Origin: Altererythrobacter sp. H2
Lineage (GTDB): Bacteria > Pseudomonadota > Alphaproteobacteria > Sphingomonadales > Sphingomonadaceae
Direction: 5' to 3'
Assembly: GCF_035319885.1 (NCBI RefSeq)
Contig: NZ_CP141285.1
Location: 1,054,001 to 1,118,000, forward strand
Length of the DNA stretch: 64,000 nt
Shown: positions 1 to 64,000 of the stretch, piece after piece
Layout: each line of letters opens with the position of its first letter
How positions within the stretch are numbered: the first letter of the stretch is position 1
Notes under the pieces: model-generated
The model's database searches: none
The model's input: the letters and a program-made list of their open reading frames with translations, nothing else
Told to the model about the DNA's origin: nothing
Position numbers and translations under genes: made by a program

Positions 1-95
1 TCCGCACTTTCCTCAGCTTCAGCCTGGAGGTGGAGATCGACGGGCGCTGGCCGTGGCAGAAGCAGACCCCGAGCACCAAAGAGGGCGGGCCCTGA
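1..95 (+). CDS. C-terminal fragment of an unidentified protein
   Basis: Reading from base 3, an open frame enters from outside the window and ends at a TGA at 93-95. The visible tail is about 30 residues and contains SFSLEVEID and WPWQKQ, which looks like real protein rather than noise. Too little is present to name a family. It runs in the same direction as rmuC, which starts 64 bases downstream. The neighbouring frame also stays open briefly, so this call is tentative. Confidence 0.4.
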   Translation, partial: RTFLSFSLEVEIDGRWPWQKQTPSTKEGGP

Positions 96-159
96 GGCGG
101 CAGGTGAATAAACTGGTTCCTGTCTTGGCGACGGCGCCCGTTCCAGCTATGTTCCCGTC

Positions 160-1509
160 ATGGAACCTGTCATTGTTGTTGTCGCTGTCCTTTTCCTGGT
201 GGTCGGGCTTGGCGTGGGCTGGCTCGCTGCTTCGCGGCCCATCGCGGACCTGAGGGAACGCCTCGGAGACGCGGAGGGGCAAGTGTCAGACGCGGAAGCG
301 CGCTTCAAGCAGGCGGTGGCGGAATTGGGCGATGCCCGGATCGAAGTGGCCACCTTGCGCGCCAATGCCGCGAACTTTGACAAGCAGATCGAGGCGATGC
401 GGCAGGCGCGGGAGGAGCTGCTGATGCAGTTCCGCGCAACCGGCGGCGAGGTGCTGGCCAAAGCGCAGGAAGAATTCATGAAGCGCGCCGAAGAGCGGCT
501 CGGCCATTCGGAAAAGGCCAGCGAGGAAAAGCTCAAGGCGCTGCTCGCCCCGGTGGGCGACCGGCTGAAAAGCTACGAGGACCAGGTCAAGGCGCTGGAG
601 GAAAAGCGGGTCGATGCCTTCGGCCAGCTGGCCGGGGTGATCGAGCAGATGCGCGCCGGGCAAGAACAGATCCGGCGCGAGGCACAGCGGCTCGGCAATT
701 CGCTCACCAATGCGCCCAAGGCGCGCGGGCGCTGGGGCGAGCGGGCATTGCAGAACGTGCTGGAGCAGTGCGGCCTGTCCGAACACACCGATTTCTTCCT
801 CGAACATTCGCTCGATACCGATGAAGGGCGGCTGCGCCCCGATGCGATCGTGCGGGTGCCGGGGCAGAAGATGCTGGTGATAGACGCCAAGGTTTCGCTC
901 AACGCCTATCAGGCGGCATTCGAGGCGGACGATGAAGGCGAGCGCAAGCGCCTGTTGGAGGTCCATGCCAAGGCGATGAAGGGCCATGTCCAGACGCTCG
1001 GCGCCAAGAGCTACCAGAGCCAGTTCGACGAGGCACCGGACTATGTCGTTATGTTCGTGCCGGGGGAGCATTTCGTCGCCGCCGCCCTGGAAGCCGATCC
1101 GGAGCTGTGGGACTTCGCCTTTCGCAACAAGGTGCTGCTGGCAACGCCGACCAACCTGGTGGCGATTGCCCGCACCGTGGCGCAGGTGTGGCGGCAAGAC
1201 ACCATTGCCCGAGAGGCGATCGAGATCGGCAAGGCCGGGGCCGAGCTGTATGACCGGCTGGCGGTTGCGGCCGAGCACCTGAAGCGCGTCGGTGGCGGGC
1301 TCGAAACGGCGGTCAACAACTACAACAAGTTTGTCGGCTCGTTTGAGCGCAACGTGCTCACCTCCGGCCGGCGGCTGGCGGAAAAGGGCATCGAAATCGG
1401 CAAGCGTGAGATCGAGGACGTGCCGCTGATCGAAGGCGCACCGCGCTATGGCGCAGCGGACGTATCCGAGGAGGAGGAAGGCGTGGCCCTGCCGCCGCCT
1501 GCCGCCTGA
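160..1509 (+). CDS. rmuC: DNA recombination protein RmuC
   Basis: RmuC family protein of 449 residues, known from E. coli as limiting recombination at inverted repeats. Residues 1-25 form a single hydrophobic N-terminal helix followed by a positively charged stop, so it is probably membrane-tethered. About 30-200 is charged, alanine-rich coiled coil. The conserved nuclease-like core follows, with the family signature around RGRWGERALQ and LVIDAKVSLNAY, where the D-x-K is the likely catalytic part. The start ATG at 160 gives the usual N-terminal anchor. It appears to be transcribed alone and converges on the META-domain lipoprotein gene. Confidence 0.93.
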   Translation: MEPVIVVVAVLFLVVGLGVGWLAASRPIADLRERLGDAEGQVSDAEARFKQAVAELGDARIEVATLRANAANFDKQIEAMRQAREELLMQFRATGGEVLAKAQEEFMKRAEERLGHSEKASEEKLKALLAPVGDRLKSYEDQVKALEEKRVDAFGQLAGVIEQMRAGQEQIRREAQRLGNSLTNAPKARGRWGERALQNVLEQCGLSEHTDFFLEHSLDTDEGRLRPDAIVRVPGQKMLVIDAKVSLNAYQAAFEADDEGERKRLLEVHAKAMKGHVQTLGAKSYQSQFDEAPDYVVMFVPGEHFVAAALEADPELWDFAFRNKVLLATPTNLVAIARTVAQVWRQDTIAREAIEIGKAGAELYDRLAVAAEHLKRVGGGLETAVNNYNKFVGSFERNVLTSGRRLAEKGIEIGKREIEDVPLIEGAPRYGAADVSEEEEGVALPPPAA

Positions 1510-1527
1510 ACCCGACGCATCCGGGTG

Positions 1528-1920
1528 TCAGTCAGCCCGCACCAGTTCGGCCTTGTGGCTGTCTGAGCTCAGCGTCAGTCGGTCACCCGCAACGGTTAAC
1601 ACCGGCTTTTCCGCCAGCAGGGCGCCAATGGCGCGCTCCTGCTCCATCAGCCCGTCGCAGAACATCATGGTCGAGGCGTAGGGGCCGCCCATTAGCCGAT
1701 CGCCTTCGATTGTCCAGGTGCCGCCCATGCCGTTGCAGCCTGCGGTGGCGCTGATTCGCTCGGCGGTGAACGCCATGCGCGCCCGGTCCGATGCCGGGGC
1801 TTGCCCGTCAATGGCAACAAAGCGCCATTCGGTCCCGGCCAGTTGCGGCGTTTCGGCATAGCCGGTGCTGGCACAGGCGGCGAGCAGGGGCAGGGCGGCG
1901 AGGGTAGCGAGTCGGATCAT
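1528..1920 (-). CDS. META domain-containing lipoprotein (HslJ-like)
   Basis: A 130-residue protein. It begins with a lipoprotein signal peptide ending in the lipobox LAAC (Cys16), so it is predicted to be lipid-anchored in the envelope. The rest is one META domain: LAGTEWRFVAIDG near residue 28, AGCNGMGGTW near 58, and a C-terminal strand with LTVAGDRLTLSS. HslJ of E. coli, a META protein, is linked to heat shock and novobiocin resistance. No specific role can be read here. The gene is the most downstream member of the leftward cluster, 45 bases after the TrmH-family gene. Confidence 0.85.
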   Translation of the reverse strand: MIRLATLAALPLLAACASTGYAETPQLAGTEWRFVAIDGQAPASDRARMAFTAERISATAGCNGMGGTWTIEGDRLMGGPYASTMMFCDGLMEQERAIGALLAEKPVLTVAGDRLTLSSDSHKAELVRAD

Positions 1921-1965
1921 GGCGCAAGGCTAGGCCCGCCCGCCTGATCGCGCAATGAACGCGCC

Positions 1966-2778
1966 TCAGCCTTCGAGCGAGTCCAGCACCTCGTAGGCCA
2001 GCACGGCACCGGCCACGGCGGCGTTGAGGCTGTCCGCCCGGCCGCGCATCGGCATGGTCACCCGCAGGTCGCAGGCCGCCTCGTACTGTTCGGGCAGGCC
2101 GCGCGATTCGTTGCCGACCAGGATGAAGCACGGCGCAGCATAAGGCGCACCGCGATAGGGGACGGCATCGCGCAAGGACGCGGCCACGAGCTGCCCCTCT
2201 CCGCCGCGCAGCCAGGGAAGGAACTCCTCCCATCGTGCCTGCGCGATATGCTGCGTGAACACGGCGCCCATGCTCGCCCGCACGGCTTCGACGCTGAACG
2301 GATCGGCGCAGTCGTCGATCAGGATCAGCCCGCCGGCCCCGACTGCGTCCCCGGTCCGCAGCATGGTGCCCAGGTTGCCCGGATCGCGCAGCGCCTGCGC
2401 CACGAGCCAGATCGGCGCGGCAGCGCGGTCAAGCGCAGCGAGCGAGGTGTCGAATTCATCATAGACACCCGCCACGGCCTGCGGGTTGTCCTTGCCGGTG
2501 ATCTTGCCGAGGATGTCCGCGCTGGTTTCGATCACTTCGCCGCCGGCAGCAAACACAGCGTGTTCCAGCCGGTCGATCAGGGGGTGGGGATCGCGGCCGG
2601 ATGCGAGGACCAGCACTTGCGGAACGTGCCCGCATTCCAGGGCGTCGGTCAGCAGGCGCAGACCTTCGGCGAGGAACGTGCCCGCCGCCTTGCGGTGCTT
2701 CTTCTCGCGCAGGGCCCGCAGCGCCTTGACGGTCGGATTGGAGAAGCCGGTGATCAGCCTCCGGCCGGGATCGGGCAT
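1966..2778 (-). CDS. TrmH/SpoU-family RNA 2'-O-methyltransferase
   Basis: 270 residues. The N-terminal third is a substrate-binding domain (KALRALREKKHRK, FLAEG). The SPOUT methyltransferase domain carries the three SpoU motifs: LRDPGNLGTMLRT, LVGNESRGL and SLNAAVAGAVL. It is expected to methylate a ribose 2'-OH in rRNA or tRNA using S-adenosylmethionine; the exact base cannot be assigned. The ATG lies 13 bases after the ptsH stop, so it is probably the distal gene of the ptsH/EIIA/rapZ transcript. Confidence 0.88.
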   Translation of the reverse strand: MPDPGRRLITGFSNPTVKALRALREKKHRKAAGTFLAEGLRLLTDALECGHVPQVLVLASGRDPHPLIDRLEHAVFAAGGEVIETSADILGKITGKDNPQAVAGVYDEFDTSLAALDRAAAPIWLVAQALRDPGNLGTMLRTGDAVGAGGLILIDDCADPFSVEAVRASMGAVFTQHIAQARWEEFLPWLRGGEGQLVAASLRDAVPYRGAPYAAPCFILVGNESRGLPEQYEAACDLRVTMPMRGRADSLNAAVAGAVLAYEVLDSLEG

Positions 2779-2791
2779 TGGTCTGGGCTGC

Positions 2792-3070
2792 CTATTCTTC
2801 GCCGAAGCCGTCGGCCACCAGCGCGCTCAGCCGCTCGATCACAGCGCCGTCGGCATCGCCGGTCACGACCAGCTCGATCGTATCGCCCCTGGCCGCGCCG
2901 AGCATCATCAGGCCGAGGATCGAACCCCCTGCAGCACTGTTCGCGCCCTTGGTGACAGTGACGCAGACCCCGTCCGGCAACTGGCTGGCGGCGTTGACGA
3001 ACTTGGCGCTGGCGCGCGCGTGCAGGCCGCGGCTGTTGACGATGGTCAGTTCCCGCCGATGTTCCGCCAC
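2792..3070 (-). CDS. ptsH: HPr-family phosphocarrier protein
   Basis: 92-residue HPr. The active histidine is His17 in SRGLHARAS, which accepts phosphate from enzyme I. The regulatory serine of HPr is also kept (Ser50, in GGSILGLMML), which fits the adjacent HPr kinase gene. The start is a GTG, with a G-rich stretch upstream and only 8 bases after the EIIA stop. In alphaproteobacteria this incomplete PTS has no sugar permease and serves regulation of carbon and nitrogen metabolism. Enzyme I is not in the window. Confidence 0.93.
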   Translation of the reverse strand: MAEHRRELTIVNSRGLHARASAKFVNAASQLPDGVCVTVTKGANSAAGGSILGLMMLGAARGDTIELVVTGDADGAVIERLSALVADGFGEE

Positions 3071-3078
3071 ACGTACCC

Positions 3079-3492
3079 CTACGATGCCTTGGCGCGCTGG
3101 CCGAGCAGCTCGGAAGCGACGGTGATGTAGCTTTGCCCGGCTTCGCGCGCGGCGGCGACGGCGGTGACCACGTCATGATCCTTGCGCACGCCGGCCAGCC
3201 GGATCAGCATCGGCAGGTTGACCCCGGCGATGACTTCCACCCGGCCCGAATCGAGCAGCGAAATGGCGAGGTTGGACGGGGTGCCGCCAAACAGATCGGT
3301 CAGGATGACCACGCCCTTGCCACTGTCGACCTTGCGGATCGCCCCGGCAATTTCCGCCCGGCGCTTCTCGGCGTCGTCGTCCGGTCCGATGCAGACGGTG
3401 GCAATCGCCTCCTGCCGGCCGACCACGTGCTCCATCGCGTGAACGAATTCCTCGGCCAGCCGGCCGTGGGTTACCAGAATGAGTCCGATCAT
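3079..3492 (-). CDS. PTS EIIA component, mannose family
   Basis: 137 residues starting MIGLILVTHGRLAEEF, with the phosphorylated histidine at His9. This is the EIIA-Man fold, often called ManX or PtsM in alphaproteobacteria, and it takes phosphate from HPr. The frame is open further upstream, but the ATG at 3492 is chosen because the family begins at this strand. It lies between rapZ and ptsH. With no EIIB, EIIC or EIID in the window, it most likely acts as a regulatory phosphate acceptor rather than in sugar uptake. Confidence 0.9.
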   Translation of the reverse strand: MIGLILVTHGRLAEEFVHAMEHVVGRQEAIATVCIGPDDDAEKRRAEIAGAIRKVDSGKGVVILTDLFGGTPSNLAISLLDSGRVEVIAGVNLPMLIRLAGVRKDHDVVTAVAAAREAGQSYITVASELLGQRAKAS

Positions 3493-3549
3493 GGGCGTTA
3501 CGGTATCCGGATTCTCTCGGTCAGGGGTGTCTCGCATGTCCGCCACCGG

Positions 3550-4512
3550 TCAGCCCTTCGGGCCTTCGATCTCGTCAGCGGCACGCGACCCCAGATTGCG
3601 GTGCAACACGGTGGGGGAAAATCCGTCTTCGCGCAAGGCCTGAGCCATGCGCTCGGCGGTGAAGACCGACCGGTGGCGCCCGCCAGTACAGCCGAAGGCG
3701 ATGTTGACATAGGCCTTTCCCTGCGCGCGGTAGCGCGGCAACAGGGTGGCCAGAAGCGTGCGGATCTGGCCGAATACCGTGTCATATGCCGGATCCTGCC
3801 GGATGTGTTCGCCCACTGCCGGATCGAGCCCGGTCTGTTCGCGCAGTTCCGGCACCCAGTGCGGGTTGTCGAGAAAGCGCATGTCGAACACCAGGTCTGC
3901 CAACGGCGGGGTCCCGCGCGCGAAACCGAAGCTGGAGACGATCACTGCCATGTCCTGCGGAGCAGTCCGGGCGAACTGGGCGCGGACGGCCTGTTGCAGG
4001 TCGTTGCTGGTGAAAGCAGAGGTGTCGAGTACTGCGTCAGCCCAGCGCCGCAGGGGTTCGAGCAGCTCCCGCTCTGCCTGAATGCCGGTCCGCACCGGGC
4101 GCTCGGCCGCCATCGGGTGGCGCCGCCGCGTCTCGTTGTAGCGCCGTTCGAGCTCGGCGCTGTTGCAGTCCAGGAACAGGGTGGTGATGACCAGGTCTTC
4201 GCGCTGGCTCAACCCCTTGACCCGCTCGATCACGTCAACCGGATCGAACCCGCGCGTGCGGCTGTCGAAACCGATGGCGAGCGGGGTGCGCTGACTGTCC
4301 TGTGCCAGAGAGGGCGGGGTGGAAGTCTGGGCTGCCGCTGAGGGCGGCCCGATCAGGCGCACCAGCAGGCGGATAGGAAAATTGTCGATCGCCTCCCAGC
4401 CCAGATCCTCCAGCACGCGCAAGGCAGTCGTCTTGCCGGCGCCTGACAAGCCGGTGACGAGCAGGATGTGCTGGCGCTGAATCGGGGCAGGGGCGGGCGA
4501 ATCACTGGGCAT
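3550..4512 (-). CDS. rapZ: RNase adapter protein RapZ
   Basis: 320 residues, longer than the roughly 285 of E. coli RapZ because of an N-terminal extension and a low-complexity insert near residues 56-75. The Walker A motif is GLSGAGKTT (21-29). The C-terminal domain has the conserved FGCTGGRHRSV. In enterobacteria RapZ controls glmS through small RNAs. In alphaproteobacteria the gene is conserved inside this PTS cluster, where its RNA partner is less clear. It lies 45 bases after hprK and 57 before the EIIA start. Confidence 0.92.
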   Translation of the reverse strand: MPSDSPAPAPIQRQHILLVTGLSGAGKTTALRVLEDLGWEAIDNFPIRLLVRLIGPPSAAAQTSTPPSLAQDSQRTPLAIGFDSRTRGFDPVDVIERVKGLSQREDLVITTLFLDCNSAELERRYNETRRRHPMAAERPVRTGIQAERELLEPLRRWADAVLDTSAFTSNDLQQAVRAQFARTAPQDMAVIVSSFGFARGTPPLADLVFDMRFLDNPHWVPELREQTGLDPAVGEHIRQDPAYDTVFGQIRTLLATLLPRYRAQGKAYVNIAFGCTGGRHRSVFTAERMAQALREDGFSPTVLHRNLGSRAADEIEGPKG

Positions 4513-4557
4513 GGCACGCCGTATCTGCGCGGGTTCGTGGTGCTTGGAAAGGCGCTA

Positions 4558-4977
4558 TCACAGGCCGTACCGTTCCAGCGCCAGTTCGGCCCGAATGGCC
4601 GCGGCGGGGATCGAGGGATCGAACCACAGGCGGGGCACCTTGCGGCCCAGCACCAGCCCCTGCTCTGACTGCTCGACAAAGCGCGGCGCGTCGCGCGCCA
4701 GCCGCAGCACCAGGGCAAGTGGTGCTGCCGTGGTCGGCATCGCCACCAGTCCGACGTTGCGCACTTCGATCAGGCCCTTGATCGGGGCTGGAGGGGAGGC
4801 GAGGACTTGCTCGCCCTGCAGCGACAGGGCCACCCCGTCATCACCGATCAGGATTGCCCCCCGGTCGATCAGCTTGAGGGCGAGCGTGGTCTTGCCGCTG
4901 CCGGGCGGCCCTTCCAGCATCAGCGCGCGTGCACCGACGGCGACGCAGGTCGCCTGATGCAGGACAGGCCCGGTCAT
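4558..4977 (-). CDS. hprK: Short HPr kinase/phosphorylase (catalytic domain only)
   Basis: 139 residues against about 310 for the full-length Gram-positive enzyme: the N-terminal domain is absent and the protein is just the P-loop kinase domain, as is typical of alphaproteobacterial HprK. Walker A is GPPGSGKTT (23-31), followed by DRGAILIGDDGVAL. It should phosphorylate the HPr serine (Ser50 of the ptsH product here). Its ATG overlaps the end of chvG by 4 bases, so sensor kinase and HPr kinase are translationally coupled. Confidence 0.9.
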   Translation of the reverse strand: MTGPVLHQATCVAVGARALMLEGPPGSGKTTLALKLIDRGAILIGDDGVALSLQGEQVLASPPAPIKGLIEVRNVGLVAMPTTAAPLALVLRLARDAPRFVEQSEQGLVLGRKVPRLWFDPSIPAAAIRAELALERYGL

Positions 4978-6557
4978 ACCCGGTCGATGGTGCGCTGCGG
5001 CAGGGTGAGCAGCAGGCAGGCCCCCGGCTCGCCGTTGTCCCGCCCCAGCGCCACCAGCGAACCGTCATGCGCTTCGGCAATGGTGCGGGCAATGGCGAGG
5101 CCGAGCCCCGAATGGTTGCCGAAATCCTCCGCATCGGGACGTTCGGAATGGAACCGGCGGAATACCTTCTCGCGGGCCTCCTCGGGGATGCCGGGGCCTT
5201 CGTCGCACACGCTCAGTTCAACCGTTTTCCCGCTGCGCTGCACGCGCACCGTAATGGTCCCTTCCGGAGGAGAGAACGACACGGCATTGTCGAGCAGGTT
5301 CTCGACCACGCGTTCGAGGCGGATCGGCACGCCGGAAACCGGTGCTCCGGTGCGGGGCAGGTCGAGCGCGATGGCGCGTCCGTCGTTCTCGGCCCGGTTC
5401 TCGCGCGCGCCGACGATGGCACGGACCAGTTCGGCCAGATCGATCGGCTCGAATGTGGCGCGTGACAGCTCGGCATCAATCCGGCTGGCTTCGGAAATTT
5501 CGCTGACCAGGCGGTCGATCCGGCGCACGTCATGTGCGGCGATGGCCGTCAGCTGCGCACGGAGTTCCGGATCGCTCACCTTGGGCAGCGATTCGAGCGC
5601 GCTGCGCAGGGACGCGAGCGGGTTCTTGATTTCATGCGCCACGTCGGCGGCGAAATGGTCAACCGCGTCGATCCGCTGGCGCAAGGTATTGGTCATGTCG
5701 GAAACGGCGCGGGCCAGCACGCCGATTTCGTCGCGTCGTTCAGGCAGGCGGGGCACTTCGACTCCGCGATCGCGCCCCTGGCGCACGCGGATCGCGGCGC
5801 TGGCGAGAGTTCGCAGCGGCTGGACGATGGTGCGCGCCATGTAGAGCGACAGCAGAATCGATCCCACCAGCGCCATCAGCACCGCGATCACCAGAGTGGT
5901 CCGTGCCTCGCGCACGGCCAGCGTGATGTCGAGCGCATTGCGGGTGGTCAGCAGGGTCGCTCCGTTGAGGCCGACTGGCGCTGCCGCATTGATGACAGGC
6001 GATCCGTCCGGCGCATCGCGCAGCTGGATCTGGGAAAGCCCGGCTTCGCGCGCGCGCTTGAGTTCTGGCCAGGCATCGGCGTTCGCCACTGCCGGTTCGA
6101 TATAATCCGGAATAGGCGGTGCCCCGACGATCCGGTCAAACACCCGGTCCAGCATTCGCGACATGTCCTGTGACAGCGGATCGTCACTCGGATCGTCGAA
6201 GGTAAAAGCCGGTTCGGCCAATGCAAAACTGTCAGCCCAGAGCCGCCCTTCGGCATCGAACATGCGCAGTCTCATGCGCTGTTCCTTGCCGATCTGGACC
6301 ATCAGGGCTTCCTGCCGCTGGCGGCTCGCCCCGGCCAGGGCCTCGGCCGTGATCTGCACCTCGATCCGAGCCATCTTGTAGCGTTCGGCCAGCAACTGTT
6401 TGCGATAGCCGTCAAGATAGAACACCCCGCCACCGAGCAGCGCGAGCGGCAGGATGTTCACTGCCAGGATGCGCGGTGTGATCGACAGGCGGCTCGACCA
6501 GCGGAACCGCTTGAGTTGCTGGTCGAAGCTGTCACGCAGCGGAGTGGTGTCAGGCAT
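4974..6557 (-). CDS. chvG: ChvG-like sensor histidine kinase
   Basis: 527 residues. A membrane helix at about 29-49 and a second near 275 enclose a periplasmic sensor region. HAMP follows, then the dimerisation/phosphoacceptor helix with [10 protein letters not shown] (the His is the phosphorylation site), and an HATPase_c domain with [18 protein letters not shown] and GLGLAIA. ChvG/ExoS kinases sense acid or envelope stress in rhizobia and Agrobacterium. The ATG at 6557 is chosen because it overlaps the chvI stop by 8 bases and begins the usual cytoplasmic tail; upstream codons belong to chvI in another frame. Confidence 0.9.
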
Positions 6558-7296
6558 CGTTGAAGCTGTAGCCTGCACCGTAAAGCGTATCGATCGCCCC
6601 GAACTGCGGATCGACGCTGCGGAACTTGCGGCGCATCCGCTTGATGTGGCTGTCGACCGTGCGATCGTCCACGAACACGTCGTCAGGATAGGCCGCATCC
6701 ATCAGCTGGTTGCGGCTCTTGATCACTCCGGGGCGGGAGGCGAGCGCTTCCAGCAGCAGGAATTCGGTCACCGTCAACGAGACGATCTTGCCGTCCCAGG
6801 TAACCAGGTGGCGGGCCGGATCCATCATCAGGCGGCCGCGCTCCACCACCGGGCCGGGCTCCAGCTGTGCTTCGCCAGAGCTGTCGTCCTCGCCGTCGCT
6901 GCCGCCGCTGCGGCGCAGGATTGCCCGGATGCGGGCCAGCAGCAGGCGCAGGCTGAACGGCTTGGCGATATAGTCGTCCGCCCCCAGCTCCAGCCCGGCT
7001 TCCTCGTCCTGCTCGTCATCCTTGCTGGTCAGGAAGATCACCGGCAGGTCCGACTGGCGGCGCAGCTGGCGCAGCAGCTCCATCCCGTCCATGCGCGGCA
7101 TCTTGATGTCGAACACGCCCAGGTCCGGCGGCTTGTCGAGCAGGGCCTTCAGGGCGGATTCGCCATCGGTGTAGATGCGCGTGGTGTAGCCTTCGGCCTG
7201 CAGCGCGATGGACACGGTGGTGAGGATGTTGCGATCGTCATCGACAAGGGCAATCACGCGCTCGCGCCTGCCGGGCCGGGGTTCGCTCTCTGCCAT
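6550..7296 (-). CDS. chvI: ChvI-like response regulator
   Basis: 248 residues: a receiver domain with acidic pocket VDDDRN and phosphoacceptor Asp63 ([10 protein letters not shown]), then an OmpR/PhoB winged helix with the recognition region [19 protein letters not shown]. It is the partner of the adjacent ChvG kinase. The first Met of the conserved domain lies at 7296; upstream in-frame codons run into the pckA promoter region and were not used. The gene is first in the leftward operon and is divergent from pckA, a known ChvI-linked arrangement in alphaproteobacteria. Confidence 0.92.
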
Positions 7297-7383
7297 GGCA
7301 TCGTGACTAGTCGTTTCGGCGCATTTGGGCAACGCATCGAACGCGCCGCATCGCAACTATCCGGCCAGCGGGAATCGCATGGT

Positions 7384-7412
7384 TTGACGTCGGCGCAGGC
7401 TGTGATTATGGG
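7384..7412 (+). promoter_or_regulatory. Putative sigma-70 promoter of pckA
   Basis: TTGACG at 7384-7389 and TATGGG at 7407-7412 are separated by 17 bases, which fits a housekeeping promoter. It would give a leader of about 80 bases before the pckA ATG. The ribosome binding site is AGGAG at 7490-7494. The assignment rests on sequence match only. Confidence 0.4.
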
Positions 7413-7499
7413 CGCCGGTGAAATCCAGTGCATTCGTATGCAGGCGACTCGTCCGCTCCCCGGCGGATTTCTGAAAACCCTGCCTGCCCAGGAGATGAT

Positions 7500-9110
7500 A
7501 TGAGCACCCCCCTGTCCACCTCGCTCGCCGCCCAGGGTTTTGAGACCCGGGCCATTATCCACCCCAATTTCGGCACCGCAGAGCTGGTCGAGCACGCGCT
7601 GAAAAAGGGTGAGGGACAACTGACCAAGCACGGCGCGCTGCTGGTCGACACGGGCAAGTTTACCGGCCGCAGCGTAAAGGACAAGTACATCGTCCGCGAT
7701 GCGACGACGGAGGAAACCATCAACTGGGGCCCGATCAACCAGCCGATGGGGCAGGAGCACTGGAATGCTCTCAAGGCCGATTTCCTCGCGGCGGTGAAGG
7801 ATCAGGGCGAACTCTACGTGGCCGACTTGTTTGGCGGCAGCCAGCCGGAATACCGGGTCAACGTGCGCGTCATCAATGAAATGGCCTGGCACAACCTGTT
7901 CATCCGCACCCTGCTGGTGCGCCCCACGGCGGAAGAACTGGCGGTCTTCACACCCGAATACACCATCATCAACCTGCCCAGCTTCAAGGCCGACCCGGAA
8001 CGTCACGGCTGCCGCAGCGACACGGTGATTGTCGTCAATTTCACCGAGAAGCTGATTCTGATCGGGAATACCGAATATTCGGGCGAGATGAAGAAGGGCG
8101 TGTTCGGCCTGCTCAACTACCTGCTGCCCGCGCAGGGCGTGATGCCGATGCATTGTTCGGCCAACATCGGCGCGGACGGCAAGAGCGCGATCTTCTTCGG
8201 CCTGTCGGGCACCGGCAAGACCACCCTTTCGGCTGACGCCAGCCGCACCCTGATCGGCGATGACGAACATGGCTGGTCGGACCAGGCCGTGTTCAACTTC
8301 GAAGGCGGTTGCTACGCCAAGATGATCAATCTCTCGGCCGAAGGCGAGCCGGAGATTTACGCCACCACCCGGATGTTCGGCACGATCCTGGAAAACGTGA
8401 CGATCGATCCGGCCACGCGTGAACTCGATTTCACCGATGGCAGCAAGACCGAGAACACCCGCGGCGCCTATCCGATCGAGTACATTCCCAACACGTCGGA
8501 GAAGAACCTCGGCCCGGCGCCGGCCAATGTGATCATGCTGACCGCCGATGCCTTCGGCGTGCTGCCCCCGATCGCGCGGCTTACCCCCGATCAGGCGATG
8601 TATTACTTCCTCAGCGGTTACACCGCCAAGGTGGCCGGTACCGAAATCGGTGTGACGGAGCCGGAAGCGACGTTCAGCACCTGCTTTGGTGCCGCGTTCA
8701 TGCCGCGTCATCCGAGCGTTTACGGCAACCTGCTCAAGGAACGGATCGCCAAGGGCAGTGTGCAGTGCTGGCTGTTCAATACCGGCTGGACCGGCGGCAA
8801 GTACGGCGTGGGGCAGCGGATGCCGATCAAGGCGACCCGCGGTCTGCTCAATGCCGTGCTCGACGGCAAGATCGACGATGTCGAGTTCCGCAAGGATCCC
8901 AACTTCGGGTTCGAAGTGCCGGTCCACGTGCCCGCGCTGGCCGAGGCCGGAATCGACCAGACCCTGCTCGACCCGCGCGCGACCTGGGCTGACAAGGATG
9001 AATACGACCGCATGGCGCAGAAGCTGGTGCAGCTGTTCATCGACAACTTCACGCAGTTCGAAGGCCATGTCGACGAAGGTGTGCGTCAGGCTGCGCCCCA
9101 GGCTGCCTGA
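7500..9110 (+). CDS. pckA: Phosphoenolpyruvate carboxykinase (ATP)
   Basis: 536 residues, the usual length for the ATP-dependent enzyme. It converts oxaloacetate and ATP to phosphoenolpyruvate, ADP and CO2, the entry to gluconeogenesis. Visible signatures are [14 protein letters not shown] (kinase-1a P-loop), the metal-binding segment GDDEHGWSD, and FEGGCYAK. The start at 7500 is preceded by AGGAG with 5-base spacing. It is divergent from chvI-chvG and followed by a strong terminator, so it is monocistronic. Control by ChvI is plausible because of the conserved neighbourhood. Confidence 0.96.
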
Positions 9111-9159
9111 GCCCGCCTGACCCCGCAGTCACTGGCGCCAGCCACGAGTTGGAGAGGAG

Positions 9160-9196
9160 AGGCCCCACCCGGCGCAAGACCGGGCGGGGCCTTTTT
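9160..9196 (+). terminator. Rho-independent terminator of pckA
   Basis: A 13-base stem (9160-9172 with 9180-9192, one A/C mismatch) around a 7-base loop is followed by a run of T at 9192-9196. It lies 50 bases after the pckA stop. Confidence 0.85.
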
Positions 9197-9288
9197 CGTG
9201 GGGAGCGGGAACCAGATTATCGACCAGCGTATTGGACGCAGCGACGGGCGCCGCCTAGAACCCGATCATAACAAAAGGGGAGACATCC

Positions 9289-12200
9289 ATGATCCGCAGC
9301 GCCGCCTCGGTCGCATCCGTCCTTGCCATCCTGATTGCCGCGCCTGCCGCGCTGGCCCAGGATGCACCGCCTTCGCCCAATCCGGTCGAGGAAAAGGAAG
9401 TCAAAGCCTCGGCCCCGGATCCGGTCGCCCAGCCGGCGGAAGGGTCTGGAGAAGCGGCCTCGGTTGCAGCGGTTCCTGCCGCTCCGGCAAAGGCGGAAGA
9501 TGCCAAGTGGGATGTCTCTGCGCCCGGCGACGGGGTGGTGCGCCAGGTGCCGATCCGCACCGATGAAGGCACCTGGATGGATGTTGATCTTTCGCCCGAT
9601 GGCAACACGCTGGCCTTCAGCCTGCTGGGGGATATCTACACCATGCCGGTCACTGGCGGCACGCCGACCCGCGTGGCCGATGGCCTGGCGTGGGAAGTGC
9701 ACCCGCGTTTCTCCCCCGATGGCCGCCGCATCGCCTTCACCTCTGACCGGGGCGGTGGCGACAACATCTGGGTCATGAATGCCGACGGCAGCGACAAGCG
9801 GCAGGTGACGAAGGAAAGCTTCCGCCTGATCAACCAGCCGAGCTGGAACCCCGACGGCCAGACACTGGCCGCCAAGAAGCACTTCACCACCCAGCGTTCG
9901 CTTGGCACGGGCGAGGTCTGGCTCTACCACGTCTCCGGCGGGGCAGGCGTCCAGCTGGTCAAGCGGGCGAGCGGGGCGCTGCAGAAAGAACTGGGCGAGC
10001 CCACCTTCGCCCCCGATGGCAGCGCGGTCTATTACACCCGCAACGTCAGTTCCGGGCCGATCTTCGAATATGCGCAGGACAGCCAGCAAAGCGTGTTCGA
10101 GATCGAACGCTATGACCTGAAGACCGGCGAGGTGACCACCGCCGTGTCCGGCTTCGGCGGCGCGGTGCGGCCCAATCCCTCGCCCGATGGGAAGCTGCTC
10201 AGCTTCGTGCGGCGCGACAAGGACCAGTCGCAGCTGTGGGTCAAGGACCTCGCCAGCGGGGCAGAGCGGATGATCTACGGCGCGCTCGACCTCGACATGC
10301 AGGAAACCTGGGCCGTCACCGGGGTCTATCCCAACATGGACTGGACGCCCGACAGCCGGACGATCGTGTTCTGGGCCGGGGGCAAGCTGCGCCGGGTCAA
10401 CGCGGACGGCAGCGGCGCGGCGGTGATCCCGTTCCGGATCGACGACACCCGCGGGGTGATTGACGGGCCGCACCCGGTGATTGCGGTCGCGCCCGATGTG
10501 ATTGAAACCAGGGTGCCCAAGTTCGCCGCCCTTTCGCCCGATGGCCGCCGGGTGGTGTTCGAAACGCTCGGCAAGTTGTGGGTCAAGGATGCCGCCGGGG
10601 GCGCGCCGCGCCGGCTGACCGGTGAAGGTGAGGCGCTGGAACTTTGGCCCGCCTGGTCGCGCGACGGGCGCAGCCTGGCCTGGGTCCGTTGGACCGACGC
10701 CGGTCTCGGGCAGATCGTGGTGGCAGATGCGCAGGGTCGCAATCCGCGCGTGGTGACGCCGCAGCCGGGCCATTACGCGGTGCCGCAGTTCTCGCCGGAC
10801 GGGCGCACACTGGCCTTTGAGAAGCGCTCCGGCGGATATCTGACGTCGCCCGAGCAGTCCGAGAACACCGGTATCTACCGCGTTGCGGTGAACGGCGGCA
10901 CCCCGATGCTGGTTGCGCGCGGCAACTCCGATCCGCAGTTCGCGGCCGACAATGACCGGCTGTTCATGCTCGGACGGTCGGATGGCAAGCTGCAGCTGCT
11001 CTCCAGCGACATGAACGGCGAAGCGCGCCGGGTCCATGCCGAGGGCGAACTGGCCAACGACTTCCGCGTCGCGCCTGACGGGCGGCACCTGGCTTTCCGC
11101 CAGAACTATGAAGTGTTTGCCATGCCGCTGCTGCCGGGCGGGCAGGCGGTCGGGGTTGATGAAACGTCCAGCGCCATGCCGGTGGTCCGCGCCAGCAAGG
11201 GCGGGGCGGACTACATTGGCTGGGCCGATGGCGGGCGCACCCTGCACTGGTCGATCGGGCCAGAGCTGCGCACAGCATCGGTCAGCCAGCTGTTCCGCGC
11301 TGCGCCCAGGGGTGAGGACGAAACGTCCGGTTTCACCCCGCCCGAATCGGGTATCTCGCTCTCTGTCAGGCAGCGGGCTGCGAGGCCGGGCGAAACCGTG
11401 GTGCTCACCGGCGCGCGGGTCCTCACCATGGCCGGCGACGGGGCAGGGGTGATCGAGAACGGCCTGATCGTGATCGAGGGCGACCGGATTGCCGGTGTCC
11501 ACGATGCAACGACTGTCCGACTGAAACTGGACCCCGGAACCAAGGTCATCGACATGAGCGGCAAGACGATCATGCCCGGTCTGGTCGATGCCCATGCCCA
11601 TGGGCCGCAGGGCGTGGGTGATCTGGTGCCGCAGCAGAACTGGGCGGCGATGCAGAACCTCGCCATGGGCGTGACGACGATCCACGATCCATCCTCGCAG
11701 GCCAGCGCGATCTTTGCCGCCGCTGAGCGGCAGCGGGCCGGGACCCTGCTTGCCCCGCGCATCTTCTCGACCGGGGAAATCATCTACGGGGCCAAGTCGC
11801 CCGGGGTCTATGCCCGGATCGACAGTTACGAGGATGCTCTGGCCCACGTTCGCCGGATCAAGGCGCAGGGCGGCATTTCGGTCAAGAACTACAACCAGCC
11901 GCGGCGCGAGCAGCGCCAGCAGGTGGTGGCGGCTGCGCGAGCGGAAAACATGCTGGTGGTGGCCGAAGGCGGCTCGCTGTTCGGGATGGACATGAACCTC
12001 GTCGCCGACGGCAATTCGACGATCGAGCACAACGTGCCGGTCGACGTGATGTACGAGGACGTGCTCCAGTTCTTCGGCCAGTCGAAAACCAACTACACCC
12101 CCACCCTGGTGGTGACCTATGGCGGCCTCGCCGGCGATCCCTACTGGCGGCAGGCACAGGACGTGTTCGCCCATCCGCTGCTGGTCCACACCCCGCCGCG

Positions 12201-12633
12201 CCAGCTGCTGGCGGAAACCGGGCGACGGACCAAGGCGCCGGACTGGGCCTTCGTTGATGACAACGCCGCGCGCGAGGCGAAGAAGCTGGCTGATCGCGGG
12301 GTCAAGGTCTCGATCGGGGCGCATGGCCAGCAGGCCGGGATCGCGGCCCACTGGGAACTGTGGAGCTTCGTGCGGGGGGGGATGACCCCGGTCGAGGCAC
12401 TGCGCGCCGGCACGATCGAGTCCGCCCGCTCGCTCGGCATGGATCGTGACGTAGGCAGTATCGAGCCGGGCAAGCTGGCGGATCTGGTGGTGCTCTCGGC
12501 CGATCCGTCGGCCGATATTGCCAACAGCGACGACATCGAGCGGGTGATGATCGGCGGGCGGCTGTACGACGCCAGAACGCTGAACGAGGTCGAAACCGGC
12601 ACGGCCACACGTCAGCCCTATTGGTGGGAGTGA
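9289..12633 (+). CDS. Secreted fusion of TolB-like beta-propeller and amidohydrolase
   Basis: 1114 residues with a signal peptide (residues 1-24, ending AALAQ), so periplasmic or exported. About 90-690 contains repeated PD40/TolB-type propeller blades, seen as recurring SPDG (for example LSPDGNTLAF and FSPDGRRIAF). About 710-1100 is an amidohydrolase domain: MPGLVDAHAHG supplies the first two metal histidines, SVKNYNQP carries the likely bridging lysine, STIEHNVP and SIGAHGQQAG further ligands, and SIEPGKLADLVVL the C-terminal sandwich. The substrate is unknown; related fusions occur in many sphingomonads and Bacteroidetes. It is preceded by AGGGGAG and lies alone after the pckA terminator. 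Confidence 0.87.
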   Translation: MIRSAASVASVLAILIAAPAALAQDAPPSPNPVEEKEVKASAPDPVAQPAEGSGEAASVAAVPAAPAKAEDAKWDVSAPGDGVVRQVPIRTDEGTWMDVDLSPDGNTLAFSLLGDIYTMPVTGGTPTRVADGLAWEVHPRFSPDGRRIAFTSDRGGGDNIWVMNADGSDKRQVTKESFRLINQPSWNPDGQTLAAKKHFTTQRSLGTGEVWLYHVSGGAGVQLVKRASGALQKELGEPTFAPDGSAVYYTRNVSSGPIFEYAQDSQQSVFEIERYDLKTGEVTTAVSGFGGAVRPNPSPDGKLLSFVRRDKDQSQLWVKDLASGAERMIYGALDLDMQETWAVTGVYPNMDWTPDSRTIVFWAGGKLRRVNADGSGAAVIPFRIDDTRGVIDGPHPVIAVAPDVIETRVPKFAALSPDGRRVVFETLGKLWVKDAAGGAPRRLTGEGEALELWPAWSRDGRSLAWVRWTDAGLGQIVVADAQGRNPRVVTPQPGHYAVPQFSPDGRTLAFEKRSGGYLTSPEQSENTGIYRVAVNGGTPMLVARGNSDPQFAADNDRLFMLGRSDGKLQLLSSDMNGEARRVHAEGELANDFRVAPDGRHLAFRQNYEVFAMPLLPGGQAVGVDETSSAMPVVRASKGGADYIGWADGGRTLHWSIGPELRTASVSQLFRAAPRGEDETSGFTPPESGISLSVRQRAARPGETVVLTGARVLTMAGDGAGVIENGLIVIEGDRIAGVHDATTVRLKLDPGTKVIDMSGKTIMPGLVDAHAHGPQGVGDLVPQQNWAAMQNLAMGVTTIHDPSSQASAIFAAAERQRAGTLLAPRIFSTGEIIYGAKSPGVYARIDSYEDALAHVRRIKAQGGISVKNYNQPRREQRQQVVAAARAENMLVVAEGGSLFGMDMNLVADGNSTIEHNVPVDVMYEDVLQFFGQSKTNYTPTLVVTYGGLAGDPYWRQAQDVFAHPLLVHTPPRQLLAETGRRTKAPDWAFVDDNAAREAKKLADRGVKVSIGAHGQQAGIAAHWELWSFVRGGMTPVEALRAGTIESARSLGMDRDVGSIEPGKLADLVVLSADPSADIANSDDIERVMIGGRLYDARTLNEVETGTATRQPYWWE

Positions 12634-12683
12634 GCGGACGCGCTACACTGCGTGCCCAACCCGCTGACAGGAGGTCGCATTCC

Positions 12684-13046
12684 ATGAGTCTGTTCGATTC
12701 GATATTGAAGAACATCAACGGTTCGCCCGATGATGTCCGCAACCTCGCGCACAAGATCGGCATCGATCCGGCCATGGCGGAAAAGGCGATTGCCGCGCTC
12801 GGCCAGTCGCACCAGATGCAGGGCGATACAGTGGAATTGGCGGCGGCCAAGACCGGGCTGGACACGGGCATATTGAGCCAGATTGTCGAACAGATCGGCG
12901 GCGAAGGTTCACTGACCCACTTCAGCTCGATGCTGAAGGACAACCCTCAGGCTGCCGGCATTCTCGGAATGCTCGACCGCGATGGCGACGGCAACCCGAT
13001 CAACGATGTGATGGACATGGCCAAGGGCCTGTTCGGAAAGAAATAA
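12684..13046 (+). CDS. Small DUF937-like protein
   Basis: 120 residues, soluble, without a signal peptide. The start ATG at 12684 is preceded by AGGAGG at 12669-12674. The chain is helical and ends with DRDGDGNPINDVMDMAKGLFG, in which DRDGDGN resembles a calcium-binding EF-hand loop, followed by an amphipathic tail common in DUF937/YidB-like proteins. The function is unknown. It lies about 50 bases after the amidohydrolase and may share its transcript. The family call rests on overall pattern only. Confidence 0.7.
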   Translation: MSLFDSILKNINGSPDDVRNLAHKIGIDPAMAEKAIAALGQSHQMQGDTVELAAAKTGLDTGILSQIVEQIGGEGSLTHFSSMLKDNPQAAGILGMLDRDGDGNPINDVMDMAKGLFGKK

Positions 13047-13054
13047 GTGGCGCT

Positions 13055-13083
13055 GCCTTCCGCCTGATCGTCAGGCGGAAGGC
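13055..13083. terminator. Bidirectional hairpin between convergent genes
   Basis: A perfect 13-base stem (13055-13067 with 13071-13083) has a 3-base loop, without a T run. It lies 8 bases after the DUF937-like gene and 11 bases beyond the end of the opposing DUF885 gene, a typical position for a shared terminator. Confidence 0.6.
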
Positions 13084-13093
13084 TCGCTGCCGA

Positions 13094-14944
13094 TCATCCC
13101 CGCGCGCCCGCAATATATCGCTCCACGTTCTTTGCCAGCACCGTCATCGGCGCGTTGCCGCCGAGAATGACCGCGTCGTTGAACGCCTTGAAGTCATAGG
13201 CCGGGCCGAGCGTTGACCGCGCCTGTCCGCGCAGGCGCAGGATCTCGCTGTGGCCCAGCTTGTAACCGGTCGCCTGCCCCGGCCAGCTGCAATAGCGGTC
13301 CACCTCGCTCGCCACTTCCTGCGGCTTGTTGCCGTTTTCCTCGACGAAGAAATTGACTGCGCGCTGGCGGCTCCAGCCCTTGGCGTGGAGGCCCGTGTCG
13401 ACCACCATCCGGCAGGCGCGGAAGGCGAGGCTCTGCAAATAGCCCAGTCGCCCGACTTCGCTGCCCTCGTAAGCGCCAAGCTCGTCCGCCAGCGTCTGCG
13501 CGTAGAGCGCCCAGCCTTCGCTGAAGGCGTTGAAGGCGAGGATCGAGCGGATCAGCGGTAGCCGGTTGGAGTATTCTCCTTCCCACACGTGGCCGGGGAT
13601 CGTCTCGTGGAAGGTCAGGTCCGCCAGGTCATACTTGCGGTGCAGTTCGGTGGTGTGGAGGTTGATCCACATCCGGCCGGGAATGGTTCCGTCCTTGCTG
13701 CCCGCCCCGCCATAGGCACCCGGTGCGCCCGGTTCCTCGGCCAGCGGCAGGCGGCGCACTTCCAGCTTCGGATCGACCAGGGTGTTGAAGGCCCGCGGCA
13801 TCTGCGCGCGCACCCAGTCGATCCGCTCGTTGATGAAGGCCATGATCTCGGCCCGGCCCGGGTCGCCCTCGGCAAACTTGTAGCGCGGGTCCTGCCCCAG
13901 CGCCTGCATCCGCTCGCCCACCGTGCCGCTGGTGTAGCCGATCCGGCGCAGGATCGGGTCCATCTCGGCCTGGAGCGATTTCAGCTCCTCCAGCCCCTGC
14001 CGGTGGACATCGTCAGCTGACAGGCGGGTGGTGGTGCTGGCGCGCAGGGCCCAGGCGTACCATTCCTCGCCATGCCGCCGTTCACGCATGCCGGGGGCGC
14101 TGGTCGCGACCGCGCGCTGGGCCTTCAGCTCTTCGAGCTGCCGTTCGAGCGCGACGGCGATCGTGGCGGTCTCGTACATCTGTGCCATATCGGCCATGCG
14201 TTCCGGCTGGCCCGCCTTGGCCAGGGCGGCGCGATAGGGGGCGGCATAAAGTTCGCCCTTGCCGGCCGAGGCCAGCGTCGTTTCCATCTGCTTGATGGCC
14301 CGGTCGAGCAGGAAGTCGGGCGGCACCACGCCGAGCGCGCGGGTCGCCTGCATCCGCTCCCGCTCGCCCTCCAGCGCCTGGGGGATGGCGCGGATGCGCT
14401 CCAGCCAGGCTTCGGCATCGGCCCCGTCGGCCAGCGGCTGGCTCGATTCGAGGAAGCGTGGATAGTCGAGATAGCTGCCGACGTTCTGGATCACGACATA
14501 GGGCGCGTTGCGCCAGCTGCCGACCGCAACATCGCCGTAAGGCAGGGCGAACCCTTCGAGCGCCACTTCGTAGGCGCTTTCGACCACTTCGAAGCTGGTC
14601 AGCTGGTCAGCGGTCATGCCTTCGCGCGGGAAGGCGCGGGTGGAGGCGAGATCCTGCCGCAAGGTGCTGGCATAGGCCTGCTGCCCGGCGCCGCTCTGGT
14701 CCTCCAGCTTCGCGCGCAGTCCGGCATACTGGCCAGTATCGACGCCCAGTCCAGTGGCGCGTTCGGGCTCGTGCTTGAGGAGGTTGTAGCCGACCTGTTC
14801 GAGCCACTGGTCCGGTGCGGAAAGGGCTGATGACGCCGCGCTGCCGGCATATGTCTTGCAGCCGGTCAGGGTGAGGGCGGTGGTGGCACCAAGCGCCGCC
14901 AGCGTCTGGCGGCGAGTGAGGACGGGGGGTGTGAAAGCGTTCAT
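13094..14944 (-). CDS. DUF885 family metallopeptidase-like protein, Tat-exported
   Basis: 616 residues. The N-terminus has a twin-arginine pattern (LTRRQTLAALG) and a hydrophobic stretch ending LTLTGC, so it may be a Tat-exported lipoprotein. The body is the DUF885 family, with the zinc-peptidase-like motif HETIPGH near residue 445, then SEGWALYAQ and GQATGYKLG. The family is thought to be peptidase-like with an HExxxGH zinc site; substrates are not established. It stands alone, convergent with the DUF937-like gene. Confidence 0.88.
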   Translation of the reverse strand: MNAFTPPVLTRRQTLAALGATTALTLTGCKTYAGSAASSALSAPDQWLEQVGYNLLKHEPERATGLGVDTGQYAGLRAKLEDQSGAGQQAYASTLRQDLASTRAFPREGMTADQLTSFEVVESAYEVALEGFALPYGDVAVGSWRNAPYVVIQNVGSYLDYPRFLESSQPLADGADAEAWLERIRAIPQALEGERERMQATRALGVVPPDFLLDRAIKQMETTLASAGKGELYAAPYRAALAKAGQPERMADMAQMYETATIAVALERQLEELKAQRAVATSAPGMRERRHGEEWYAWALRASTTTRLSADDVHRQGLEELKSLQAEMDPILRRIGYTSGTVGERMQALGQDPRYKFAEGDPGRAEIMAFINERIDWVRAQMPRAFNTLVDPKLEVRRLPLAEEPGAPGAYGGAGSKDGTIPGRMWINLHTTELHRKYDLADLTFHETIPGHVWEGEYSNRLPLIRSILAFNAFSEGWALYAQTLADELGAYEGSEVGRLGYLQSLAFRACRMVVDTGLHAKGWSRQRAVNFFVEENGNKPQEVASEVDRYCSWPGQATGYKLGHSEILRLRGQARSTLGPAYDFKAFNDAVILGGNAPMTVLAKNVERYIAGARG

Positions 14945-15051
14945 CCGCCATGTCTTAAGTGGCTGGTCCGCGCTGTCAAACCGTATGGTGCAGGCAAGGG
15001 TGGCGGGAAACCTCTTCCCTTGGCGCCCTGTTCCGGGCTAGCCGGTGGGGC

Positions 15052-15249
15052 ATGGAAATCGTGCTTTCGATCCTCGTTCTTGCCGCCTTCGCCTTGCTGG
15101 CGGGCGCGGTTTGGCTGTGGCGCAAGGGCGGCGCGCGGCAGCAGGCTGTGCTGATGGCGATCCTGGCGGTGATTGCGTTGGTCAACGTGGCCATCTGGAC
15201 GGTGCCGCAACCCGATGGCACCGCCCCGATCAGCCAGATTCCGGACTAA
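15052..15249 (+). CDS. Small two-helix membrane protein
   Basis: 65 residues starting MEIVLSILVLAAFALLAG, with two predicted membrane helices (about 3-20 and 32-50) separated by the basic turn RKGGARQQ. The family is not recognised with certainty; such proteins occur in sphingomonads as hypothetical genes. Its stop overlaps the stop of the convergent tonB gene: bases CTAA at 15246-15249 serve both. Confidence 0.6.
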   Translation: MEIVLSILVLAAFALLAGAVWLWRKGGARQQAVLMAILAVIALVNVAIWTVPQPDGTAPISQIPD

Positions 15250-15920
15250 TCCGGGATCTGCCACAGCACTGAGCTGGCATAGCTGCCCGGCACCTTGTCT
15301 CCCGTTCCGTTGCGCGCCGGTTCGAACCGGGCGCGCCTGGTCACCAGCGAACAGGTGGCCTCGTCGAGCGCAGTGTGGCCGGTCGAACGGGTGATCTGGC
15401 AGCCTTCCACCCGGCCACTGGCGCCGATGGCAAGCCTGAACCCGGCAGTCCCGGCATAGCCGCGGTTGATCCAGCTGGTCTTGTAATCCGCCTCGGTGAT
15501 CCAGCCGTGCGGGTTGTTGCGCGCCTTCGCCGCCACCGCTTCGGCCGCCGGCGTGATCGACGGACCGGGCGAGGGGATGATTGTTGGTCCGGGTATCGGC
15601 TTGACCACGATGTCGCCCGGCGGGGGCAGCACGGTGGTTGCGTCGATTGCGCTGTCGTTGGTGTTGATCGTGATGACCGTGTCGGGTGTGTAGACCTTGC
15701 TGTCGGTCGGTGTCTTGGTATCGGGTGTCGGCTTGGGCGGCGGCGGGAGCGGAATCGGATCGACCACCGTTTCGCCCTTCAGGCGCGGCTCAGGCGGGGG
15801 GATGACCCCGGTAAACTGCAACCCGATCACCAGTGCATATCCAAGCGCCGCGTGGACTGCGATCACCCCGGCGACCGATGCGGCGCGGTCTGCGGGTCTC
15901 TTGCTGTCAGTATAGGCCAT
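15246..15920 (-). CDS. tonB: TonB-family energy transducer
   Basis: 224 residues. An N-terminal membrane anchor (about 16-38) is followed by a proline-rich periplasmic linker (IPLPPPPKP and repeated PGP), then a C-terminal TonB domain with GWITEADY, GRVEGCQITRSTGHTALDEAT and RARFEPARNGTG. It should couple the inner-membrane proton gradient to TonB-dependent outer-membrane receptors. ExbB and ExbD are not nearby, so it must share a complex encoded elsewhere or pair with its own partners. It starts at the ATG at 15920 behind the purine stretch AGGAGAGGAAGC. Confidence 0.88.
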   Translation of the reverse strand: MAYTDSKRPADRAASVAGVIAVHAALGYALVIGLQFTGVIPPPEPRLKGETVVDPIPLPPPPKPTPDTKTPTDSKVYTPDTVITINTNDSAIDATTVLPPPGDIVVKPIPGPTIIPSPGPSITPAAEAVAAKARNNPHGWITEADYKTSWINRGYAGTAGFRLAIGASGRVEGCQITRSTGHTALDEATCSLVTRRARFEPARNGTGDKVPGSYASSVLWQIPD

Positions 15921-16081
15921 GCTTCCTCTCCTTGCTTACCCCCAAGCAAGGTTATGTCATTACATATCATCCGCAAGAACTATCGCGTCCCGATTTGCTA
16001 CTGACGCGCAGGTCTGGCCCGCACTGGCAGGCTGGAGGCGACGGCGTGAAGGGGGTGTGCTGCCCGGGGCGGGCAATCACA

Positions 16082-16738
16082 TCACTTGATCGGGCAGGAC
16101 GGATCGAGCCGGAAGTTGAGGTAGTTGTCCACCGAACCCATCAGCTCTTCGATTTCGTTCTCGAAGAAGTGGTTGGCGCGGGGGATTTCCTCGTGATGGA
16201 TGGTGATGTGCTTTTGCGTGCGCAGTTTGTCGACCAGCTTCTGCACCGCGTTGGGCTGCACCACCGTGTCAGCCGCGCCCTGGATGAAGATGCCGCTGGC
16301 GGGGCAAGGGGCAAGGAAGCTGAAGTCGTACATGTTGGCGGGCGCCGCAACCGAGATGAAGCCGCGGATTTCCGGGCGGCGCATCAGCAGTTGCATCCCG
16401 ATCAGCGCGCCGAAGCTGACGCCCGCAACCCAGGTGGTCTGCGCCTCGGGATGGATCGACTGGACCCAGTCGAGCGCGCTGGCAGCGTCGCTCAGTTCGC
16501 CCACGCCGTTGTCGAAGCTGCCCTGGCTGCGCCCGACACCGCGGAAATTGAACCGCAGGGTGGCAAAGCCGCGGTCGGAAAAGGTCTTGTACAGCCGCTG
16601 CGTGATCCGGTCATTCATGGTGCCGCCGCCCTGCGGGTGCGGGTGCAGGATCATCGCCACCGGCGCACGCGCGCGGCTGGGCGGGTTGTAACGGCCTTCT
16701 AGGCGGCCTTCGGGGCCGGGAAAGATAACGGAGGGCAT
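16082..16738 (-). CDS. Alpha/beta hydrolase, DUF/YkaA-like single-domain esterase fold
   Basis: 218 residues, cytoplasmic. It shows HPHPQGGGTMND, the oxyanion region, FNFRGVGRSQG, the nucleophile elbow GVSFGALIG (Ser), and a C-terminal histidine in RANHFF. The fold is that of small serine hydrolases annotated as alpha/beta hydrolases of the DUF1749/dienelactone type in alphaproteobacteria. The substrate is unknown. The ATG at 16738 is chosen because the family starts at MPSVIFPGPEG, and AACGGAGG lies upstream. It is divergent from the cysteine desulfurase pair. Confidence 0.82.
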   Translation of the reverse strand: MPSVIFPGPEGRLEGRYNPPSRARAPVAMILHPHPQGGGTMNDRITQRLYKTFSDRGFATLRFNFRGVGRSQGSFDNGVGELSDAASALDWVQSIHPEAQTTWVAGVSFGALIGMQLLMRRPEIRGFISVAAPANMYDFSFLAPCPASGIFIQGAADTVVQPNAVQKLVDKLRTQKHITIHHEEIPRANHFFENEIEELMGSVDNYLNFRLDPSCPIK

Positions 16739-16800
16739 GGGCGGGTTACCTGTCAGCGCTGGAACGACGCGGGTGACGCGCCGGAAGTCGGCGCTATATA

Positions 16801-17847
16801 GTGCCCGTTCGCAAAATCGCAATCACGCTGACCGCACGACAACCCCGGGGCCCTACCATCACCCGCCGCATCTACCTCGACCATGCCGCCACCAGCCCGC
16901 TGCGCCCTGAAGCGCGGGCGGCGATGGAGGAGGGGTTCCGTATCTGGGCCAACCCGAGCAGCCCGCACGCCGAGGGGCGCCGGGCCAAGGCCGCGCTGGA
17001 GGATGCGCGTGAGAGGGTGAAGGCGGCGCTGGGTTGGAAAGGCGAGGTGATCTTCACCAGCGGCGCGAGCGAGGCGCTGTGGATCGCGCTCAACCGCGCC
17101 AAGGCAAAGCGCCGCATTGTCAGCGCAGTGGAGCATGATGCGGTGTTCCGGGCAGCGCCGGACGCGGAGGTTTTCTCTGACGACATGACGTTCGACGCCG
17201 GTTCGATCCTGGCTGTGCAGCACGTCAACTCCGAGACGGGCGTAATCAACCCGGTTGGCGACATGGCCGAGGCCGTCAGGCCGGCCGGTGCGCTGGTTCT
17301 GTCCGACTGCGCGCAATCTGCCGGCAAGCTTGCGCTGCCCGAGGCCGACCTGCTGGTCGTCTCGGCCCACAAGTTTGGCGGTCCGGTGGGTATTGGCGCC
17401 CTGCTGGTGCGCGATTTCGCCTTGCTCGAGCCGACGGGCGGGCACGAGCGGGGCTATCGCCAGGGAACCGAGAACATGCCCGCCGCGCTGGGCATGGCGG
17501 CTGCGCTCGAGGCGGGGCCGTGGGCAACCACCGCCGAGCAGCGCGCCGGGTTTGCCGGGCAGATCGCCGGACACCTCCTCCGGTTCGGCAACCAGACGGA
17601 CCATATTTTCGCGGTAGTGCATCCTTCCATGAGCGCGCAGGCGCTGCTGATCCGGCTCGATGCGATGGGTTTTGCCGTATCGGCGGGCAGTGCCTGTTCC
17701 TCCGGCACGCTGAAGAAAAGCCGGGTGCTCGATGCTTTCGGGGTGCCCGATGATGTGGCATCGCGCACGATCCGGGTGAGCCTGGGGTGGTCCACCACGC
17801 CTCAGGATTTGGAGCAGTTTGTGGAGGCGTGGGACAGGTTGACATGA
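16801..17847 (+). CDS. Cysteine desulfurase, NifS/IscS-like (first copy)
   Basis: 349 residues as listed, a class V aminotransferase fold. The N-terminal RRIYLDHAATSPLRPEA, the PLP lysine in VVSAHKFGG and the catalytic cysteine in AGSACSSGT are all present. It should take sulfur from cysteine to a persulfide for Fe-S or thiolation pathways. The start is uncertain: no ATG precedes the conserved strand, and GTG at 16801 is the best candidate but leaves an atypical basic N-terminus. It overlaps the next desulfurase by 4 bases (ATGA). Confidence 0.85.
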   Translation: MPVRKIAITLTARQPRGPTITRRIYLDHAATSPLRPEARAAMEEGFRIWANPSSPHAEGRRAKAALEDARERVKAALGWKGEVIFTSGASEALWIALNRAKAKRRIVSAVEHDAVFRAAPDAEVFSDDMTFDAGSILAVQHVNSETGVINPVGDMAEAVRPAGALVLSDCAQSAGKLALPEADLLVVSAHKFGGPVGIGALLVRDFALLEPTGGHERGYRQGTENMPAALGMAAALEAGPWATTAEQRAGFAGQIAGHLLRFGNQTDHIFAVVHPSMSAQALLIRLDAMGFAVSAGSACSSGTLKKSRVLDAFGVPDDVASRTIRVSLGWSTTPQDLEQFVEAWDRLT

Positions 17848-18920
17848 TCTACCTCGATTACCAGGCCACCACCCCGCTTGCGCCTGAAGCGCGCGAGGCG
17901 ATGGTGCGCTGGCTGGGCGGGCCGGACAGCGATCACTTCGGCAATCCGCACTCGCCTCACCGCATGGGGCGGATGGCGGCGGCAGCGGTCGAGGTGGCGC
18001 GCGAGCAGGTCGCAGGCCTGTTCCCGCCGGGCGGGCGGGTGATCTTCACCTCAGGTGCGACTGAGGCGATCAACCTCGCCATTGGTGGCGGCCGCTATGG
18101 CCCGGTCGCCTGCTCGACCATCGAGCATGCCGCCGTGCGCGACAGCATACGCTGGTTTGGCGATGGGCACGATCTTCCGGTCGGCCCAGATGGACTGATC
18201 GACCATGACGTGCCGATCGCCGCTGACACCCGATTGGTTGCGGTCATGCAGGTCAACAACGAGATCGGGACGATCCAGCCAGTCGAGGCAATCGCTAGGC
18301 GTACCCGCGCCCACGGGGCCTGGCTGCTGTGCGATGCGGTGCAGGGCGCGGGCAAGTTGCTGCCGCCTGCGAGCGCGGACCTGATCGCGGTCAGTGCGCA
18401 CAAGCTCCACGGGCCCAAGGGGATCGGCGCGCTGTGGGTGCGGGACGGGATTGAGCTGTCGCCCATTACCCATGGCGGCGGGCAGGAACAGGGCCTGCGT
18501 TCCGGCACGCTCAGCCCCGCACTGTGCGCGGGGTTCGGCGCGGCGGCACAGATCGCGTTTGAGCGAAGGGCAGAGGACACCGCCCATGTCGAGGCACTCT
18601 GGGCCCGCGCGCGCGAGCTGTTCGCGGGCTGGACGCTCAATGGCAGCGCCGAGCACCGCTGGCACGGCAACCTCAATATCCGCAGAGACGGGCTGGATGT
18701 CGCCCGGCTGATGTCTGACTGCCGCAACGTGATGTTCAGCGCCGGGAGTGCCTGCGCCAGCGGGTCCGGGCGGCCGAGCCATGTCCTCAAGGCCATCGGG
18801 CTGACGGACCGGCAGGCAAAAAGCTCGATCCGGCTCGGCTTCGGGCGCTATACCACCATCGATCAGATCGAACAGGCCGGCGCGCAGATCAACGCGGCGG
18901 CGCGCGAACAGGGAGTATGA
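17844..18920 (+). CDS. Cysteine desulfurase, NifS/IscS-like (second copy)
   Basis: 358 residues starting MIYLDYQATTPLAPEA. The PLP lysine is in AVSAHKLHGPKG and the catalytic cysteine in SAGSACASGSGRPSHVL. It is clearly different from the upstream copy in sequence, but both keep every catalytic residue. ATGA overlaps on both sides couple it to the first desulfurase and to the ferredoxin gene. The set suggests an Fe-S assembly module in which one enzyme could serve a distinct acceptor; that split is inference. Confidence 0.92.
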   Translation: MIYLDYQATTPLAPEAREAMVRWLGGPDSDHFGNPHSPHRMGRMAAAAVEVAREQVAGLFPPGGRVIFTSGATEAINLAIGGGRYGPVACSTIEHAAVRDSIRWFGDGHDLPVGPDGLIDHDVPIAADTRLVAVMQVNNEIGTIQPVEAIARRTRAHGAWLLCDAVQGAGKLLPPASADLIAVSAHKLHGPKGIGALWVRDGIELSPITHGGGQEQGLRSGTLSPALCAGFGAAAQIAFERRAEDTAHVEALWARARELFAGWTLNGSAEHRWHGNLNIRRDGLDVARLMSDCRNVMFSAGSACASGSGRPSHVLKAIGLTDRQAKSSIRLGFGRYTTIDQIEQAGAQINAAAREQGV

Positions 18921-19252
18921 ACGTGCGGATCGTGTTCACCACCGCCAAGGGCGAAACGGTCGAAGCCGAGGGCGCGGCGGGTATTCCCCTGCTGGAGGTC
19001 GCCCAGGCCGCCGGGATGCCGCTGGAGGGCACCTGCGAAGGGCAGATGGCCTGCTCCACCTGCCACGTGATCGTCGATCCCGACTGGTTCGACCGCCTGC
19101 CGCCTGCAAGCGAGGAGGAAGAGGACATGCTCGACCTGGCTGCCGGGATTGCCCGCACCAGCCGCCTTTCCTGCCAGATCGTGCTGGCGGACGGGATGGA
19201 CGGCCTCGCCGTGCGCATCCCGCCGGAAAGCAACGACATGAGCCGGTTCTAG
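18917..19252 (+). CDS. fdx: 2Fe-2S ferredoxin, adrenodoxin/ISC type
   Basis: 111 residues with cluster cysteines at 40, 46, 49 and 86 (CEGQMACSTC then RLSCQIV), the spacing of ISC-type vertebrate-like ferredoxins. It delivers electrons for Fe-S assembly or to a cytochrome P450-type partner. Its ATGA overlap with the second cysteine desulfurase supports a role in cluster assembly. The symbol is given for the family type. No scaffold or chaperone gene follows. Confidence 0.92.
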   Translation: MNVRIVFTTAKGETVEAEGAAGIPLLEVAQAAGMPLEGTCEGQMACSTCHVIVDPDWFDRLPPASEEEEDMLDLAAGIARTSRLSCQIVLADGMDGLAVRIPPESNDMSRF

Positions 19253-19378
19253 CTGCCCGTCGCGAGCGGCTACCCCCTGCCTGGAACGGACAGGATTCCT
19301 GGCACCCTGCCTTGCAAACGGGCACCGCCAGCCTCACTTGATGGGCGGCCGGATCGGTCTTCTGGGAGGAATGGGGCA

Positions 19379-20149
19379 ATGCGCCAGTGGGTGCAGCAAG
19401 TGCTTGAATCGCGCAGGTTCGAACTGGCGATCATCGCGGTTATCGTGATCAACGCGATCGTGATCGGGCTGGAGACGGTGCCGTCGATCATGGCCGAATA
19501 TGGCGGGCTGCTGCGCGCCGCGGACCGGCTGGCGATCGGCGTGTTCATCGCCGAAATCGGGCTCAAGCTCTATGCCTACCGGCTGCGGTTCTTTGCCAAT
19601 GGCTGGAACCTGTTCGACTTTGTCATTGTGGCCGCCGCGCTGGTTCCGGCAGGTGCAGGCGCATCGGTCCTGCGGGCGCTGCGTATCCTGCGTGCCCTGC
19701 GCCTGATTTCCGTGGTGCCGAAGATGCGGCAGGTGGTGGCGGGGCTGCTCAGCGCCATCCCGTCGATGGGAACGGTGATCGTCCTGCTGCTGCTGATATT
19801 CTATGTCGGCGCGGTCATGGCCACCAAGCTCTACGGGCCGAGCTTCCCCGAATGGTTCGGCTCGGTTCCGCGCTCATTCTATTCGCTGTTCCAGATCATG
19901 ACGCTGGAAAGCTGGTCGATGGGGATCGTCCGCCCGGTGATGGAGGTCCATCCTTATGCCTGGGTGTTCTTCGTGCCCTTCATCCTGGTCACCAGCTTCG
20001 TGGTGCTCAACCTGTTCATCGCCATCATCGTCACGGCGATGCACGAGGCAAGCGACGAGGAAGCCACCGGCGAGCGTGAAGAAATCCTGCGCGAACTGCG
20101 TTTGCTGCGGCAGGACGTTGCCACTTTGAAGGAGCGGCACGGCGCCTGA
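19379..20149 (+). CDS. Voltage-gated sodium channel, NaChBac/NavAb family
   Basis: 256 residues with six membrane segments. The S4 voltage sensor has arginines at every third position (LRALRILRALRLISVV). The pore loop reads FQIMTLESWSM, matching the selectivity filter of known bacterial sodium channels. The tail after S6 is acidic then heptad-like (EILRELRLLRQDVATLKE), the usual C-terminal tetramerising coiled coil. GGGAGGA precedes the start. It stands alone between the ferredoxin operon and a convergent DJ-1-like gene. Confidence 0.93.
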   Translation: MRQWVQQVLESRRFELAIIAVIVINAIVIGLETVPSIMAEYGGLLRAADRLAIGVFIAEIGLKLYAYRLRFFANGWNLFDFVIVAAALVPAGAGASVLRALRILRALRLISVVPKMRQVVAGLLSAIPSMGTVIVLLLLIFYVGAVMATKLYGPSFPEWFGSVPRSFYSLFQIMTLESWSMGIVRPVMEVHPYAWVFFVPFILVTSFVVLNLFIAIIVTAMHEASDEEATGEREEILRELRLLRQDVATLKERHGA

Positions 20150-20157
20150 CCGGATAG

Positions 20158-20697
20158 TCAGGCGGCTTCGCTCTGCTCCAGCCTGAGCCGCGCGATCAGA
20201 GCCTCGGAGAAGGCTGGAACGTCGTCGGGCTTACGGCTGGTGATCAGGTTGCCGTCTTCCACCACATCGCGGTCCACCACGTCGGCCCCGGCGTTGATGA
20301 GATCGGTGCGGATGGAGGGCCAGCTCGTCACGATCCTCCCTTCCAGCAAACCGGCTTCGGCCAGCAGCCAAGGGGCATGGCAGATTGCGGCGATGATTTT
20401 ATCAGCCTCGGCGAAGTCATTGACCACCCCGATGGCCCGGTCGTCCATACGCAGGATGTCGGGATTCATCTGGCCGCCTGGCAGCAGCAGGGCGTCATAG
20501 TCGCCAACATCGATTTTATCCAGCGACAGGTCGACCGTCACGGCCTCGCCCCAATCCTTGTCCTGCCAGCCGCGAATTTCGCCCCTTTCGGGGCTGGCCA
20601 CCCGGGTTTCTATTCCGGCCTGTTCGAGCCGCTCACGCGGGCCGGTCAGCTCCGACTGCTCGAACCCGTTGGTGGCCATGATCAGGACGCGCGACAT
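20158..20697 (-). CDS. DJ-1/PfpI family protein (type 1 glutamine amidotransferase-like)
   Basis: 179 residues of the PfpI/YhbO group. MATNGFEQSEL near the start carries the conserved glutamate; AAICHAPWLLAEAGLL has the nucleophile cysteine followed by His. Members act as proteases, glyoxalases or deglycases; the exact activity is not clear. The start ATG at 20697 follows AGGAG. It is divergent from parC and ends 8 bases from the sodium channel stop. Confidence 0.9.
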   Translation of the reverse strand: MSRVLIMATNGFEQSELTGPRERLEQAGIETRVASPERGEIRGWQDKDWGEAVTVDLSLDKIDVGDYDALLLPGGQMNPDILRMDDRAIGVVNDFAEADKIIAAICHAPWLLAEAGLLEGRIVTSWPSIRTDLINAGADVVDRDVVEDGNLITSRKPDDVPAFSEALIARLRLEQSEAA

Positions 20698-20806
20698 AGG
20701 AGGTCTCCTTATGAATGTGACTGTGGTGTTTTCCTGCTCGCAACGCGTGGGAAAAGCCGCCTGTTCCACCTTCTAGGCAGACGGTTGCGGTGATAGGGCG
20801 AGCCGC

Positions 20807-23101
20807 ATGACCACCATTGACGACACCGGAACCGAAAAGGACCCTTTCGACGCCATCGTCGATGCGCCGTTCGACAGCGCCCTGTCTGAACGCTACCTGG
20901 TCTATGCGCTGTCGACCATTACCGCGCGCTCGCTGCCCGACCTGCGTGACGGCCTGAAGCCGGTCCATCGCCGCCTGCTGTGGACCATGCGCCAGCTCAA
21001 GCTCGATCCGGCCAGCGCCTTCAAGAAGTCGGCCCGCGTGGTCGGCGAGGTAATCGGCAAATACCACCCGCACGGCGATGTCGCCGCCTATGATGCGATG
21101 GTCCGCCTCGCGCAGGACTTTGCGCTGCGCTACCCGCTGGTCGAAGGGCAGGGGAACTTCGGCAATATCGACGGCGATAATGCCGCTGCCTATCGCTATA
21201 CCGAAGCGCGCCTGACCAAGACGGCAATGCGCCTGATGGACGGGCTGGACGAAGGCACGGTCGATTTCGTGCCGACCTACAACGGCGAGGAAGAGGAGCC
21301 GGCGCTGTTTCCGGGGCTGTTCCCCAACCTGCTCGCCAATGGATCAAGCGGGATCGCGGTCGGCATGGCGACCAACATCCCGAGCCACAACGTGGCGGAA
21401 ATCATCGATGCGGCGCTCGAACTGATCGACAATCCGCACGTCGAGCATGAGCGGCTGATGGAGCTGTTCCACGGCCCGGACCTGCCGACTGGCGGCCTGA
21501 TCGTCGACAGTGCCGCCGCCATTTCCGCCGCCTATGCCACCGGGCGCGGATCGTTCCGCATTCGCGGCCGGTTCCATGCCGCCGAAGCGAAGGAAGAGGC
21601 GGATCGCCAGGCCGGCATCGAGCGGCTGGGCGGCGGGCAGTGGCAGCTGGTCATCAGCGAAATCCCCTACCAGGTGCCCAAGGGCAAGCTGATCGAGCAG
21701 ATCGCGCAGGCCATCGGCGACCGCAAGCTGCCGATCCTGGAGGACGTGCGCGACGAGAGCGACGAGGCGATCCGCATCGTGCTGGTGCCCAAGAGCCGCA
21801 ATGTCGATCCCGAGCTGCTCAAGGAATCGCTCTACAAGCTGACCGACCTCGAGACCCGTTTCGGGCTCAACCTCAACGTGCTGGATGCCACCCGCACGCC
21901 GATGGTGATGGGGCTGAAGGAACTGCTGGGCCACTGGGTCGCCAGCCAGATCGACATCCTCCAGCGCCGCGCCCGCCACCGGCTGGACAAGATCGCTGCC
22001 CGGCTGGAGCTGGTCGAAGGCTACATCATCGCCTTCCTCAACCTCGACCGGGTGATCGAGATCATCCGGACCGAGGACGAGCCCAAGCCGGTGATGATGG
22101 CCGAATTCGGCATCACCGACCGCCAGGCCGAAGCGATCCTCAACATGCGGCTGCGCAGTTTGCGCAAGCTGGAAGAAATGGAGCTGCGGCAGGAGAAGGA
22201 CAAGCTCCTGGCCGAGCAGGATGAACTGCACAAGCTGCTCGATAGCCCGGCCCGCCAGCGCACCCGGCTGAAGCGTGATCTTGCCAGTTTGCGCAAGGAA
22301 TATGGCGAAGATACCCCGCTCGGCCGCCGCCGTACTACCATTGCCGAAGCCGCCCCCACGGTCGAATTCAGCATGGACGCCATGATCGAGAAAGCGCCGG
22401 TCACGGTGATCCTGTCGCAGAAGGGCTGGATCAGGGGGGCGAGCGGGCATGAACCGCTGGACCGCGAATACAAGTACAAGGAAGGTGACGGGCCCGCCTT
22501 TGCGCTCCATGCGCAGACCACCGACAAGCTGTTGATCGCGGCGGATAACGGGCGGTTCTTTACGCTGGGCTGTGACAAGCTGCCCGGCGCGCGCGGCTTC
22601 GGCGAGCCGATCCGCACCATGCTCGACATCGATGCCGAGGCGCAGATCATTGCCGTGGTGGTCCACCGGCCCAAGACCCAGCTCCTGCTCGCCGCGACCA
22701 GTGGCAAGGGGTTTGCCGCGCTGACCGACGAGATCCTCGCCGAGACGCGCAAGGGCCGCCAGGTGGTCAATCTCAAGGACAAGGTCCGCCTGCGCGTCGT
22801 GCGCGAGATTGCCGAGGCGCACGATCACGTCGCGGTGGTGGGCGACAACCGCAAGCTGGTGGTGTTCAACCTCGAGGAGTTGCCGATGATGGCCCGCGGG
22901 CAGGGGGTTGCGCTCCAGCGCTACCGCGACGGCGGGCTGGCCGATGCGATCACCTTCAGACTGGAGGATGGCTTGAGCTGGCAGATGGGCGGCAAGGGTG
23001 ACCGGACCCGGACCGAGACCGAGATCTGGCAGTGGAAGGTGGCGCGCGGTGCCGCAGGGCGGATGCCGCCGCAGGGCTTCCCCCGCGACAACAGGTTCTG
23101 A
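20807..23101 (+). CDS. parC: DNA topoisomerase IV subunit A
   Basis: 764 residues, of ParC rather than GyrA length, since the C-terminal propeller is short. The catalytic tyrosine lies in AAAYRYTEARLTK. The quinolone-determining region reads GKYHPHGDVAAYDAM: the position of Ser80 in E. coli ParC is valine, and the second acidic position is Asp. With ParE it unlinks daughter chromosomes. It is probably monocistronic. Confidence 0.95.
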   Translation: MTTIDDTGTEKDPFDAIVDAPFDSALSERYLVYALSTITARSLPDLRDGLKPVHRRLLWTMRQLKLDPASAFKKSARVVGEVIGKYHPHGDVAAYDAMVRLAQDFALRYPLVEGQGNFGNIDGDNAAAYRYTEARLTKTAMRLMDGLDEGTVDFVPTYNGEEEEPALFPGLFPNLLANGSSGIAVGMATNIPSHNVAEIIDAALELIDNPHVEHERLMELFHGPDLPTGGLIVDSAAAISAAYATGRGSFRIRGRFHAAEAKEEADRQAGIERLGGGQWQLVISEIPYQVPKGKLIEQIAQAIGDRKLPILEDVRDESDEAIRIVLVPKSRNVDPELLKESLYKLTDLETRFGLNLNVLDATRTPMVMGLKELLGHWVASQIDILQRRARHRLDKIAARLELVEGYIIAFLNLDRVIEIIRTEDEPKPVMMAEFGITDRQAEAILNMRLRSLRKLEEMELRQEKDKLLAEQDELHKLLDSPARQRTRLKRDLASLRKEYGEDTPLGRRRTTIAEAAPTVEFSMDAMIEKAPVTVILSQKGWIRGASGHEPLDREYKYKEGDGPAFALHAQTTDKLLIAADNGRFFTLGCDKLPGARGFGEPIRTMLDIDAEAQIIAVVVHRPKTQLLLAATSGKGFAALTDEILAETRKGRQVVNLKDKVRLRVVREIAEAHDHVAVVGDNRKLVVFNLEELPMMARGQGVALQRYRDGGLADAITFRLEDGLSWQMGGKGDRTRTETEIWQWKVARGAAGRMPPQGFPRDNRF

Positions 23102-23112
23102 GTGGCACATAG

Positions 23113-23148
23113 AAAAGGCCGGGCGACACCTTGAAGTGCTGCCCGGCC
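23113..23148 (-). terminator. Terminator of the exported hypothetical gene, shared with parC
   Basis: An 8-base GC stem (23117-23124 with 23141-23148) with a partly paired interior is followed on the minus strand by four T (complement of 23113-23116). It lies between two convergent genes. Confidence 0.65.
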
Positions 23149-23173
23149 CTTGCGGTATTCAGTGGTATGGCAA

Positions 23174-23683
23174 TCAGGCGCCCGATGCCGCCTTGGCAAT
23201 CGCTTCCTGCAGCTGCGCGGTGGTGAAAAGGGCCATCAGCCCGGTTTCAGTCACGGCGAAGTGCTCACGCATCAGCGCCACCTTCTGATCATTCATAGCC
23301 AGCACGACGTTGTCGTTCTCTACCGATTCAATCGTGCCGATCGGCTGGCTGTCAGCCGAGACGACTGCCGTGCCCGGCACCAGCGCAGCATCCCGCGCGG
23401 CAGCGGCTTCGGCCAGCTGCTGGTCCATCATGGTGTCGAGCTGCGCGCGGGTCACGGTGATGGTCGGGCCAGTCTCGCCCTGGCCGAAGGCATCGACGCC
23501 CAGCGGCACCTTGTGCTTGCCGGTGTCGAGGATCACGGTCTGGCCGTCCACCTGTTCGACTTTCCCGACTTCGCCACCCTGCGGACCATAGACGGTCGCG
23601 CCGACAGCGGGCGGGGCAGCCAGGGCAGCAGGCGCAAAGGCGAGCAGGGCCGCAGGAATAAGGGCAAGCTTGGCAATGTTCAT
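23174..23683 (-). CDS. Exported hypothetical protein with two beta-barrel-like repeats
   Basis: 169 residues. A Sec signal peptide (residues 1-22, ALAAPP) predicts a periplasmic location. Two similar segments follow: ATVYGPQGGEVGKVEQVDGQTVIL and, near 108, TAVVSADSQPIGTIESVENDNVVL, which resemble PRC-barrel style strands. The C-terminus is helical. The family is not recognised; similar proteins are common in sphingomonads. It stands alone, with its own terminator. Confidence 0.75.
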   Translation of the reverse strand: MNIAKLALIPAALLAFAPAALAAPPAVGATVYGPQGGEVGKVEQVDGQTVILDTGKHKVPLGVDAFGQGETGPTITVTRAQLDTMMDQQLAEAAAARDAALVPGTAVVSADSQPIGTIESVENDNVVLAMNDQKVALMREHFAVTETGLMALFTTAQLQEAIAKAASGA

Positions 23684-23955
23684 CGGTATGTCTCCGTTCG
23701 CGCCACGCGGTGCAGACCGGCGGCCAGGCGGCCACGGGACGCGACTAATGTTGAACAGGGGGCGAGAGAAACGGGACGAGTGGTCCCTTGGCGATTTCCC
23801 CAGCGACCGCGAAAGCAGTCACCCCCAAGCGGCACGCTGCGGTGCCACGTCGCGCCGTCCGGATGGATGGGCGCTTGCCATCAATGTGCGGCCCCAGGGA
23901 AACAAGGCAAGGCAAAAGGGGGTGGATCGGGCTTGAGGCGGGACAAGCCGTGGTT

Positions 23956-25134
23956 TCACCGGTCGGACAGAACCTCCGAGAGCAGTTCCAGCACCCGTTC
24001 GCGCGCCGGGAAGCCTTCGCCGATCCAGCGCCGCTCCACCTCGCGCAGGGTTCGCGCTACTTCCGGTCCGGCGCCTACGCCGTTTGCCACGATCTCACCA
24101 CCCTTGAGCGGCAGGTCGGGCACCTGCCAGCCGAGCACCGCTGTCGGATCGGCGCTCGCCAGCAGCAGCCGGTCGACCGCGCTGTCGATCCCCTCGGCAT
24201 AGGCGAGGGCGCGGGGGTTCTCGCGGTCACTGTCCAGCCGGCCCGCAGCAGCGATCAGCCGGGCGCGCTGGGACCGGGACAGGCGCAGGCGCGCGGCGAC
24301 AGTTTCCGCGACCGCAGGCGAGGGTGGCAGCAAAGCGGCGAGGCGGCGTAGCGGGCTGGCTTCGACACCCGCTGCCTGCTCCGCTGCCACCAGCGCGCGC
24401 AAGGCCTCCAAACCGCAGCGGCCTGCCTCCGGCAGCACCACGTCGATCACGCCCAGCCCGGCCATCCGCTCCACCGTAGGCGACGGATCGGGCAGGGCGA
24501 GCAGCGCCAGCAGCTCCATCGCCACCCGTTCACGGCTCAACCCCTTCAGGGTGTGCGCCAGGTCGCGGCAGGCCTGCTCGGAGGCCGCATCGATCTGCGC
24601 ACCGAACCGGGCCTGGAAACGGAAATAGCGCAGGATCCGCAAATGGTCCTCGCGGATGCGCTGGTGGGCATCGCCGATGAAGCGCACCCGCCGCGCGGCA
24701 AGATCGTCGAGCCCGCCGAACCAGTCGGAAATCTCCAGGGTTGCCGGGTCGGCATAGAGCGCATTGATGGTGAAATCGCGCCGCGCGGCATCGTCGCGCC
24801 AGTCGCTGGCGAAGCTGACCGTGGCGCGGCGGCCATCGGTCGAAACGTCATGCCGCAGGGTGGTGACTTCCACCGGGCCGCCCGCCAGCAGCGCGGTGAT
24901 CGTGCCGTGTTCGATCCCGGTCGGCACAGTGCGGATGCCCGCCGCCGCCAGCCGTTCGATCACCTCTTGCGGGCGCAGCGGCGTGGCCGCGTCGATGTCC
25001 TTGACCGGGTGGCCCAGCAGCGTGTCGCGCACCGCCCCGCCAACCCAGCGGACATTGTCTGCACCCAGGGCTGCGACCAGCGCGGCGAGATCCTCGCGCG
25101 CGGTCCAGGGGGCGGCGGGCAGGCGCTCAGCCAT
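23956..25134 (-). CDS. cca: CCA tRNA nucleotidyltransferase / poly(A) polymerase family
   Basis: 392 residues. The class II nucleotidyltransferase signature is RWVGGAVRDTLLG with the catalytic DxD in KDIDAAT. The ATP-recognition and RNA-binding head (FTINALY, RFIGDAHQRIREDHLRILRYFRF) follows, then a long helical tail. It adds or repairs the 3' CCA of tRNAs. The ATG at 25134 overlaps the Nudix stop by 8 bases, so DUF1285-Nudix-cca form a coupled operon, as in other sphingomonads. Confidence 0.93.
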   Translation of the reverse strand: MAERLPAAPWTAREDLAALVAALGADNVRWVGGAVRDTLLGHPVKDIDAATPLRPQEVIERLAAAGIRTVPTGIEHGTITALLAGGPVEVTTLRHDVSTDGRRATVSFASDWRDDAARRDFTINALYADPATLEISDWFGGLDDLAARRVRFIGDAHQRIREDHLRILRYFRFQARFGAQIDAASEQACRDLAHTLKGLSRERVAMELLALLALPDPSPTVERMAGLGVIDVVLPEAGRCGLEALRALVAAEQAAGVEASPLRRLAALLPPSPAVAETVAARLRLSRSQRARLIAAAGRLDSDRENPRALAYAEGIDSAVDRLLLASADPTAVLGWQVPDLPLKGGEIVANGVGAGPEVARTLREVERRWIGEGFPARERVLELLSEVLSDR

Positions 25135-25732
25135 CGAGCAGTTCCCTGATTTCAAGCCGCCGCGCCAGGTTGGCGATGATCGCCGCGGTCACGCCCCAGA
25201 TGCGGAAGCCCTGCCAGTCGAGCTGGAGATAGCGGCGGTCGGCGCCCTCCCAGAACACCTCGTGCTCGCTCCAGTGCTCACGCTCCAGCAGCACGCGCAA
25301 GGGGGCCTCGAACCAGGCATCGACCTCGTGCGGGTTGGGCACGATCGGCAGGTCGGGCGGAACCAGCGCCAGCACCGGAGTGACGTCGAACCCGGTACCG
25401 GTCTGGTAGCGGTCGGTCGTGCCGATCACGCGCACGTGGGCGGGGTCGATTGCCAGCTCCTCGTGTGCCTCGCGCAGGGCTGCGCGCACCGCGTCCTCGC
25501 CCGGGTCGAGCTTGCCGCCGGGGAAGGCAACCTGCCCCGGATGATCGCGCATGGTGTGGGGACGGCGGGTGAGGATCACGCCGGGATCGGGCCGTTCGGT
25601 CACCGCGATCAGCACGGCGGCATCGGCGGTGCGGCTGGCGCGGGCGAAGCGGTCGTCGCTCAGCAGCCCGTCGACAGGCGCGCGGTGGCCGCGCTCGAAC
25701 AGGTCGGCGAGGCGCTCGAACAGTTCGCTCAC
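25127..25732 (-). CDS. Nudix hydrolase, CoA pyrophosphatase type
   Basis: 201 residues. The Nudix box is complete: GGKLDPGEDAVRAALREAHEEL. It is preceded by the CoA-pyrophosphatase-like region (VAFPGG, AVLIAVTERPD). The expected reaction is cleavage of CoA to 3',5'-ADP and phosphopantetheine, but specificity cannot be read from the sequence. Its start overlaps the DUF1285 stop by 4 bases and its stop overlaps cca. Confidence 0.9.
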   Translation of the reverse strand: MSELFERLADLFERGHRAPVDGLLSDDRFARASRTADAAVLIAVTERPDPGVILTRRPHTMRDHPGQVAFPGGKLDPGEDAVRAALREAHEELAIDPAHVRVIGTTDRYQTGTGFDVTPVLALVPPDLPIVPNPHEVDAWFEAPLRVLLEREHWSEHEVFWEGADRRYLQLDWQGFRIWGVTAAIIANLARRLEIRELLDG

Positions 25733-26277
25733 CGCGGCACCAGCGAGAAGCGCGCGCCCAGGCTCTCGACCTGCCAGTCATCACCCTCGGCCAGCGCGAT
25801 CTCGGCCAGCTGCTGCCAGGTGCTGCGGTTGAGCCGCGCCTCGCACCCGCGCCGCACCGAGAGGTAGAGGGCCGGCGTTTCGACATCGCCCGCCGCGCGC
25901 AGCGGGTTGTCCGGTCCGGCAATTACCAGCTCGTCAGTGTTGAGCCGGAATACCAGTGCGCCTTCCTCCTGCTTCACATCGGTCGCGATGAAGGCGGCGT
26001 CCTCTACGGCAATAGACAGTTTCTCGAACGGGGAGGCGAGCCAGTGCTGGCCCCTGTCATCGCGGGTGAGCAGGCCGGAAAAGGCGCGCACCATGGCATC
26101 GCGGGTGATCCGGCCACCCTGGTGCCACCAGCTCCCGTCCGCCGCGATCCGCATGTCGCTCTCGCCCACCTGCTGCGGTGCCCAGCCTTCCACCGCCGGC
26201 AACTTGCGCGCAGCAACCTGCTCGGCGATCTCCGCCAGGGTCAGTTCGGCAAGATAGGGGGGCGGCTCGTATGGCAT
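25729..26277 (-). CDS. DUF1285 domain protein
   Basis: 182 residues. It shows the family pattern DMRIAADGSWWHQGGRITRDAMVRAFSGLL and, later, NTDELVIAGPDNPLRA and LYLSVRRGCEARLNR. Members have a known structure but no agreed function. It is the first of three overlapping genes (ATGA into the Nudix gene). The ATG at 26277 begins right before the conserved proline-rich segment. Confidence 0.9.
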   Translation of the reverse strand: MPYEPPPYLAELTLAEIAEQVAARKLPAVEGWAPQQVGESDMRIAADGSWWHQGGRITRDAMVRAFSGLLTRDDRGQHWLASPFEKLSIAVEDAAFIATDVKQEEGALVFRLNTDELVIAGPDNPLRAAGDVETPALYLSVRRGCEARLNRSTWQQLAEIALAEGDDWQVESLGARFSLVPR

Positions 26278-26302
26278 GGCGGGTCAGCGATGCCAGAAGG
26301 CG

Positions 26303-26821
26303 TCAGCCATTCCAAGGGCCGAGCATACCTTCCGGCGGCAATATGGCCGGATTGTCGCACCGCACCAGCAGGCGGGTGGGCTCCCACGGGCCCGGGCAGC
26401 GCCAGCCTGCGGTGGGGGCGGCGGTGAAGCCCCAGCGGCCGTAATAGGGCTCGTCGCCGATCATCACCTGCGGCAGGGCAGCGCCCGGCGCACTTGTATC
26501 GGCCACGGCCTGCAAGGCGGCCAGCATCAGCGCCTTGCCATAACCTTCCCCCTGATGCTCCGGCACAACCGCGACCGGGCCGACCATCAGCATGGGATGG
26601 GCGCGGCCGTCGGGCGCGGTCAGGGCGAGCGGCCAGATCTGGATCGTGCCGACCAGCCAGTCATCCTCGTCCAGCGCGGCGAAGCTTAGCGCGGGTAGCC
26701 AGTCCATGCCCGCCCGCATCCTGTAGGCCGTGCGCGCGTGCCGGTCAGGCCCGAAGGCCACATCGAGCAGCTGCTCGATCAGGTCAGAATCGACCTGGGC
26801 AAGGGGAATAAGCGTCGCCAT
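26303..26821 (-). CDS. GNAT family N-acetyltransferase
   Basis: 172 residues of the GNAT fold. The acetyl-CoA binding stretch is VVPEHQGEGYGKALMLAAL, and the central strand VGPVAVVPEH and the pattern GDEPYYGRWGF match YhbS-like acetyltransferases. The substrate is unknown. A perfect 10-base hairpin lies only three bases before the start codon. It is 25 bases upstream of the DUF1285 gene and may share its transcript. Confidence 0.87.
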   Translation of the reverse strand: MATLIPLAQVDSDLIEQLLDVAFGPDRHARTAYRMRAGMDWLPALSFAALDEDDWLVGTIQIWPLALTAPDGRAHPMLMVGPVAVVPEHQGEGYGKALMLAALQAVADTSAPGAALPQVMIGDEPYYGRWGFTAAPTAGWRCPGPWEPTRLLVRCDNPAILPPEGMLGPWNG

Positions 26822-26824
26822 GGG

Positions 26825-26848
26825 CCGCGCCGCTTAGGAGCGGCGCGG
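26825..26848. other. Strong hairpin next to GNAT start
   Basis: A perfect 10-base GC stem (26825-26834 with 26839-26848) has a 4-base loop. It lies between the end of the PQQ-type dehydrogenase gene (26887) and the GNAT start (26821), with no T run, so it may end or attenuate transcription or block ribosome binding. Its role is unproven. Confidence 0.45.
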
Positions 26849-26886
26849 GTGGCTGTCGATGAATTTCACCTTGGCCGGGGGCTGGA

Positions 26887-28056
26887 TCAGCTTGCCGGAA
26901 CCAGCCTGAGCAGCCTTGCCCCTTCGCCGTCTTCCAGCACCCACAGCGCACCGTCCGGCCCTTCGACCACGGCCCGAAGCCGCTTGTCGAAGGCATAGCG
27001 TTCCGCCTCGCGGGCGCCTTCGCCGTCGAAGGTGACACGTACCAGCGCCTTGCTGGAGAGGCCTGAAATCAGCGCCTGGCCCTTCCACGCGCCGAACCTG
27101 TCGCCGCCATAGATGATCATGTTGCCCGGCGCGATGACCGGGGTCCAGCCGAGCGCAGGCTTGGCGAGATCGGGGCGGGTGTCATTGTCGGGAATGGCCT
27201 TGCCATCGTAATGATCACCGTCGGACACGACCGGCCAGCCATAGTTCAGGCCGGGTTTGACCAGGTTGAGCTCGTCACCACCAGCCGGGCCGTGCTCGAC
27301 TTCCCACAACCGGCCTTGCGGATCGAACGCCATGCCCAGGATGTTGCGGTGGCCGTAGGACCAGATTTCGGGGTTGGCGGCGATGGGGTTGCCGGCTGCC
27401 GGAGTACCGTCGAGGTTGAGGCGGACGATCGTGCCCAGCGTGTTGGCATTGTCCTGCGCGGGGTCCATCTTCTGCCGGTCACCGCTGGCGACAAACATGT
27501 GCGTGCCATCGGGGCTGAACACGATCCGGTGCGAATAGTGGCCGCGCCCGGTGACCTTGGGTGCCTGCCGCCAGATAATCTTCAGGCCCTCGATCCGGCA
27601 ATCGCTGCCCGAGCAGGCGAGCGTGCCGCGCCCGACCACCGCGCCGCGGGTGTCGTTCTCACCGGCTTCGGCCCAGCTGAGATAAATGGCGCGGCTGCGG
27701 GCATAATCCGGTGCAAAGGCAATGTCGCCCAGGCCCCCCTGTCCGCCGAAATCGACCTGCGGGGTGCCGCTGACGGTGGTGGCGGTGCCGGTGGCCGGGT
27801 CAACCAGTTTCAATGTGCCAGGGCGCTCGGTCACAAACAGCCGCCCGGTGCCGGGCTCGAACGCGGCGGCCCAGGGGCGGGTGAAGGTGCCGTGCTCGGT
27901 CACCCGGAACGGGCCCTGCACCACGCCTTGCTGCGGGGCCGGGGTGGAGACAGCATCGCGCCCGCCATCCCCGGTTGTCTCGTAACCGCAGCTTGCGAGC
28001 GCGAGCCCGGCCGTGGATAGGATGAGGGCAAGCGCAGGGCGTGATGAGGTCAGCAT
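26887..28056 (-). CDS. PQQ-dependent sugar dehydrogenase family lipoprotein
   Basis: 389 residues. A lipoprotein signal ends LALASC (Cys24), so it is anchored in the envelope facing the periplasm. The body is a six-bladed glucose/sorbosone dehydrogenase propeller: YSHRIVFSPDGTHMFVASGDR, WEVEHGPAGGDELNLVKPGLNYGWPVV and LRAVVEGPDGALWVLEDG. The family oxidises aldoses using soluble PQQ and calcium; the E. coli relative YliI has weak activity. Its ATG shares the CATG at 28054-28057 with the divergent rnhB start. Confidence 0.92.
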   Translation of the reverse strand: MLTSSRPALALILSTAGLALASCGYETTGDGGRDAVSTPAPQQGVVQGPFRVTEHGTFTRPWAAAFEPGTGRLFVTERPGTLKLVDPATGTATTVSGTPQVDFGGQGGLGDIAFAPDYARSRAIYLSWAEAGENDTRGAVVGRGTLACSGSDCRIEGLKIIWRQAPKVTGRGHYSHRIVFSPDGTHMFVASGDRQKMDPAQDNANTLGTIVRLNLDGTPAAGNPIAANPEIWSYGHRNILGMAFDPQGRLWEVEHGPAGGDELNLVKPGLNYGWPVVSDGDHYDGKAIPDNDTRPDLAKPALGWTPVIAPGNMIIYGGDRFGAWKGQALISGLSSKALVRVTFDGEGAREAERYAFDKRLRAVVEGPDGALWVLEDGEGARLLRLVPAS

Positions 28057-28693
28057 GGTTGTCGCAACTCCGAAAGACTGGACTGGCATAGAACGGGCCG
28101 GGAACCTCGCGCCCGAAATCGGGGTGGATGAAGCAGGGCGCGGACCGCTGGCAGGCCCTGTTGTTGCCGCTGCGGTCGTGCTTTGCAAGAGTCCGCCGCA
28201 AGGGCTGGACGATTCCAAGCGCCTTTCGGCCAAGCGGCGCGCCGTGCTCGACGAACAGATCCGCCGCACCTGCGTCTGGGCCGTGGGCGTGGTGGAGGCA
28301 GACGAAATCGACCGGCTCAACGTGTTCGGGGCGACCATGCGGGCGATGACGCTGGCGGTCAGCCGCCTGTGCGAAGCCATCGGCTGCGAGCCGGGAAGCA
28401 TCCTGATCGACGGCAACATGACCCCGGCCGGGCGCGATGCCGGCTGGCGCTGGCCGGCGCGGGCGATTGTCGGCGGCGACGGGCTGGAGCCGTGCATCTC
28501 TGCCGCGTCGATCGTGGCCAAGGAATGGCGCGACCGCATCATGTGCGAAGCTGCCGGGCGCTATCCGCACTACGGCTGGGAACGCAACAAGGGCTATCCC
28601 ACGCCGGACCACCTGACGGCGCTGCGCGATCATGGACCCTGTCCGCTCCACCGCCGCAGCTTTGCCCCGGTGGCGCAGCTCGTGCTGATCTAG
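28055..28693 (+). CDS. rnhB: Ribonuclease HII
   Basis: 212 residues. The catalytic carboxylates are in GVDEAGRGPLAG and GLDDSKRLSAKRR, and the RNase HII basic helix in ASIVAKEWRDRIM. It cuts RNA in RNA/DNA hybrids and single ribonucleotides in DNA. The ATG at 28055 is chosen because no later ATG, GTG or TTG precedes the catalytic strand. The consequence is that its start codon overlaps the start of the opposite gene. Its stop shares CTAG at 28690-28693 with the convergent oxyR-like gene. Confidence 0.93.
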   Translation: MVVATPKDWTGIERAGNLAPEIGVDEAGRGPLAGPVVAAAVVLCKSPPQGLDDSKRLSAKRRAVLDEQIRRTCVWAVGVVEADEIDRLNVFGATMRAMTLAVSRLCEAIGCEPGSILIDGNMTPAGRDAGWRWPARAIVGGDGLEPCISAASIVAKEWRDRIMCEAAGRYPHYGWERNKGYPTPDHLTALRDHGPCPLHRRSFAPVAQLVLI

Positions 28694-29589
28694 GCCAGAA
28701 TCTCGCGCGCTTCGGTGGCGACGACCCCGGCAATGGCGCGATAGGCATCGGCATAGGCGGCATCGCTGCGCCAGGCGGCAGCGATGGTCCGCTCGGCCCG
28801 CCAGCCGGTGATGGCGAACCGTTTGACCATGGCCTCGCCCGGTGCCTCCGACCGCAGGTAGAGCTCGGGCAGGATGGCAAGGCCCAGTCCCGAGCCCGCC
28901 ATCTGGCGCAGGCTGTCGAGACTGGTGCCCTCGTAATCGCGCAGCAGCTCGGCATCCAGCTCGGCGCAGATCGCTTCCGCCTGGCGGTGGAAGTGGTGCC
29001 GCCGGTCGAGGCTGAGGACCGGCGCCCCGGCGAGCTCGGCCTTGTCCTGGCGCGGGCGGGCCAGCAGCGGATTGTCCGGCGCACCCACCAGGTGGACCGG
29101 CTCGCTGAACAAGGGGGTGACTTCCAGTTCGCCGGAAGGAAAGGGCAGGGGGGCCAGCAGCATGTCGATCTCGCCGCGGCGCAGTTCGGTCAGCTGGTCG
29201 TCGGGGATGCCTTCGCGGATATAGAGCCGCAGGGCGGGGTAATCACGATGCAGGCGGACGATCGCGGTCGGCATCAGATAGGGGCCGAGCGTGGGCGACA
29301 CGCCGAGCCGGATCGTGCCGGCGAGCCCGGTGCGGCTGCGCTCTGCCGCCTTTCGGATCTGGCCCACCTCGGCCAGCACTCGCCGCGCCCGCTCCACGAT
29401 CTCGCGGCCCGCAGGGGTCAGGCGGAAAGGCCGGCCGCGTTCCACCAGCGTCACCTTCAGCCGGGCTTCCAGCTCCTTGATCTGCTGGCTCAGGGTCGGC
29501 TGTGTCACATGGCAGGCCGCCGCAGCCGAGCCGAAGTTGGCGGTGTCGGCCAGAGCGACGAGGTACTGAAGCTGGCGCAGGCTGGGCAT
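28690..29589 (-). CDS. OxyR-like LysR regulator lacking the peroxidatic cysteine
   Basis: 299 residues. The N-terminal winged helix is RQLQYLVALADTANFGSAAA with TQPTLSQQIKELE, close to OxyR. The effector domain matches OxyR, including TSLDSLRQMAGSGLGLAILP. However, alignment to E. coli OxyR places His199 where the reactive Cys199 should be (DRRHHFHRQ), while Cys208 (AEAIC) is kept. It may sense peroxide differently or not at all. An ATAG-N7-CTAT operator lies right before its start codon, suggesting autoregulation. Confidence 0.85.
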   Translation of the reverse strand: MPSLRQLQYLVALADTANFGSAAAACHVTQPTLSQQIKELEARLKVTLVERGRPFRLTPAGREIVERARRVLAEVGQIRKAAERSRTGLAGTIRLGVSPTLGPYLMPTAIVRLHRDYPALRLYIREGIPDDQLTELRRGEIDMLLAPLPFPSGELEVTPLFSEPVHLVGAPDNPLLARPRQDKAELAGAPVLSLDRRHHFHRQAEAICAELDAELLRDYEGTSLDSLRQMAGSGLGLAILPELYLRSEAPGEAMVKRFAITGWRAERTIAAAWRSDAAYADAYRAIAGVVATEAREILA

Positions 29590-29604
29590 ATAGACAACGT
29601 CTAT
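29590..29604. promoter_or_regulatory. OxyR/LysR-type operator
   Basis: ATAGAC-AAC-GTCTAT is a perfect 6-base inverted repeat, and the whole matches ATAG-N7-CTAT, the half-site of known OxyR boxes. A second 12-base perfect palindrome, TTCCAATTGGAA, lies at 29621-29632. Both sit between the oxyR-like gene and the divergent YdcH gene. Confidence 0.6.
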
Positions 29605-29696
29605 CGATTCCGGTGCCAAGTTCCAATTGGAATTATTGCCCGCAGGTGCCCAGATGGAATGGCAACAGGGGATTAATCCTGATGCAGGAGCGCGCA

Positions 29697-29870
29697 ATGA
29701 CAGGCTATCTCGACCGGCTCGTTCGTCGCCATCGGCGGCTCGACCGCATGATCGACACGAGCAAGGCCGTGGGCAAACAGGAAGAACTGAAAGTGCTCAA
29801 GCGTCTGCGCTTGCGCCTGAAAGACCGAATCGAGGAAATCCGTCAACGCAATCATCCCGTCACGCGTTGA
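29697..29870 (+). CDS. YdcH family protein (DUF465)
   Basis: 57 residues, highly charged and helical: RLVRRHRRLDRMID and LKVLKRLRLRLKDRIEEIR. DUF465 proteins are small alpha-helical hairpins of unknown function in proteobacteria. The ATG at 29697 follows AGGAG at 29686-29690 with 6-base spacing; a second ATG in the same frame at 29682 lacks this. It is divergent from the oxyR-like gene and followed by a terminator. Confidence 0.87.
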   Translation: MTGYLDRLVRRHRRLDRMIDTSKAVGKQEELKVLKRLRLRLKDRIEEIRQRNHPVTR

Positions 29871-29953
29871 TGGTGGCGCGGCGTGCAGGGAGCTTCCCCT
29901 CCCCCCAACCCATCCCTGCACGCCGCAGAAAATAGACGTAACTTCCTCGACTT

Positions 29954-29989
29954 GGGCGGGCCGGACCCTTTCCTGGCCCGCCCATTTTT
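29954..29989 (+). terminator. Rho-independent terminator after YdcH gene
   Basis: A perfect 9-base GC stem (29954-29962 with 29975-29983) with a 12-base loop is followed by A then five T at 29985-29989. It separates the YdcH gene from nhaA. Confidence 0.8.
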
Positions 29990-30025
29990 CTTGACCGCCT
30001 GCAATCTACAGGGCCAGATAACGCC

Positions 30026-32574
<2,549 letters not shown>

Positions 32575-32601
32575 GGGGGATTTCCCTTTGCTCCCTCACT
32601 C

Positions 32602-32696
32602 CGTCACCCCGGACTTGATCCGGGGTCCCGCTTACTTGGCGGAGTAGCACCTAGCCCTGAAGAACAGCGGGACCCCGGGTCAAGCCCGGGGTGACG
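32602..32696. repeat. 95-bp palindromic element, copy 1
   Basis: Two 31-base arms (32602-32632 and 32666-32696) are inverted copies with two differences. Each arm also folds alone: a 7-base GC stem around a CTTGA or TCAAG loop. The arm-to-arm differences are paired changes that keep the stem. A copy of identical length lies at 33147-33241. Confidence 0.9.
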
Positions 32697-32778
32697 ATAG
32701 GGGCGACCGGTGAGTGCATAGCTGACATTCGGGCAACGACCCCATTGCGGAAAGAAGCCCGCCCAATAAGATAAACCC

Positions 32779-33069
32779 ATGAGAGTGGCGAACATCAGCT
32801 CGGCGATCGTCATTTTGCTTTGGCTTGGATTAGCCTTCGCGGGACGTAACCAATTGACGCCCTTCTTGGTGGATGAAGTCGCTGATTGGCCGACCATCAC
32901 CAGTATTGATTTTGTAATCCTGTTGCCATTGCTGATGGCGATGGCGCTACTTGCTCTCGCCTGCGTGTGTAATGCGTCGAGGCGGTGGCCTGCTGCATTG
33001 CTAGTCGCGTCGTTCGCATGGCTGATCGCGATTTTGCCTTATGTAATTGTTTCCGGTGGTGGGGTTTAA
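32779..33069 (+). CDS. Small membrane protein of unknown function in repeat island
   Basis: 96 residues with three predicted membrane helices (about 8-22, 44-63, 72-90) and no recognised family. The base composition is clearly less GC-rich than in neighbouring genes, with codons such as ATT, TTG and TTT, which suggests acquired DNA. It lies exactly between two 95-bp palindromic elements. It starts ATG without a strong ribosome site. It is likely but not certainly a gene. Confidence 0.55.
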   Translation: MRVANISSAIVILLWLGLAFAGRNQLTPFLVDEVADWPTITSIDFVILLPLLMAMALLALACVCNASRRWPAALLVASFAWLIAILPYVIVSGGGV

Positions 33070-33146
33070 CGGCAACTTTCCACCCAGTTTCCGACAATCG
33101 CCATCCTCCCAAGCCTGCCTGTACCCAGACCATCGCTTCCACCCTT

Positions 33147-33241
33147 CGTCACCCCGGGCTTGACCCGGGGTCCCGCTTCTAGGCCCAGAAGCGCCGGGCT
33201 CCGAAGAACAGCGGGACCCCGGCTCGGGGGCCGGGGTGACG
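33147..33241. repeat. 95-bp palindromic element, copy 2
   Basis: Arms 33147-33177 and 33210-33241. It has the same length and arrangement as copy 1 and shares GAAGAACAGCGGGAC in the middle. Stem changes between copies are compensated on the other side (A-T to G-C in the left hairpin, G-C to C-G in the right). It ends 21 bases from the GIY-YIG stop codon. Confidence 0.9.
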
Positions 33242-33262
33242 AGTGGTTTGAGGTCGACCCGC

Positions 33263-33562
33263 TTAGATCAGCGTATCGTAGAGATCGTCCCAATCCGGGT
33301 TCGCCTGCTCGATCAGTTCGATCTTCCACGCCCGTCGCCAGCGCTTGAGGCGTTTTTCGTGCGCGATCGCCTCCTCGATGGTGCCGCAGCGGTCGGCCCA
33401 GACGAGGCGGGTGAGGTCATGGTGGCGGCAGAATGCCGAGCCCTTGCCGTCGCGGTGCTGGGTGATCCGTGACGCCAGATCGGACGTGACGCCCAGGTAG
33501 AGCGTGCCGCGATAGCGGTCGGCCATAAGGTAGACCCAGCCGCCTCTGGTTTCGCGCTCCAT
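33263..33562 (-). CDS. Single-domain GIY-YIG nuclease
   Basis: 99 residues, only a GIY-YIG domain: WVYLMADRYRGTLYLGVT supplies the two tyrosine strands, ASRITQHR the catalytic arginine, and AIAHEKRLKRWRR the metal-binding glutamate. It belongs to the UPF0213/YhbQ-like group. The frame stays open upstream through repeat sequence, so translation might start earlier; ATG at 33562 is the first before the domain and has no clear ribosome site. Palindromic repeats bracket it on both sides, which suggests it belongs to a mobile unit. Confidence 0.85.
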   Translation of the reverse strand: MERETRGGWVYLMADRYRGTLYLGVTSDLASRITQHRDGKGSAFCRHHDLTRLVWADRCGTIEEAIAHEKRLKRWRRAWKIELIEQANPDWDDLYDTLI

Positions 33563-33579
33563 CGGGCGAGGGAACAGGA

Positions 33580-33609
33580 AGCGGGACCCCGGGTCAAGCC
33601 CGGGGTGAC
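33580..33609. repeat. Single arm of the palindromic element
   Basis: One right-type arm (30 bases) matches the arm at 32666-32695 exactly. On the minus strand it lies 17 bases before the GIY-YIG start codon, in the position of a promoter or leader. Confidence 0.85.
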
Positions 33610-33813
33610 CAAGTGCCGGTAAGGCAGAGGCCGAATGACCGCTCCAAATCCCCCCTGTCCTACAGCCCCCGGCCCGTGGCATAGCCGTGGAATGACCGCG
33701 CTTCGCCCCTTTCTCCGCCTCTCGCAAAGGGGCATGAACCGGGCGAAGTTTTTTGCCTCAGGACTGTGTAACAAGCGGTCCATGTCACCCTGTAACATGA
33801 GCCCGGTAACACC

Positions 33814-34941
33814 ATGAACCAAGCCGTCTACATCCGCCCGATCGCCATGGTGCCGGCGCCGCACAGCGAGCATGGCAATGCCCTGAAGCTCGCCGGCGGG
33901 CTCACTTATGCCAGCCGCTTTGCGGTGATCCTGCGGGAAGGGGGCAAGGTAACCGACCGCTGGCTGGCGGGCGCGGACACCATTGCCGACGTGCTGGCTG
34001 CATTGCCGGACGCCGTCATCGCCGACGCGCAGGAGCAGTGGGCCAACCTGGCGCGCAGCCATGCGCCGCTGCAACTGGGGGCACGCACGGTGCGGCTCGA
34101 CCAGCCGCAGGTGGTCGGCATCCTCAATGTGACGCCTGACAGCTTCAGCGACGGGGGCGAGTTCCACGAAGACCCGGAGGTCGGCCGTGCCCATGCCGCC
34201 GCCATGCTGGAGGCAGGCGCGGCGCTGGTCGACATCGGCGGAGAGAGCACCCGCCCGGGCGCACCGGCGGTGTGGGAAGGGGACGAGCTCAAGCGGGTGA
34301 TCCCGGCGGTCGAGTACTGCGCCAGCATGGGCGCCGCGATCAGCGTCGACACCCGCCGCCCGGCAGTGATGGAAGCCGCGCTGGCGGCGGGCGCAAGCAT
34401 GATCAACGACGTCTCCGCGCTGCGCCACGATCCGCGCAGCGCCGAGTTCGTCGCCCGCCATGGCTGCCCGGTGGTGCTGATGCACGCGCCGGGCGAAGGC
34501 GACGACCTGCACCACAACCCGGCCTACCAGGGCAGCTATGCCAGTGTGGTGCTCGACGTGTTCGACTGGCTGCGCGCGCGGCGCGATGCGGCGCTGGCGG
34601 CGGGGATCGCGCGGGAGGCGATCGTGCTCGATCCGGGCATCGGGTTCGGCAAGACGGTGGCGGACAACCTCGCATTGCTGAACGCGCTACCGCTGTTCCA
34701 TGCACTGGGCCAGCCGCTGATGCTGGGGGTCAGCCGCAAGCGGATGATCGGGGCCCTGAGCAACGAGGCGCCCGCGCACCAGCGGCTGGGCGGCAGCGTG
34801 GCGCTGGCGTTCAAGGGGATGGAGGCGGGCGTGCAGCTGCTGCGCGTCCACGATGTCGCCGAGACGGTCCAGGCGCGCAACGTGTGGCGGGGCTTGCGCG
34901 ATGCCGCGCTGACCGACTTCAGCGAGCTGCCGGGGGTCTAG
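33814..34941 (+). CDS. folP: Dihydropteroate synthase
   Basis: 375 residues, about 100 more than E. coli FolP because of an N-terminal extension (to residue ~100) seen in alphaproteobacteria. The core has the pterin-binding signatures GILNVTPDSFSDGG and DIGGESTRPGA, ISVDTRRP, and GVSRKRMIG near the C-terminus. It joins 6-hydroxymethyl-dihydropterin pyrophosphate to p-aminobenzoate in folate synthesis. Three GTAACA repeats lie in the 46 bases before the start. Its stop shares CTAG with the convergent SDR gene. Confidence 0.93.
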   Translation: MNQAVYIRPIAMVPAPHSEHGNALKLAGGLTYASRFAVILREGGKVTDRWLAGADTIADVLAALPDAVIADAQEQWANLARSHAPLQLGARTVRLDQPQVVGILNVTPDSFSDGGEFHEDPEVGRAHAAAMLEAGAALVDIGGESTRPGAPAVWEGDELKRVIPAVEYCASMGAAISVDTRRPAVMEAALAAGASMINDVSALRHDPRSAEFVARHGCPVVLMHAPGEGDDLHHNPAYQGSYASVVLDVFDWLRARRDAALAAGIAREAIVLDPGIGFGKTVADNLALLNALPLFHALGQPLMLGVSRKRMIGALSNEAPAHQRLGGSVALAFKGMEAGVQLLRVHDVAETVQARNVWRGLRDAALTDFSELPGV

Positions 34942-35699
34942 AAGGAGTAGCCGCCGTCGCTGACCATGACATGGCCGGTCACGTTGGCGGCCATGTCGCT
35001 GAGGAGGAAGCCGATCTCGCCTGCGATCTCGTCGGGCGTGGCGAACTGGCCGCGCGGGGTGGTGGCGGCCATGCCCTTCAGGGTGGCCTCGCGCCCGTGC
35101 TTGGCGACGGCCTCGCGGAACTGGTCGCCGCTGTCCCAGATGGCGGTGTCGATGCCGCCGGGGGCGATGGCGTTGACGCGGATGCCGTGCTTCGCGTTCT
35201 CGGCTGCGGCGATGCGGGCCATGTGGGCAACGCCCGCCTTGGCCACGCCGTAGGGGCCGATGCCCGGGACCGGCTTGATGCCGGTCACCGAAGCGGTGAC
35301 GACCGCGCTGCCGCCGCCGGTCTTGCGCATCGCGCGCAGCGCGGCGGCGAGGGTGAGGAAGGCGCCATCGCAGTTGACGCTCATCACCCGGCGCCACTCG
35401 TCGAAGGTGAGGTCGGTGATCTCGCCGCTGCCGCCGATCCCGGCGTTGACCACGGCATGGTCGAGCCGGTCCCACCCGGCCTCGAGCCGGGCCCACAGGT
35501 CGGGGTCGGCGACGCTGCCGGTGACCCGGTCGGCGGAGCAGGAGAGGTCGAGCGCGGCGAGGCCGGCTGCGTCGACGTCGACCAGGACGAGGTGGGCTGC
35601 GCCGTGCCGGTCGAGCCAGCGGGCGCAAGCCGCGCCAATGCCGGAAGCCGCGCCAGTGACGAGCGCGGTGCGGCCGGAGAAGTCGAGAGGGTTGGTCAT
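34938..35699 (-). CDS. SDR family NAD(P)-dependent oxidoreductase
   Basis: 253 residues, a classical short-chain dehydrogenase: TGAASGIGAA binds the cofactor, VVNAGIGG is the NAG-type strand, and YGVAK holds the catalytic Tyr and Lys. VLVDVD after strand 2 favours NAD over NADP. The catalytic serine lies in TASVTG. The substrate is unknown. It faces folP and is 43 bases beyond the end of the NtrC-like regulator gene upstream. Confidence 0.9.
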   Translation of the reverse strand: MTNPLDFSGRTALVTGAASGIGAACARWLDRHGAAHLVLVDVDAAGLAALDLSCSADRVTGSVADPDLWARLEAGWDRLDHAVVNAGIGGSGEITDLTFDEWRRVMSVNCDGAFLTLAAALRAMRKTGGGSAVVTASVTGIKPVPGIGPYGVAKAGVAHMARIAAAENAKHGIRVNAIAPGGIDTAIWDSGDQFREAVAKHGREATLKGMAATTPRGQFATPDEIAGEIGFLLSDMAANVTGHVMVSDGGYSF

Positions 35700-35742
35700 G
35701 GGCCGCGCCTAGCCGGGCCAGCCTGCGCCATCAAGCGCGTCA

Positions 35743-37161
35743 TCAAGCGACGTTGTCGATGCCCAGATCGGCCAGCTTGCGGTAGAGGGTCGAACGGCCG
35801 ATCCCGAGGCGGCGGGCGACTTCGGTCATCCGGCCGCGGTAGTGCCCGATGGCGAGGCGGATCACGTCGGCCTCGATCTCTTCCAGCGGACGCAGGTTGC
35901 CGTCCTCGGCATAGAGCATGACGCCCACGCCCTGCTGCATCGGGCTGGCGCTCTCGTGGTCCTCGCCGACCAGCGTGGCCAGTTGGGGGAAGCAGTCGGA
36001 GGTCAGCACTTCGCCTTCGCAGAACACTGCGGCGCGGAACAGCACCGCCTGCAACTGGCGCACGTTGCCGGGCCAGGAATAGGCCCCCAGCATGGCCAGT
36101 GCGCTGTCGGATATGGTTACCTCGCGCAGGCCCGGCTGCTCGCCGATGCGGGCGAGGAAGTGGCGGGCAAGGGCGGCGATGTCGCCCTGGCGTTCGCGCA
36201 GCGGGGGCAGGGTGATGCGGGTCGGGGCCAGCGCGGCGAGCAGGTCGGGATGGAAGTAGCCGCCGCTCTCGAGTTCGCCGACGGGCAGGTTGGTGGCACT
36301 CAGCACGCGCACATCGACCTTGTAGCCATGGCCCGCCCCGATCGGCCGGACCACGCCGTGGAGCAGCACGTCCGCCAGCTTGGCCTGGACGGCTTCGGGG
36401 AGGCGGTCGACCTCGTCCAGCACCAGCGTGCCGCCATCGCAATGCTGGAGCGCGCCGATCTGGCGATCGAACGCGCCCGGGAAAGCGCCGGGTTCGTGCC
36501 CGAACAGCAGCGATTCGACCGAGTTGGCCGGCACGCCGCGAACGTTGACGAAGCGGACCGGCGCACGCACGCGCGGGCTTGCCGCCTGCATCGCGCGCAG
36601 CAGCATGTCCTTGCCGGTGCCGTTCTCGCCCTGGATCAGCACGTGCCCGTGCCCGCGCGCGGCCTTTGCGGCCTTGGCCAGCGCGGTGCGGAAGGCCGGC
36701 GCATTGCCGATCATCGCATCGAAATCCGGCGTTGCGTCGAACTTTTCGGTCAGCGGCTGGAGCTCGTCCCGCGGGGCTTCCTGCCGGGTCGCGCTGCGCA
36801 GCGCCTGCATCAGCCGGTCAGGCGCGACCGGCTTGACCAGATAATCCGTTGCCCCGGCGCGCATCGCCTCGACCGCCAGCAGGGGGCTGGCGCTGGTGGT
36901 CAGCATCAGGATTGGCAGGGCAGGCCGGCGCTGCTTGAGTTCGCGGATCAGTTCGCAGGCGTCATCGCCGGGGACCCACTGGTCAAGGATGATGGCGCAA
37001 AGCTGCATCCCCTGCCGTGTGCCAAGAGTGGCGATGGCGGTTTCCGGATCTTTCACCACCAGCGTGCGCCAGCCCTCGCGCGCGGCGAGGACGGTGATGA
37101 GCCGGCTCTGTGCCGGTTCATCATCGATCAGCATCAGCAGGCGCGATTCGTCGGTTGCCAT
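35743..37161 (-). CDS. NtrC-family response regulator with altered GAFTGA loop
   Basis: 472 residues: receiver domain (LIDDEP; phosphoacceptor Asp60 in IILDQWVPG), AAA+ domain with Walker A GENGTGKDML and Walker B GGTLVLDEVDRLP, and a C-terminal Fis-type helix-turn-helix (VARRLGIGRSTLYRKL). The sigma-54 contact loop reads GAFPGA rather than GAFTGA, so activation through sigma-54 may be weakened or lost. ATG at 37161 has AAGGGA upstream. No sensor kinase is adjacent. It is divergent from the cytochrome oxidase subunit/pnt cluster. Confidence 0.9.
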   Translation of the reverse strand: MATDESRLLMLIDDEPAQSRLITVLAAREGWRTLVVKDPETAIATLGTRQGMQLCAIILDQWVPGDDACELIRELKQRRPALPILMLTTSASPLLAVEAMRAGATDYLVKPVAPDRLMQALRSATRQEAPRDELQPLTEKFDATPDFDAMIGNAPAFRTALAKAAKAARGHGHVLIQGENGTGKDMLLRAMQAASPRVRAPVRFVNVRGVPANSVESLLFGHEPGAFPGAFDRQIGALQHCDGGTLVLDEVDRLPEAVQAKLADVLLHGVVRPIGAGHGYKVDVRVLSATNLPVGELESGGYFHPDLLAALAPTRITLPPLRERQGDIAALARHFLARIGEQPGLREVTISDSALAMLGAYSWPGNVRQLQAVLFRAAVFCEGEVLTSDCFPQLATLVGEDHESASPMQQGVGVMLYAEDGNLRPLEEIEADVIRLAIGHYRGRMTEVARRLGIGRSTLYRKLADLGIDNVA

Positions 37162-37321
37162 CGGTTCCCTTGCCACGATCCGGTGTGTCTGGAGCGGAAC
37201 ATTGCCCCTAAACCGGATGGGTAAAGTTCAGCTTAAGGCTTTCGATAGTCGCCACGGGCTTGAAGGGAGACTAGCCCCGCGATAGAGCGTGGAGGAGAGT
37301 TCCATTACACAGGGTATTTCC

Positions 37322-37447
37322 ATGGCATCCGGCAACGATATCAAGTCAGCAGAGAAGACCTACGAAGGGTTCATCGGCCTGCTGAAGTGGTCCGTGCCGC
37401 TGGTGGCGGTCATCACTGCCATCGTCGTCACTCTGATCGCGACCTGA
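37322..37447 (+). CDS. aa3-type cytochrome c oxidase subunit IV
   Basis: 41 residues: a short polar N-terminus (MASGNDIKSAEKTYEGF) and one membrane helix (LVAVITAIVVTLIA). This is the small fourth subunit family of bacterial aa3 oxidases (PF07835 type). It lies 10 bases before pntAA, an arrangement seen in other alphaproteobacteria, although the oxidase genes themselves are elsewhere. The family is short and often missed by gene callers. Confidence 0.85.
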   Translation: MASGNDIKSAEKTYEGFIGLLKWSVPLVAVITAIVVTLIAT

Positions 37448-37457
37448 GCGCCGCCGC

Positions 37458-38579
37458 TTGCGCCTCGCCATTCTGAAAGAACGCGCGTCCGGAGAGACCC
37501 GCGTTGCCGCCACGCCGGAAACGGTGAAGAAGTTCATCGCGCTGGGCGCATCCGTGGCGGTGGAGGAAGGCGCTGGTGTCAGTGCCTCTATCACCGATGA
37601 GGCCTATCGCGAAGCGGGGGCGGAAGTCGGCCCGGCTGCTGTAGCGGTCAAAGGCGCGGACATCGTGCTCGGCGTGCAGGCGCCCGACCCGGCTTTGCTG
37701 GCCGGAGCCGCATCTGGTGCATGGGTGGCTGCGACCTTCGATCCGTTCGGGCAGAAGCAGCGGGTTGAGGCCTATGCTGGTGCCGGCCTCGAAGCGTTGA
37801 GCATGGAGTTCATGCCGCGCATCACCCGCGCACAGAGCATGGACGTGCTGTCCAGCCAGTCCAACCTCGCCGGGTACAAGGCGGTAATTACGGCGGCAGA
37901 CGAATATGGCCGCGCCTTCCCGATGATGATGACGGCGGCCGGCACGGTCCAGGCGGCCCGGGTGTTCATCATGGGCGTGGGTGTGGCGGGCCTCCAGGCG
38001 ATTGCCACGGCCAAGCGGCTCGGTGCGCAGGTTTCGGCCACCGACGTGCGCTCGGCCACAAAAGAGCAGATCCAGTCGCTCGGCGCCAAGCCGATCTTCG
38101 TCGAGAATGTCGCCGGGATCGAAGGCGAAGGCGCGGGCGGATACGCCACCGAAATGAGCGAGGAATACCAGAAGGCGCAAGCTGAACTGGTTTCTGGCCA
38201 TATTGCCAAGCAGGACATCGTGATCACCACCGCGCTGATCCCGGGGCGTGCTGCTCCGAGGCTGATCACCGACGCACAGATTGCGTCGATGAAGCCGGGC
38301 AGCGTGATCTTCGATCTTGCCGTGGCCCAGGGCGGCAATGTCGAAGGCTCGGTGGCGGACCAGGTGGTTGAACGTCACGGGGTCAAGCTGATGGGCTATT
38401 CCAACACGCCCGCGCATCTTGCCGCCGACGCCAGCGCCCTGTTTGCGCGCAACCTCTACAACTTTCTCTCCGCCTTCTGGGACAAGGAAGCAGGGCGGCC
38501 CGTGCTCGACGAGGAGATCGGCACAGCCGTGCGGCTGACGCAGGGCGGCAAGGTTGTGAACGAGAGGCTGCTGGGTTGA
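37458..38579 (+). CDS. pntAA: Proton-translocating NAD(P) transhydrogenase, alpha subunit part 1
   Basis: 373 residues, the NAD-binding domain I: RLAILKERASGETRVAATPE at the start, AGYKAVITAA and GVGVAGLQAIATAKRLGA for the Rossmann fold. With PntAB and PntB it couples hydride transfer from NADH to NADP+ to proton entry. The start is TTG at 37458, as no ATG fits. The following DUF559 gene has been inserted between this gene and pntAB. Confidence 0.93.
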   Translation: MRLAILKERASGETRVAATPETVKKFIALGASVAVEEGAGVSASITDEAYREAGAEVGPAAVAVKGADIVLGVQAPDPALLAGAASGAWVAATFDPFGQKQRVEAYAGAGLEALSMEFMPRITRAQSMDVLSSQSNLAGYKAVITAADEYGRAFPMMMTAAGTVQAARVFIMGVGVAGLQAIATAKRLGAQVSATDVRSATKEQIQSLGAKPIFVENVAGIEGEGAGGYATEMSEEYQKAQAELVSGHIAKQDIVITTALIPGRAAPRLITDAQIASMKPGSVIFDLAVAQGGNVEGSVADQVVERHGVKLMGYSNTPAHLAADASALFARNLYNFLSAFWDKEAGRPVLDEEIGTAVRLTQGGKVVNERLLG

Positions 38580-38596
38580 ATGGGGCAGTCTCTCAG

Positions 38597-38643
38597 CCTC
38601 CCCGGGACGGGGAGGGGGACCGCGCGCAGCGCGGTGGAGGGGA
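38597..38643. repeat. Left 47-bp terminal inverted repeat of the DUF559 unit
   Basis: This repeat is inverted relative to 38992-39038; the two agree except for one base in a loop and eight bases in the hairpin GCGC-GCA-GCGC (here) versus AGCC-GCA-GGCT (there). The changes keep every pair of that stem. It lies 17 bases after the pntAA stop. Confidence 0.9.
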
Positions 38644-38665
38644 CTCCCGGTTTGTAGCAAGGCCG

Positions 38666-39046
38666 GTGGTCAAACTCGCTCGGGACTTGCGAAAGCATAT
38701 GACGGCCCCCGAGAAGATGCTTTGGCAACGCCTGCGGCTGCGGCCGGGCGGGTTCAAGTTTCGCCGCCAGCATCCGATTGGCCCTTACGTGGTTGACTTC
38801 TGCTGCCTTGCAGAACGGTTGGTGGTCGAGATCGATGGCGCGGCGCATGATCACCCTGACCGGGTAAAGTTCGATGATCGACGTGTTCAATTTATCAAGG
38901 AAAACGGGTTTCGGGTCTTGAGGGTTACCGCTGAACGCGTGCTGCGCGATGTGGCCAACGTTGCCGACGCAATCGTTGCGCGTGTGGCGAATCCCCTCCA
39001 CCAGCCTGCGGCTGGTCCCCCTCCCCGTGCCGGGGAGGCGCATTAA
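38666..39046 (+). CDS. DUF559 nuclease-like protein inserted in the pnt operon
   Basis: About 126 residues from GTG 38666; the same frame is open from TTG 38576, which overlaps the pntAA stop, so the start is uncertain. The core is DUF559, related to Vsr/PD-(D/E)xK nucleases: MLWQRLRLRPGGFKFRRQ, then YVVDFCC with LVVEIDGAAHD holding the likely catalytic D and ExD. The C-terminus is read through the right repeat (PPPRAGEA). The TAA overlaps the pntAB ATG. Bracketing by 47-bp inverted repeats suggests a mobile unit. Confidence 0.85.
   Translation: MVKLARDLRKHMTAPEKMLWQRLRLRPGGFKFRRQHPIGPYVVDFCCLAERLVVEIDGAAHDHPDRVKFDDRRVQFIKENGFRVLRVTAERVLRDVANVADAIVARVANPLHQPAAGPPPRAGEAH
38992..39038. repeat. 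Right 47-bp terminal inverted repeat of the DUF559 unit
   Basis: This is the mirror copy of 38597-38643. Its last bases are GGGGAGG (39032-39038), lying 7 bases before the pntAB ATG, so it provides that gene with a Shine-Dalgarno sequence. It is also translated as the C-terminus of the DUF559 protein. Confidence 0.9.
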
Positions 39047-39329
39047 TGGACTTCATCTCAATTCTCAGCATCTTCGTGCTGGCCTGCTTTGTGGGCTACT
39101 ACGTCGTGTGGTCGGTGACCCCGGCGTTGCATACCCCGCTGATGGCGGTGACCAATGCCATTTCCTCGGTGATCATCGTCGGCGCGCTGATTGCGGCGGC
39201 GGAGGCGGGGAGCCCGGCGGCCAAGTGGCTGGGGCTGCTCGGCGTGGTGCTGGCGAGCGTCAACATCTTCGGCGGCTTTGCGGTGACGGAGCGGATGCTG
39301 GCGATGTACAAGAAGAAGGAGAAGAAGTG

Positions 39330-39330
<1 letters not shown>
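39046..39330 (+). CDS. pntAB: Proton-translocating NAD(P) transhydrogenase, alpha subunit part 2
   Basis: 94 residues with three membrane helices: FISILSIFVLACFVGYYVV, then SSVIIVGALIAAAEAG and KWLGLLGVVLASVNIFGGF, ending AMYKKKEKK. It is the separate membrane piece of the split alpha subunit found in alphaproteobacteria. Translation is coupled upstream (TAATG with the DUF559 gene) and downstream (TGATG with pntB). The ribosome site comes from the repeat end. Confidence 0.93.
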
Positions 39331-40885
<1,555 letters not shown>

Positions 40886-40886
<1 letters not shown>

Positions 40887-41203
40887 TGCGGGTTCTGCTG
40901 GTCGCCGGTGCGGCGCTGGCCCTGTCCGGCTGCGTCGAGACAATTGCCGAGAGCCGCGTGAAAAGCGCGCTGCTCGAAGCGGGGCTGAACGAGCGCAATT
41001 CCGCCTGCATGGCCGAGCGCATGGTTGACCGGCTGACCATCGCCCAGTTGCGCAAGCTCGAAGGCCTCAAAGCCCGCAAGGGAGAGCCGGTGCGCCCCGC
41101 CACGCTCAAGGGCTATGTCGAGCGCGTGCAGCGGGTCGGCGATGCTGAAGTGCTGACGGTGACCAGCAGTTCCGCGGCGCTGTGCGCGGTGGGGCTGGGC
41201 TAG
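40886..41203 (+). CDS. Small lipoprotein of unknown function
   Basis: 105 residues with a lipobox LALSGC (Cys16). The mature part has two further cysteines (NSACMAERM and SAALCAVGLG), which may form a disulfide in the periplasm. The family is not recognised. Its ATG overlaps the pntB stop as TGATG, so it is the last gene of the pnt operon. Confidence 0.72.
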
Positions 41204-41211
41204 GCCCGGAT

Positions 41212-41628
41212 TCAGACCCTGGTGAAGCTCGCCGTGCGGCAGATCACCAGCACACATCCCTTGACCTTCAGCACGTTCCCCTCGCGCCAGACCTCGGCGT
41301 TGAAGTTGCGGCCATCTTCGGGGCTGTAGCCCTTGCCCTTGAAGCGGGTGCCGCGGGGGGCGAGGTTCCAGAATATCCTGAGGCCGAGCAGCTTGCGGTT
41401 CCGCAAGGCCTTCTCGGGGTTCTCGGTGTCGCGCGCGCCGCCAGCGGGTTCCGGCACCAGGAACCGGGCGATCTTCCCGCACATCTGCGCGCCGCAGGGA
41501 TAGAACTGGATCACCGACTTGCCGTCATCAGCCTTCCAGTTGCCCTCGATCGGGCTCGCCTGCACTGCCGCAGGGCTGGCAAGGTACAGCATGGTCAGGG
41601 CAGTCGCGGCCGCAAGTGATGATCGCAT
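41212..41628 (-). CDS. DUF2147 domain exported protein
   Basis: 138 residues. A signal peptide (1-25, AVQASP) directs it to the periplasm. The mature DUF2147 part shows IEGNWKADDGKSVIQFYPCG, MCGKIAR and YSPEDGRNFNAEVW with LKVKGCVLVICRTASFTRV. The ATG at 41628 opens the signal peptide; upstream in-frame codons were not used. The family is common in envelopes and without a known role. It is convergent with the pnt operon and divergent from the beta-helix operon. Confidence 0.87.
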   Translation of the reverse strand: MRSSLAAATALTMLYLASPAAVQASPIEGNWKADDGKSVIQFYPCGAQMCGKIARFLVPEPAGGARDTENPEKALRNRKLLGLRIFWNLAPRGTRFKGKGYSPEDGRNFNAEVWREGNVLKVKGCVLVICRTASFTRV

Positions 41629-41708
41629 GGGTTCTCCCGGTCCTGACGCGCCCCCCTTGGCGGAGCCGCCGATTTGCCGCACTATGGCGGCAAGAGGGAG
41701 GGAATGCC

Positions 41709-42920
41709 ATGACGAGGATGAACCTGATCTGTGCAGCCGCGCTCGCGGCGCTGGCCGCTCCGCTGGTGGCAGCCGAGCACCGGGTTGACGCGGGCGAGGG
41801 TGCGCAGGAGCGGCTGCAGGAAGCGCTGATCCTGGCCGAGCCGGGCGACGAAATCGTGCTGGGCGCGGGCAGGTTCGCGCTGACCGACGGGCTCAGCCTG
41901 GCGGTGGACGGAGTGACTGTGCGCGGGGCCGGGCCGCAGCTGACCGTGCTCGATTTCACCGCCCAGCAAGGCTCGGGCGAGGGGCTGCTGGTCACTTCCG
42001 ACAATGTCACCCTGCGCGATTTTGCGCTGGAGAACCCTAAGGGGGACGGGATCAAGTCGAAGGGCGCGGACATGATCGTCTATCATCGCATCCGGGTGAC
42101 CTGGACCGGCGGGCCCAAGGCGGAAAACGGGGCTTACGGTATCTACCCGGTCGAAAGTACCGGGGTGCTGGTCAGCCATTCCGAGGTTTCGGGCGCGTCG
42201 GATGCGGGCATCTACGTCGGGCAATCGCGGCTGATTACCGTGCGCAATTCGGTCGCCACCGACAATGTCGCCGGGATCGAGATCGAGAACAGCCGCGATG
42301 CCGTGGTGACCCAGAACTACGTCACCCGCAACACCGGCGGGATCCTGGTGTTCGACCTGCCTGACCTGCCGGTGATGGGCGGGGGCAACGTGCTGGTCAC
42401 GAACAACCTGGTCGCTGGTAACAATACCCCCAATTTCGCGCCTCCCGGCAATATCGTGGCCGGGGTGCCGCGCGGCACCGGCATCATGGTGATGGCGAAC
42501 GAGAATGTGTGGATCGAAGGCAATGTGGTGCAAGACAACCCGACCGCGCCCTTCATGGTGATCGCCTACACCCAGAAATTCGAAGACGCGCGCTACAACC
42601 CCTTCCCGCGCGAAGTGGTGATTGCCGACAACGTCACCGATTTGGGCGCGACCGATCCCGACCTGCCCGGCGGTGCGATGCTGCTGGCCGCTTTCGGGGG
42701 CACATTGCCGCCTATCCTGTGGGACGGGTTGCAGCAGGACCCCGATACGCCGGCACTGCGGGCTGCGGGCGATGTGCCGGGCTGGTCGCTCAACCTCACC
42801 CGGCAAGGGCAGTCGCTGGGCGAGGCGCAGCCCGGGCCGCTTGCCGTCCCTACTTTCGGCCAGCCGTGGGACATGGCCGGGATCGGCGCTCCGGCAGAAC
42901 TGGAAGCGCGGATCAGGTGA
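41709..42920 (+). CDS. Exported parallel beta-helix protein (TIGR03805-like)
   Basis: 403 residues with a signal peptide (ending LVAAEH, about residue 21). The body is a right-handed beta-helix of repeated short strands, for example LLVTSDNVTLRDFALEN, GVLVSHSEVSGASDAGIYV and GIEIENSRDAVVTQNYV. The pattern matches the beta-helix partner of SO2930-type diheme cytochromes in Shewanella and Hyphomonas. Its stop overlaps the GTG of the next gene. It may bind polymers or an ester; no catalytic residues can be named. Confidence 0.85.
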   Translation: MTRMNLICAAALAALAAPLVAAEHRVDAGEGAQERLQEALILAEPGDEIVLGAGRFALTDGLSLAVDGVTVRGAGPQLTVLDFTAQQGSGEGLLVTSDNVTLRDFALENPKGDGIKSKGADMIVYHRIRVTWTGGPKAENGAYGIYPVESTGVLVSHSEVSGASDAGIYVGQSRLITVRNSVATDNVAGIEIENSRDAVVTQNYVTRNTGGILVFDLPDLPVMGGGNVLVTNNLVAGNNTPNFAPPGNIVAGVPRGTGIMVMANENVWIEGNVVQDNPTAPFMVIAYTQKFEDARYNPFPREVVIADNVTDLGATDPDLPGGAMLLAAFGGTLPPILWDGLQQDPDTPALRAAGDVPGWSLNLTRQGQSLGEAQPGPLAVPTFGQPWDMAGIGAPAELEARIR

Positions 42921-43927
42921 GGCAGGGCGCCGTCCTGGGTATCGCGCTGGCGGCGCTGCTGGCCTCGATGGCGACGGCGCGCAGCCCGGCGCCGGTCAAT
43001 GATGCGGCCGTGCAGGAAGGGATGCCGCGCACCCTGTCCGAATATGGGTTCTTCGCCGACTTGCGGGCACAGACGGCGACTTACGGGGTCGAAGAGTACA
43101 GCCTCAACACCCCGCTTTGGTCTGACGGCGCGGAGAAGCTGCGGTTCGTCTATGTGCCGAAAGGGACGCAGCTTGCCGCTGGCGGAGACGGCCTGCTGCA
43201 ATTCCCGGTCGGCAGCGCCATCATCAAGACCTTTGCCTTTGGCGAGGGTCCAGATCGCCGCCTGATCGAGACGCGGGTGCTGCTCCACCGGGCCGATGGC
43301 TGGCTGGCCTTGCCCTATCGCTGGAATGCCGGGCAGACCGATGCCGCACTGGCGCTGGCAGGCGGACGGGTGGACCTGACCACCCCGGCCGGTGAGGCGA
43401 TCAGTTATCGCATCCCCAACAAGAACCAGTGCAAGGACTGTCACAGCAAGGATGGCGTGGTGATCCCGCTCGGGCCCAAGGCGCGCAACCTGTCGCGTGA
43501 CTGGCTTGAGGGGATGGTCGCTGCCGGGCGCCTTGATGCCGTGCCATCCGGGGCAGACAGCCTGCCGCGCTGGACCGGGCGTAGCAGCGCGGCCGAGATT
43601 GCGCCCTACGCCCGTGCCTACCTCGACGTAAACTGCGCCCACTGCCACCAGCCCGGTGGCGGCGCGTCCAATTCGGGGCTCGACCTGCGCTGGGAGCAGC
43701 ACGAGCCGGTCGCGCTCGGCGTGATGAAGCGCCCGGTTGCGGCGGGGCGCGGGGCGGGCGGGCACCTGTTCGACATCCTGCCGGGCAAGCCCGACCAGTC
43801 GATCCTGGTCTACCGTATGGAGAGCAAGGAGCCGGGCGTGGTCATGCCCGAAATCGGCACCTCGACCATAGACCGCGACGGGACAGCGGTGGTGCGGCAA
43901 TGGATTGCGGAGATGGAAGCACAATGA
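42917..43927 (+). CDS. SO2930-family diheme c-type cytochrome
   Basis: 336 residues, starting with GTG that overlaps the beta-helix stop (GTGA). A signal peptide ends near TARSPAP, so it is periplasmic. Two heme c sites: CKDCH near residue 172 and CAHCH near 239. Between them is a conserved region of unknown function (TPLWSDGAEKLRFVYVP, ARNLSRDWLEG). The family is paired with the beta-helix protein in several marine bacteria and its substrate is unknown. The last bases overlap the hydrolase gene. Confidence 0.88.
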   Translation: MRQGAVLGIALAALLASMATARSPAPVNDAAVQEGMPRTLSEYGFFADLRAQTATYGVEEYSLNTPLWSDGAEKLRFVYVPKGTQLAAGGDGLLQFPVGSAIIKTFAFGEGPDRRLIETRVLLHRADGWLALPYRWNAGQTDAALALAGGRVDLTTPAGEAISYRIPNKNQCKDCHSKDGVVIPLGPKARNLSRDWLEGMVAAGRLDAVPSGADSLPRWTGRSSAAEIAPYARAYLDVNCAHCHQPGGGASNSGLDLRWEQHEPVALGVMKRPVAAGRGAGGHLFDILPGKPDQSILVYRMESKEPGVVMPEIGTSTIDRDGTAVVRQWIAEMEAQ

Positions 43928-44910
43928 AATGGGTCTTGCGCGGGTTGCTCGCCCTTATCGCGCTGCTGGTGATCGCCTTTCTGATCTTCCGCACGCCTGA
44001 TACCGACGCGGAGGCAATGCGCGCCAAGTATGGCGGGGCGCCGTCGCAATTCGTGGCGATTGGCGAGGGCGTGACCGTCCATCTGCGCGACGAGGGGCCC
44101 AAAGATGCGCCCGCGATTATGCTGCTCCACGGCTCCAACGCCGACCTGCACACCTGGGAACCCTGGGCTCAGGCGCTCAAGGCCGATTATCGCGTGATCC
44201 GCTTCGATCAGGTTGGCCACGGCTTGACTGGGCCTGACCCCCGGCATGATTACAGCCGCAGCAATTACGTGGCCGATATCCTCGAAGTGGCGGATGCGCT
44301 GGGCTTGGACCGATTCATCCTTGGTGGCAATTCGATGGGCGGCAAGCACGCGCTGGCGTTTGCAGTGGCGCATCCGGAGCGGGTGGCGGGATTGGTGCTG
44401 GTCGACGCCAGCGGCGGCCCGATGCTTCGGGGCGAAGCGAAGAAAGAGGATGACAGCAGCAGCGGCAATATCGGCTTCAAGATCGCCCAGACGCCGGGGA
44501 TCAACCTGCTGGTCGAACAGATCACGCCGCGCAGCCTGATCGCGCAGAGCCTGGATCAGAGCGTCTCGGTCAAGTCGGTCGTAACCGAAGAGGCCGTGGA
44601 CCGATATTGGGAACTGCTGCGCTACCCCGGCAACCGGCGGGCAACCCTGAAGCGGTTCGGCTATGCGTACGATCCGCTCTCCGAAGCCGAGATTGCCCGG
44701 ATCGCCGCGCCGACCCTGATCCTGTGGGGCGAGGAAGACCGGTTGATCCCGGTCGAGGCGGGGCGCTGGCTCGACCGGACCATGCCTGCGAGTACGCTGG
44801 TGGTCTATCCCAAGATCGGCCACCTGCCGCAGGAAGAGGCCCCTGCCGCCACGCTCGGTGATCTCGCGCCGTGGCTCGCCGCCCACGCTGCGCCGCCAAA
44901 ATCCGATTAA
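43924..44910 (+). CDS. Membrane-anchored alpha/beta hydrolase
   Basis: 328 residues. One N-terminal helix (LRGLLALIALLVIAFLIF) is followed by an alpha/beta hydrolase with LLHGSNADLHTW (oxyanion), GGNSMGGKHAL (nucleophile Ser), ILWGEEDRLIPV (Asp) and KIGHLPQEE (His). It is probably anchored with the catalytic domain in the periplasm. ATGA overlap with the cytochrome gene puts all three in one operon. The substrate is unknown; an ester or lactone is a fair guess. Confidence 0.87.
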   Translation: MKWVLRGLLALIALLVIAFLIFRTPDTDAEAMRAKYGGAPSQFVAIGEGVTVHLRDEGPKDAPAIMLLHGSNADLHTWEPWAQALKADYRVIRFDQVGHGLTGPDPRHDYSRSNYVADILEVADALGLDRFILGGNSMGGKHALAFAVAHPERVAGLVLVDASGGPMLRGEAKKEDDSSSGNIGFKIAQTPGINLLVEQITPRSLIAQSLDQSVSVKSVVTEEAVDRYWELLRYPGNRRATLKRFGYAYDPLSEAEIARIAAPTLILWGEEDRLIPVEAGRWLDRTMPASTLVVYPKIGHLPQEEAPAATLGDLAPWLAAHAAPPKSD

Positions 44911-45003
44911 GCCCGGTCACCGCCCGATCACCACTGGACGTAGCCGACGATTGCACCCTAAACGGCGGGCACTCGCATACATTTTTCAAAAGGGGCAGCG
45001 GCC

Positions 45004-45702
45004 TTGCGCAAACTGGGCCTGATCGGCGGCATGAGCTGGGTTTCGACCCGCAACTATTACGAGAAGATCAACCTCATGGTGCAGCGCCGTACCGTGCCCA
45101 TGGCCAGCGCGCCGATGCTGATCGAAAGCCTCGATTTCCGCAGCCTCTACGGCCTGCGCGAGGAGAACGACTGGAGCCACGCAGCCGAAGTGCTGGGCGA
45201 TAGCGCGCAGCGGCTGGAGCAGGCGGGGGCAGGGGCGCTGCTGATCTGCGCCAATTCGATGCACCGGGTGTTCGACCGGGTGCAGGCACAAGTGGATATC
45301 CCGATCATCCATATTGCCGAAGCTGTCGGCCGCAGGATGCAGCGGGACGGTGCCATCCAGGCAGCCCTGATCGGCACTCGCAACGTCATGACGGAAAGTT
45401 TCTATCGCCGTCACCTGGTCGGCCACGGGGTTGACCTGATGCCGCCGGAGATGGAGTTCGTCGAGCAGGTGGACCGGATCATCTACGACGAGCTGATGTT
45501 GGGCAAGGTGACCCGCGATGCCGAACGCACGATGAAGACGATCATCACCCGAAAGGAACAGGATGGGGCCCAGGCCATCGTCCTCGCCTGCACAGAGCTC
45601 GACATGATCGTCGATGTCGATGCGAACGTGCTGCCTATTTACGATTCGACCACGATCCATTGCGAGGAAGCGGTCGACTGGCTGCTTGGCGAAGAGGCCT
45701 GA
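45004..45702 (+). CDS. Aspartate/glutamate racemase family protein, YgeA-like
   Basis: 232 residues. Typical start RKLGLIGGMSWVSTRNYYE. The first catalytic position is not cysteine but lies in ANSMH (ANS instead of TNT in E. coli YgeA, Thr83); the second, Cys in VLACTELDMI, is present. This matches PLP-independent broad racemases using Thr/Ser with one cysteine. The start is TTG at 45004 with AAGGGG upstream. It lies 8 bases before the dGTPase start. Confidence 0.87.
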   Translation: MRKLGLIGGMSWVSTRNYYEKINLMVQRRTVPMASAPMLIESLDFRSLYGLREENDWSHAAEVLGDSAQRLEQAGAGALLICANSMHRVFDRVQAQVDIPIIHIAEAVGRRMQRDGAIQAALIGTRNVMTESFYRRHLVGHGVDLMPPEMEFVEQVDRIIYDELMLGKVTRDAERTMKTIITRKEQDGAQAIVLACTELDMIVDVDANVLPIYDSTTIHCEEAVDWLLGEEA

Positions 45703-45710
45703 GGAACACA

Positions 45711-46877
45711 GTGACGCCGGACCGTGCCCCTTTCGCAGCTTGTCCCGCGCTATCCCGCGGGCGCGAGTTCGGCACGGACCGCAGCGGCGCACGCGGCCCC
45801 CGCAGCGAATTCCAGCGGGACCGGGACCGGATCATCCATTCGATCGCGTTCCGCCGGCTCAAGAGCAAGACCCAGGTCTTCATCTCGCCCGACGGCGACC
45901 ATTTCCGGACCCGGCTGACCCACAGCCTGGAGGTGGCCCAGATCGGCCGGGTGATCGCCCGGGCGCTGCACCTCGACGAGGACCTGACCGAGGCGCTGTG
46001 TCTCGCGCATGACATTGGCCATCCCCCCTTCGGCCACGCGGGCGAAAAGGCCCTGTCCCACGCGACCGAGCGACACGGCGGATTCGACCACAATGCCCAG
46101 ACCCTGCGCACCCTGATGCGGCTCGAAAGCCCTTATTGCGATCACGACGGCCTGAACCTGAGCTGGGAGCTGCTGGAAGGACTGGCCAAGCACAATGGCC
46201 CGGTCACCAGCCCGAACTGGGCGCTGGCGGAACTTGATGCATTCTACCCGCTCGATCTTGCCAGCCATGCCTCGCTTGAGGCGCAGGTGGCGGCGCTGGC
46301 GGACGATATTGCGTACGACAATCACGATATCGACGATGGCTTGCGGGCCGGGTTCCTGCAGCTTGAGGAACTTCTCACACTGGATCTCGTCGCTGACCAG
46401 TGGCGCAGCGTCGAGGCACAGTTCCCCGGCGCGCCGCGAGACCGCCGTCTGCGGGAACTGGTGCGGTGCCAGATCGGCCTGATGGTGAACGACGTGATCG
46501 AGCAGACCCGCGCCGCCACCGCCGGCCTCGCTTCAGTGGACGAGGTGCGGGCCGCAGGGCGGGCGCTGGCCACGTTTTCCGAAGGAATGGCGCAGGAAGA
46601 GCGCCGCCTCAAGCGGTTCCTGTACGAGCGGCTCTATTACCACCCTGAGCAACTGACGACGGCGGAGCGGGCCCGCGACGTGGTGGCCCGGCTCTACGTT
46701 GCCTACGAGCAGGAACCGGGCACCTTGCCACCGGCGTGGAGGGCCACCCTACCGCCAGAGGAGCCGCATCGCACCCGCCATATTGCCGATTTCATCGCCG
46801 GGATGACTGACCGTTATGCCATCGACCAGTATGCCCGAATATACGGCAGGGAACCGGAGGGCCTGCGCAATGTCTGA
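45711..46877 (+). CDS. dgt: Deoxyguanosinetriphosphate triphosphohydrolase-like protein
   Basis: 388 residues of the type 2 dGTPase-like group. The HD domain reads FRTRLTHSLEVAQIGR, then LAHDIGHPPFGHAGEKAL; the two His-Asp pairs bind metal. It cuts dNTPs to deoxynucleosides and triphosphate. GTG at 45711 is chosen since AGGA lies just upstream and the conserved FGTDRSGARG follows. Overlaps the next gene by 8 bases (46870-46877). Confidence 0.93.
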   Translation: MTPDRAPFAACPALSRGREFGTDRSGARGPRSEFQRDRDRIIHSIAFRRLKSKTQVFISPDGDHFRTRLTHSLEVAQIGRVIARALHLDEDLTEALCLAHDIGHPPFGHAGEKALSHATERHGGFDHNAQTLRTLMRLESPYCDHDGLNLSWELLEGLAKHNGPVTSPNWALAELDAFYPLDLASHASLEAQVAALADDIAYDNHDIDDGLRAGFLQLEELLTLDLVADQWRSVEAQFPGAPRDRRLRELVRCQIGLMVNDVIEQTRAATAGLASVDEVRAAGRALATFSEGMAQEERRLKRFLYERLYYHPEQLTTAERARDVVARLYVAYEQEPGTLPPAWRATLPPEEPHRTRHIADFIAGMTDRYAIDQYARIYGREPEGLRNV

Positions 46878-47577
46878 GCCTCTGCGGATTGCGCTGGTCG
46901 GGGCAACCGGACTGGTCGGGCGATCGCTGATTGAACTGTGCGTTGGCCGGGCAGATGTGCGCCTGACCGCGATTGCCCGGCGCGAGATGGCGTTGCCCCC
47001 TGGCGCACGGATGGAAATGTTCGTGGCTGAACCGGCCCGGTGGGGCGAAGTGATCGAGGCGGTCCGGCCGCAGGTCCTGGTCAGCGCGCTCGGCACGACG
47101 TGGAAGAAAGCGGGGAAGGACGAGGCGGCCTTTCGCGCGGTCGATCAGCAACTGGTGCTGGACACGGCCCGCGCGGCGCGCATCCACGGCGTCGAGCGGA
47201 TGATTGCGGTCAGTTCAGTCGGGGCCGACGCGACGGCGAAGAACTTTTACCTGCGGGTCAAGGGCGAGGTTGAGCGCGATCTGGCGAAGGCCGGTTTCAG
47301 GCGGCTCGACATCCTCCGCCCCGGATTGCTGAAGGGACCGCGCCAGGACGATGTACGCCCGGGGGAGCGGGCCGCGAGTATCGCCAGTCCGCTGGCCGAT
47401 CTGCTGCTGCATGGCAGATTGCGGCAATACCGCTCGATCCCGGCGCTCGTGGTAGCGGAGGGCATTCTGGCACTGGCGCTCAAGGCAACCCAGGGCCGGT
47501 TCGTGCATGACAACGATGCGATCCGGCGCGCGTCCCGCTCGCTACCGCGCATTGTGGCAGGGGAGAGCATGAGATGA
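46870..47577 (+). CDS. Atypical SDR / NAD(P)-binding protein
   Basis: 235 residues. The Rossmann motif is VGATGLVGRSLIEL; later AVSSVGADATAKNFYLRVKGEVERDL matches the HTATIP2/YwnB-like atypical SDR group, which often act as redox sensors or epimerase-like enzymes. No substrate can be named. Its ATG overlaps the dGTPase end and its stop overlaps the ABA4-like gene (ATGA), so it sits in a tight operon. Confidence 0.85.
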   Translation: MSEPLRIALVGATGLVGRSLIELCVGRADVRLTAIARREMALPPGARMEMFVAEPARWGEVIEAVRPQVLVSALGTTWKKAGKDEAAFRAVDQQLVLDTARAARIHGVERMIAVSSVGADATAKNFYLRVKGEVERDLAKAGFRRLDILRPGLLKGPRQDDVRPGERAASIASPLADLLLHGRLRQYRSIPALVVAEGILALALKATQGRFVHDNDAIRRASRSLPRIVAGESMR

Positions 47578-48029
47578 GCTGGGAAGCGGTGTTCGGGGCG
47601 GTCAACCTGCTGGCAATGGTCGCCTGGGCGGCGCTGATCCTGGTGCCGCGCAAGCCGGTGCTGCTGGCGGCAGTGCTCTACCTCGGGGTCGGGCTGCTGT
47701 GCCTGGTTTATGCTGCCGGGCTGGTGAGCCTGCTGGGCGGGCTGGTCGATCCGGTCGGGCCGGCCAATCCTGCAGTGGATTTCACCACGATCGAAGGCGT
47801 GCGCTCAATCTTCGGCTCCAATGGCGGGGTGACGATCGGCTGGACCCACTATCTGGCGTTCGACCTGTTCGTGGGGCTGTGGATCGCGCGCGATGCCGAT
47901 GCCAAGCAGTTCTCCCGGCTGGTCCAGGCGCCGATCCTGCTCGCCACGTTCCTTGCCGGGCCGCTTGGCCTGCTGGTCTGGCTGGTCGTGCGGGAGCGGC
48001 GGGCCCGCGCGCAAGGGCGCTGGTCCTGA
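47574..48029 (+). CDS. ABA4-like membrane protein (DUF4281)
   Basis: 151 residues with four membrane helices. The pattern WTHYLAFDLFVGLWIARDA and LLATFLAGPLGLLVWLV matches the ABA4-like family; plant ABA4 is needed for neoxanthin formation. Sphingomonads make carotenoids, but no carotenoid gene lies here. Its stop at 48027-48029 overlaps the probable CTG start of the DUF938 gene. Confidence 0.85.
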   Translation: MSWEAVFGAVNLLAMVAWAALILVPRKPVLLAAVLYLGVGLLCLVYAAGLVSLLGGLVDPVGPANPAVDFTTIEGVRSIFGSNGGVTIGWTHYLAFDLFVGLWIARDADAKQFSRLVQAPILLATFLAGPLGLLVWLVVRERRARAQGRWS

Positions 48030-48619
48030 AGCGGCACGCCCCTGCCACGGCGCGCAACAGCGCGGCGATTGCCGTCGTTCTGGCCAAAGAGCTGCCCCTG
48101 GCCGGTCGGGTGCTGGAGGTGGCGAGCGGAACGGGCGAACACGCTGTCTATTTCGCCCGAGCGTTCCCGCAACTCAAATGGCAACCAAGCGACGCCGATA
48201 TCACGGCGCTGGCATCGATTGCAGAATGGGCGGCAGAAGCCCGCCTCGAAAACCTGCGCGAACCCCTGCACCTCGATGCAAGCGCGCCCGGCTGGCCGGT
48301 TGACCGCGCGGACGCTGTGCTCTGCATCAACATGGTGCACATCAGCCCGTGGCAAGCGACCGAGGGGCTGTTTGCCGGAGCAGCGGCGAGTCTCGGTATA
48401 AATGCGCCGATTATCCTGTATGGACCATACCGCGAAGAGGGGTTGCCAACGGCGGCTTCAAACGAAGCATTCGATGCCGATCTTCGCTCCCGTGACCCGC
48501 GCTGGGGGCTGCGGCAGGTCAAGGATATGGACCGGGTGGCCGGGCAGCACGGCTTCTTCCGCGCTGCCCGGTACCAAATGCCGGCCAATAACCTCACTCT
48601 GGTCTACCGGCGTCGATAG
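48026..48619 (+). CDS. DUF938 SAM-dependent methyltransferase-like protein
   Basis: 197 residues. The family start KRHAPATARN is visible, then the SAM-binding LEVASGTGEHAVYFARAFP and INMVHISPW, ending NNLTLVYRRR. No ATG, GTG or TTG lies before the conserved part in this frame. CTG at 48026 overlaps the upstream stop as CTGA, in the same way as the ATGA overlaps elsewhere in this cluster, so a CTG start is proposed. The real start could be further upstream inside the ABA4-like gene. Confidence 0.8.
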   Translation: MKRHAPATARNSAAIAVVLAKELPLAGRVLEVASGTGEHAVYFARAFPQLKWQPSDADITALASIAEWAAEARLENLREPLHLDASAPGWPVDRADAVLCINMVHISPWQATEGLFAGAAASLGINAPIILYGPYREEGLPTAASNEAFDADLRSRDPRWGLRQVKDMDRVAGQHGFFRAARYQMPANNLTLVYRRR

Positions 48620-48633
48620 CCGTCAGGCGGGCG

Positions 48634-48762
48634 TCAGATTGCGTCGTCACCGGCCTCGCCAACCGACTCGATGTCCTGGCCAACACCCTTGACGGTGTTG
48701 CAGGCTGAAGCTGCGATCGACAGGGCGGCGACCCCGATAGCAAGTGCAAGTTTGCGAACCAT
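48634..48762 (-). CDS. Entericidin-type lipoprotein, copy 1
   Basis: 42 residues: a signal peptide with lipobox ASAC (Cys21), then NTVKGVGQDIESVGEAGDDAI. This is the entericidin A/B pattern, small lipoproteins linked to envelope stress or cell lysis in E. coli. A close copy lies 89 bases upstream on the same strand, and they are likely co-transcribed. Confidence 0.88.
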   Translation of the reverse strand: MVRKLALAIGVAALSIAASACNTVKGVGQDIESVGEAGDDAI

Positions 48763-48851
48763 TGCGCTGTTCCTTCATTCCATGTCCGCCCCCGGAGCAG
48801 AATGAACGGATGCCAGCAGGTTGTGTTCCTGACTGGCGGCTGGCCGGCAAT

Positions 48852-48980
48852 TCAGATGGCGCGATCGCCTGCTTCACCCACGGATTCGATGTCCCGGCCG
48901 AGCCCCTTGACGGTGTTGCAGGCCGCTGCCGTCAGCGAGAGCGCCGCGATGCCGAGAGCGAGTATGAATTTGCGGGCCAT
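48852..48980 (-). CDS. Entericidin-type lipoprotein, copy 2
   Basis: 42 residues with lipobox AAAC (Cys21) and mature part NTVKGLGRDIESVGEAGDRAI, about 80 percent like the downstream copy in the mature part. It seems a recent tandem duplication. In E. coli the two entericidins act as an antagonistic pair; whether that holds here is unknown. Confidence 0.88.
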   Translation of the reverse strand: MARKFILALGIAALSLTAAACNTVKGLGRDIESVGEAGDRAI

Positions 48981-49024
48981 GTCAGTCTTCCTTTGGCTTG
49001 CTCACCGGTCAATTCAATGCCCGG

Positions 49025-49948
49025 TCAGGGGTTGGGTTCCTGTGCCGCCACGGCGGGGGACCGGGGCGTTTTGCCCAGCGTGTGTTCCCGCCAGGCGATG
49101 ATCAAGCCCGCGCTCACGATCAGCGGAGCGCCGATCCACGTGGTCGCGGGTGGCAGGAGGTCAAATGCCATCCAGCCAAGCAGTGTCGCCCAGATGAGTG
49201 CGGAATAATCCATCACGATCACGCTGGCGACCGCTCCATAACGCAGGGATGCCGTTAACAGTAGCTGACCGAGCAGGCCGAACCCGGCGAGGCCAGCCAG
49301 CAGGCTCCACTGGTAAGGGCTGTGTGCCGTGGCCACAAACGGCATGGCCGCGCCCAGAACCGGGATGCTGAAGGCCGAGAACCAGAACACGATGGAAAGC
49401 GGTTCGTCAGTCCGGGCCAGATCGCGCACCTGGATGGAGATGAGGGCGATCATGAACGCTGCCCCCAGGCCTACCAGCGCGCCCAGCAGGGGAATATGGC
49501 CGTCTCCGGGCTGGGTGATGATCAGCACCCCGCCGAACCCGAGCAGGACCGCCGTCCAGCGCCATGGCCCGACCCGTTCGTGCAGGATCAGGGCGGACAG
49601 GATCACCGCCCAGAACGCGGTGGTGAAGTTGATCGTGGTCGCCTCGGCCAGGGGCAGCAGGGTCACCGCGCCGAAATTCAGCGCCATGCCGACAAGGCCG
49701 TAGGCGGCCCTCAGCCCATGCTTGCCCAGTCGCCGCGTCTGCAGGCGTGCCAGCCCGCCGGTGGCAACCAGCCAGGCTGCGATCAGGGCGACGGTGGGAA
49801 CCTGTCGCCAGAACAGGATTTCGGCAAGATGGATGCCGCTCTCGCTGGCCAGCTTGACGAGCAGCAGCATGACCGAAAGGACCAGCGCGGCGCCCAGCCT
49901 GATGACGAGCGCGAGCATGGGCCGGTGATGGTTCTGGTGCGTCGTCAC
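49025..49948 (-). CDS. EamA-family drug/metabolite transporter
   Basis: 307 residues with ten predicted helices in two EamA repeats. LPLAEATTINFTTAFWAVILSALIL marks the first repeat and ASVIVMDYSALIWATLLGWMAF the second. The family moves small metabolites; the substrate is unknown. It stands alone, downstream of nothing on its strand, with the entericidin pair beyond its end. Confidence 0.88.
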   Translation of the reverse strand: MTTHQNHHRPMLALVIRLGAALVLSVMLLLVKLASESGIHLAEILFWRQVPTVALIAAWLVATGGLARLQTRRLGKHGLRAAYGLVGMALNFGAVTLLPLAEATTINFTTAFWAVILSALILHERVGPWRWTAVLLGFGGVLIITQPGDGHIPLLGALVGLGAAFMIALISIQVRDLARTDEPLSIVFWFSAFSIPVLGAAMPFVATAHSPYQWSLLAGLAGFGLLGQLLLTASLRYGAVASVIVMDYSALIWATLLGWMAFDLLPPATTWIGAPLIVSAGLIIAWREHTLGKTPRSPAVAAQEPNP

Positions 49949-50019
49949 GATGCGGGCATAGGCACCCGGCCGTCCGGTGCAAGGGGCATTGGCTTGCCAG
50001 CCTTCAAGCTGCGCCCCAT

Positions 50020-50262
50020 ATGCCCGCAGCTGTCATGCTGCACCAGTTCCTCGTCTTTGCCAGTGAAGCCAAGCTGCTTGCAGCAGCAGGATTGGGCTGC
50101 TGGCTGCTTGCCGCCATTGCCGTGGTGGCGGAGAAGCGCCGCAATGCACGGCCCAGCCTTGACCAGGTGGGCTGGGTGCCATGGACCGGTATCTTTCTTG
50201 CGGCCACCTTGTGCGGCGCGATGTTCATCCTCTTTGGCGTGAAGGCCATACTGCAGGGGTAG
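50020..50262 (+). CDS. Small two-helix membrane protein
   Basis: 80 residues with two helices (about 17-36 and 54-74) and a short charged loop VAEKRRNARPSLDQVG. No known family is recognised. It starts at ATG 50020 and is divergent from the EamA gene, with about 120 bases to the DUF4331 gene downstream. Confidence 0.55.
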   Translation: MPAAVMLHQFLVFASEAKLLAAAGLGCWLLAAIAVVAEKRRNARPSLDQVGWVPWTGIFLAATLCGAMFILFGVKAILQG

Positions 50263-50383
50263 GGCAGGGCCCAACTTCATTGACGTGCCGGTGTGGTTGG
50301 CTCATCTTCCCACCTGACCGAAGTCGAACAAGGACTCGGTGGGTCGCAGCCGTCCTGTATCTCGCGCAAGGGAGGCGTGCGTA

Positions 50384-51058
50384 GTGAACAAGCGAATGGT
50401 TGTGGCAGGTCTGGCGGGGGCACTCATCGTGGCCCCTGCAGTCTATCTGGCCGGAGAGCAGGCGTTGCCGGCCGCCGACCATCTCGATCCGCCTGCGCGA
50501 ACAAACCCCAGCAATGACAGCACGCCTGATTTTCCGGCCGACATTGCAGACCTGTACGTTTTCCATGACGCCACCAAGGTAACGATGATCGTGACCTTCG
50601 GCGGTCCGGCGGCGCCCGGCCTTCCGGCCCGGTACGATCCTGATGTGCTCTACACCTTGGCAATCTCGAACAAGGCGCCCCGGACAACTGCTGACTTTCC
50701 GATCACCTTCCAGTTCGCTCAGGAAGCGGGTGTCGCGGATGGCCCCTGGGGGGTCCGGGTACGCGGTGTGCCCGGCGTGACGGGCGACATTACCGGATCC
50801 GTCGAACGCGAGCTCGAGCAAGAGGGAGTGAAGGTGTTTGCCGGCCTGACGGATGATCCTTTTTTCTTCGATTCACAGGGACTGCGCGAATCGCGCGAAA
50901 CGGGAACGCTGCGGTTCCGCAATGACCGCGACTTTTTCGGGGCCCAGAACATTACCGCCTTCGTCATCGAAATCCCCCGGGACCGGCTTGAAAACGGTGC
51001 CGCTGCACTGGATTTCTGGACCACCAGCGATCGGTTGGGAGGGCAGGTCAATGGCTGA
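50384..51058 (+). CDS. DUF4331 exported protein, first copy
   Basis: 224 residues, starting GTG at 50384 behind GGAGG (8-base spacing). The signal peptide is followed by the DUF4331 pattern AADHLDPPARTNPSNDSTPDFPADIADLYVFHD, then repeated beta-strands up to FVIEIPRDRL. Members are secreted proteins of unknown role. It overlaps the next gene by 8 bases. Confidence 0.85.
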   Translation: MNKRMVVAGLAGALIVAPAVYLAGEQALPAADHLDPPARTNPSNDSTPDFPADIADLYVFHDATKVTMIVTFGGPAAPGLPARYDPDVLYTLAISNKAPRTTADFPITFQFAQEAGVADGPWGVRVRGVPGVTGDITGSVERELEQEGVKVFAGLTDDPFFFDSQGLRESRETGTLRFRNDRDFFGAQNITAFVIEIPRDRLENGAAALDFWTTSDRLGGQVNG

Positions 51059-51731
51059 TCGAGCCCGCCTGGCAGCAAGGCTGGGACTTCCGGCCATGAT
51101 AGCGCTCGGCATTGCGGGGTGCGGCGGCGAAGACGCCCCGACCCCTGCGCCATCGCCGCCGCCCTCGGCGACCAGTTTCAGCGTCACCCCGTGTCTCAAC
51201 CAGATCGTGCCGGGAACGGGCTCGACGGTTGCAGGATTGATCGTGCCGGACACGATAACGGTCGACCTGTCCAAACCGGCGGGCTTTCCCAATGGGCGGC
51301 GTTTGCAGGACCCGGTGATCGACATCACGCTGGCCGCGATATTTCTCGATCTGGATGTCCATGCGCCGGATACCCTGTTCAGGATCCCGCTCAATCCGCC
51401 GGCAAACGACCGGCCGTTCAGGCCCGATTTCCCCTATCTCGCGCTTCCCCAGGGCAACCCGCCGCTGTCGGGCTCGGATACTGCGACCACATTCGCCTTC
51501 GCGGACCAGCCTGCCAGCGCCTATGTGCGGGTTGATCGCACCGGGATGCCGGCGGTTTCGCCGGCACTGGTCGGCGGGCCCCTGAAGAACCCGTTCAACG
51601 ATGCCGATCCCGTCGATGACGCGACGGGGGAATTCGTGCCCGAGCTTTCCGCCCAGCTGAAACTGCTGACCGACGCGCTGATCGATGACCTGAAGGCAGC
51701 AGGCCTGACGCCGTGTGCGATACCCGAATGA
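51051..51731 (+). CDS. DUF4331 lipoprotein, second copy
   Basis: 226 residues. A lipobox (ALGIAGC, Cys24) anchors it. The mature part keeps DUF4331-like blocks around DTITVDLSKPAGFPNGRRLQDPVIDITL and PNDRPFRPDFPYLALPQGN. It differs strongly from the first copy and may form a pair with it. Its stop overlaps the TPR gene as ATGA. The function is unknown. Confidence 0.8.
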   Translation: MADRARLAARLGLPAMIALGIAGCGGEDAPTPAPSPPPSATSFSVTPCLNQIVPGTGSTVAGLIVPDTITVDLSKPAGFPNGRRLQDPVIDITLAAIFLDLDVHAPDTLFRIPLNPPANDRPFRPDFPYLALPQGNPPLSGSDTATTFAFADQPASAYVRVDRTGMPAVSPALVGGPLKNPFNDADPVDDATGEFVPELSAQLKLLTDALIDDLKAAGLTPCAIPE

Positions 51732-53089
51732 GCGCACTCCGGGCGGCGGCACCCCGTTTCTCTCTCTTCCGCTGCCTCGTTCTTCTGGTTTTCGCGCTTC
51801 TGGTGATCGCGGTCGGACAGCGGCTGGCTGACAGAAGCACATCCCTTGTACGGACTTCAGCGCAGGATACCGTGGCGGGATGGGGCCCGGCCGATTTCCC
51901 GTCCGCGCTGGCCACCCTCCAGCGCGACGTAGCGCGGGAGCGTGCACGGGTCGAGGCCAGCCCCGGACAGTGGATGCCGCTGGAAACCCTCGCCATGGTA
52001 TTGCACGCCCGCGGCCAGCTCAACGGGTCGCACGCGGACCATGCAGCAGCGCTTGACGCGGTCAACGCGGCCCGGGCCGCGGCACCCGCAGCCAGCGGTC
52101 CGGTTCTGGCCCGGGCCGTGGTTGCGCTGTCGCTGCACCAGAACACGATTGCCAGGGAAGAAGTCGCCCGGCTGGCGCATTTTGCCATCCCGCCCGCTCC
52201 AAGCGATCTGGCCGAAGCGGAGGCGATCCGGGGCGATGTAGCGTTCTACGCCGGACACTATGCCAGGGCGATCCGGCACTATCGCGCGGCGGACCGGATC
52301 GAACGCAGCCCGGGCACTATGGTGCGACTGGCCGACTGGCATCGCCACATGGGTGATTTCGATGCGGCACGGACGCTGCTGGGGCGAGGTCTGGCCGACC
52401 GGGCGACAACAACGCCCTGGATGCGGGCGAGCTATCTGCTCCAGCTGGGTGCGATAGAGCTGCAATCAGGAAACTGGGCTGCCGCCGAGCGCCTCTTCAG
52501 CGCAGCGGACCGGGCCTTTCCCGACTGGTGGCTGGTCAAAGCCCATCTGGGCCAGATGGCCGCCGTGCGCAGCGACTTCGCCACAGCTGAAATGCTTTAC
52601 CGCGAGGCGATGACCGGTGCCGAGCGCCCTTCCGTGATGGATGCGCTCGCGGCCCTGTATCGGGCGATGGGCCGGACGGCGGATGCCGATGCGCTGGCGG
52701 TCCGGGCCGCAGCGTTGTGGAACGCGCGCGTGGACAGCCACCCTGAAGCCTATGCCGACCATGCATTCGAAGCGGCGCTGGCGGCGGGCGACCCGGTCCG
52801 CGCGTGGCGACTGGCGGCGCTGAACTACCGGGCAAGGCCTTATGGCGATGGCCGCATCGGCCTTGCCCGAGCGGCGCTGGCGCGGGGGCGTGCGCAAAGT
52901 GCGCGGGCAATTCTCGAAGAACTGGAGCGGACCGGGTGGCGCTCTACCGAGCAATACCGTGTGCTGGCAGATGTCTGCACGCAGATCGGCGATCGCACCT
53001 GTGCGGCGCGCGCCCGGCGGCAAGCGCTTGCGATCAGCCCGCAGGCCTATCATCCGCGGGCTGACCTGCTCGCATTCGGCCATCACTGA
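51728..53089 (+). CDS. TPR-repeat membrane-anchored protein
   Basis: 453 residues. One N-terminal helix (FRCLVLLVFALLVIAVG) is followed by helical TPR-like repeats in the periplasm, for example FYAGHYARAIRHYRAADRIE and QSGNWAAAERLFSAADRAFPD. It is the last gene of an overlapping DUF4331-DUF4331-TPR operon, so it probably scaffolds or assembles those proteins. Ends 6 bases from the convergent cpaF. Confidence 0.83.
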   Translation: MSALRAAAPRFSLFRCLVLLVFALLVIAVGQRLADRSTSLVRTSAQDTVAGWGPADFPSALATLQRDVARERARVEASPGQWMPLETLAMVLHARGQLNGSHADHAAALDAVNAARAAAPAASGPVLARAVVALSLHQNTIAREEVARLAHFAIPPAPSDLAEAEAIRGDVAFYAGHYARAIRHYRAADRIERSPGTMVRLADWHRHMGDFDAARTLLGRGLADRATTTPWMRASYLLQLGAIELQSGNWAAAERLFSAADRAFPDWWLVKAHLGQMAAVRSDFATAEMLYREAMTGAERPSVMDALAALYRAMGRTADADALAVRAAALWNARVDSHPEAYADHAFEAALAAGDPVRAWRLAALNYRARPYGDGRIGLARAALARGRAQSARAILEELERTGWRSTEQYRVLADVCTQIGDRTCAARARRQALAISPQAYHPRADLLAFGHH

Positions 53090-53095
53090 GGCGGG

Positions 53096-54613
53096 TCAGA
53101 GGCAGGCTTCCAGATAGGCCTGGTCGAAGCCGAACTGGCGGGCCTTTTCCAGCGTATAAGGGCGCAAGCCGGACGAGCGGAATTCGCCGATGATCTTGCC
53201 GTCGTCGGTCTCGTCGAGATACTCGAACTTGAACAGCGACTGGGTCACGATCACGTCGCCCTCCATCCCGATCACTTCTGTGACCTCGGTGGTGCGGCGC
53301 GAACCGTCGCGCAGGCGCTTCACCTGCACGATCAGGTCGACCGATTCGGCGATCTGGCGCGAAATGGCTTCCTTCGGGATCTTGATGTCGCCCATCAGGA
53401 TCATGTTTTCCATGCGGCCCAGGCATTCGCGCGGGCTGTTGGCGTGGAGCGTACACATCGAACCGTCGTGGCCGGTGTTCATCGCGGCGAGCAGGTCGAA
53501 ACACTCCGCGCCGCGAATTTCGCCCAGGATGATCCGGTCAGGCCGCATACGCAGCGCGTTCTTCACAAGGTCGCCAATGGTAATCGCGCCCTGACCTTCC
53601 AGGTTGGGCGGGCGGGTTTCGAGCGGCAGCCAGTGCGGCTGCTGCAAGCGCAATTCCGCCGCGTCTTCGATCGTCAGCACGCGCTCGCCCGGGTCGATCA
53701 TCTTCGACAGGGCGTTGAGCATGGTGGTTTTACCCGAGCCGGTACCGCCGGAGATCACCACGTTCATCCGGCAGGCGCCTGCGATCTTGAGTGCGGTACA
53801 CATCTTCTCGCTCATCGAACCGAAGTCCTTGAGCATGTCGAGGGTGATCGGCTTTTCGGAGAATTTACGGATCGAGATCGCGGTGCCGCGTAGCGAAAGC
53901 GGCGGCACGATCACGTTCACACGGCTGCCGTCCTTGAGGCGGGCGTCGGCCAGCGGGGTGGTCTGGTCGACGCGGCGGCCGACCTGGTTGACGATCCGCT
54001 GGGCGATCTGGAACAGGTGCTGCTCGTCGCGGAACTGGATCGGGGCAATGACCAGCTTGCCCTTCTTTTCGATGTAGGTCTGGTCCGGCCCGTTGACCAT
54101 GATATCGGAAATATCGGGATCGTTGAGTAGTTCCTCGAGCGGGCCGAAGCCGAGCAACTCGTCAATCAGCACCTTTTCCAGCGCGAACTGCTCGCGCCGG
54201 TTAAGAGTGATCTTGAGCTCGGCCAGCACCTCCATGATGATCGGGCGGAACTCTTCGGAAAGTTCTTCCTTGGACAAGGTGGCGGCAGCTTCGGGATCGA
54301 CCCGTTCAAGCAGGCGCGGCAGCACCTGCTCCTTGATCTTGTGGACGCTGGCCTCGAACCCGCCCACTTCCTGCTGGGTATGGACCGCGTTGGCGCGGTC
54401 CGACAGGCGGGTCATCGCATCTGACTTGTTGGGCTGTCCGGAATCGGCCGGCGGTGCCGCGCCTTCGCCCGGCAAGGGCGGGAACTGGTCGCCGCCGGGC
54501 AGCGGAGCAGGCTTGCCTCCGTCACTGCCCTTCATCGGGCGGGCAACGCCGAATTGGGGGCGCGCGCCGGGGGCCATTCCCCCCGGTCCGTTTCTGCGTC
54601 CGAATGCGCTCAT
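53096..54613 (-). CDS. cpaF: CpaF-family secretion ATPase (orphan)
   Basis: 505 residues. The Tad pilus/type II secretion ATPase core has Walker A VISGGTGSGKTTMLNAL, Asp-box LTIEDAAELRLQQPHW, and RPDRIILGEIRGAE with TGHDGSMCTLHAN. It powers assembly of Flp/Tad pili at the inner membrane. The N-terminal 90 residues are low in complexity. No other cpa or tad gene is in the window. A CtrA-type box lies upstream at 54762-54776, in keeping with CtrA control of pili. Confidence 0.93.
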   Translation of the reverse strand: MSAFGRRNGPGGMAPGARPQFGVARPMKGSDGGKPAPLPGGDQFPPLPGEGAAPPADSGQPNKSDAMTRLSDRANAVHTQQEVGGFEASVHKIKEQVLPRLLERVDPEAAATLSKEELSEEFRPIIMEVLAELKITLNRREQFALEKVLIDELLGFGPLEELLNDPDISDIMVNGPDQTYIEKKGKLVIAPIQFRDEQHLFQIAQRIVNQVGRRVDQTTPLADARLKDGSRVNVIVPPLSLRGTAISIRKFSEKPITLDMLKDFGSMSEKMCTALKIAGACRMNVVISGGTGSGKTTMLNALSKMIDPGERVLTIEDAAELRLQQPHWLPLETRPPNLEGQGAITIGDLVKNALRMRPDRIILGEIRGAECFDLLAAMNTGHDGSMCTLHANSPRECLGRMENMILMGDIKIPKEAISRQIAESVDLIVQVKRLRDGSRRTTEVTEVIGMEGDVIVTQSLFKFEYLDETDDGKIIGEFRSSGLRPYTLEKARQFGFDQAYLEACL

Positions 54614-54761
54614 TGCCTGCCAATCCCTCAATCTCTGGCGCTCTCCCTGCGTGTCGCATGGATACCGCACTCGTTACGGAGAAGGTGAATAACGTGGAAA
54701 CTTTTCCGATTTCCTAACTTCCGGCAAATTTTGCGAACCGGCGGCAGCGGCAAAATCATGA

Positions 54762-54776
54762 TTAGCGAATTCTTAA
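54762..54776. promoter_or_regulatory. CtrA-type box between cpaF and methyltransferase genes
   Basis: TTAG-cgaattc-TTAA again fits TTAA-N7-TTAA with one change, as at ccrM. It sits 149 bases from the cpaF start and 50 from the methyltransferase start, and could serve either. Confidence 0.5.
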
Positions 54777-54825
54777 CGCCGCTTCCCATAACGTTGCGGG
54801 ACAACCTTCGCGTGAGAGTGGTACT

Positions 54826-55476
54826 ATGGCAATCGGACTGGCAAAGACCTGTTATTCCTCATCTGCTCAGGCACTTGCCGGGCTTGCTCCGATGGAAGAC
54901 TTCATCGCCCGCGCGGGCAAACAGGATCCCTATGGCTGGTCACGCTGGGCAGGTTCGCTTCTGGCAATCCACCAGCCGGAACGGATGATCGCGCTCGATT
55001 GCCCATGGTGGCACGTTGGTGCCACGCGGGAAGTGGCAGAGCACCTTTCTGCGCGCACCGATGCCCGGGTGTTCGAATACGGTTCGGGGGCCAGCACTGC
55101 CTGGCTCGCCCGGCGGGCAGCACAGGTCATCAGTGTCGAACACCATCGGGACTGGTCCGACCGGTTGCAGCCTTTGCTGATCCCGTTTCCGAATGCCAGC
55201 CTGTGGCATCGGGAACTCGACGGTGGAGCATACGTCAACGCCATCGAGGAAGCTGGCGGTCTGTTCGACCTGATCGTGGTTGACGGGCGGGACCGGATTG
55301 CCTGCCTCAATCGCGCGCTGCCCTTCCTGAAGCCGGACGGCATCGTGCTGTTCGACGATTCCGGGCGCCGCCGCTACCGTGCGGGCCTCGCGCGCAGCGG
55401 CCTGACCGAGCGCCATTTCTTCGGCCGCAGCTACTGTGTGCCCTATCCGGACCACTCCAGCATTCTTCATGCTTGA
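54826..55476 (+). CDS. Class I SAM-dependent methyltransferase-like protein
   Basis: 216 residues. The AdoMet motif is FEYGSGASTAWLARRAAQVISVEH, then FDLIVVDGRDR and GIVLFDDSGRR. It resembles FkbM-like or small-molecule methyltransferases. It is followed with 8 bases of overlap by a membrane protein of the glycan group. The substrate is unknown. Confidence 0.8.
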   Translation: MAIGLAKTCYSSSAQALAGLAPMEDFIARAGKQDPYGWSRWAGSLLAIHQPERMIALDCPWWHVGATREVAEHLSARTDARVFEYGSGASTAWLARRAAQVISVEHHRDWSDRLQPLLIPFPNASLWHRELDGGAYVNAIEEAGGLFDLIVVDGRDRIACLNRALPFLKPDGIVLFDDSGRRRYRAGLARSGLTERHFFGRSYCVPYPDHSSILHA

Positions 55477-56317
55477 ACGGGGGGCCATCCGTTCGATCAT
55501 GCAAGGAGCGCCTGCCCGCATCGCCCTGCGCTGGGGCGGCGGTGCAGTCCTGCTGGTTGCGGTTGGCTTTCTTGGCCACAGGCTTATCGGGCTTGGCGCA
55601 GGCGAACTGCTGAGCAAGGCCTCGTGGCCGCTGGTGGCAGCCATGTCCGCTGCCACATTGCTGTTTGCGGCGTCCGATGCCCTGCTTGCCCGGGCGTGGG
55701 CAATCCTGGCTGACCCCGCCGGAAGTATCCCGACGCGGCGTGCGCTGGGAATCTATGGCAGCGGCGTGCTGACCAAGTATCTGCCGGGTTCTGTCTTCCA
55801 GTATGTCAGCCGCCAGGTGGGAGGCAGTCGCGCAGGCATTGCCCACACAAGGCTGGCACAGGCGAGCGTGGATGAAATCGTGATTCATCTCGCGGCAAGC
55901 CTCACGGTGGCCGCTTTGCTGCTGCTTGCCTGGGCCAATCCCGTGCTGGCTTCGGCCGGATCGGCTGGTCTGATCATGGCCCTGCTGTGGGCGCCACGGG
56001 CGCCTTTTCGCGCGCTGGCGCTTCAGGTGCTCGCCTTCGGCGGATTTGGAGCGGCGGCCGCGATGACCGGCATGGCCCTTTTCCCGGAAGGGAGTGCGTT
56101 TGCCAGCTTTGCCGGTCTCTTCCTGCTGGCGTGGCTGGCTGGTTTTCTGGTGCCGATTGCGCCTGGGGGGCTGGGGGTGCGCGAAGCAACGCTGATCGTG
56201 CTCGCTGCCTCGGTCGCAGGTCCGGCAGAGGTGACGGTTGCCGTGCTGGCCTTGCGCATTTCCTCGATCCTGGGCGACCTCGTGTTCGGCCTTACGGCGC
56301 TGGCGCGGTCACGCTGA
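55469..56317 (+). CDS. Lysylphosphatidylglycerol synthase TM-region family protein
   Basis: 282 residues with about seven or eight helices. GLVGVREA-type signature is seen as PGGLGVREATLIVLAASVAG, and YGSGVLTKYLPGSVFQYVSR earlier. The family (UPF0104) are flippase-like membrane proteins. It lacks any synthase domain. It may assist lipid-linked sugar transport with the adjacent glycosyltransferases. Stop is directly against the opposite gene's stop (TGATCA). Confidence 0.8.
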   Translation: MLERGAIRSIMQGAPARIALRWGGGAVLLVAVGFLGHRLIGLGAGELLSKASWPLVAAMSAATLLFAASDALLARAWAILADPAGSIPTRRALGIYGSGVLTKYLPGSVFQYVSRQVGGSRAGIAHTRLAQASVDEIVIHLAASLTVAALLLLAWANPVLASAGSAGLIMALLWAPRAPFRALALQVLAFGGFGAAAAMTGMALFPEGSAFASFAGLFLLAWLAGFLVPIAPGGLGVREATLIVLAASVAGPAEVTVAVLALRISSILGDLVFGLTALARSR

Positions 56318-57976
56318 TCAGAAGTCCTTGAAGATCGGCTCGCCCGCAAACGGATAGGCGGGACGGCGCAGGTTCCTGCCCCAGCGCAGCCGGATCGTGC
56401 CTTGCCCTGACCGCTCTAAGCGGTGCTGACCGCGGCCCAGCCGGATGGTCTGCCCCGCCACAACCGTTTGCCCGTTGATCCGCGCGGAGCCACCTTCAAG
56501 CGTATAGAACCCCGGGGCATGGATCCGGAACGTCACGTCCGTGGCTTCCGCGCCGAAGCTCTTTCCAGCAACCCAGATCGGGCCCCAGTGCGGAATGAAC
56601 CCTTCGCGCAGCGCAATGCGATCTTCCGGGCGCAATTCGGGCGCGCCGCCAGCCTTTGTATGGTTATCGGCCAGGATCTGGTGGTTCACGACCATCATCG
56701 GCACTGTCTGCGAGGCCATGGCATCGCTGAAGGAGGGCTCGTATCCCCGCCAGTACTTGTGAAAGCCCCAGGTGGTCATGAAGAAGTTGGCCTTGGGATA
56801 GTCCACGATCATGCCGGGAAAATCGAAATAGGCGACCGGTTCGGGGAAGATCTCGTGCACTGCAGCCACGACCTGATGCTGAACAGGCAGGACCGCGCGG
56901 GGCGTGGCAAAGCTGAGCAAAGCCGCATTCACCGCCAGAGCCGCCGCGACGAGCCTGAGCGGAAACTGCGTCAACAGTTGCTGGAAACTCCATGCCGTGC
57001 CGACCACCACGGGCGGCAGGATGAAGACGTAATAATAGGGGAAGCTGTTGCGATAGAAGGCGATGCTGAGCAGCGGCAGGAGCAGGCCGATCATGGCGAT
57101 CTTGACCGCCCGGTCGGCACTGGTCTGGATCAGGGCAGCGGGCGCGGCGAGCACGGCCAGGCCCAGCACCGGGGCAAGCGCCATGGCCTTGAAGATATAG
57201 GGCCAGCGCGGGAATAGCCCCTCGTTGAACATCATGGTGCCGGACGTGTGGAGGGTCTTGCCTGCCGCCGCTGCACCGGAGGGCAGGGTCAGCATAGTCA
57301 GCCCGAGGAAGAGCGCGGCGAAGGCCAGAGCCGCCAGGACAAACGCGGCGAGGCGCAGCATCATGGCCTTGCGGTCCTCCGCCTCCACCAGCCGCAGCCA
57401 GAATATCCCCGCGAAGGCCGGGGCGTAGAATATCACCTTGATGGTCGTCAGTACCGCCAGTCCGCACAGTGCGGCCGCCCCCAGCAGAGCCAGCGGACGC
57501 AGGCGGCTAGACAGGAGAATCCAGAGCGCGCCCATCAGGAAGGCGGCTGCAATCGGATCGGCGCGATAGGAAAACGCGTGTTCGAAAACATACCCGCCGG
57601 TGTAATAGGCCAGGCCAGCCAGCGCGGCGGGTACCGGCGGCACGAACCGGGCTGCCATGGCGCAGATGGCCAACACGGTGAACAGGTTGCACGCCTGCAT
57701 GAAAACCCGGGCCACCCGGATCTGGTCAATCGCGTCAATCGGCAGCCACGCCAGCCAGCCGAAAGCCCGCGCATAGAGCACCTGAAGCACTTCGGTCAGC
57801 CGACCCTGTGCGAAGGCATGGGCTTCCGTCAGGTGAAAGAATTCATCCCAGTTGACCGGCCGGTTGATCACCAGCTCGACCTGCAACGCGAAAGCGAGCG
57901 CGAAAACCAGCCCAATCGGGATCAGCGCGGGATCGCGCCGGGCGGCCCACATCGTCCGCCAGCCGCCGCCGTTCAT
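56318..57976 (-). CDS. GT39-like membrane glycosyltransferase
   Basis: 552 residues with about ten helices. The conserved acidic pair lies in an early loop: RPVNWDEFFHLTEAH. It fits the mannosyltransferase/ArnT-like GT-C fold. Donor is likely a polyprenyl-phosphate sugar; the acceptor is unknown. The C-terminal 120 residues form a soluble beta-domain (SFGAEATDVTFRIHAPGFYTL). Overlaps the upstream GT2 gene by 4 bases, so the pair supplies and uses a lipid-linked sugar. Confidence 0.78.
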   Translation of the reverse strand: MNGGGWRTMWAARRDPALIPIGLVFALAFALQVELVINRPVNWDEFFHLTEAHAFAQGRLTEVLQVLYARAFGWLAWLPIDAIDQIRVARVFMQACNLFTVLAICAMAARFVPPVPAALAGLAYYTGGYVFEHAFSYRADPIAAAFLMGALWILLSSRLRPLALLGAAALCGLAVLTTIKVIFYAPAFAGIFWLRLVEAEDRKAMMLRLAAFVLAALAFAALFLGLTMLTLPSGAAAAGKTLHTSGTMMFNEGLFPRWPYIFKAMALAPVLGLAVLAAPAALIQTSADRAVKIAMIGLLLPLLSIAFYRNSFPYYYVFILPPVVVGTAWSFQQLLTQFPLRLVAAALAVNAALLSFATPRAVLPVQHQVVAAVHEIFPEPVAYFDFPGMIVDYPKANFFMTTWGFHKYWRGYEPSFSDAMASQTVPMMVVNHQILADNHTKAGGAPELRPEDRIALREGFIPHWGPIWVAGKSFGAEATDVTFRIHAPGFYTLEGGSARINGQTVVAGQTIRLGRGQHRLERSGQGTIRLRWGRNLRRPAYPFAGEPIFKDF

Positions 57977-58980
57977 GCGGCCGTTTTGCGGGGCGAAGGC
58001 GGCGATTGTTCTGCCTGGCCCTTGTCCGCGCCGGCTCCCAGTCGTTCTTCCAGCAGATGCAGGCGAAGCAGGGTCGCTTCCTGGAGCTTGCGGTTTGCAC
58101 CAATCAGGTCGGCGAGAATGCCCATCAGACCGGTCATCGTGCCCAGCACCAGCAAGGCCCCGCCCAGCACGAGCGATTGCACATGCCCGTCCGCATCCCC
58201 GCTCGCCCAGAACCAGAGGAAGCGGAGGATGGGCAGCAACCCGACAACAGCCAGCACCCCGCCGATCAGAGCGAATGTCCGCAGGGGGTTATAGGTCGCA
58301 TAGGCCCGGGCCATCGTGACCAGTTGCCGCGAAATGAATTCGGGGATCGACTTGAACAGCCGCGACGGCCGCGATGTCGGGTTGGTGCGGATGGAAACGC
58401 TTGTGATCTTGAGCCGCTTGCGCCCGGCCTGGATCAGCATGTCGGTGGTGTAGGAAAATTCGGTGGTGATCGTGATCTGCTGCGCGGCGGCGCGGCTGAT
58501 CGCACGGAACCCGCTGACTGCGTCAGTGACTTCCGCGCGGGCGAGGCGACGCACGACGGCGCTGCCGAGCCGCTGGAGCGAGCGCTTGAACGGCCCGAAG
58601 TGGGCATTGTCGCGCACGCCCCGGTCGCCGATCACGATGTCGGCCTCCTGCGCGACGATCGGCGCCACCAGCAGGGCAATATCTTCGCCGACGTATTGTC
58701 CGTCTGCATCGGTGTTGACGATGATGTCTGCGCCGGCGGCCAGCGCCGCACCGATCCCGCTCTGGAAGGCGGCGGCGAGGCCGCGGTTGCGGCGATGCCG
58801 CACGATGTGATGGACCCCGAACCGCCGGGCGACCTCGGCCGTGCCGTCATGGCTGCCATCGTCGATCACCAGAATTTCGACCGTATCGACTCCCGCAATC
58901 CGCCGGGGCAAGGCCACCAGCGTTTCGGGCAGGCTCTCGGCCTCGTTGTAACAGGGGATCTGGATGATCAGCTTGGTCAT
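57973..58980 (-). CDS. Glycosyltransferase family 2, polyprenyl-phosphate type
   Basis: 335 residues. The GT2 fold shows IPCYNEAESLPETLV and IDDGSHDGTAE, with DxD-type NTDADGQY, then two C-terminal helices (FALIGGVLAVVGLLPILRFL and GGALLVLGTMTGLMGIL) that resemble DPM1/GtrB enzymes. It should make a polyprenyl-phosphate sugar for the next gene. ATGA overlap couples them. Confidence 0.9.
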   Translation of the reverse strand: MTKLIIQIPCYNEAESLPETLVALPRRIAGVDTVEILVIDDGSHDGTAEVARRFGVHHIVRHRRNRGLAAAFQSGIGAALAAGADIIVNTDADGQYVGEDIALLVAPIVAQEADIVIGDRGVRDNAHFGPFKRSLQRLGSAVVRRLARAEVTDAVSGFRAISRAAAQQITITTEFSYTTDMLIQAGRKRLKITSVSIRTNPTSRPSRLFKSIPEFISRQLVTMARAYATYNPLRTFALIGGVLAVVGLLPILRFLWFWASGDADGHVQSLVLGGALLVLGTMTGLMGILADLIGANRKLQEATLLRLHLLEERLGAGADKGQAEQSPPSPRKTAA

Positions 58981-59127
58981 TGGGCCTCCGGACCGAAGCT
59001 CTGCCTCGGCTAGCCCGGGGATTAAGCGGCAGCCATTAAGGATCGGTAAACTATACTTCTCCGCACTGGCGCGCCCCCGTTTGGAGGTCTAGGTGGCTAT
59101 CCGCCGGGGAGCAACAGGATAACCCAT

Positions 59128-60030
59128 ATGAACACCTCCGCCCGGCGGGGCATGCTCCTCGCCCTTGCCGGTTTTGCCCTGCTTTCGATGGGGGATACGG
59201 TCATCAAGACCATGGCAGGCGAATGGTCGCCACTGGCCGTGGGGGCGCTGCGTTTTGCCTTCGGGGCCGTCGGCCTGTCCGCGCTTCTGGCGCTCAACGA
59301 AGGCGGGGCCGCGTTCCGCCCGACCCGGCCCCTGCTCCAGATTGCCCGCGGGCTGTGCCTCGCCATAGCTTCTCTGCTGTTCTTCTGCGCCATCTTCGTC
59401 ATGCCGCTGGCCGAGGCGACGGCGGTGGCGTTCCTGTCTCCGCTGCTCACGGCCTTGCTCAGCGGGCCGCTGCTTGGCGAAAAGGTCCGCCCGCCGGTAT
59501 GGATTGCCTCGCTGGTGGCTTTTGGCGGGGTCTCGCTGATCCTCCAGCCCAACGTGGCCGAGCTCGGCTGGGTCGGGCTCCTGCCCTTGGCCTCGGCGTT
59601 CTTCTTCAGCCTGATGATGATCGCGAACCGGGCCGCGGCGGGGCAGGGCAGCGCGCTGTCGATGCAGGTGTTCGTGGCCGTAACGGCCGCGCCGGTGCTG
59701 ACCCTTGTTGCCATCGGCGGGCATTTCAGCGGGGCACCACTGCTGCAGGTCGGCTGGCCGGACTGGTCGGTGGTGGCGCGCTGCGCCCTCGTGGCCGTCA
59801 CGGCCAGCTCGGCGCACTGGCTGATCTATCTCGGTACGACCCGCGCCGGCGCGGCGACCATTGCGCCGATGACTTATGTGCAGTTGCTTGTTGCCAGCGT
59901 GATGGGGTGGCTGGTGTTCGGTGACCGGCCCGGCCTGGCGACGCTCGGCGGGGCGATCGTCATCATCGCGGCTGGCCTCTATCTTTGGAGCAGTGGCCGG
60001 AACGTCCAGAGCGGTCTTCGCGAGCGTTGA
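59128..60030 (+). CDS. EamA-family transporter (second)
   Basis: 300 residues and ten helices in two EamA repeats: FVMPLAEATAVAFLSPLLTALL and TIAPMTYVQLLVASVMGWLVF. It starts at ATG 59128; the TA operator follows right after its stop. The substrate is unknown. It differs from the EamA at 49 kb. Confidence 0.88.
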   Translation: MNTSARRGMLLALAGFALLSMGDTVIKTMAGEWSPLAVGALRFAFGAVGLSALLALNEGGAAFRPTRPLLQIARGLCLAIASLLFFCAIFVMPLAEATAVAFLSPLLTALLSGPLLGEKVRPPVWIASLVAFGGVSLILQPNVAELGWVGLLPLASAFFFSLMMIANRAAAGQGSALSMQVFVAVTAAPVLTLVAIGGHFSGAPLLQVGWPDWSVVARCALVAVTASSAHWLIYLGTTRAGAATIAPMTYVQLLVASVMGWLVFGDRPGLATLGGAIVIIAAGLYLWSSGRNVQSGLRER

Positions 60031-60031
60031 C

Positions 60032-60060
60032 ATGATATCATGATATGATATCAGTATATC
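60032..60060. promoter_or_regulatory. Probable operator of the toxin-antitoxin pair
   Basis: An AT-rich run of nested palindromes contains ATGATATCAT (60032-60041) and related GATATCA and TATATCATGA units. It fills the whole gap between the EamA stop and the antitoxin ATG. Such repeats are typical binding sites of ribbon-helix-helix antitoxins. Confidence 0.6.
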
Positions 60061-60315
60061 ATGACCCGCATCCTCGCCGACCTGCCGGATGATGACATTA
60101 CCTGGCTCGACCAGCTCGCCGCCGAGCAGGGTAAGTCGCGCGCCCAGGTGCTGCGGGAGGCGGTGGCAGGTTACCGGGCCCATTCGCCGGGTGATGGCAA
60201 CAAGAGCTGGATCAGGCGCGGCGCCGGGCTGTGGAAGCACCGCACGGACATTCCGGAGGGCCTGGAGTACCAGCGCGCCATTCGTGAGGACCGCACGCCC
60301 CACGAAGACATATAG
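60061..60315 (+). CDS. Ribbon-helix-helix antitoxin
   Basis: 84 residues. The N-terminus TRILADLPDDDITWLDQLAAEQGKSRAQVLREAV is a CopG/RHH domain; the C-terminal half wraps the toxin. No Shine-Dalgarno sequence fits before the ATG, so the mRNA may be leaderless. It precedes the PIN toxin by 3 bases. It should repress the operon through the upstream palindromes. Confidence 0.88.
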   Translation: MTRILADLPDDDITWLDQLAAEQGKSRAQVLREAVAGYRAHSPGDGNKSWIRRGAGLWKHRTDIPEGLEYQRAIREDRTPHEDI

Positions 60316-60318
60316 TTC

Positions 60319-60684
60319 ATGTCCGACCCCTTTTTCGACACCAACATCCTGGTTGACTGGCTGACGGATCGCCCGCAGGCGATTGCCGAGCTGTCGCGCT
60401 ATAATCGCCATCGCATCAGCCGCATCGTCTGGACTGAAGTCCTTGCCGGCGAAGCGATGGAGCGGCGCGACGTTATCCGGCAGGCAATCGCCCCGTTCGA
60501 AGTGGTGGAGGTTGACGCACGAATTGCCCTGGCAGCAGCCGAAATCCGCCACCGCGCGAAAATGAAACTTCTGGATGCCTATATTCTCGCGACCGCGCAG
60601 GTGAACGGATCGATCCTGATTACACGAAATACCAAGGATTTTCCGGCAGCGATGCCGGGGGTCCGGGTGCCCTATACACTCTAG
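60319..60684 (+). CDS. vapC: VapC-family PIN toxin
   Basis: 121 residues of the PIN domain: acidic residues Asp7 (FFDTNILVDWL), Glu40 (TEVLAGE), Asp86 (LLDAYILAT) and Asp107 (TRNTKDF). VapC toxins cut tRNA or rRNA and are held by the antitoxin. The pair is complete. It lies 15 bases before glmS, so glmS may be read from its promoter or from one inside vapC. Confidence 0.88.
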   Translation: MSDPFFDTNILVDWLTDRPQAIAELSRYNRHRISRIVWTEVLAGEAMERRDVIRQAIAPFEVVEVDARIALAAAEIRHRAKMKLLDAYILATAQVNGSILITRNTKDFPAAMPGVRVPYTL

Positions 60685-60699
60685 TGAAAGCAATTATGC

Positions 60700-62523
60700 A
60701 TGTGTGGAATTATCGGCATTGTCGGCAAGGAGCCGGTGGCAGAGCGACTGGTCGATGGCCTCAGGCGGATGGAGTATCGCGGCTATGACAGTGCCGGGGT
60801 CTGCACGATCGACGATGGCCACCTCGTGCGCCGCCGCGCTCCGGGCAAGCTGCTTCACCTGGTTGCCGAGCTGGAGCGCAATCCAGCGCCCGGCCTGATC
60901 GGGATCGCCCACACCCGCTGGGCCACCCATGGCTCCCCCACCGCTGCCAATGCGCATCCCCATGCAACCGGCGCCGTGGCGCTGGTCCACAACGGCATCA
61001 TCGAGAACTTCAAGCCCCTGCGTGACGAGCTGCAGCGTGCCGGACGCACCCTCGAAAGCGAGACCGACACCGAAGTGGTTGCACACCTTGTGTCCGCCGA
61101 GGTCGAGCGCGGTGCCAGCCCGCAGGAGGCGATCAAGGCGGTCCTGCCGCGCCTGCGCGGGGCCTTCGCGCTGGCCATCGCTTTCCGCGAACATCCCGAC
61201 ATGCTGATCGGCGCGCGGCTCGGATCGCCGCTGGTGGTCGGCTGGGGCGAGGGCGAGACCTATCTCGGCTCCGACGCGCTGGCGCTCGCCCCGCTGACCC
61301 AACGGATCACCTACCTCGATGAAGGTGACTGGGTGATCGTGACCCGCGAGGGGGCCGAGATTTTCGACAAGGACAATAACCCGGTGACGCGGGAAGTCAC
61401 CATTTCGGGGGCATCCGCCGCTGCGGTCGAGAAGGGCAATTACCGCCACTTCATGCAGAAGGAGATCTTCGAGCAGCCGACCGTGGTCGCCCAGACGCTC
61501 GCCTCCTACATCCACCGGGCTGACAACGCGGTTGCCCTGCCGCAGATCGATTTCGACATCTCGGCCGTGCGCCGGATCACCATCGTTGCGTGCGGCACTT
61601 CTTACTATGCCGGCATGGTGGCCAAGTACTGGTTCGAACAGTTCGCCCGCGTTCCGGTTGATATCGATGTGGCGTCCGAATTCCGTTACCGCGATCCGGT
61701 TCTGGAGCCGGGCGGCCTCGCGCTGTTCATTTCCCAGAGCGGGGAAACGGCCGATACCCTGGCGGCGCTGCGCCACTGCAAGGAAAATGGCCAGATCATC
61801 GGCGTGGTGGTCAACGTGCCGACCAGTTCGATGGCACGCGAAGCCGACCTGCTGTTGCCGACCCACGCCGGGCCGGAAATCGGCGTGGCCTCGACCAAGG
61901 CCTTCACCTGCCAGCTGGCCGTGCTGGCCGCCCTGGCCGCGCACCTTGCGGTCAGGAAAGGCCGGATGAGCCGCGAGGAGGAACAGGAAGTGGTCCGGCA
62001 CCTGCTGGAAGCTCCTGCGGCACTCAACGCCGCGCTGGCGCATGATGATGACATTGCCGCAATGGCCCACCTGATCGCGCCTGCCCGGGACGTGCTCTAC
62101 CTTGGCCGTGGCCCGGATTACCCGCTCGCGCTTGAAGGGGCACTCAAGCTGAAGGAAATCAGCTATATCCACGCCGAGGGCTATGCTTCGGGGGAAATGA
62201 AGCACGGCCCGATCGCGCTGATCGACGAAGCTGTGCCAGTGATCGTGCTCGCCCCATCGGGGCCACTGTTCGAAAAGACCGTGTCGAATATGCAGGAAGT
62301 GCGCGCGCGGGGCGGGAAGATCGTGCTGGTATCGGACGCGGAAGGCCTGGCGGAAGCAGGCGAAGGCTGCCTCGCCACCGTCGAGATGCCGCGGGTCCAT
62401 CCCCTGATCGCGCCGCTGGTCTATGCCGTTCCGGTTCAGCTGATTGCCTATCACGTCGCCTGCGTGAAGGGCACCGACGTTGACCAGCCGCGCAACCTGG
62501 CGAAAAGCGTAACCGTTGAATGA
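60700..62523 (+). CDS. glmS: Glutamine-fructose-6-phosphate aminotransferase
   Basis: 607 residues. The N-terminal glutaminase uses Cys2 (MCGIIGIVG) and EYRGYDSAGV; two SIS sugar-isomerase domains follow, with CGTSYYAGMV and SQSGETADTLAALR, and the C-terminal catalytic tail PRNLAKSVTVE. It makes glucosamine-6-phosphate for peptidoglycan and LPS. No ribozyme or leader element is seen before it, and only 15 bases separate it from vapC. Confidence 0.96.
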   Translation: MCGIIGIVGKEPVAERLVDGLRRMEYRGYDSAGVCTIDDGHLVRRRAPGKLLHLVAELERNPAPGLIGIAHTRWATHGSPTAANAHPHATGAVALVHNGIIENFKPLRDELQRAGRTLESETDTEVVAHLVSAEVERGASPQEAIKAVLPRLRGAFALAIAFREHPDMLIGARLGSPLVVGWGEGETYLGSDALALAPLTQRITYLDEGDWVIVTREGAEIFDKDNNPVTREVTISGASAAAVEKGNYRHFMQKEIFEQPTVVAQTLASYIHRADNAVALPQIDFDISAVRRITIVACGTSYYAGMVAKYWFEQFARVPVDIDVASEFRYRDPVLEPGGLALFISQSGETADTLAALRHCKENGQIIGVVVNVPTSSMAREADLLLPTHAGPEIGVASTKAFTCQLAVLAALAAHLAVRKGRMSREEEQEVVRHLLEAPAALNAALAHDDDIAAMAHLIAPARDVLYLGRGPDYPLALEGALKLKEISYIHAEGYASGEMKHGPIALIDEAVPVIVLAPSGPLFEKTVSNMQEVRARGGKIVLVSDAEGLAEAGEGCLATVEMPRVHPLIAPLVYAVPVQLIAYHVACVKGTDVDQPRNLAKSVTVE

Positions 62524-62596
62524 GCGGCAGAAAATCCCTGTTTCACGGTTAACCGGCTTTACGCGCTAGCAAGGTTTTGCCGCTAAGTCGTTCCTT

Positions 62597-64000
62597 GTGA
62601 GCGACAGACAGGGACATACTTCCGCGCTATCGGACAGTCTTGCGACGCGTGCGGTCATCGGTTTCGGTGACCGCGGCGGCGAAGGTTGGGCCCATCTGCG
62701 CGGCTTCCAGTACCCGCAGCTCTGGCGCAACCTTCACTGGCGCACCGGCATCTTCGCGGTCTCGACGAGCTTCCTGCTGCTTGCCAATGCGTCAGCCGGC
62801 CATCCTTTGCTTTTGGCAGGCTGGCTGGGCCTGCTGGCGCTGGTGCTGGGACACAACGCCCGGCTTGACCGGCAACTGGCCGATACGGACCGGCGGGCAA
62901 TGGTGCCGGGCGAACTCTCCGGCTATCTGGTTGCGACAGCGGCAGTGGCTCTGGCGTGCTCGCTTCCCCTGGTTCTGGCGGCCCATGCCGGTGACTCCCG
63001 GGCCTTCCTGATCAGTTACCTGGTCGTGGCCACCACCGCCACCGCGCTGACTCTGGTCGCCTCCGCCCCGCCGGCCGCGACGATAGTTTTTGTCACGGTC
63101 AAGACTTTGGTGGCAGTCGCCTGTGCGCTACTGCTCGGCGAATTTGTAGCGGCCTTTGCAGCCGTGGCGATAGCGGCGGCGATCGGGATCGGCAGCGTCG
63201 AAATTTCCCGTTCCTACCTGCAGGCGCGCCTCTCCGAAGCGGCCATTGCCGAGAAGAGCGAAGTCGTCTCGCTCCTGCTGCGCGAATTCGAGGAAAACGA
63301 AGCCGACTGGCTGTGGCAGGTCGACACCCACCGCCGCATCCGCAAGGCTTCCCCGCGCTTCGCCTTTGCCCTGGGCCGGACTTCCGAGGATGTGGAGGGC
63401 AAGTCGTTCTTCGAACTCGTGGCCGGTGAAGCCTGGGACAGCGGCCAGTTCCCGCCAAGCCTGCATGATCTGGCCGAGCGTCTGAAACGGCGGGAGAGCT
63501 TTTCCAACCTGATCGTCAAAGTCACCATCAACCGGGAAAACCGCTGGTGGGAACTCTCCGGCACGCCGATGCTGGACGACCAGGGGGCGCATCTCGGCTT
63601 TCGCGGGGTCGGTTCGGATGTGACCGAACAGCGCGAGTCTTCGGAAAAGATTGCCTATCTCGCCCGGTACGACACGCTCACGGGGCTGCCTAACCGGCTG
63701 ATGCTGAACGAGGCGCTGGGTGAAGCCATGCGCTATGCCAAGCAGTGGCGGACCCGCTGCGCCTTCCTGATGATCGATCTCGACCGGTTCAAGTCGATCA
63801 ATGATTCGCTCGGCCACATGGTCGGGGACCAGTTGCTGGCCCAGGTCTCCCGCCGCCTGAAGGAGCTGGCCGGAGACAATGCGCTGATCGGGCGTCTCGG
63901 CGGTGACGAGTTCGCCATCGTCATCCGCGACGCATCGGAACAGGGCCTGGTCGAAAAGATCGCCCAGAGGGTGATCGACCGCCTCTCAAGGCCCTACGAG
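62597..64000 (+). CDS. Membrane PAS-GGDEF diguanylate cyclase, cut by window end
   Basis: At least 468 residues, running off the end. GTG start at 62597 is the best guess. Five or six membrane helices fill residues about 45-205, then a PAS domain (EADWLWQVDTHRRIRKAS, GSDVTEQRES) and a GGDEF domain with active LGGDEFAIV. It should make cyclic-di-GMP; the phrase IAQRVIDRLSRPYE often leads into an EAL domain that would lie outside. It is about 70 bases after glmS. Confidence 0.88.
   Translation, partial: MSDRQGHTSALSDSLATRAVIGFGDRGGEGWAHLRGFQYPQLWRNLHWRTGIFAVSTSFLLLANASAGHPLLLAGWLGLLALVLGHNARLDRQLADTDRRAMVPGELSGYLVATAAVALACSLPLVLAAHAGDSRAFLISYLVVATTATALTLVASAPPAATIVFVTVKTLVAVACALLLGEFVAAFAAVAIAAAIGIGSVEISRSYLQARLSEAAIAEKSEVVSLLLREFEENEADWLWQVDTHRRIRKASPRFAFALGRTSEDVEGKSFFELVAGEAWDSGQFPPSLHDLAERLKRRESFSNLIVKVTINRENRWWELSGTPMLDDQGAHLGFRGVGSDVTEQRESSEKIAYLARYDTLTGLPNRLMLNEALGEAMRYAKQWRTRCAFLMIDLDRFKSINDSLGHMVGDQLLAQVSRRLKELAGDNALIGRLGGDEFAIVIRDASEQGLVEKIAQRVIDRLSRPYE

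Follow-up and report, generated by a model that had tools for sequence, protein, structure and literature searches.

The window is a stretch of 64,000 bases (1054001–1118000) of the 3.24-Mb single-contig genome of Altererythrobacter sp. H2. Within it lies a small gene whose 99-residue product matches the GIY-YIG family PF01541 over residues 8–81 (E 1.2e-11); no other Pfam match was returned up to E 0.1. Six residues (Y11, Y22, R32, H36, E69 and N88) are invariant across 14 diverse and 34 closer aligned homologues, and from the GIY-YIG family we take these to be the putative catalytic residues. An NPxWxDL motif is found at the C-terminus. The domain match together with the conserved residue set places the protein in the GIY-YIG nuclease superfamily. 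The AlphaFold2 (AF2) model has a mean pLDDT of 94.2. When used in Foldseek, this model gave no match at E 0.001 or better; the nearest solved fold was that of UPF0213 protein BH0048 (1zg2, E 0.002). Slx1 of the Slx1–Slx4 nuclease came next at E 0.04 to 0.5, thus kinship with this branched-DNA nuclease is suggestive only. No close relative of the protein was found at E 1e-5 in 50,697 phage records.

The dN/dS ratio of the gene against its Parerythrobacter lacustris copy is 0.20. Nine close GIY-YIG pairs (frameshifted copy L105 left out) gave values of 0.10–0.32, which points to purifying selection on these close pairs. Pairs including L105 gave 0.59–0.74, and together with more distant pairs these span 0.4–1.1; the median across 1010 pairs with moderate pS is 0.43, with some near or above 0.9.

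The gene is framed by palindromic repeats (Table 1). The earlier note had described a GIY-YIG-only gene with a 95-bp palindrome 21 bases after its stop codon and a single arm 17 bases before its start, and all of its coordinates are right. The 95-bp palindrome has a minimum free energy (MFE) of -68.4 kcal/mol. In the dimers the REP element consists of the tag CGTC, the stem ACCCCGGG, the loop CTTGA and the tail CC; in the 3′ palindrome, the REP nearer the gene departs from this in its stem, ACCCCGGC, and its loop, CCCCGA. The upstream arm as paired with the palindrome spans 33580-33609 and ends 17 nt from the ATG; its tag begins 48 nt before the ATG and differs from CGTC by one mismatch. The gene-less dimer nearby is a candidate non-autonomous form of the unit.

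Table 1 Features of the GIY-YIG unit, its neighbours in the window and its relatives elsewhere in the genome (marked own genome)
Feature	Position	Strand	Remarks
GIY-YIG nuclease gene, sole domain, 99 aa	33263..33562	-	PF01541 match
Upstream class-A CGTC-type REP arm	33580..33611	-	tag GGTC, stem ACCCCGGG, loop CTTGA
Downstream 95-bp palindrome, head-to-head class-A REP dimer	33147..33241	.	21 nt past stop
Inverted arms of the GIY-YIG unit	33144-33179 / 33578-33613		36 nt, 97% complementary
Gene-less head-to-head class-A REP dimer, CGTC outside	32602..32696	.	~0.45 kb from unit
DUF559 ORF	38576..39046	+	PF04480, E 4.2e-32
CCTCCCC-type inverted palindromes of DUF559 unit	38596-38646, 38989-39039		arms 84% complementary
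Class-B CGTC REP dimer CGTCATCCCAGCGAAAGCTGGGATC	39353-39434		MFE -58 kcal/mol; no GIY-YIG gene adjoining
Second small GIY-YIG gene, own genome	949258		between CGTCATTGCGAG palindromes
Third small GIY-YIG copy (L004), own genome	668103-668358		broken frame; class-C arms ACCCTGAACTTGTTTCAGGGT / CGTCACCCTGAACTTGTTTCAGGGT

The repeat core has 13 matches in the 3.24-Mb genome at three or fewer mismatches and the reversed pattern none. The earlier note had also proposed counting the repeat genome-wide together with its share close to GIY-YIG genes, and the count bore the association out: a longer class-A pattern (two or fewer mismatches) found 12 arms, two of them less than 100 bp from the window gene, and the reversed pattern found 0. 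The probability of at least two of 12 arms lying by the gene is 1.6e-6 for random placement, and 1.6e-4 on the assumption that only 10% of the genome is open to the repeats.

PF01541 has five matches in this genome, three of them of the small type. The remaining two are L003, which we take to be UvrC-like, and L005, a longer GIY-YIG protein; no CGTC REP occurs anywhere in their 3.1–3.2-kb loci. A single repeat serving all GIY-YIG genes of this genome was considered and rejected, as the copies carry different classes. It was these differing classes that led to a test of the coupling between protein and repeat.

Generality of the layout and coupling of repeat class to protein clade

Among GIY-YIG genes with full flanks in the named genomes, 57 of 64 have an inverted repeat across their 200-bp flanks (score at least 18), compared with four of 708 other ORFs (100 aa or longer) from the same loci. 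Restricting the controls to ORFs whose gaps on either side both measure 80 bp or more, which matches the intergenic setting, left four of 173 with inverted flanks. One of the four control exceptions, a non-GIY-YIG gene at 5414-6007 of L082, has CGTCATTGCGAG palindromes on both sides and an inverted-repeat score of 60.5.

Applied to 125 distinct genes, a REP finder with fixed tag and stem length (xGTC, 8-bp stem, loop) located REPs on both sides in 96 cases, on one side in 16 and on neither in 13; shuffled flanks gave 8/250. These 125 were kept from 140 genes found, omitting those with fewer than 70 matched residues, those running off ends and identical duplicates. Class-A genes with a REP upstream number 64, and in 44 of these the tag starts 47–49 nt ahead of the start codon. 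The census of the family covers 99 genomes, of which 67 contribute the 150 listed matches. It omits L003 and L005, as different GIY-YIG proteins, and L006 and L100, which are the same places as L002 and L015. A match of some kind occurs in 71 genomes; four of these (G049, G054, G057 and G088) have weak matches only and were counted as lacking the unit. The 146 census loci with full flanks have REPs on both sides in 102 cases, on one side in 27 and on none in 17.

The layout extends beyond the family. Of 62 outside-family loci in other Pseudomonadota one was cut; among the 61 scored, inverted flanks occur at 41 and a short-stem REP on one or both sides at 33 (shuffled flanks, 5/610). Some 20 further loci, mostly weak or truncated matches, were left out. 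No short-stem REP was found at 28 of the 61, several of which have longer-loop palindromes that start with CGTCA. In a plasmid collection five of the 12 loci examined lacked a short-stem CGTC REP. REPs also occur at the copies of Azospirillum lipoferum, Sinorhizobium meliloti (one side) and Aeromonas caviae; the Spirosoma copy has a weak inverted repeat only, and no REP was found at the Photobacterium, Rhizobium tumorigenes, Planktothrix and Subdoligranulum loci. The sole matching gene of a Neisseria gonorrhoeae record sits among dRS3-type CGTCATTCCCGC repeats. We note that 'plasmid' records of 2–5 Mb (L249, L250, L255) look chromosomal, the 2.17-Mb Neisseria record being one example.

The repeats were sorted into class A (..CCCGGx, loop CTTGA), class B (..CxGC, loop GAAA, GAAG or GCAG) and class C (..CTGAA, loop CTTGT); a class E (..GTG stem with CTTGA loop) was subsequently joined to A. 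Both ends could be classed in 89 units, as 50 AA, 27 BB, nine CC, two EE and one AE, with no mixture of A, B and C. Seven more two-sided units have an end outside A/B/C/E. Repeat class and protein clade are inherited together. A FastTree protein tree of 124 leaves (one more was dropped from the 125), 108 of them classed, requires six class changes, where shuffled labels require a mean of 36 and a minimum of 29. Shuffling among paralogues within the eight mixed-class genomes required 20 changes on average and never fewer than 12, so that none of 2000 shuffles reached six. Class was predicted correctly from the three nearest proteins of other genomes for 118 of 126 genes, 24 of the 150 census loci being left unclassed. 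Where a gene had classed paralogues in its own genome (93 genes) the prediction was right in 87, and a random paralogue would be expected to agree in 30.6. The coupling thus holds within genomes, and the pairing is therefore not due to genome background.

The nearby DUF559 gene offers a parallel. We take DUF559 to be PD-(D/E)XK-like. In a sample of 30 of about 100 listed matches, the window's own included, 27 loci have inverted flanks, with palindromes that are mostly CCTCCCC or CCCTCTCCC. CGTC-type repeats lie on both flanks of 105 of 146 GIY-YIG loci and of none of the 30 DUF559 loci; for CCTC-type repeats the figures are 0/146 and 24/30. Counting any flank, CGTC-type and CCTC-type repeats occur at 128 and three of the GIY-YIG loci and at three and 29 of the DUF559 loci. 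No unit among these 146 and 30 loci was crossed on both flanks. Crossing is scant. Within one set of genomes, each of two unrelated nuclease families thus has its own, likewise unrelated, palindromes. Both units place a small nuclease-like gene inside inverted palindromes, and differ in protein family and in repeat superfamily.

Dispersal of the unit and of free repeats

One genome (G071) contains nine copies of one unit of about 460 bp, mostly 84–97% identical, at nine places. The shared sequence comprises both arms and about 25–30 bp outside them; beyond this the flanks are unrelated or weakly alike. Four of the nine are shorter by deletion, in two forms (one larger), each present at two places. 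The deleted copies have therefore multiplied too, as trans-mobilised forms would. No target-site duplication and no exact insertion boundary was found for the G071 copies. The G071 units (L100-L111) also have short outer sequences in common, GCGGACAT... on the left and ...AACGTCCGC on the right, with exceptions; these resemble half-palindromes of a further repeat, which may be the target.

Occupied and unoccupied versions of the same site were also found. In seven Sphingobium plasmids (three of which were read) the unit separates fnrL from a response-regulator gene, and four Sphingobium relatives have the same site without it. In one of the latter, TomTYG64, the site reads CGTC-ACCCCGGG-TCAAG-CCCGGGGT-GACG, with tags at both ends. 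This palindrome equals the product that two arms would give if fused at their shared ACCCCGGG. In Azospirillum lipoferum 4B, sufB and sufC are separated by a class-B unit, which is missing from three relatives; the matched flanks of these unit-less replicons are 95–97% identical to those of 4B. Comparison of the two sites by eye, with inexact boundaries, showed no target-site duplication. In the sufB–sufC gap (L251, L339, L338) the units of Azospirillum and Shinella are both of GIY-YIG type and differ in REP class, and that of Sphingomonas parapaucimobilis is a DUF559 unit; the gap is a shared insertion hot spot within an operon.

The 51 named long-flank loci reduce to about 36 distinct sites once sharing pairs are grouped. 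Opposite unit orientations are seen at some shared sites (L036, L074, L037, L038, L040, L044, L079), which either recombination between the inverted arms or separate insertions would produce. The unit in the window lies at folP, and 29 relatives read for about 1.5 kb on either side of folP showed no GIY-YIG match. A match at this site does occur in Parerythrobacter lacustris and, in reversed orientation, in a Sphingobium MAG; a clean empty version of the site was not obtained. Some copies are kept at one site across genera, thus movement is not frequent everywhere.

The earlier note had suggested that the repeats travel with the nuclease. The inverted flanks, the class coupling within genomes, the nine dispersed copies and the empty sites support this well, and the enrichment of repeats near GIY-YIG genes in related genomes, on which that suggestion had been staked, was found (57/64 against 4/708). 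It had also likened the unit to its DUF559 neighbour. That held for the layout, with 27/30 inverted flanks, and failed for the repeats, which are CGTC-type in one and CCTC-type in the other.

REPs were counted by class pattern in the 99 genomes, nearly all of which come from separate genera; reversed-pattern controls were near zero, and repeats beside units were subtracted for the free-REP figures. REPs of class A are present in 53 genomes, of class B in 89 and of class C in 50. Free REPs are in excess where the protein of their own class is present: without correction for phylogeny, rho between free REPs and the cognate protein class across the 99 genomes is 0.52 for A, 0.34 for B and 0.58 for C. 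A joint rank regression gave diagonal coefficients of 0.45, 0.34 and 0.53, and no off-diagonal one above 0.22; class A proteins and class C REPs correlate at rho 0.37. The median number of REPs is 41 in the 67 genomes with a listed GIY-YIG unit and three in the 32 others (p 3e-8). Units occur in five of 25 REP-poor genomes. Conversely, nine genomes with at least 20 free REPs have no class A–C GIY-YIG gene among the loci read (five no match, three a weak match, one a broken copy); their repeats could be orphans or could depend on a second mobiliser. Inspection of the match lists revealed many plus/minus pairs about 45–130 bp apart.

A probable minimal mobile unit and the alternatives

We consider it probable that the locus in the window is a minimal mobile unit, composed of a GIY-YIG gene and inverted CGTC REP ends that its nuclease recognises, and that this activity spreads both the unit and the dimers. 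In such a scheme the REPs would be the ends of the unit. The nuclease would act on its cognate REPs, probably as a hairpin or cruciform, and break the DNA near the CGTC tag. Repair of the break by copying would then spread the unit. Gene-less REP dimers of the same class could be spread in trans. Both kinds of spread would thus follow because the nuclease acts on cognate REP structures and the break is repaired by copying.

A homing-like process, in which a selfish GIY-YIG gene invades existing cognate REP dimers that are merely its targets and spread otherwise, would predict the identical class coupling through target specificity. Consistent with it are the bare same-class palindrome at the unit-less TomTYG64 site and the genes that lie between full dimers (in Azospirillum, and L001 in the own genome). 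We nevertheless find it unlikely. The upstream tag of class-A genes is held at its fixed distance of 47–49 nt from the start in 44 of 64 cases, and in G071 the arms, the gene and some 25–30 bp outside were copied as one. The TomTYG64 palindrome, with CGTC and GACG at its ends, fits two fused arms and not one REP, and REP abundance tracks the protein. The abundance data argue in the same direction against a nuclease of the host, or a domesticated one, whose task would be to trim or remove REP cruciforms and so shield the chromosome: REPs of the cognate class are more numerous, not fewer, where the gene is present. Multi-copy dispersal and internally deleted copies are also difficult to fit to such a role, which seems quite improbable despite the purifying selection on close pairs, the weak fold relation to Slx1 and the sites kept across genera.

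It is very improbable that there is no functional link at all, the REPs being terminators or RNA stabilisers, or REPs and small genes simply sharing permissive intergenic hot spots. REPs are indeed mostly intergenic (PMC3733652), and the sufB–sufC gap is occupied in three genera, by GIY-YIG units in two of them and by a DUF559 unit in the other. The intergenic-matched controls have inverted flanks in just 4/173 cases, however, class coupling persists inside genomes, and not one unit has both flanks crossed between the GIY-YIG/CGTC and DUF559/CCTC pairings. The last possibility has the GIY-YIG genes as passengers, with CGTC REPs moved in trans by RAYT-type Y1 tyrosine transposases. A Y1_Tnp match is present in 17 of the 99 genomes, including the own genome, where it has an internal stop. 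REP number is independent of Y1 presence (median 31 against 27.5, p 0.24); among 46 REP-rich genomes nine have Y1 and 41 a listed GIY-YIG unit, and none of eight Y1 loci read has a CGTC REP within 400 bp. These comparisons disfavour RAYT mobilisation, which we find barely credible.

If the minimal mobile unit is real, it would be a new type of mobile element, with a bare GIY-YIG domain as its sole gene. It would also explain the source of common intergenic repeats, perhaps with Neisseria dRS3 included. Whether lone GIY-YIG proteins mobilise CGTC REPs across Proteobacteria (Neisseria dRS3 included), and DUF559 proteins do likewise for a third palindrome superfamily, is a wider claim that we hold to be evenly balanced. 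If true, at least three unrelated folds (HUH, GIY-YIG and DUF559) would each have evolved tagged-palindrome elements in autonomous and gene-less forms. The class-specific pairing makes the mobiliser question testable with a single 99-aa protein and a single oligonucleotide, and provides more than 100 natural nuclease–hairpin pairs for recognition studies.

Comparison with known systems

Literature searches, with most subscription papers and preprints outside their coverage, returned no report of a GIY-YIG/CGTC or DUF559 pairing. Searches by repeat sequence motif returned nothing on such repeats except a Neisseria paper. The accessible parts of PMC6006769 and PMC12306157 contain no link between GIY-YIG and CGTC REPs. 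The CGTC-tagged REP superfamily was defined in 2013 without a dedicated transposase and occurs in five phyla (PMC3733652); the GIY-YIG nuclease would be a candidate for the mobiliser it was left without. By that description (Di Nocera 2013), members of the superfamily, including Neisseria dRS3, share with the present repeats the tag, 8-bp stems, 4–5-nt loops, mostly CC tails and head-to-head dimers. Their first and second stem pairs are almost always A-T, whereas class A here has C-G second: stems of class B mostly start AT... and those of class A AC... or GC.... The commonest loops in a search fixed on xGTC and 8-bp stems were CTTGA, CTTGT, GAAG, GCAG and GAAA, and the commonest tails CCC (87) and CCA (62). 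By the CGTC tag, the stem (8–9 bp in the superfamily), the 4–5-nt loop, the CCA-like tail and dispersed multi-copy occurrence, mainly as head-to-head dimers, the repeats fit this superfamily.

The protein has the GIY-YIG fold in common with UPF0213/YhbQ-like proteins (1zg2, BH0048) and with Slx1. The sequence match to 1zg2 stops short of the NPxWxDL motif, and the 99-aa gene has no zinc domain. YhbQ has been assigned to the Slx1 family (PMC7017083).

Free-standing GIY-YIG homing endonuclease genes are likewise small selfish genes with a target preference. They carry separate DNA-binding domains, and are not known to be bounded by palindromic repeats of their own class. A classical insertion sequence with terminal inverted repeats has a DDE or HUH transposase, and the unit here has neither by Pfam. 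The closest resemblance in layout is to the REPtron (RAYT with GTAG REPs and REPINs). There too a small gene lies between inverted tagged palindromes, head-to-head dimers occur elsewhere without a gene, and a constant tetranucleotide tag accompanies a variable stem. The REPtron encodes an HUH Y1 transposase and is flanked by GTAG tags, whereas the present unit has PF01541 as its sole Pfam match and xGTC/CGTC arms. We favour the view that the GIY-YIG nuclease, an unrelated enzyme, would play the part for CGTC REPs that RAYT transposases have for GTAG REPs. The GIY-YIG unit is probably REPtron-like in its working, yet is no REPtron, for its enzyme and its tag are others.
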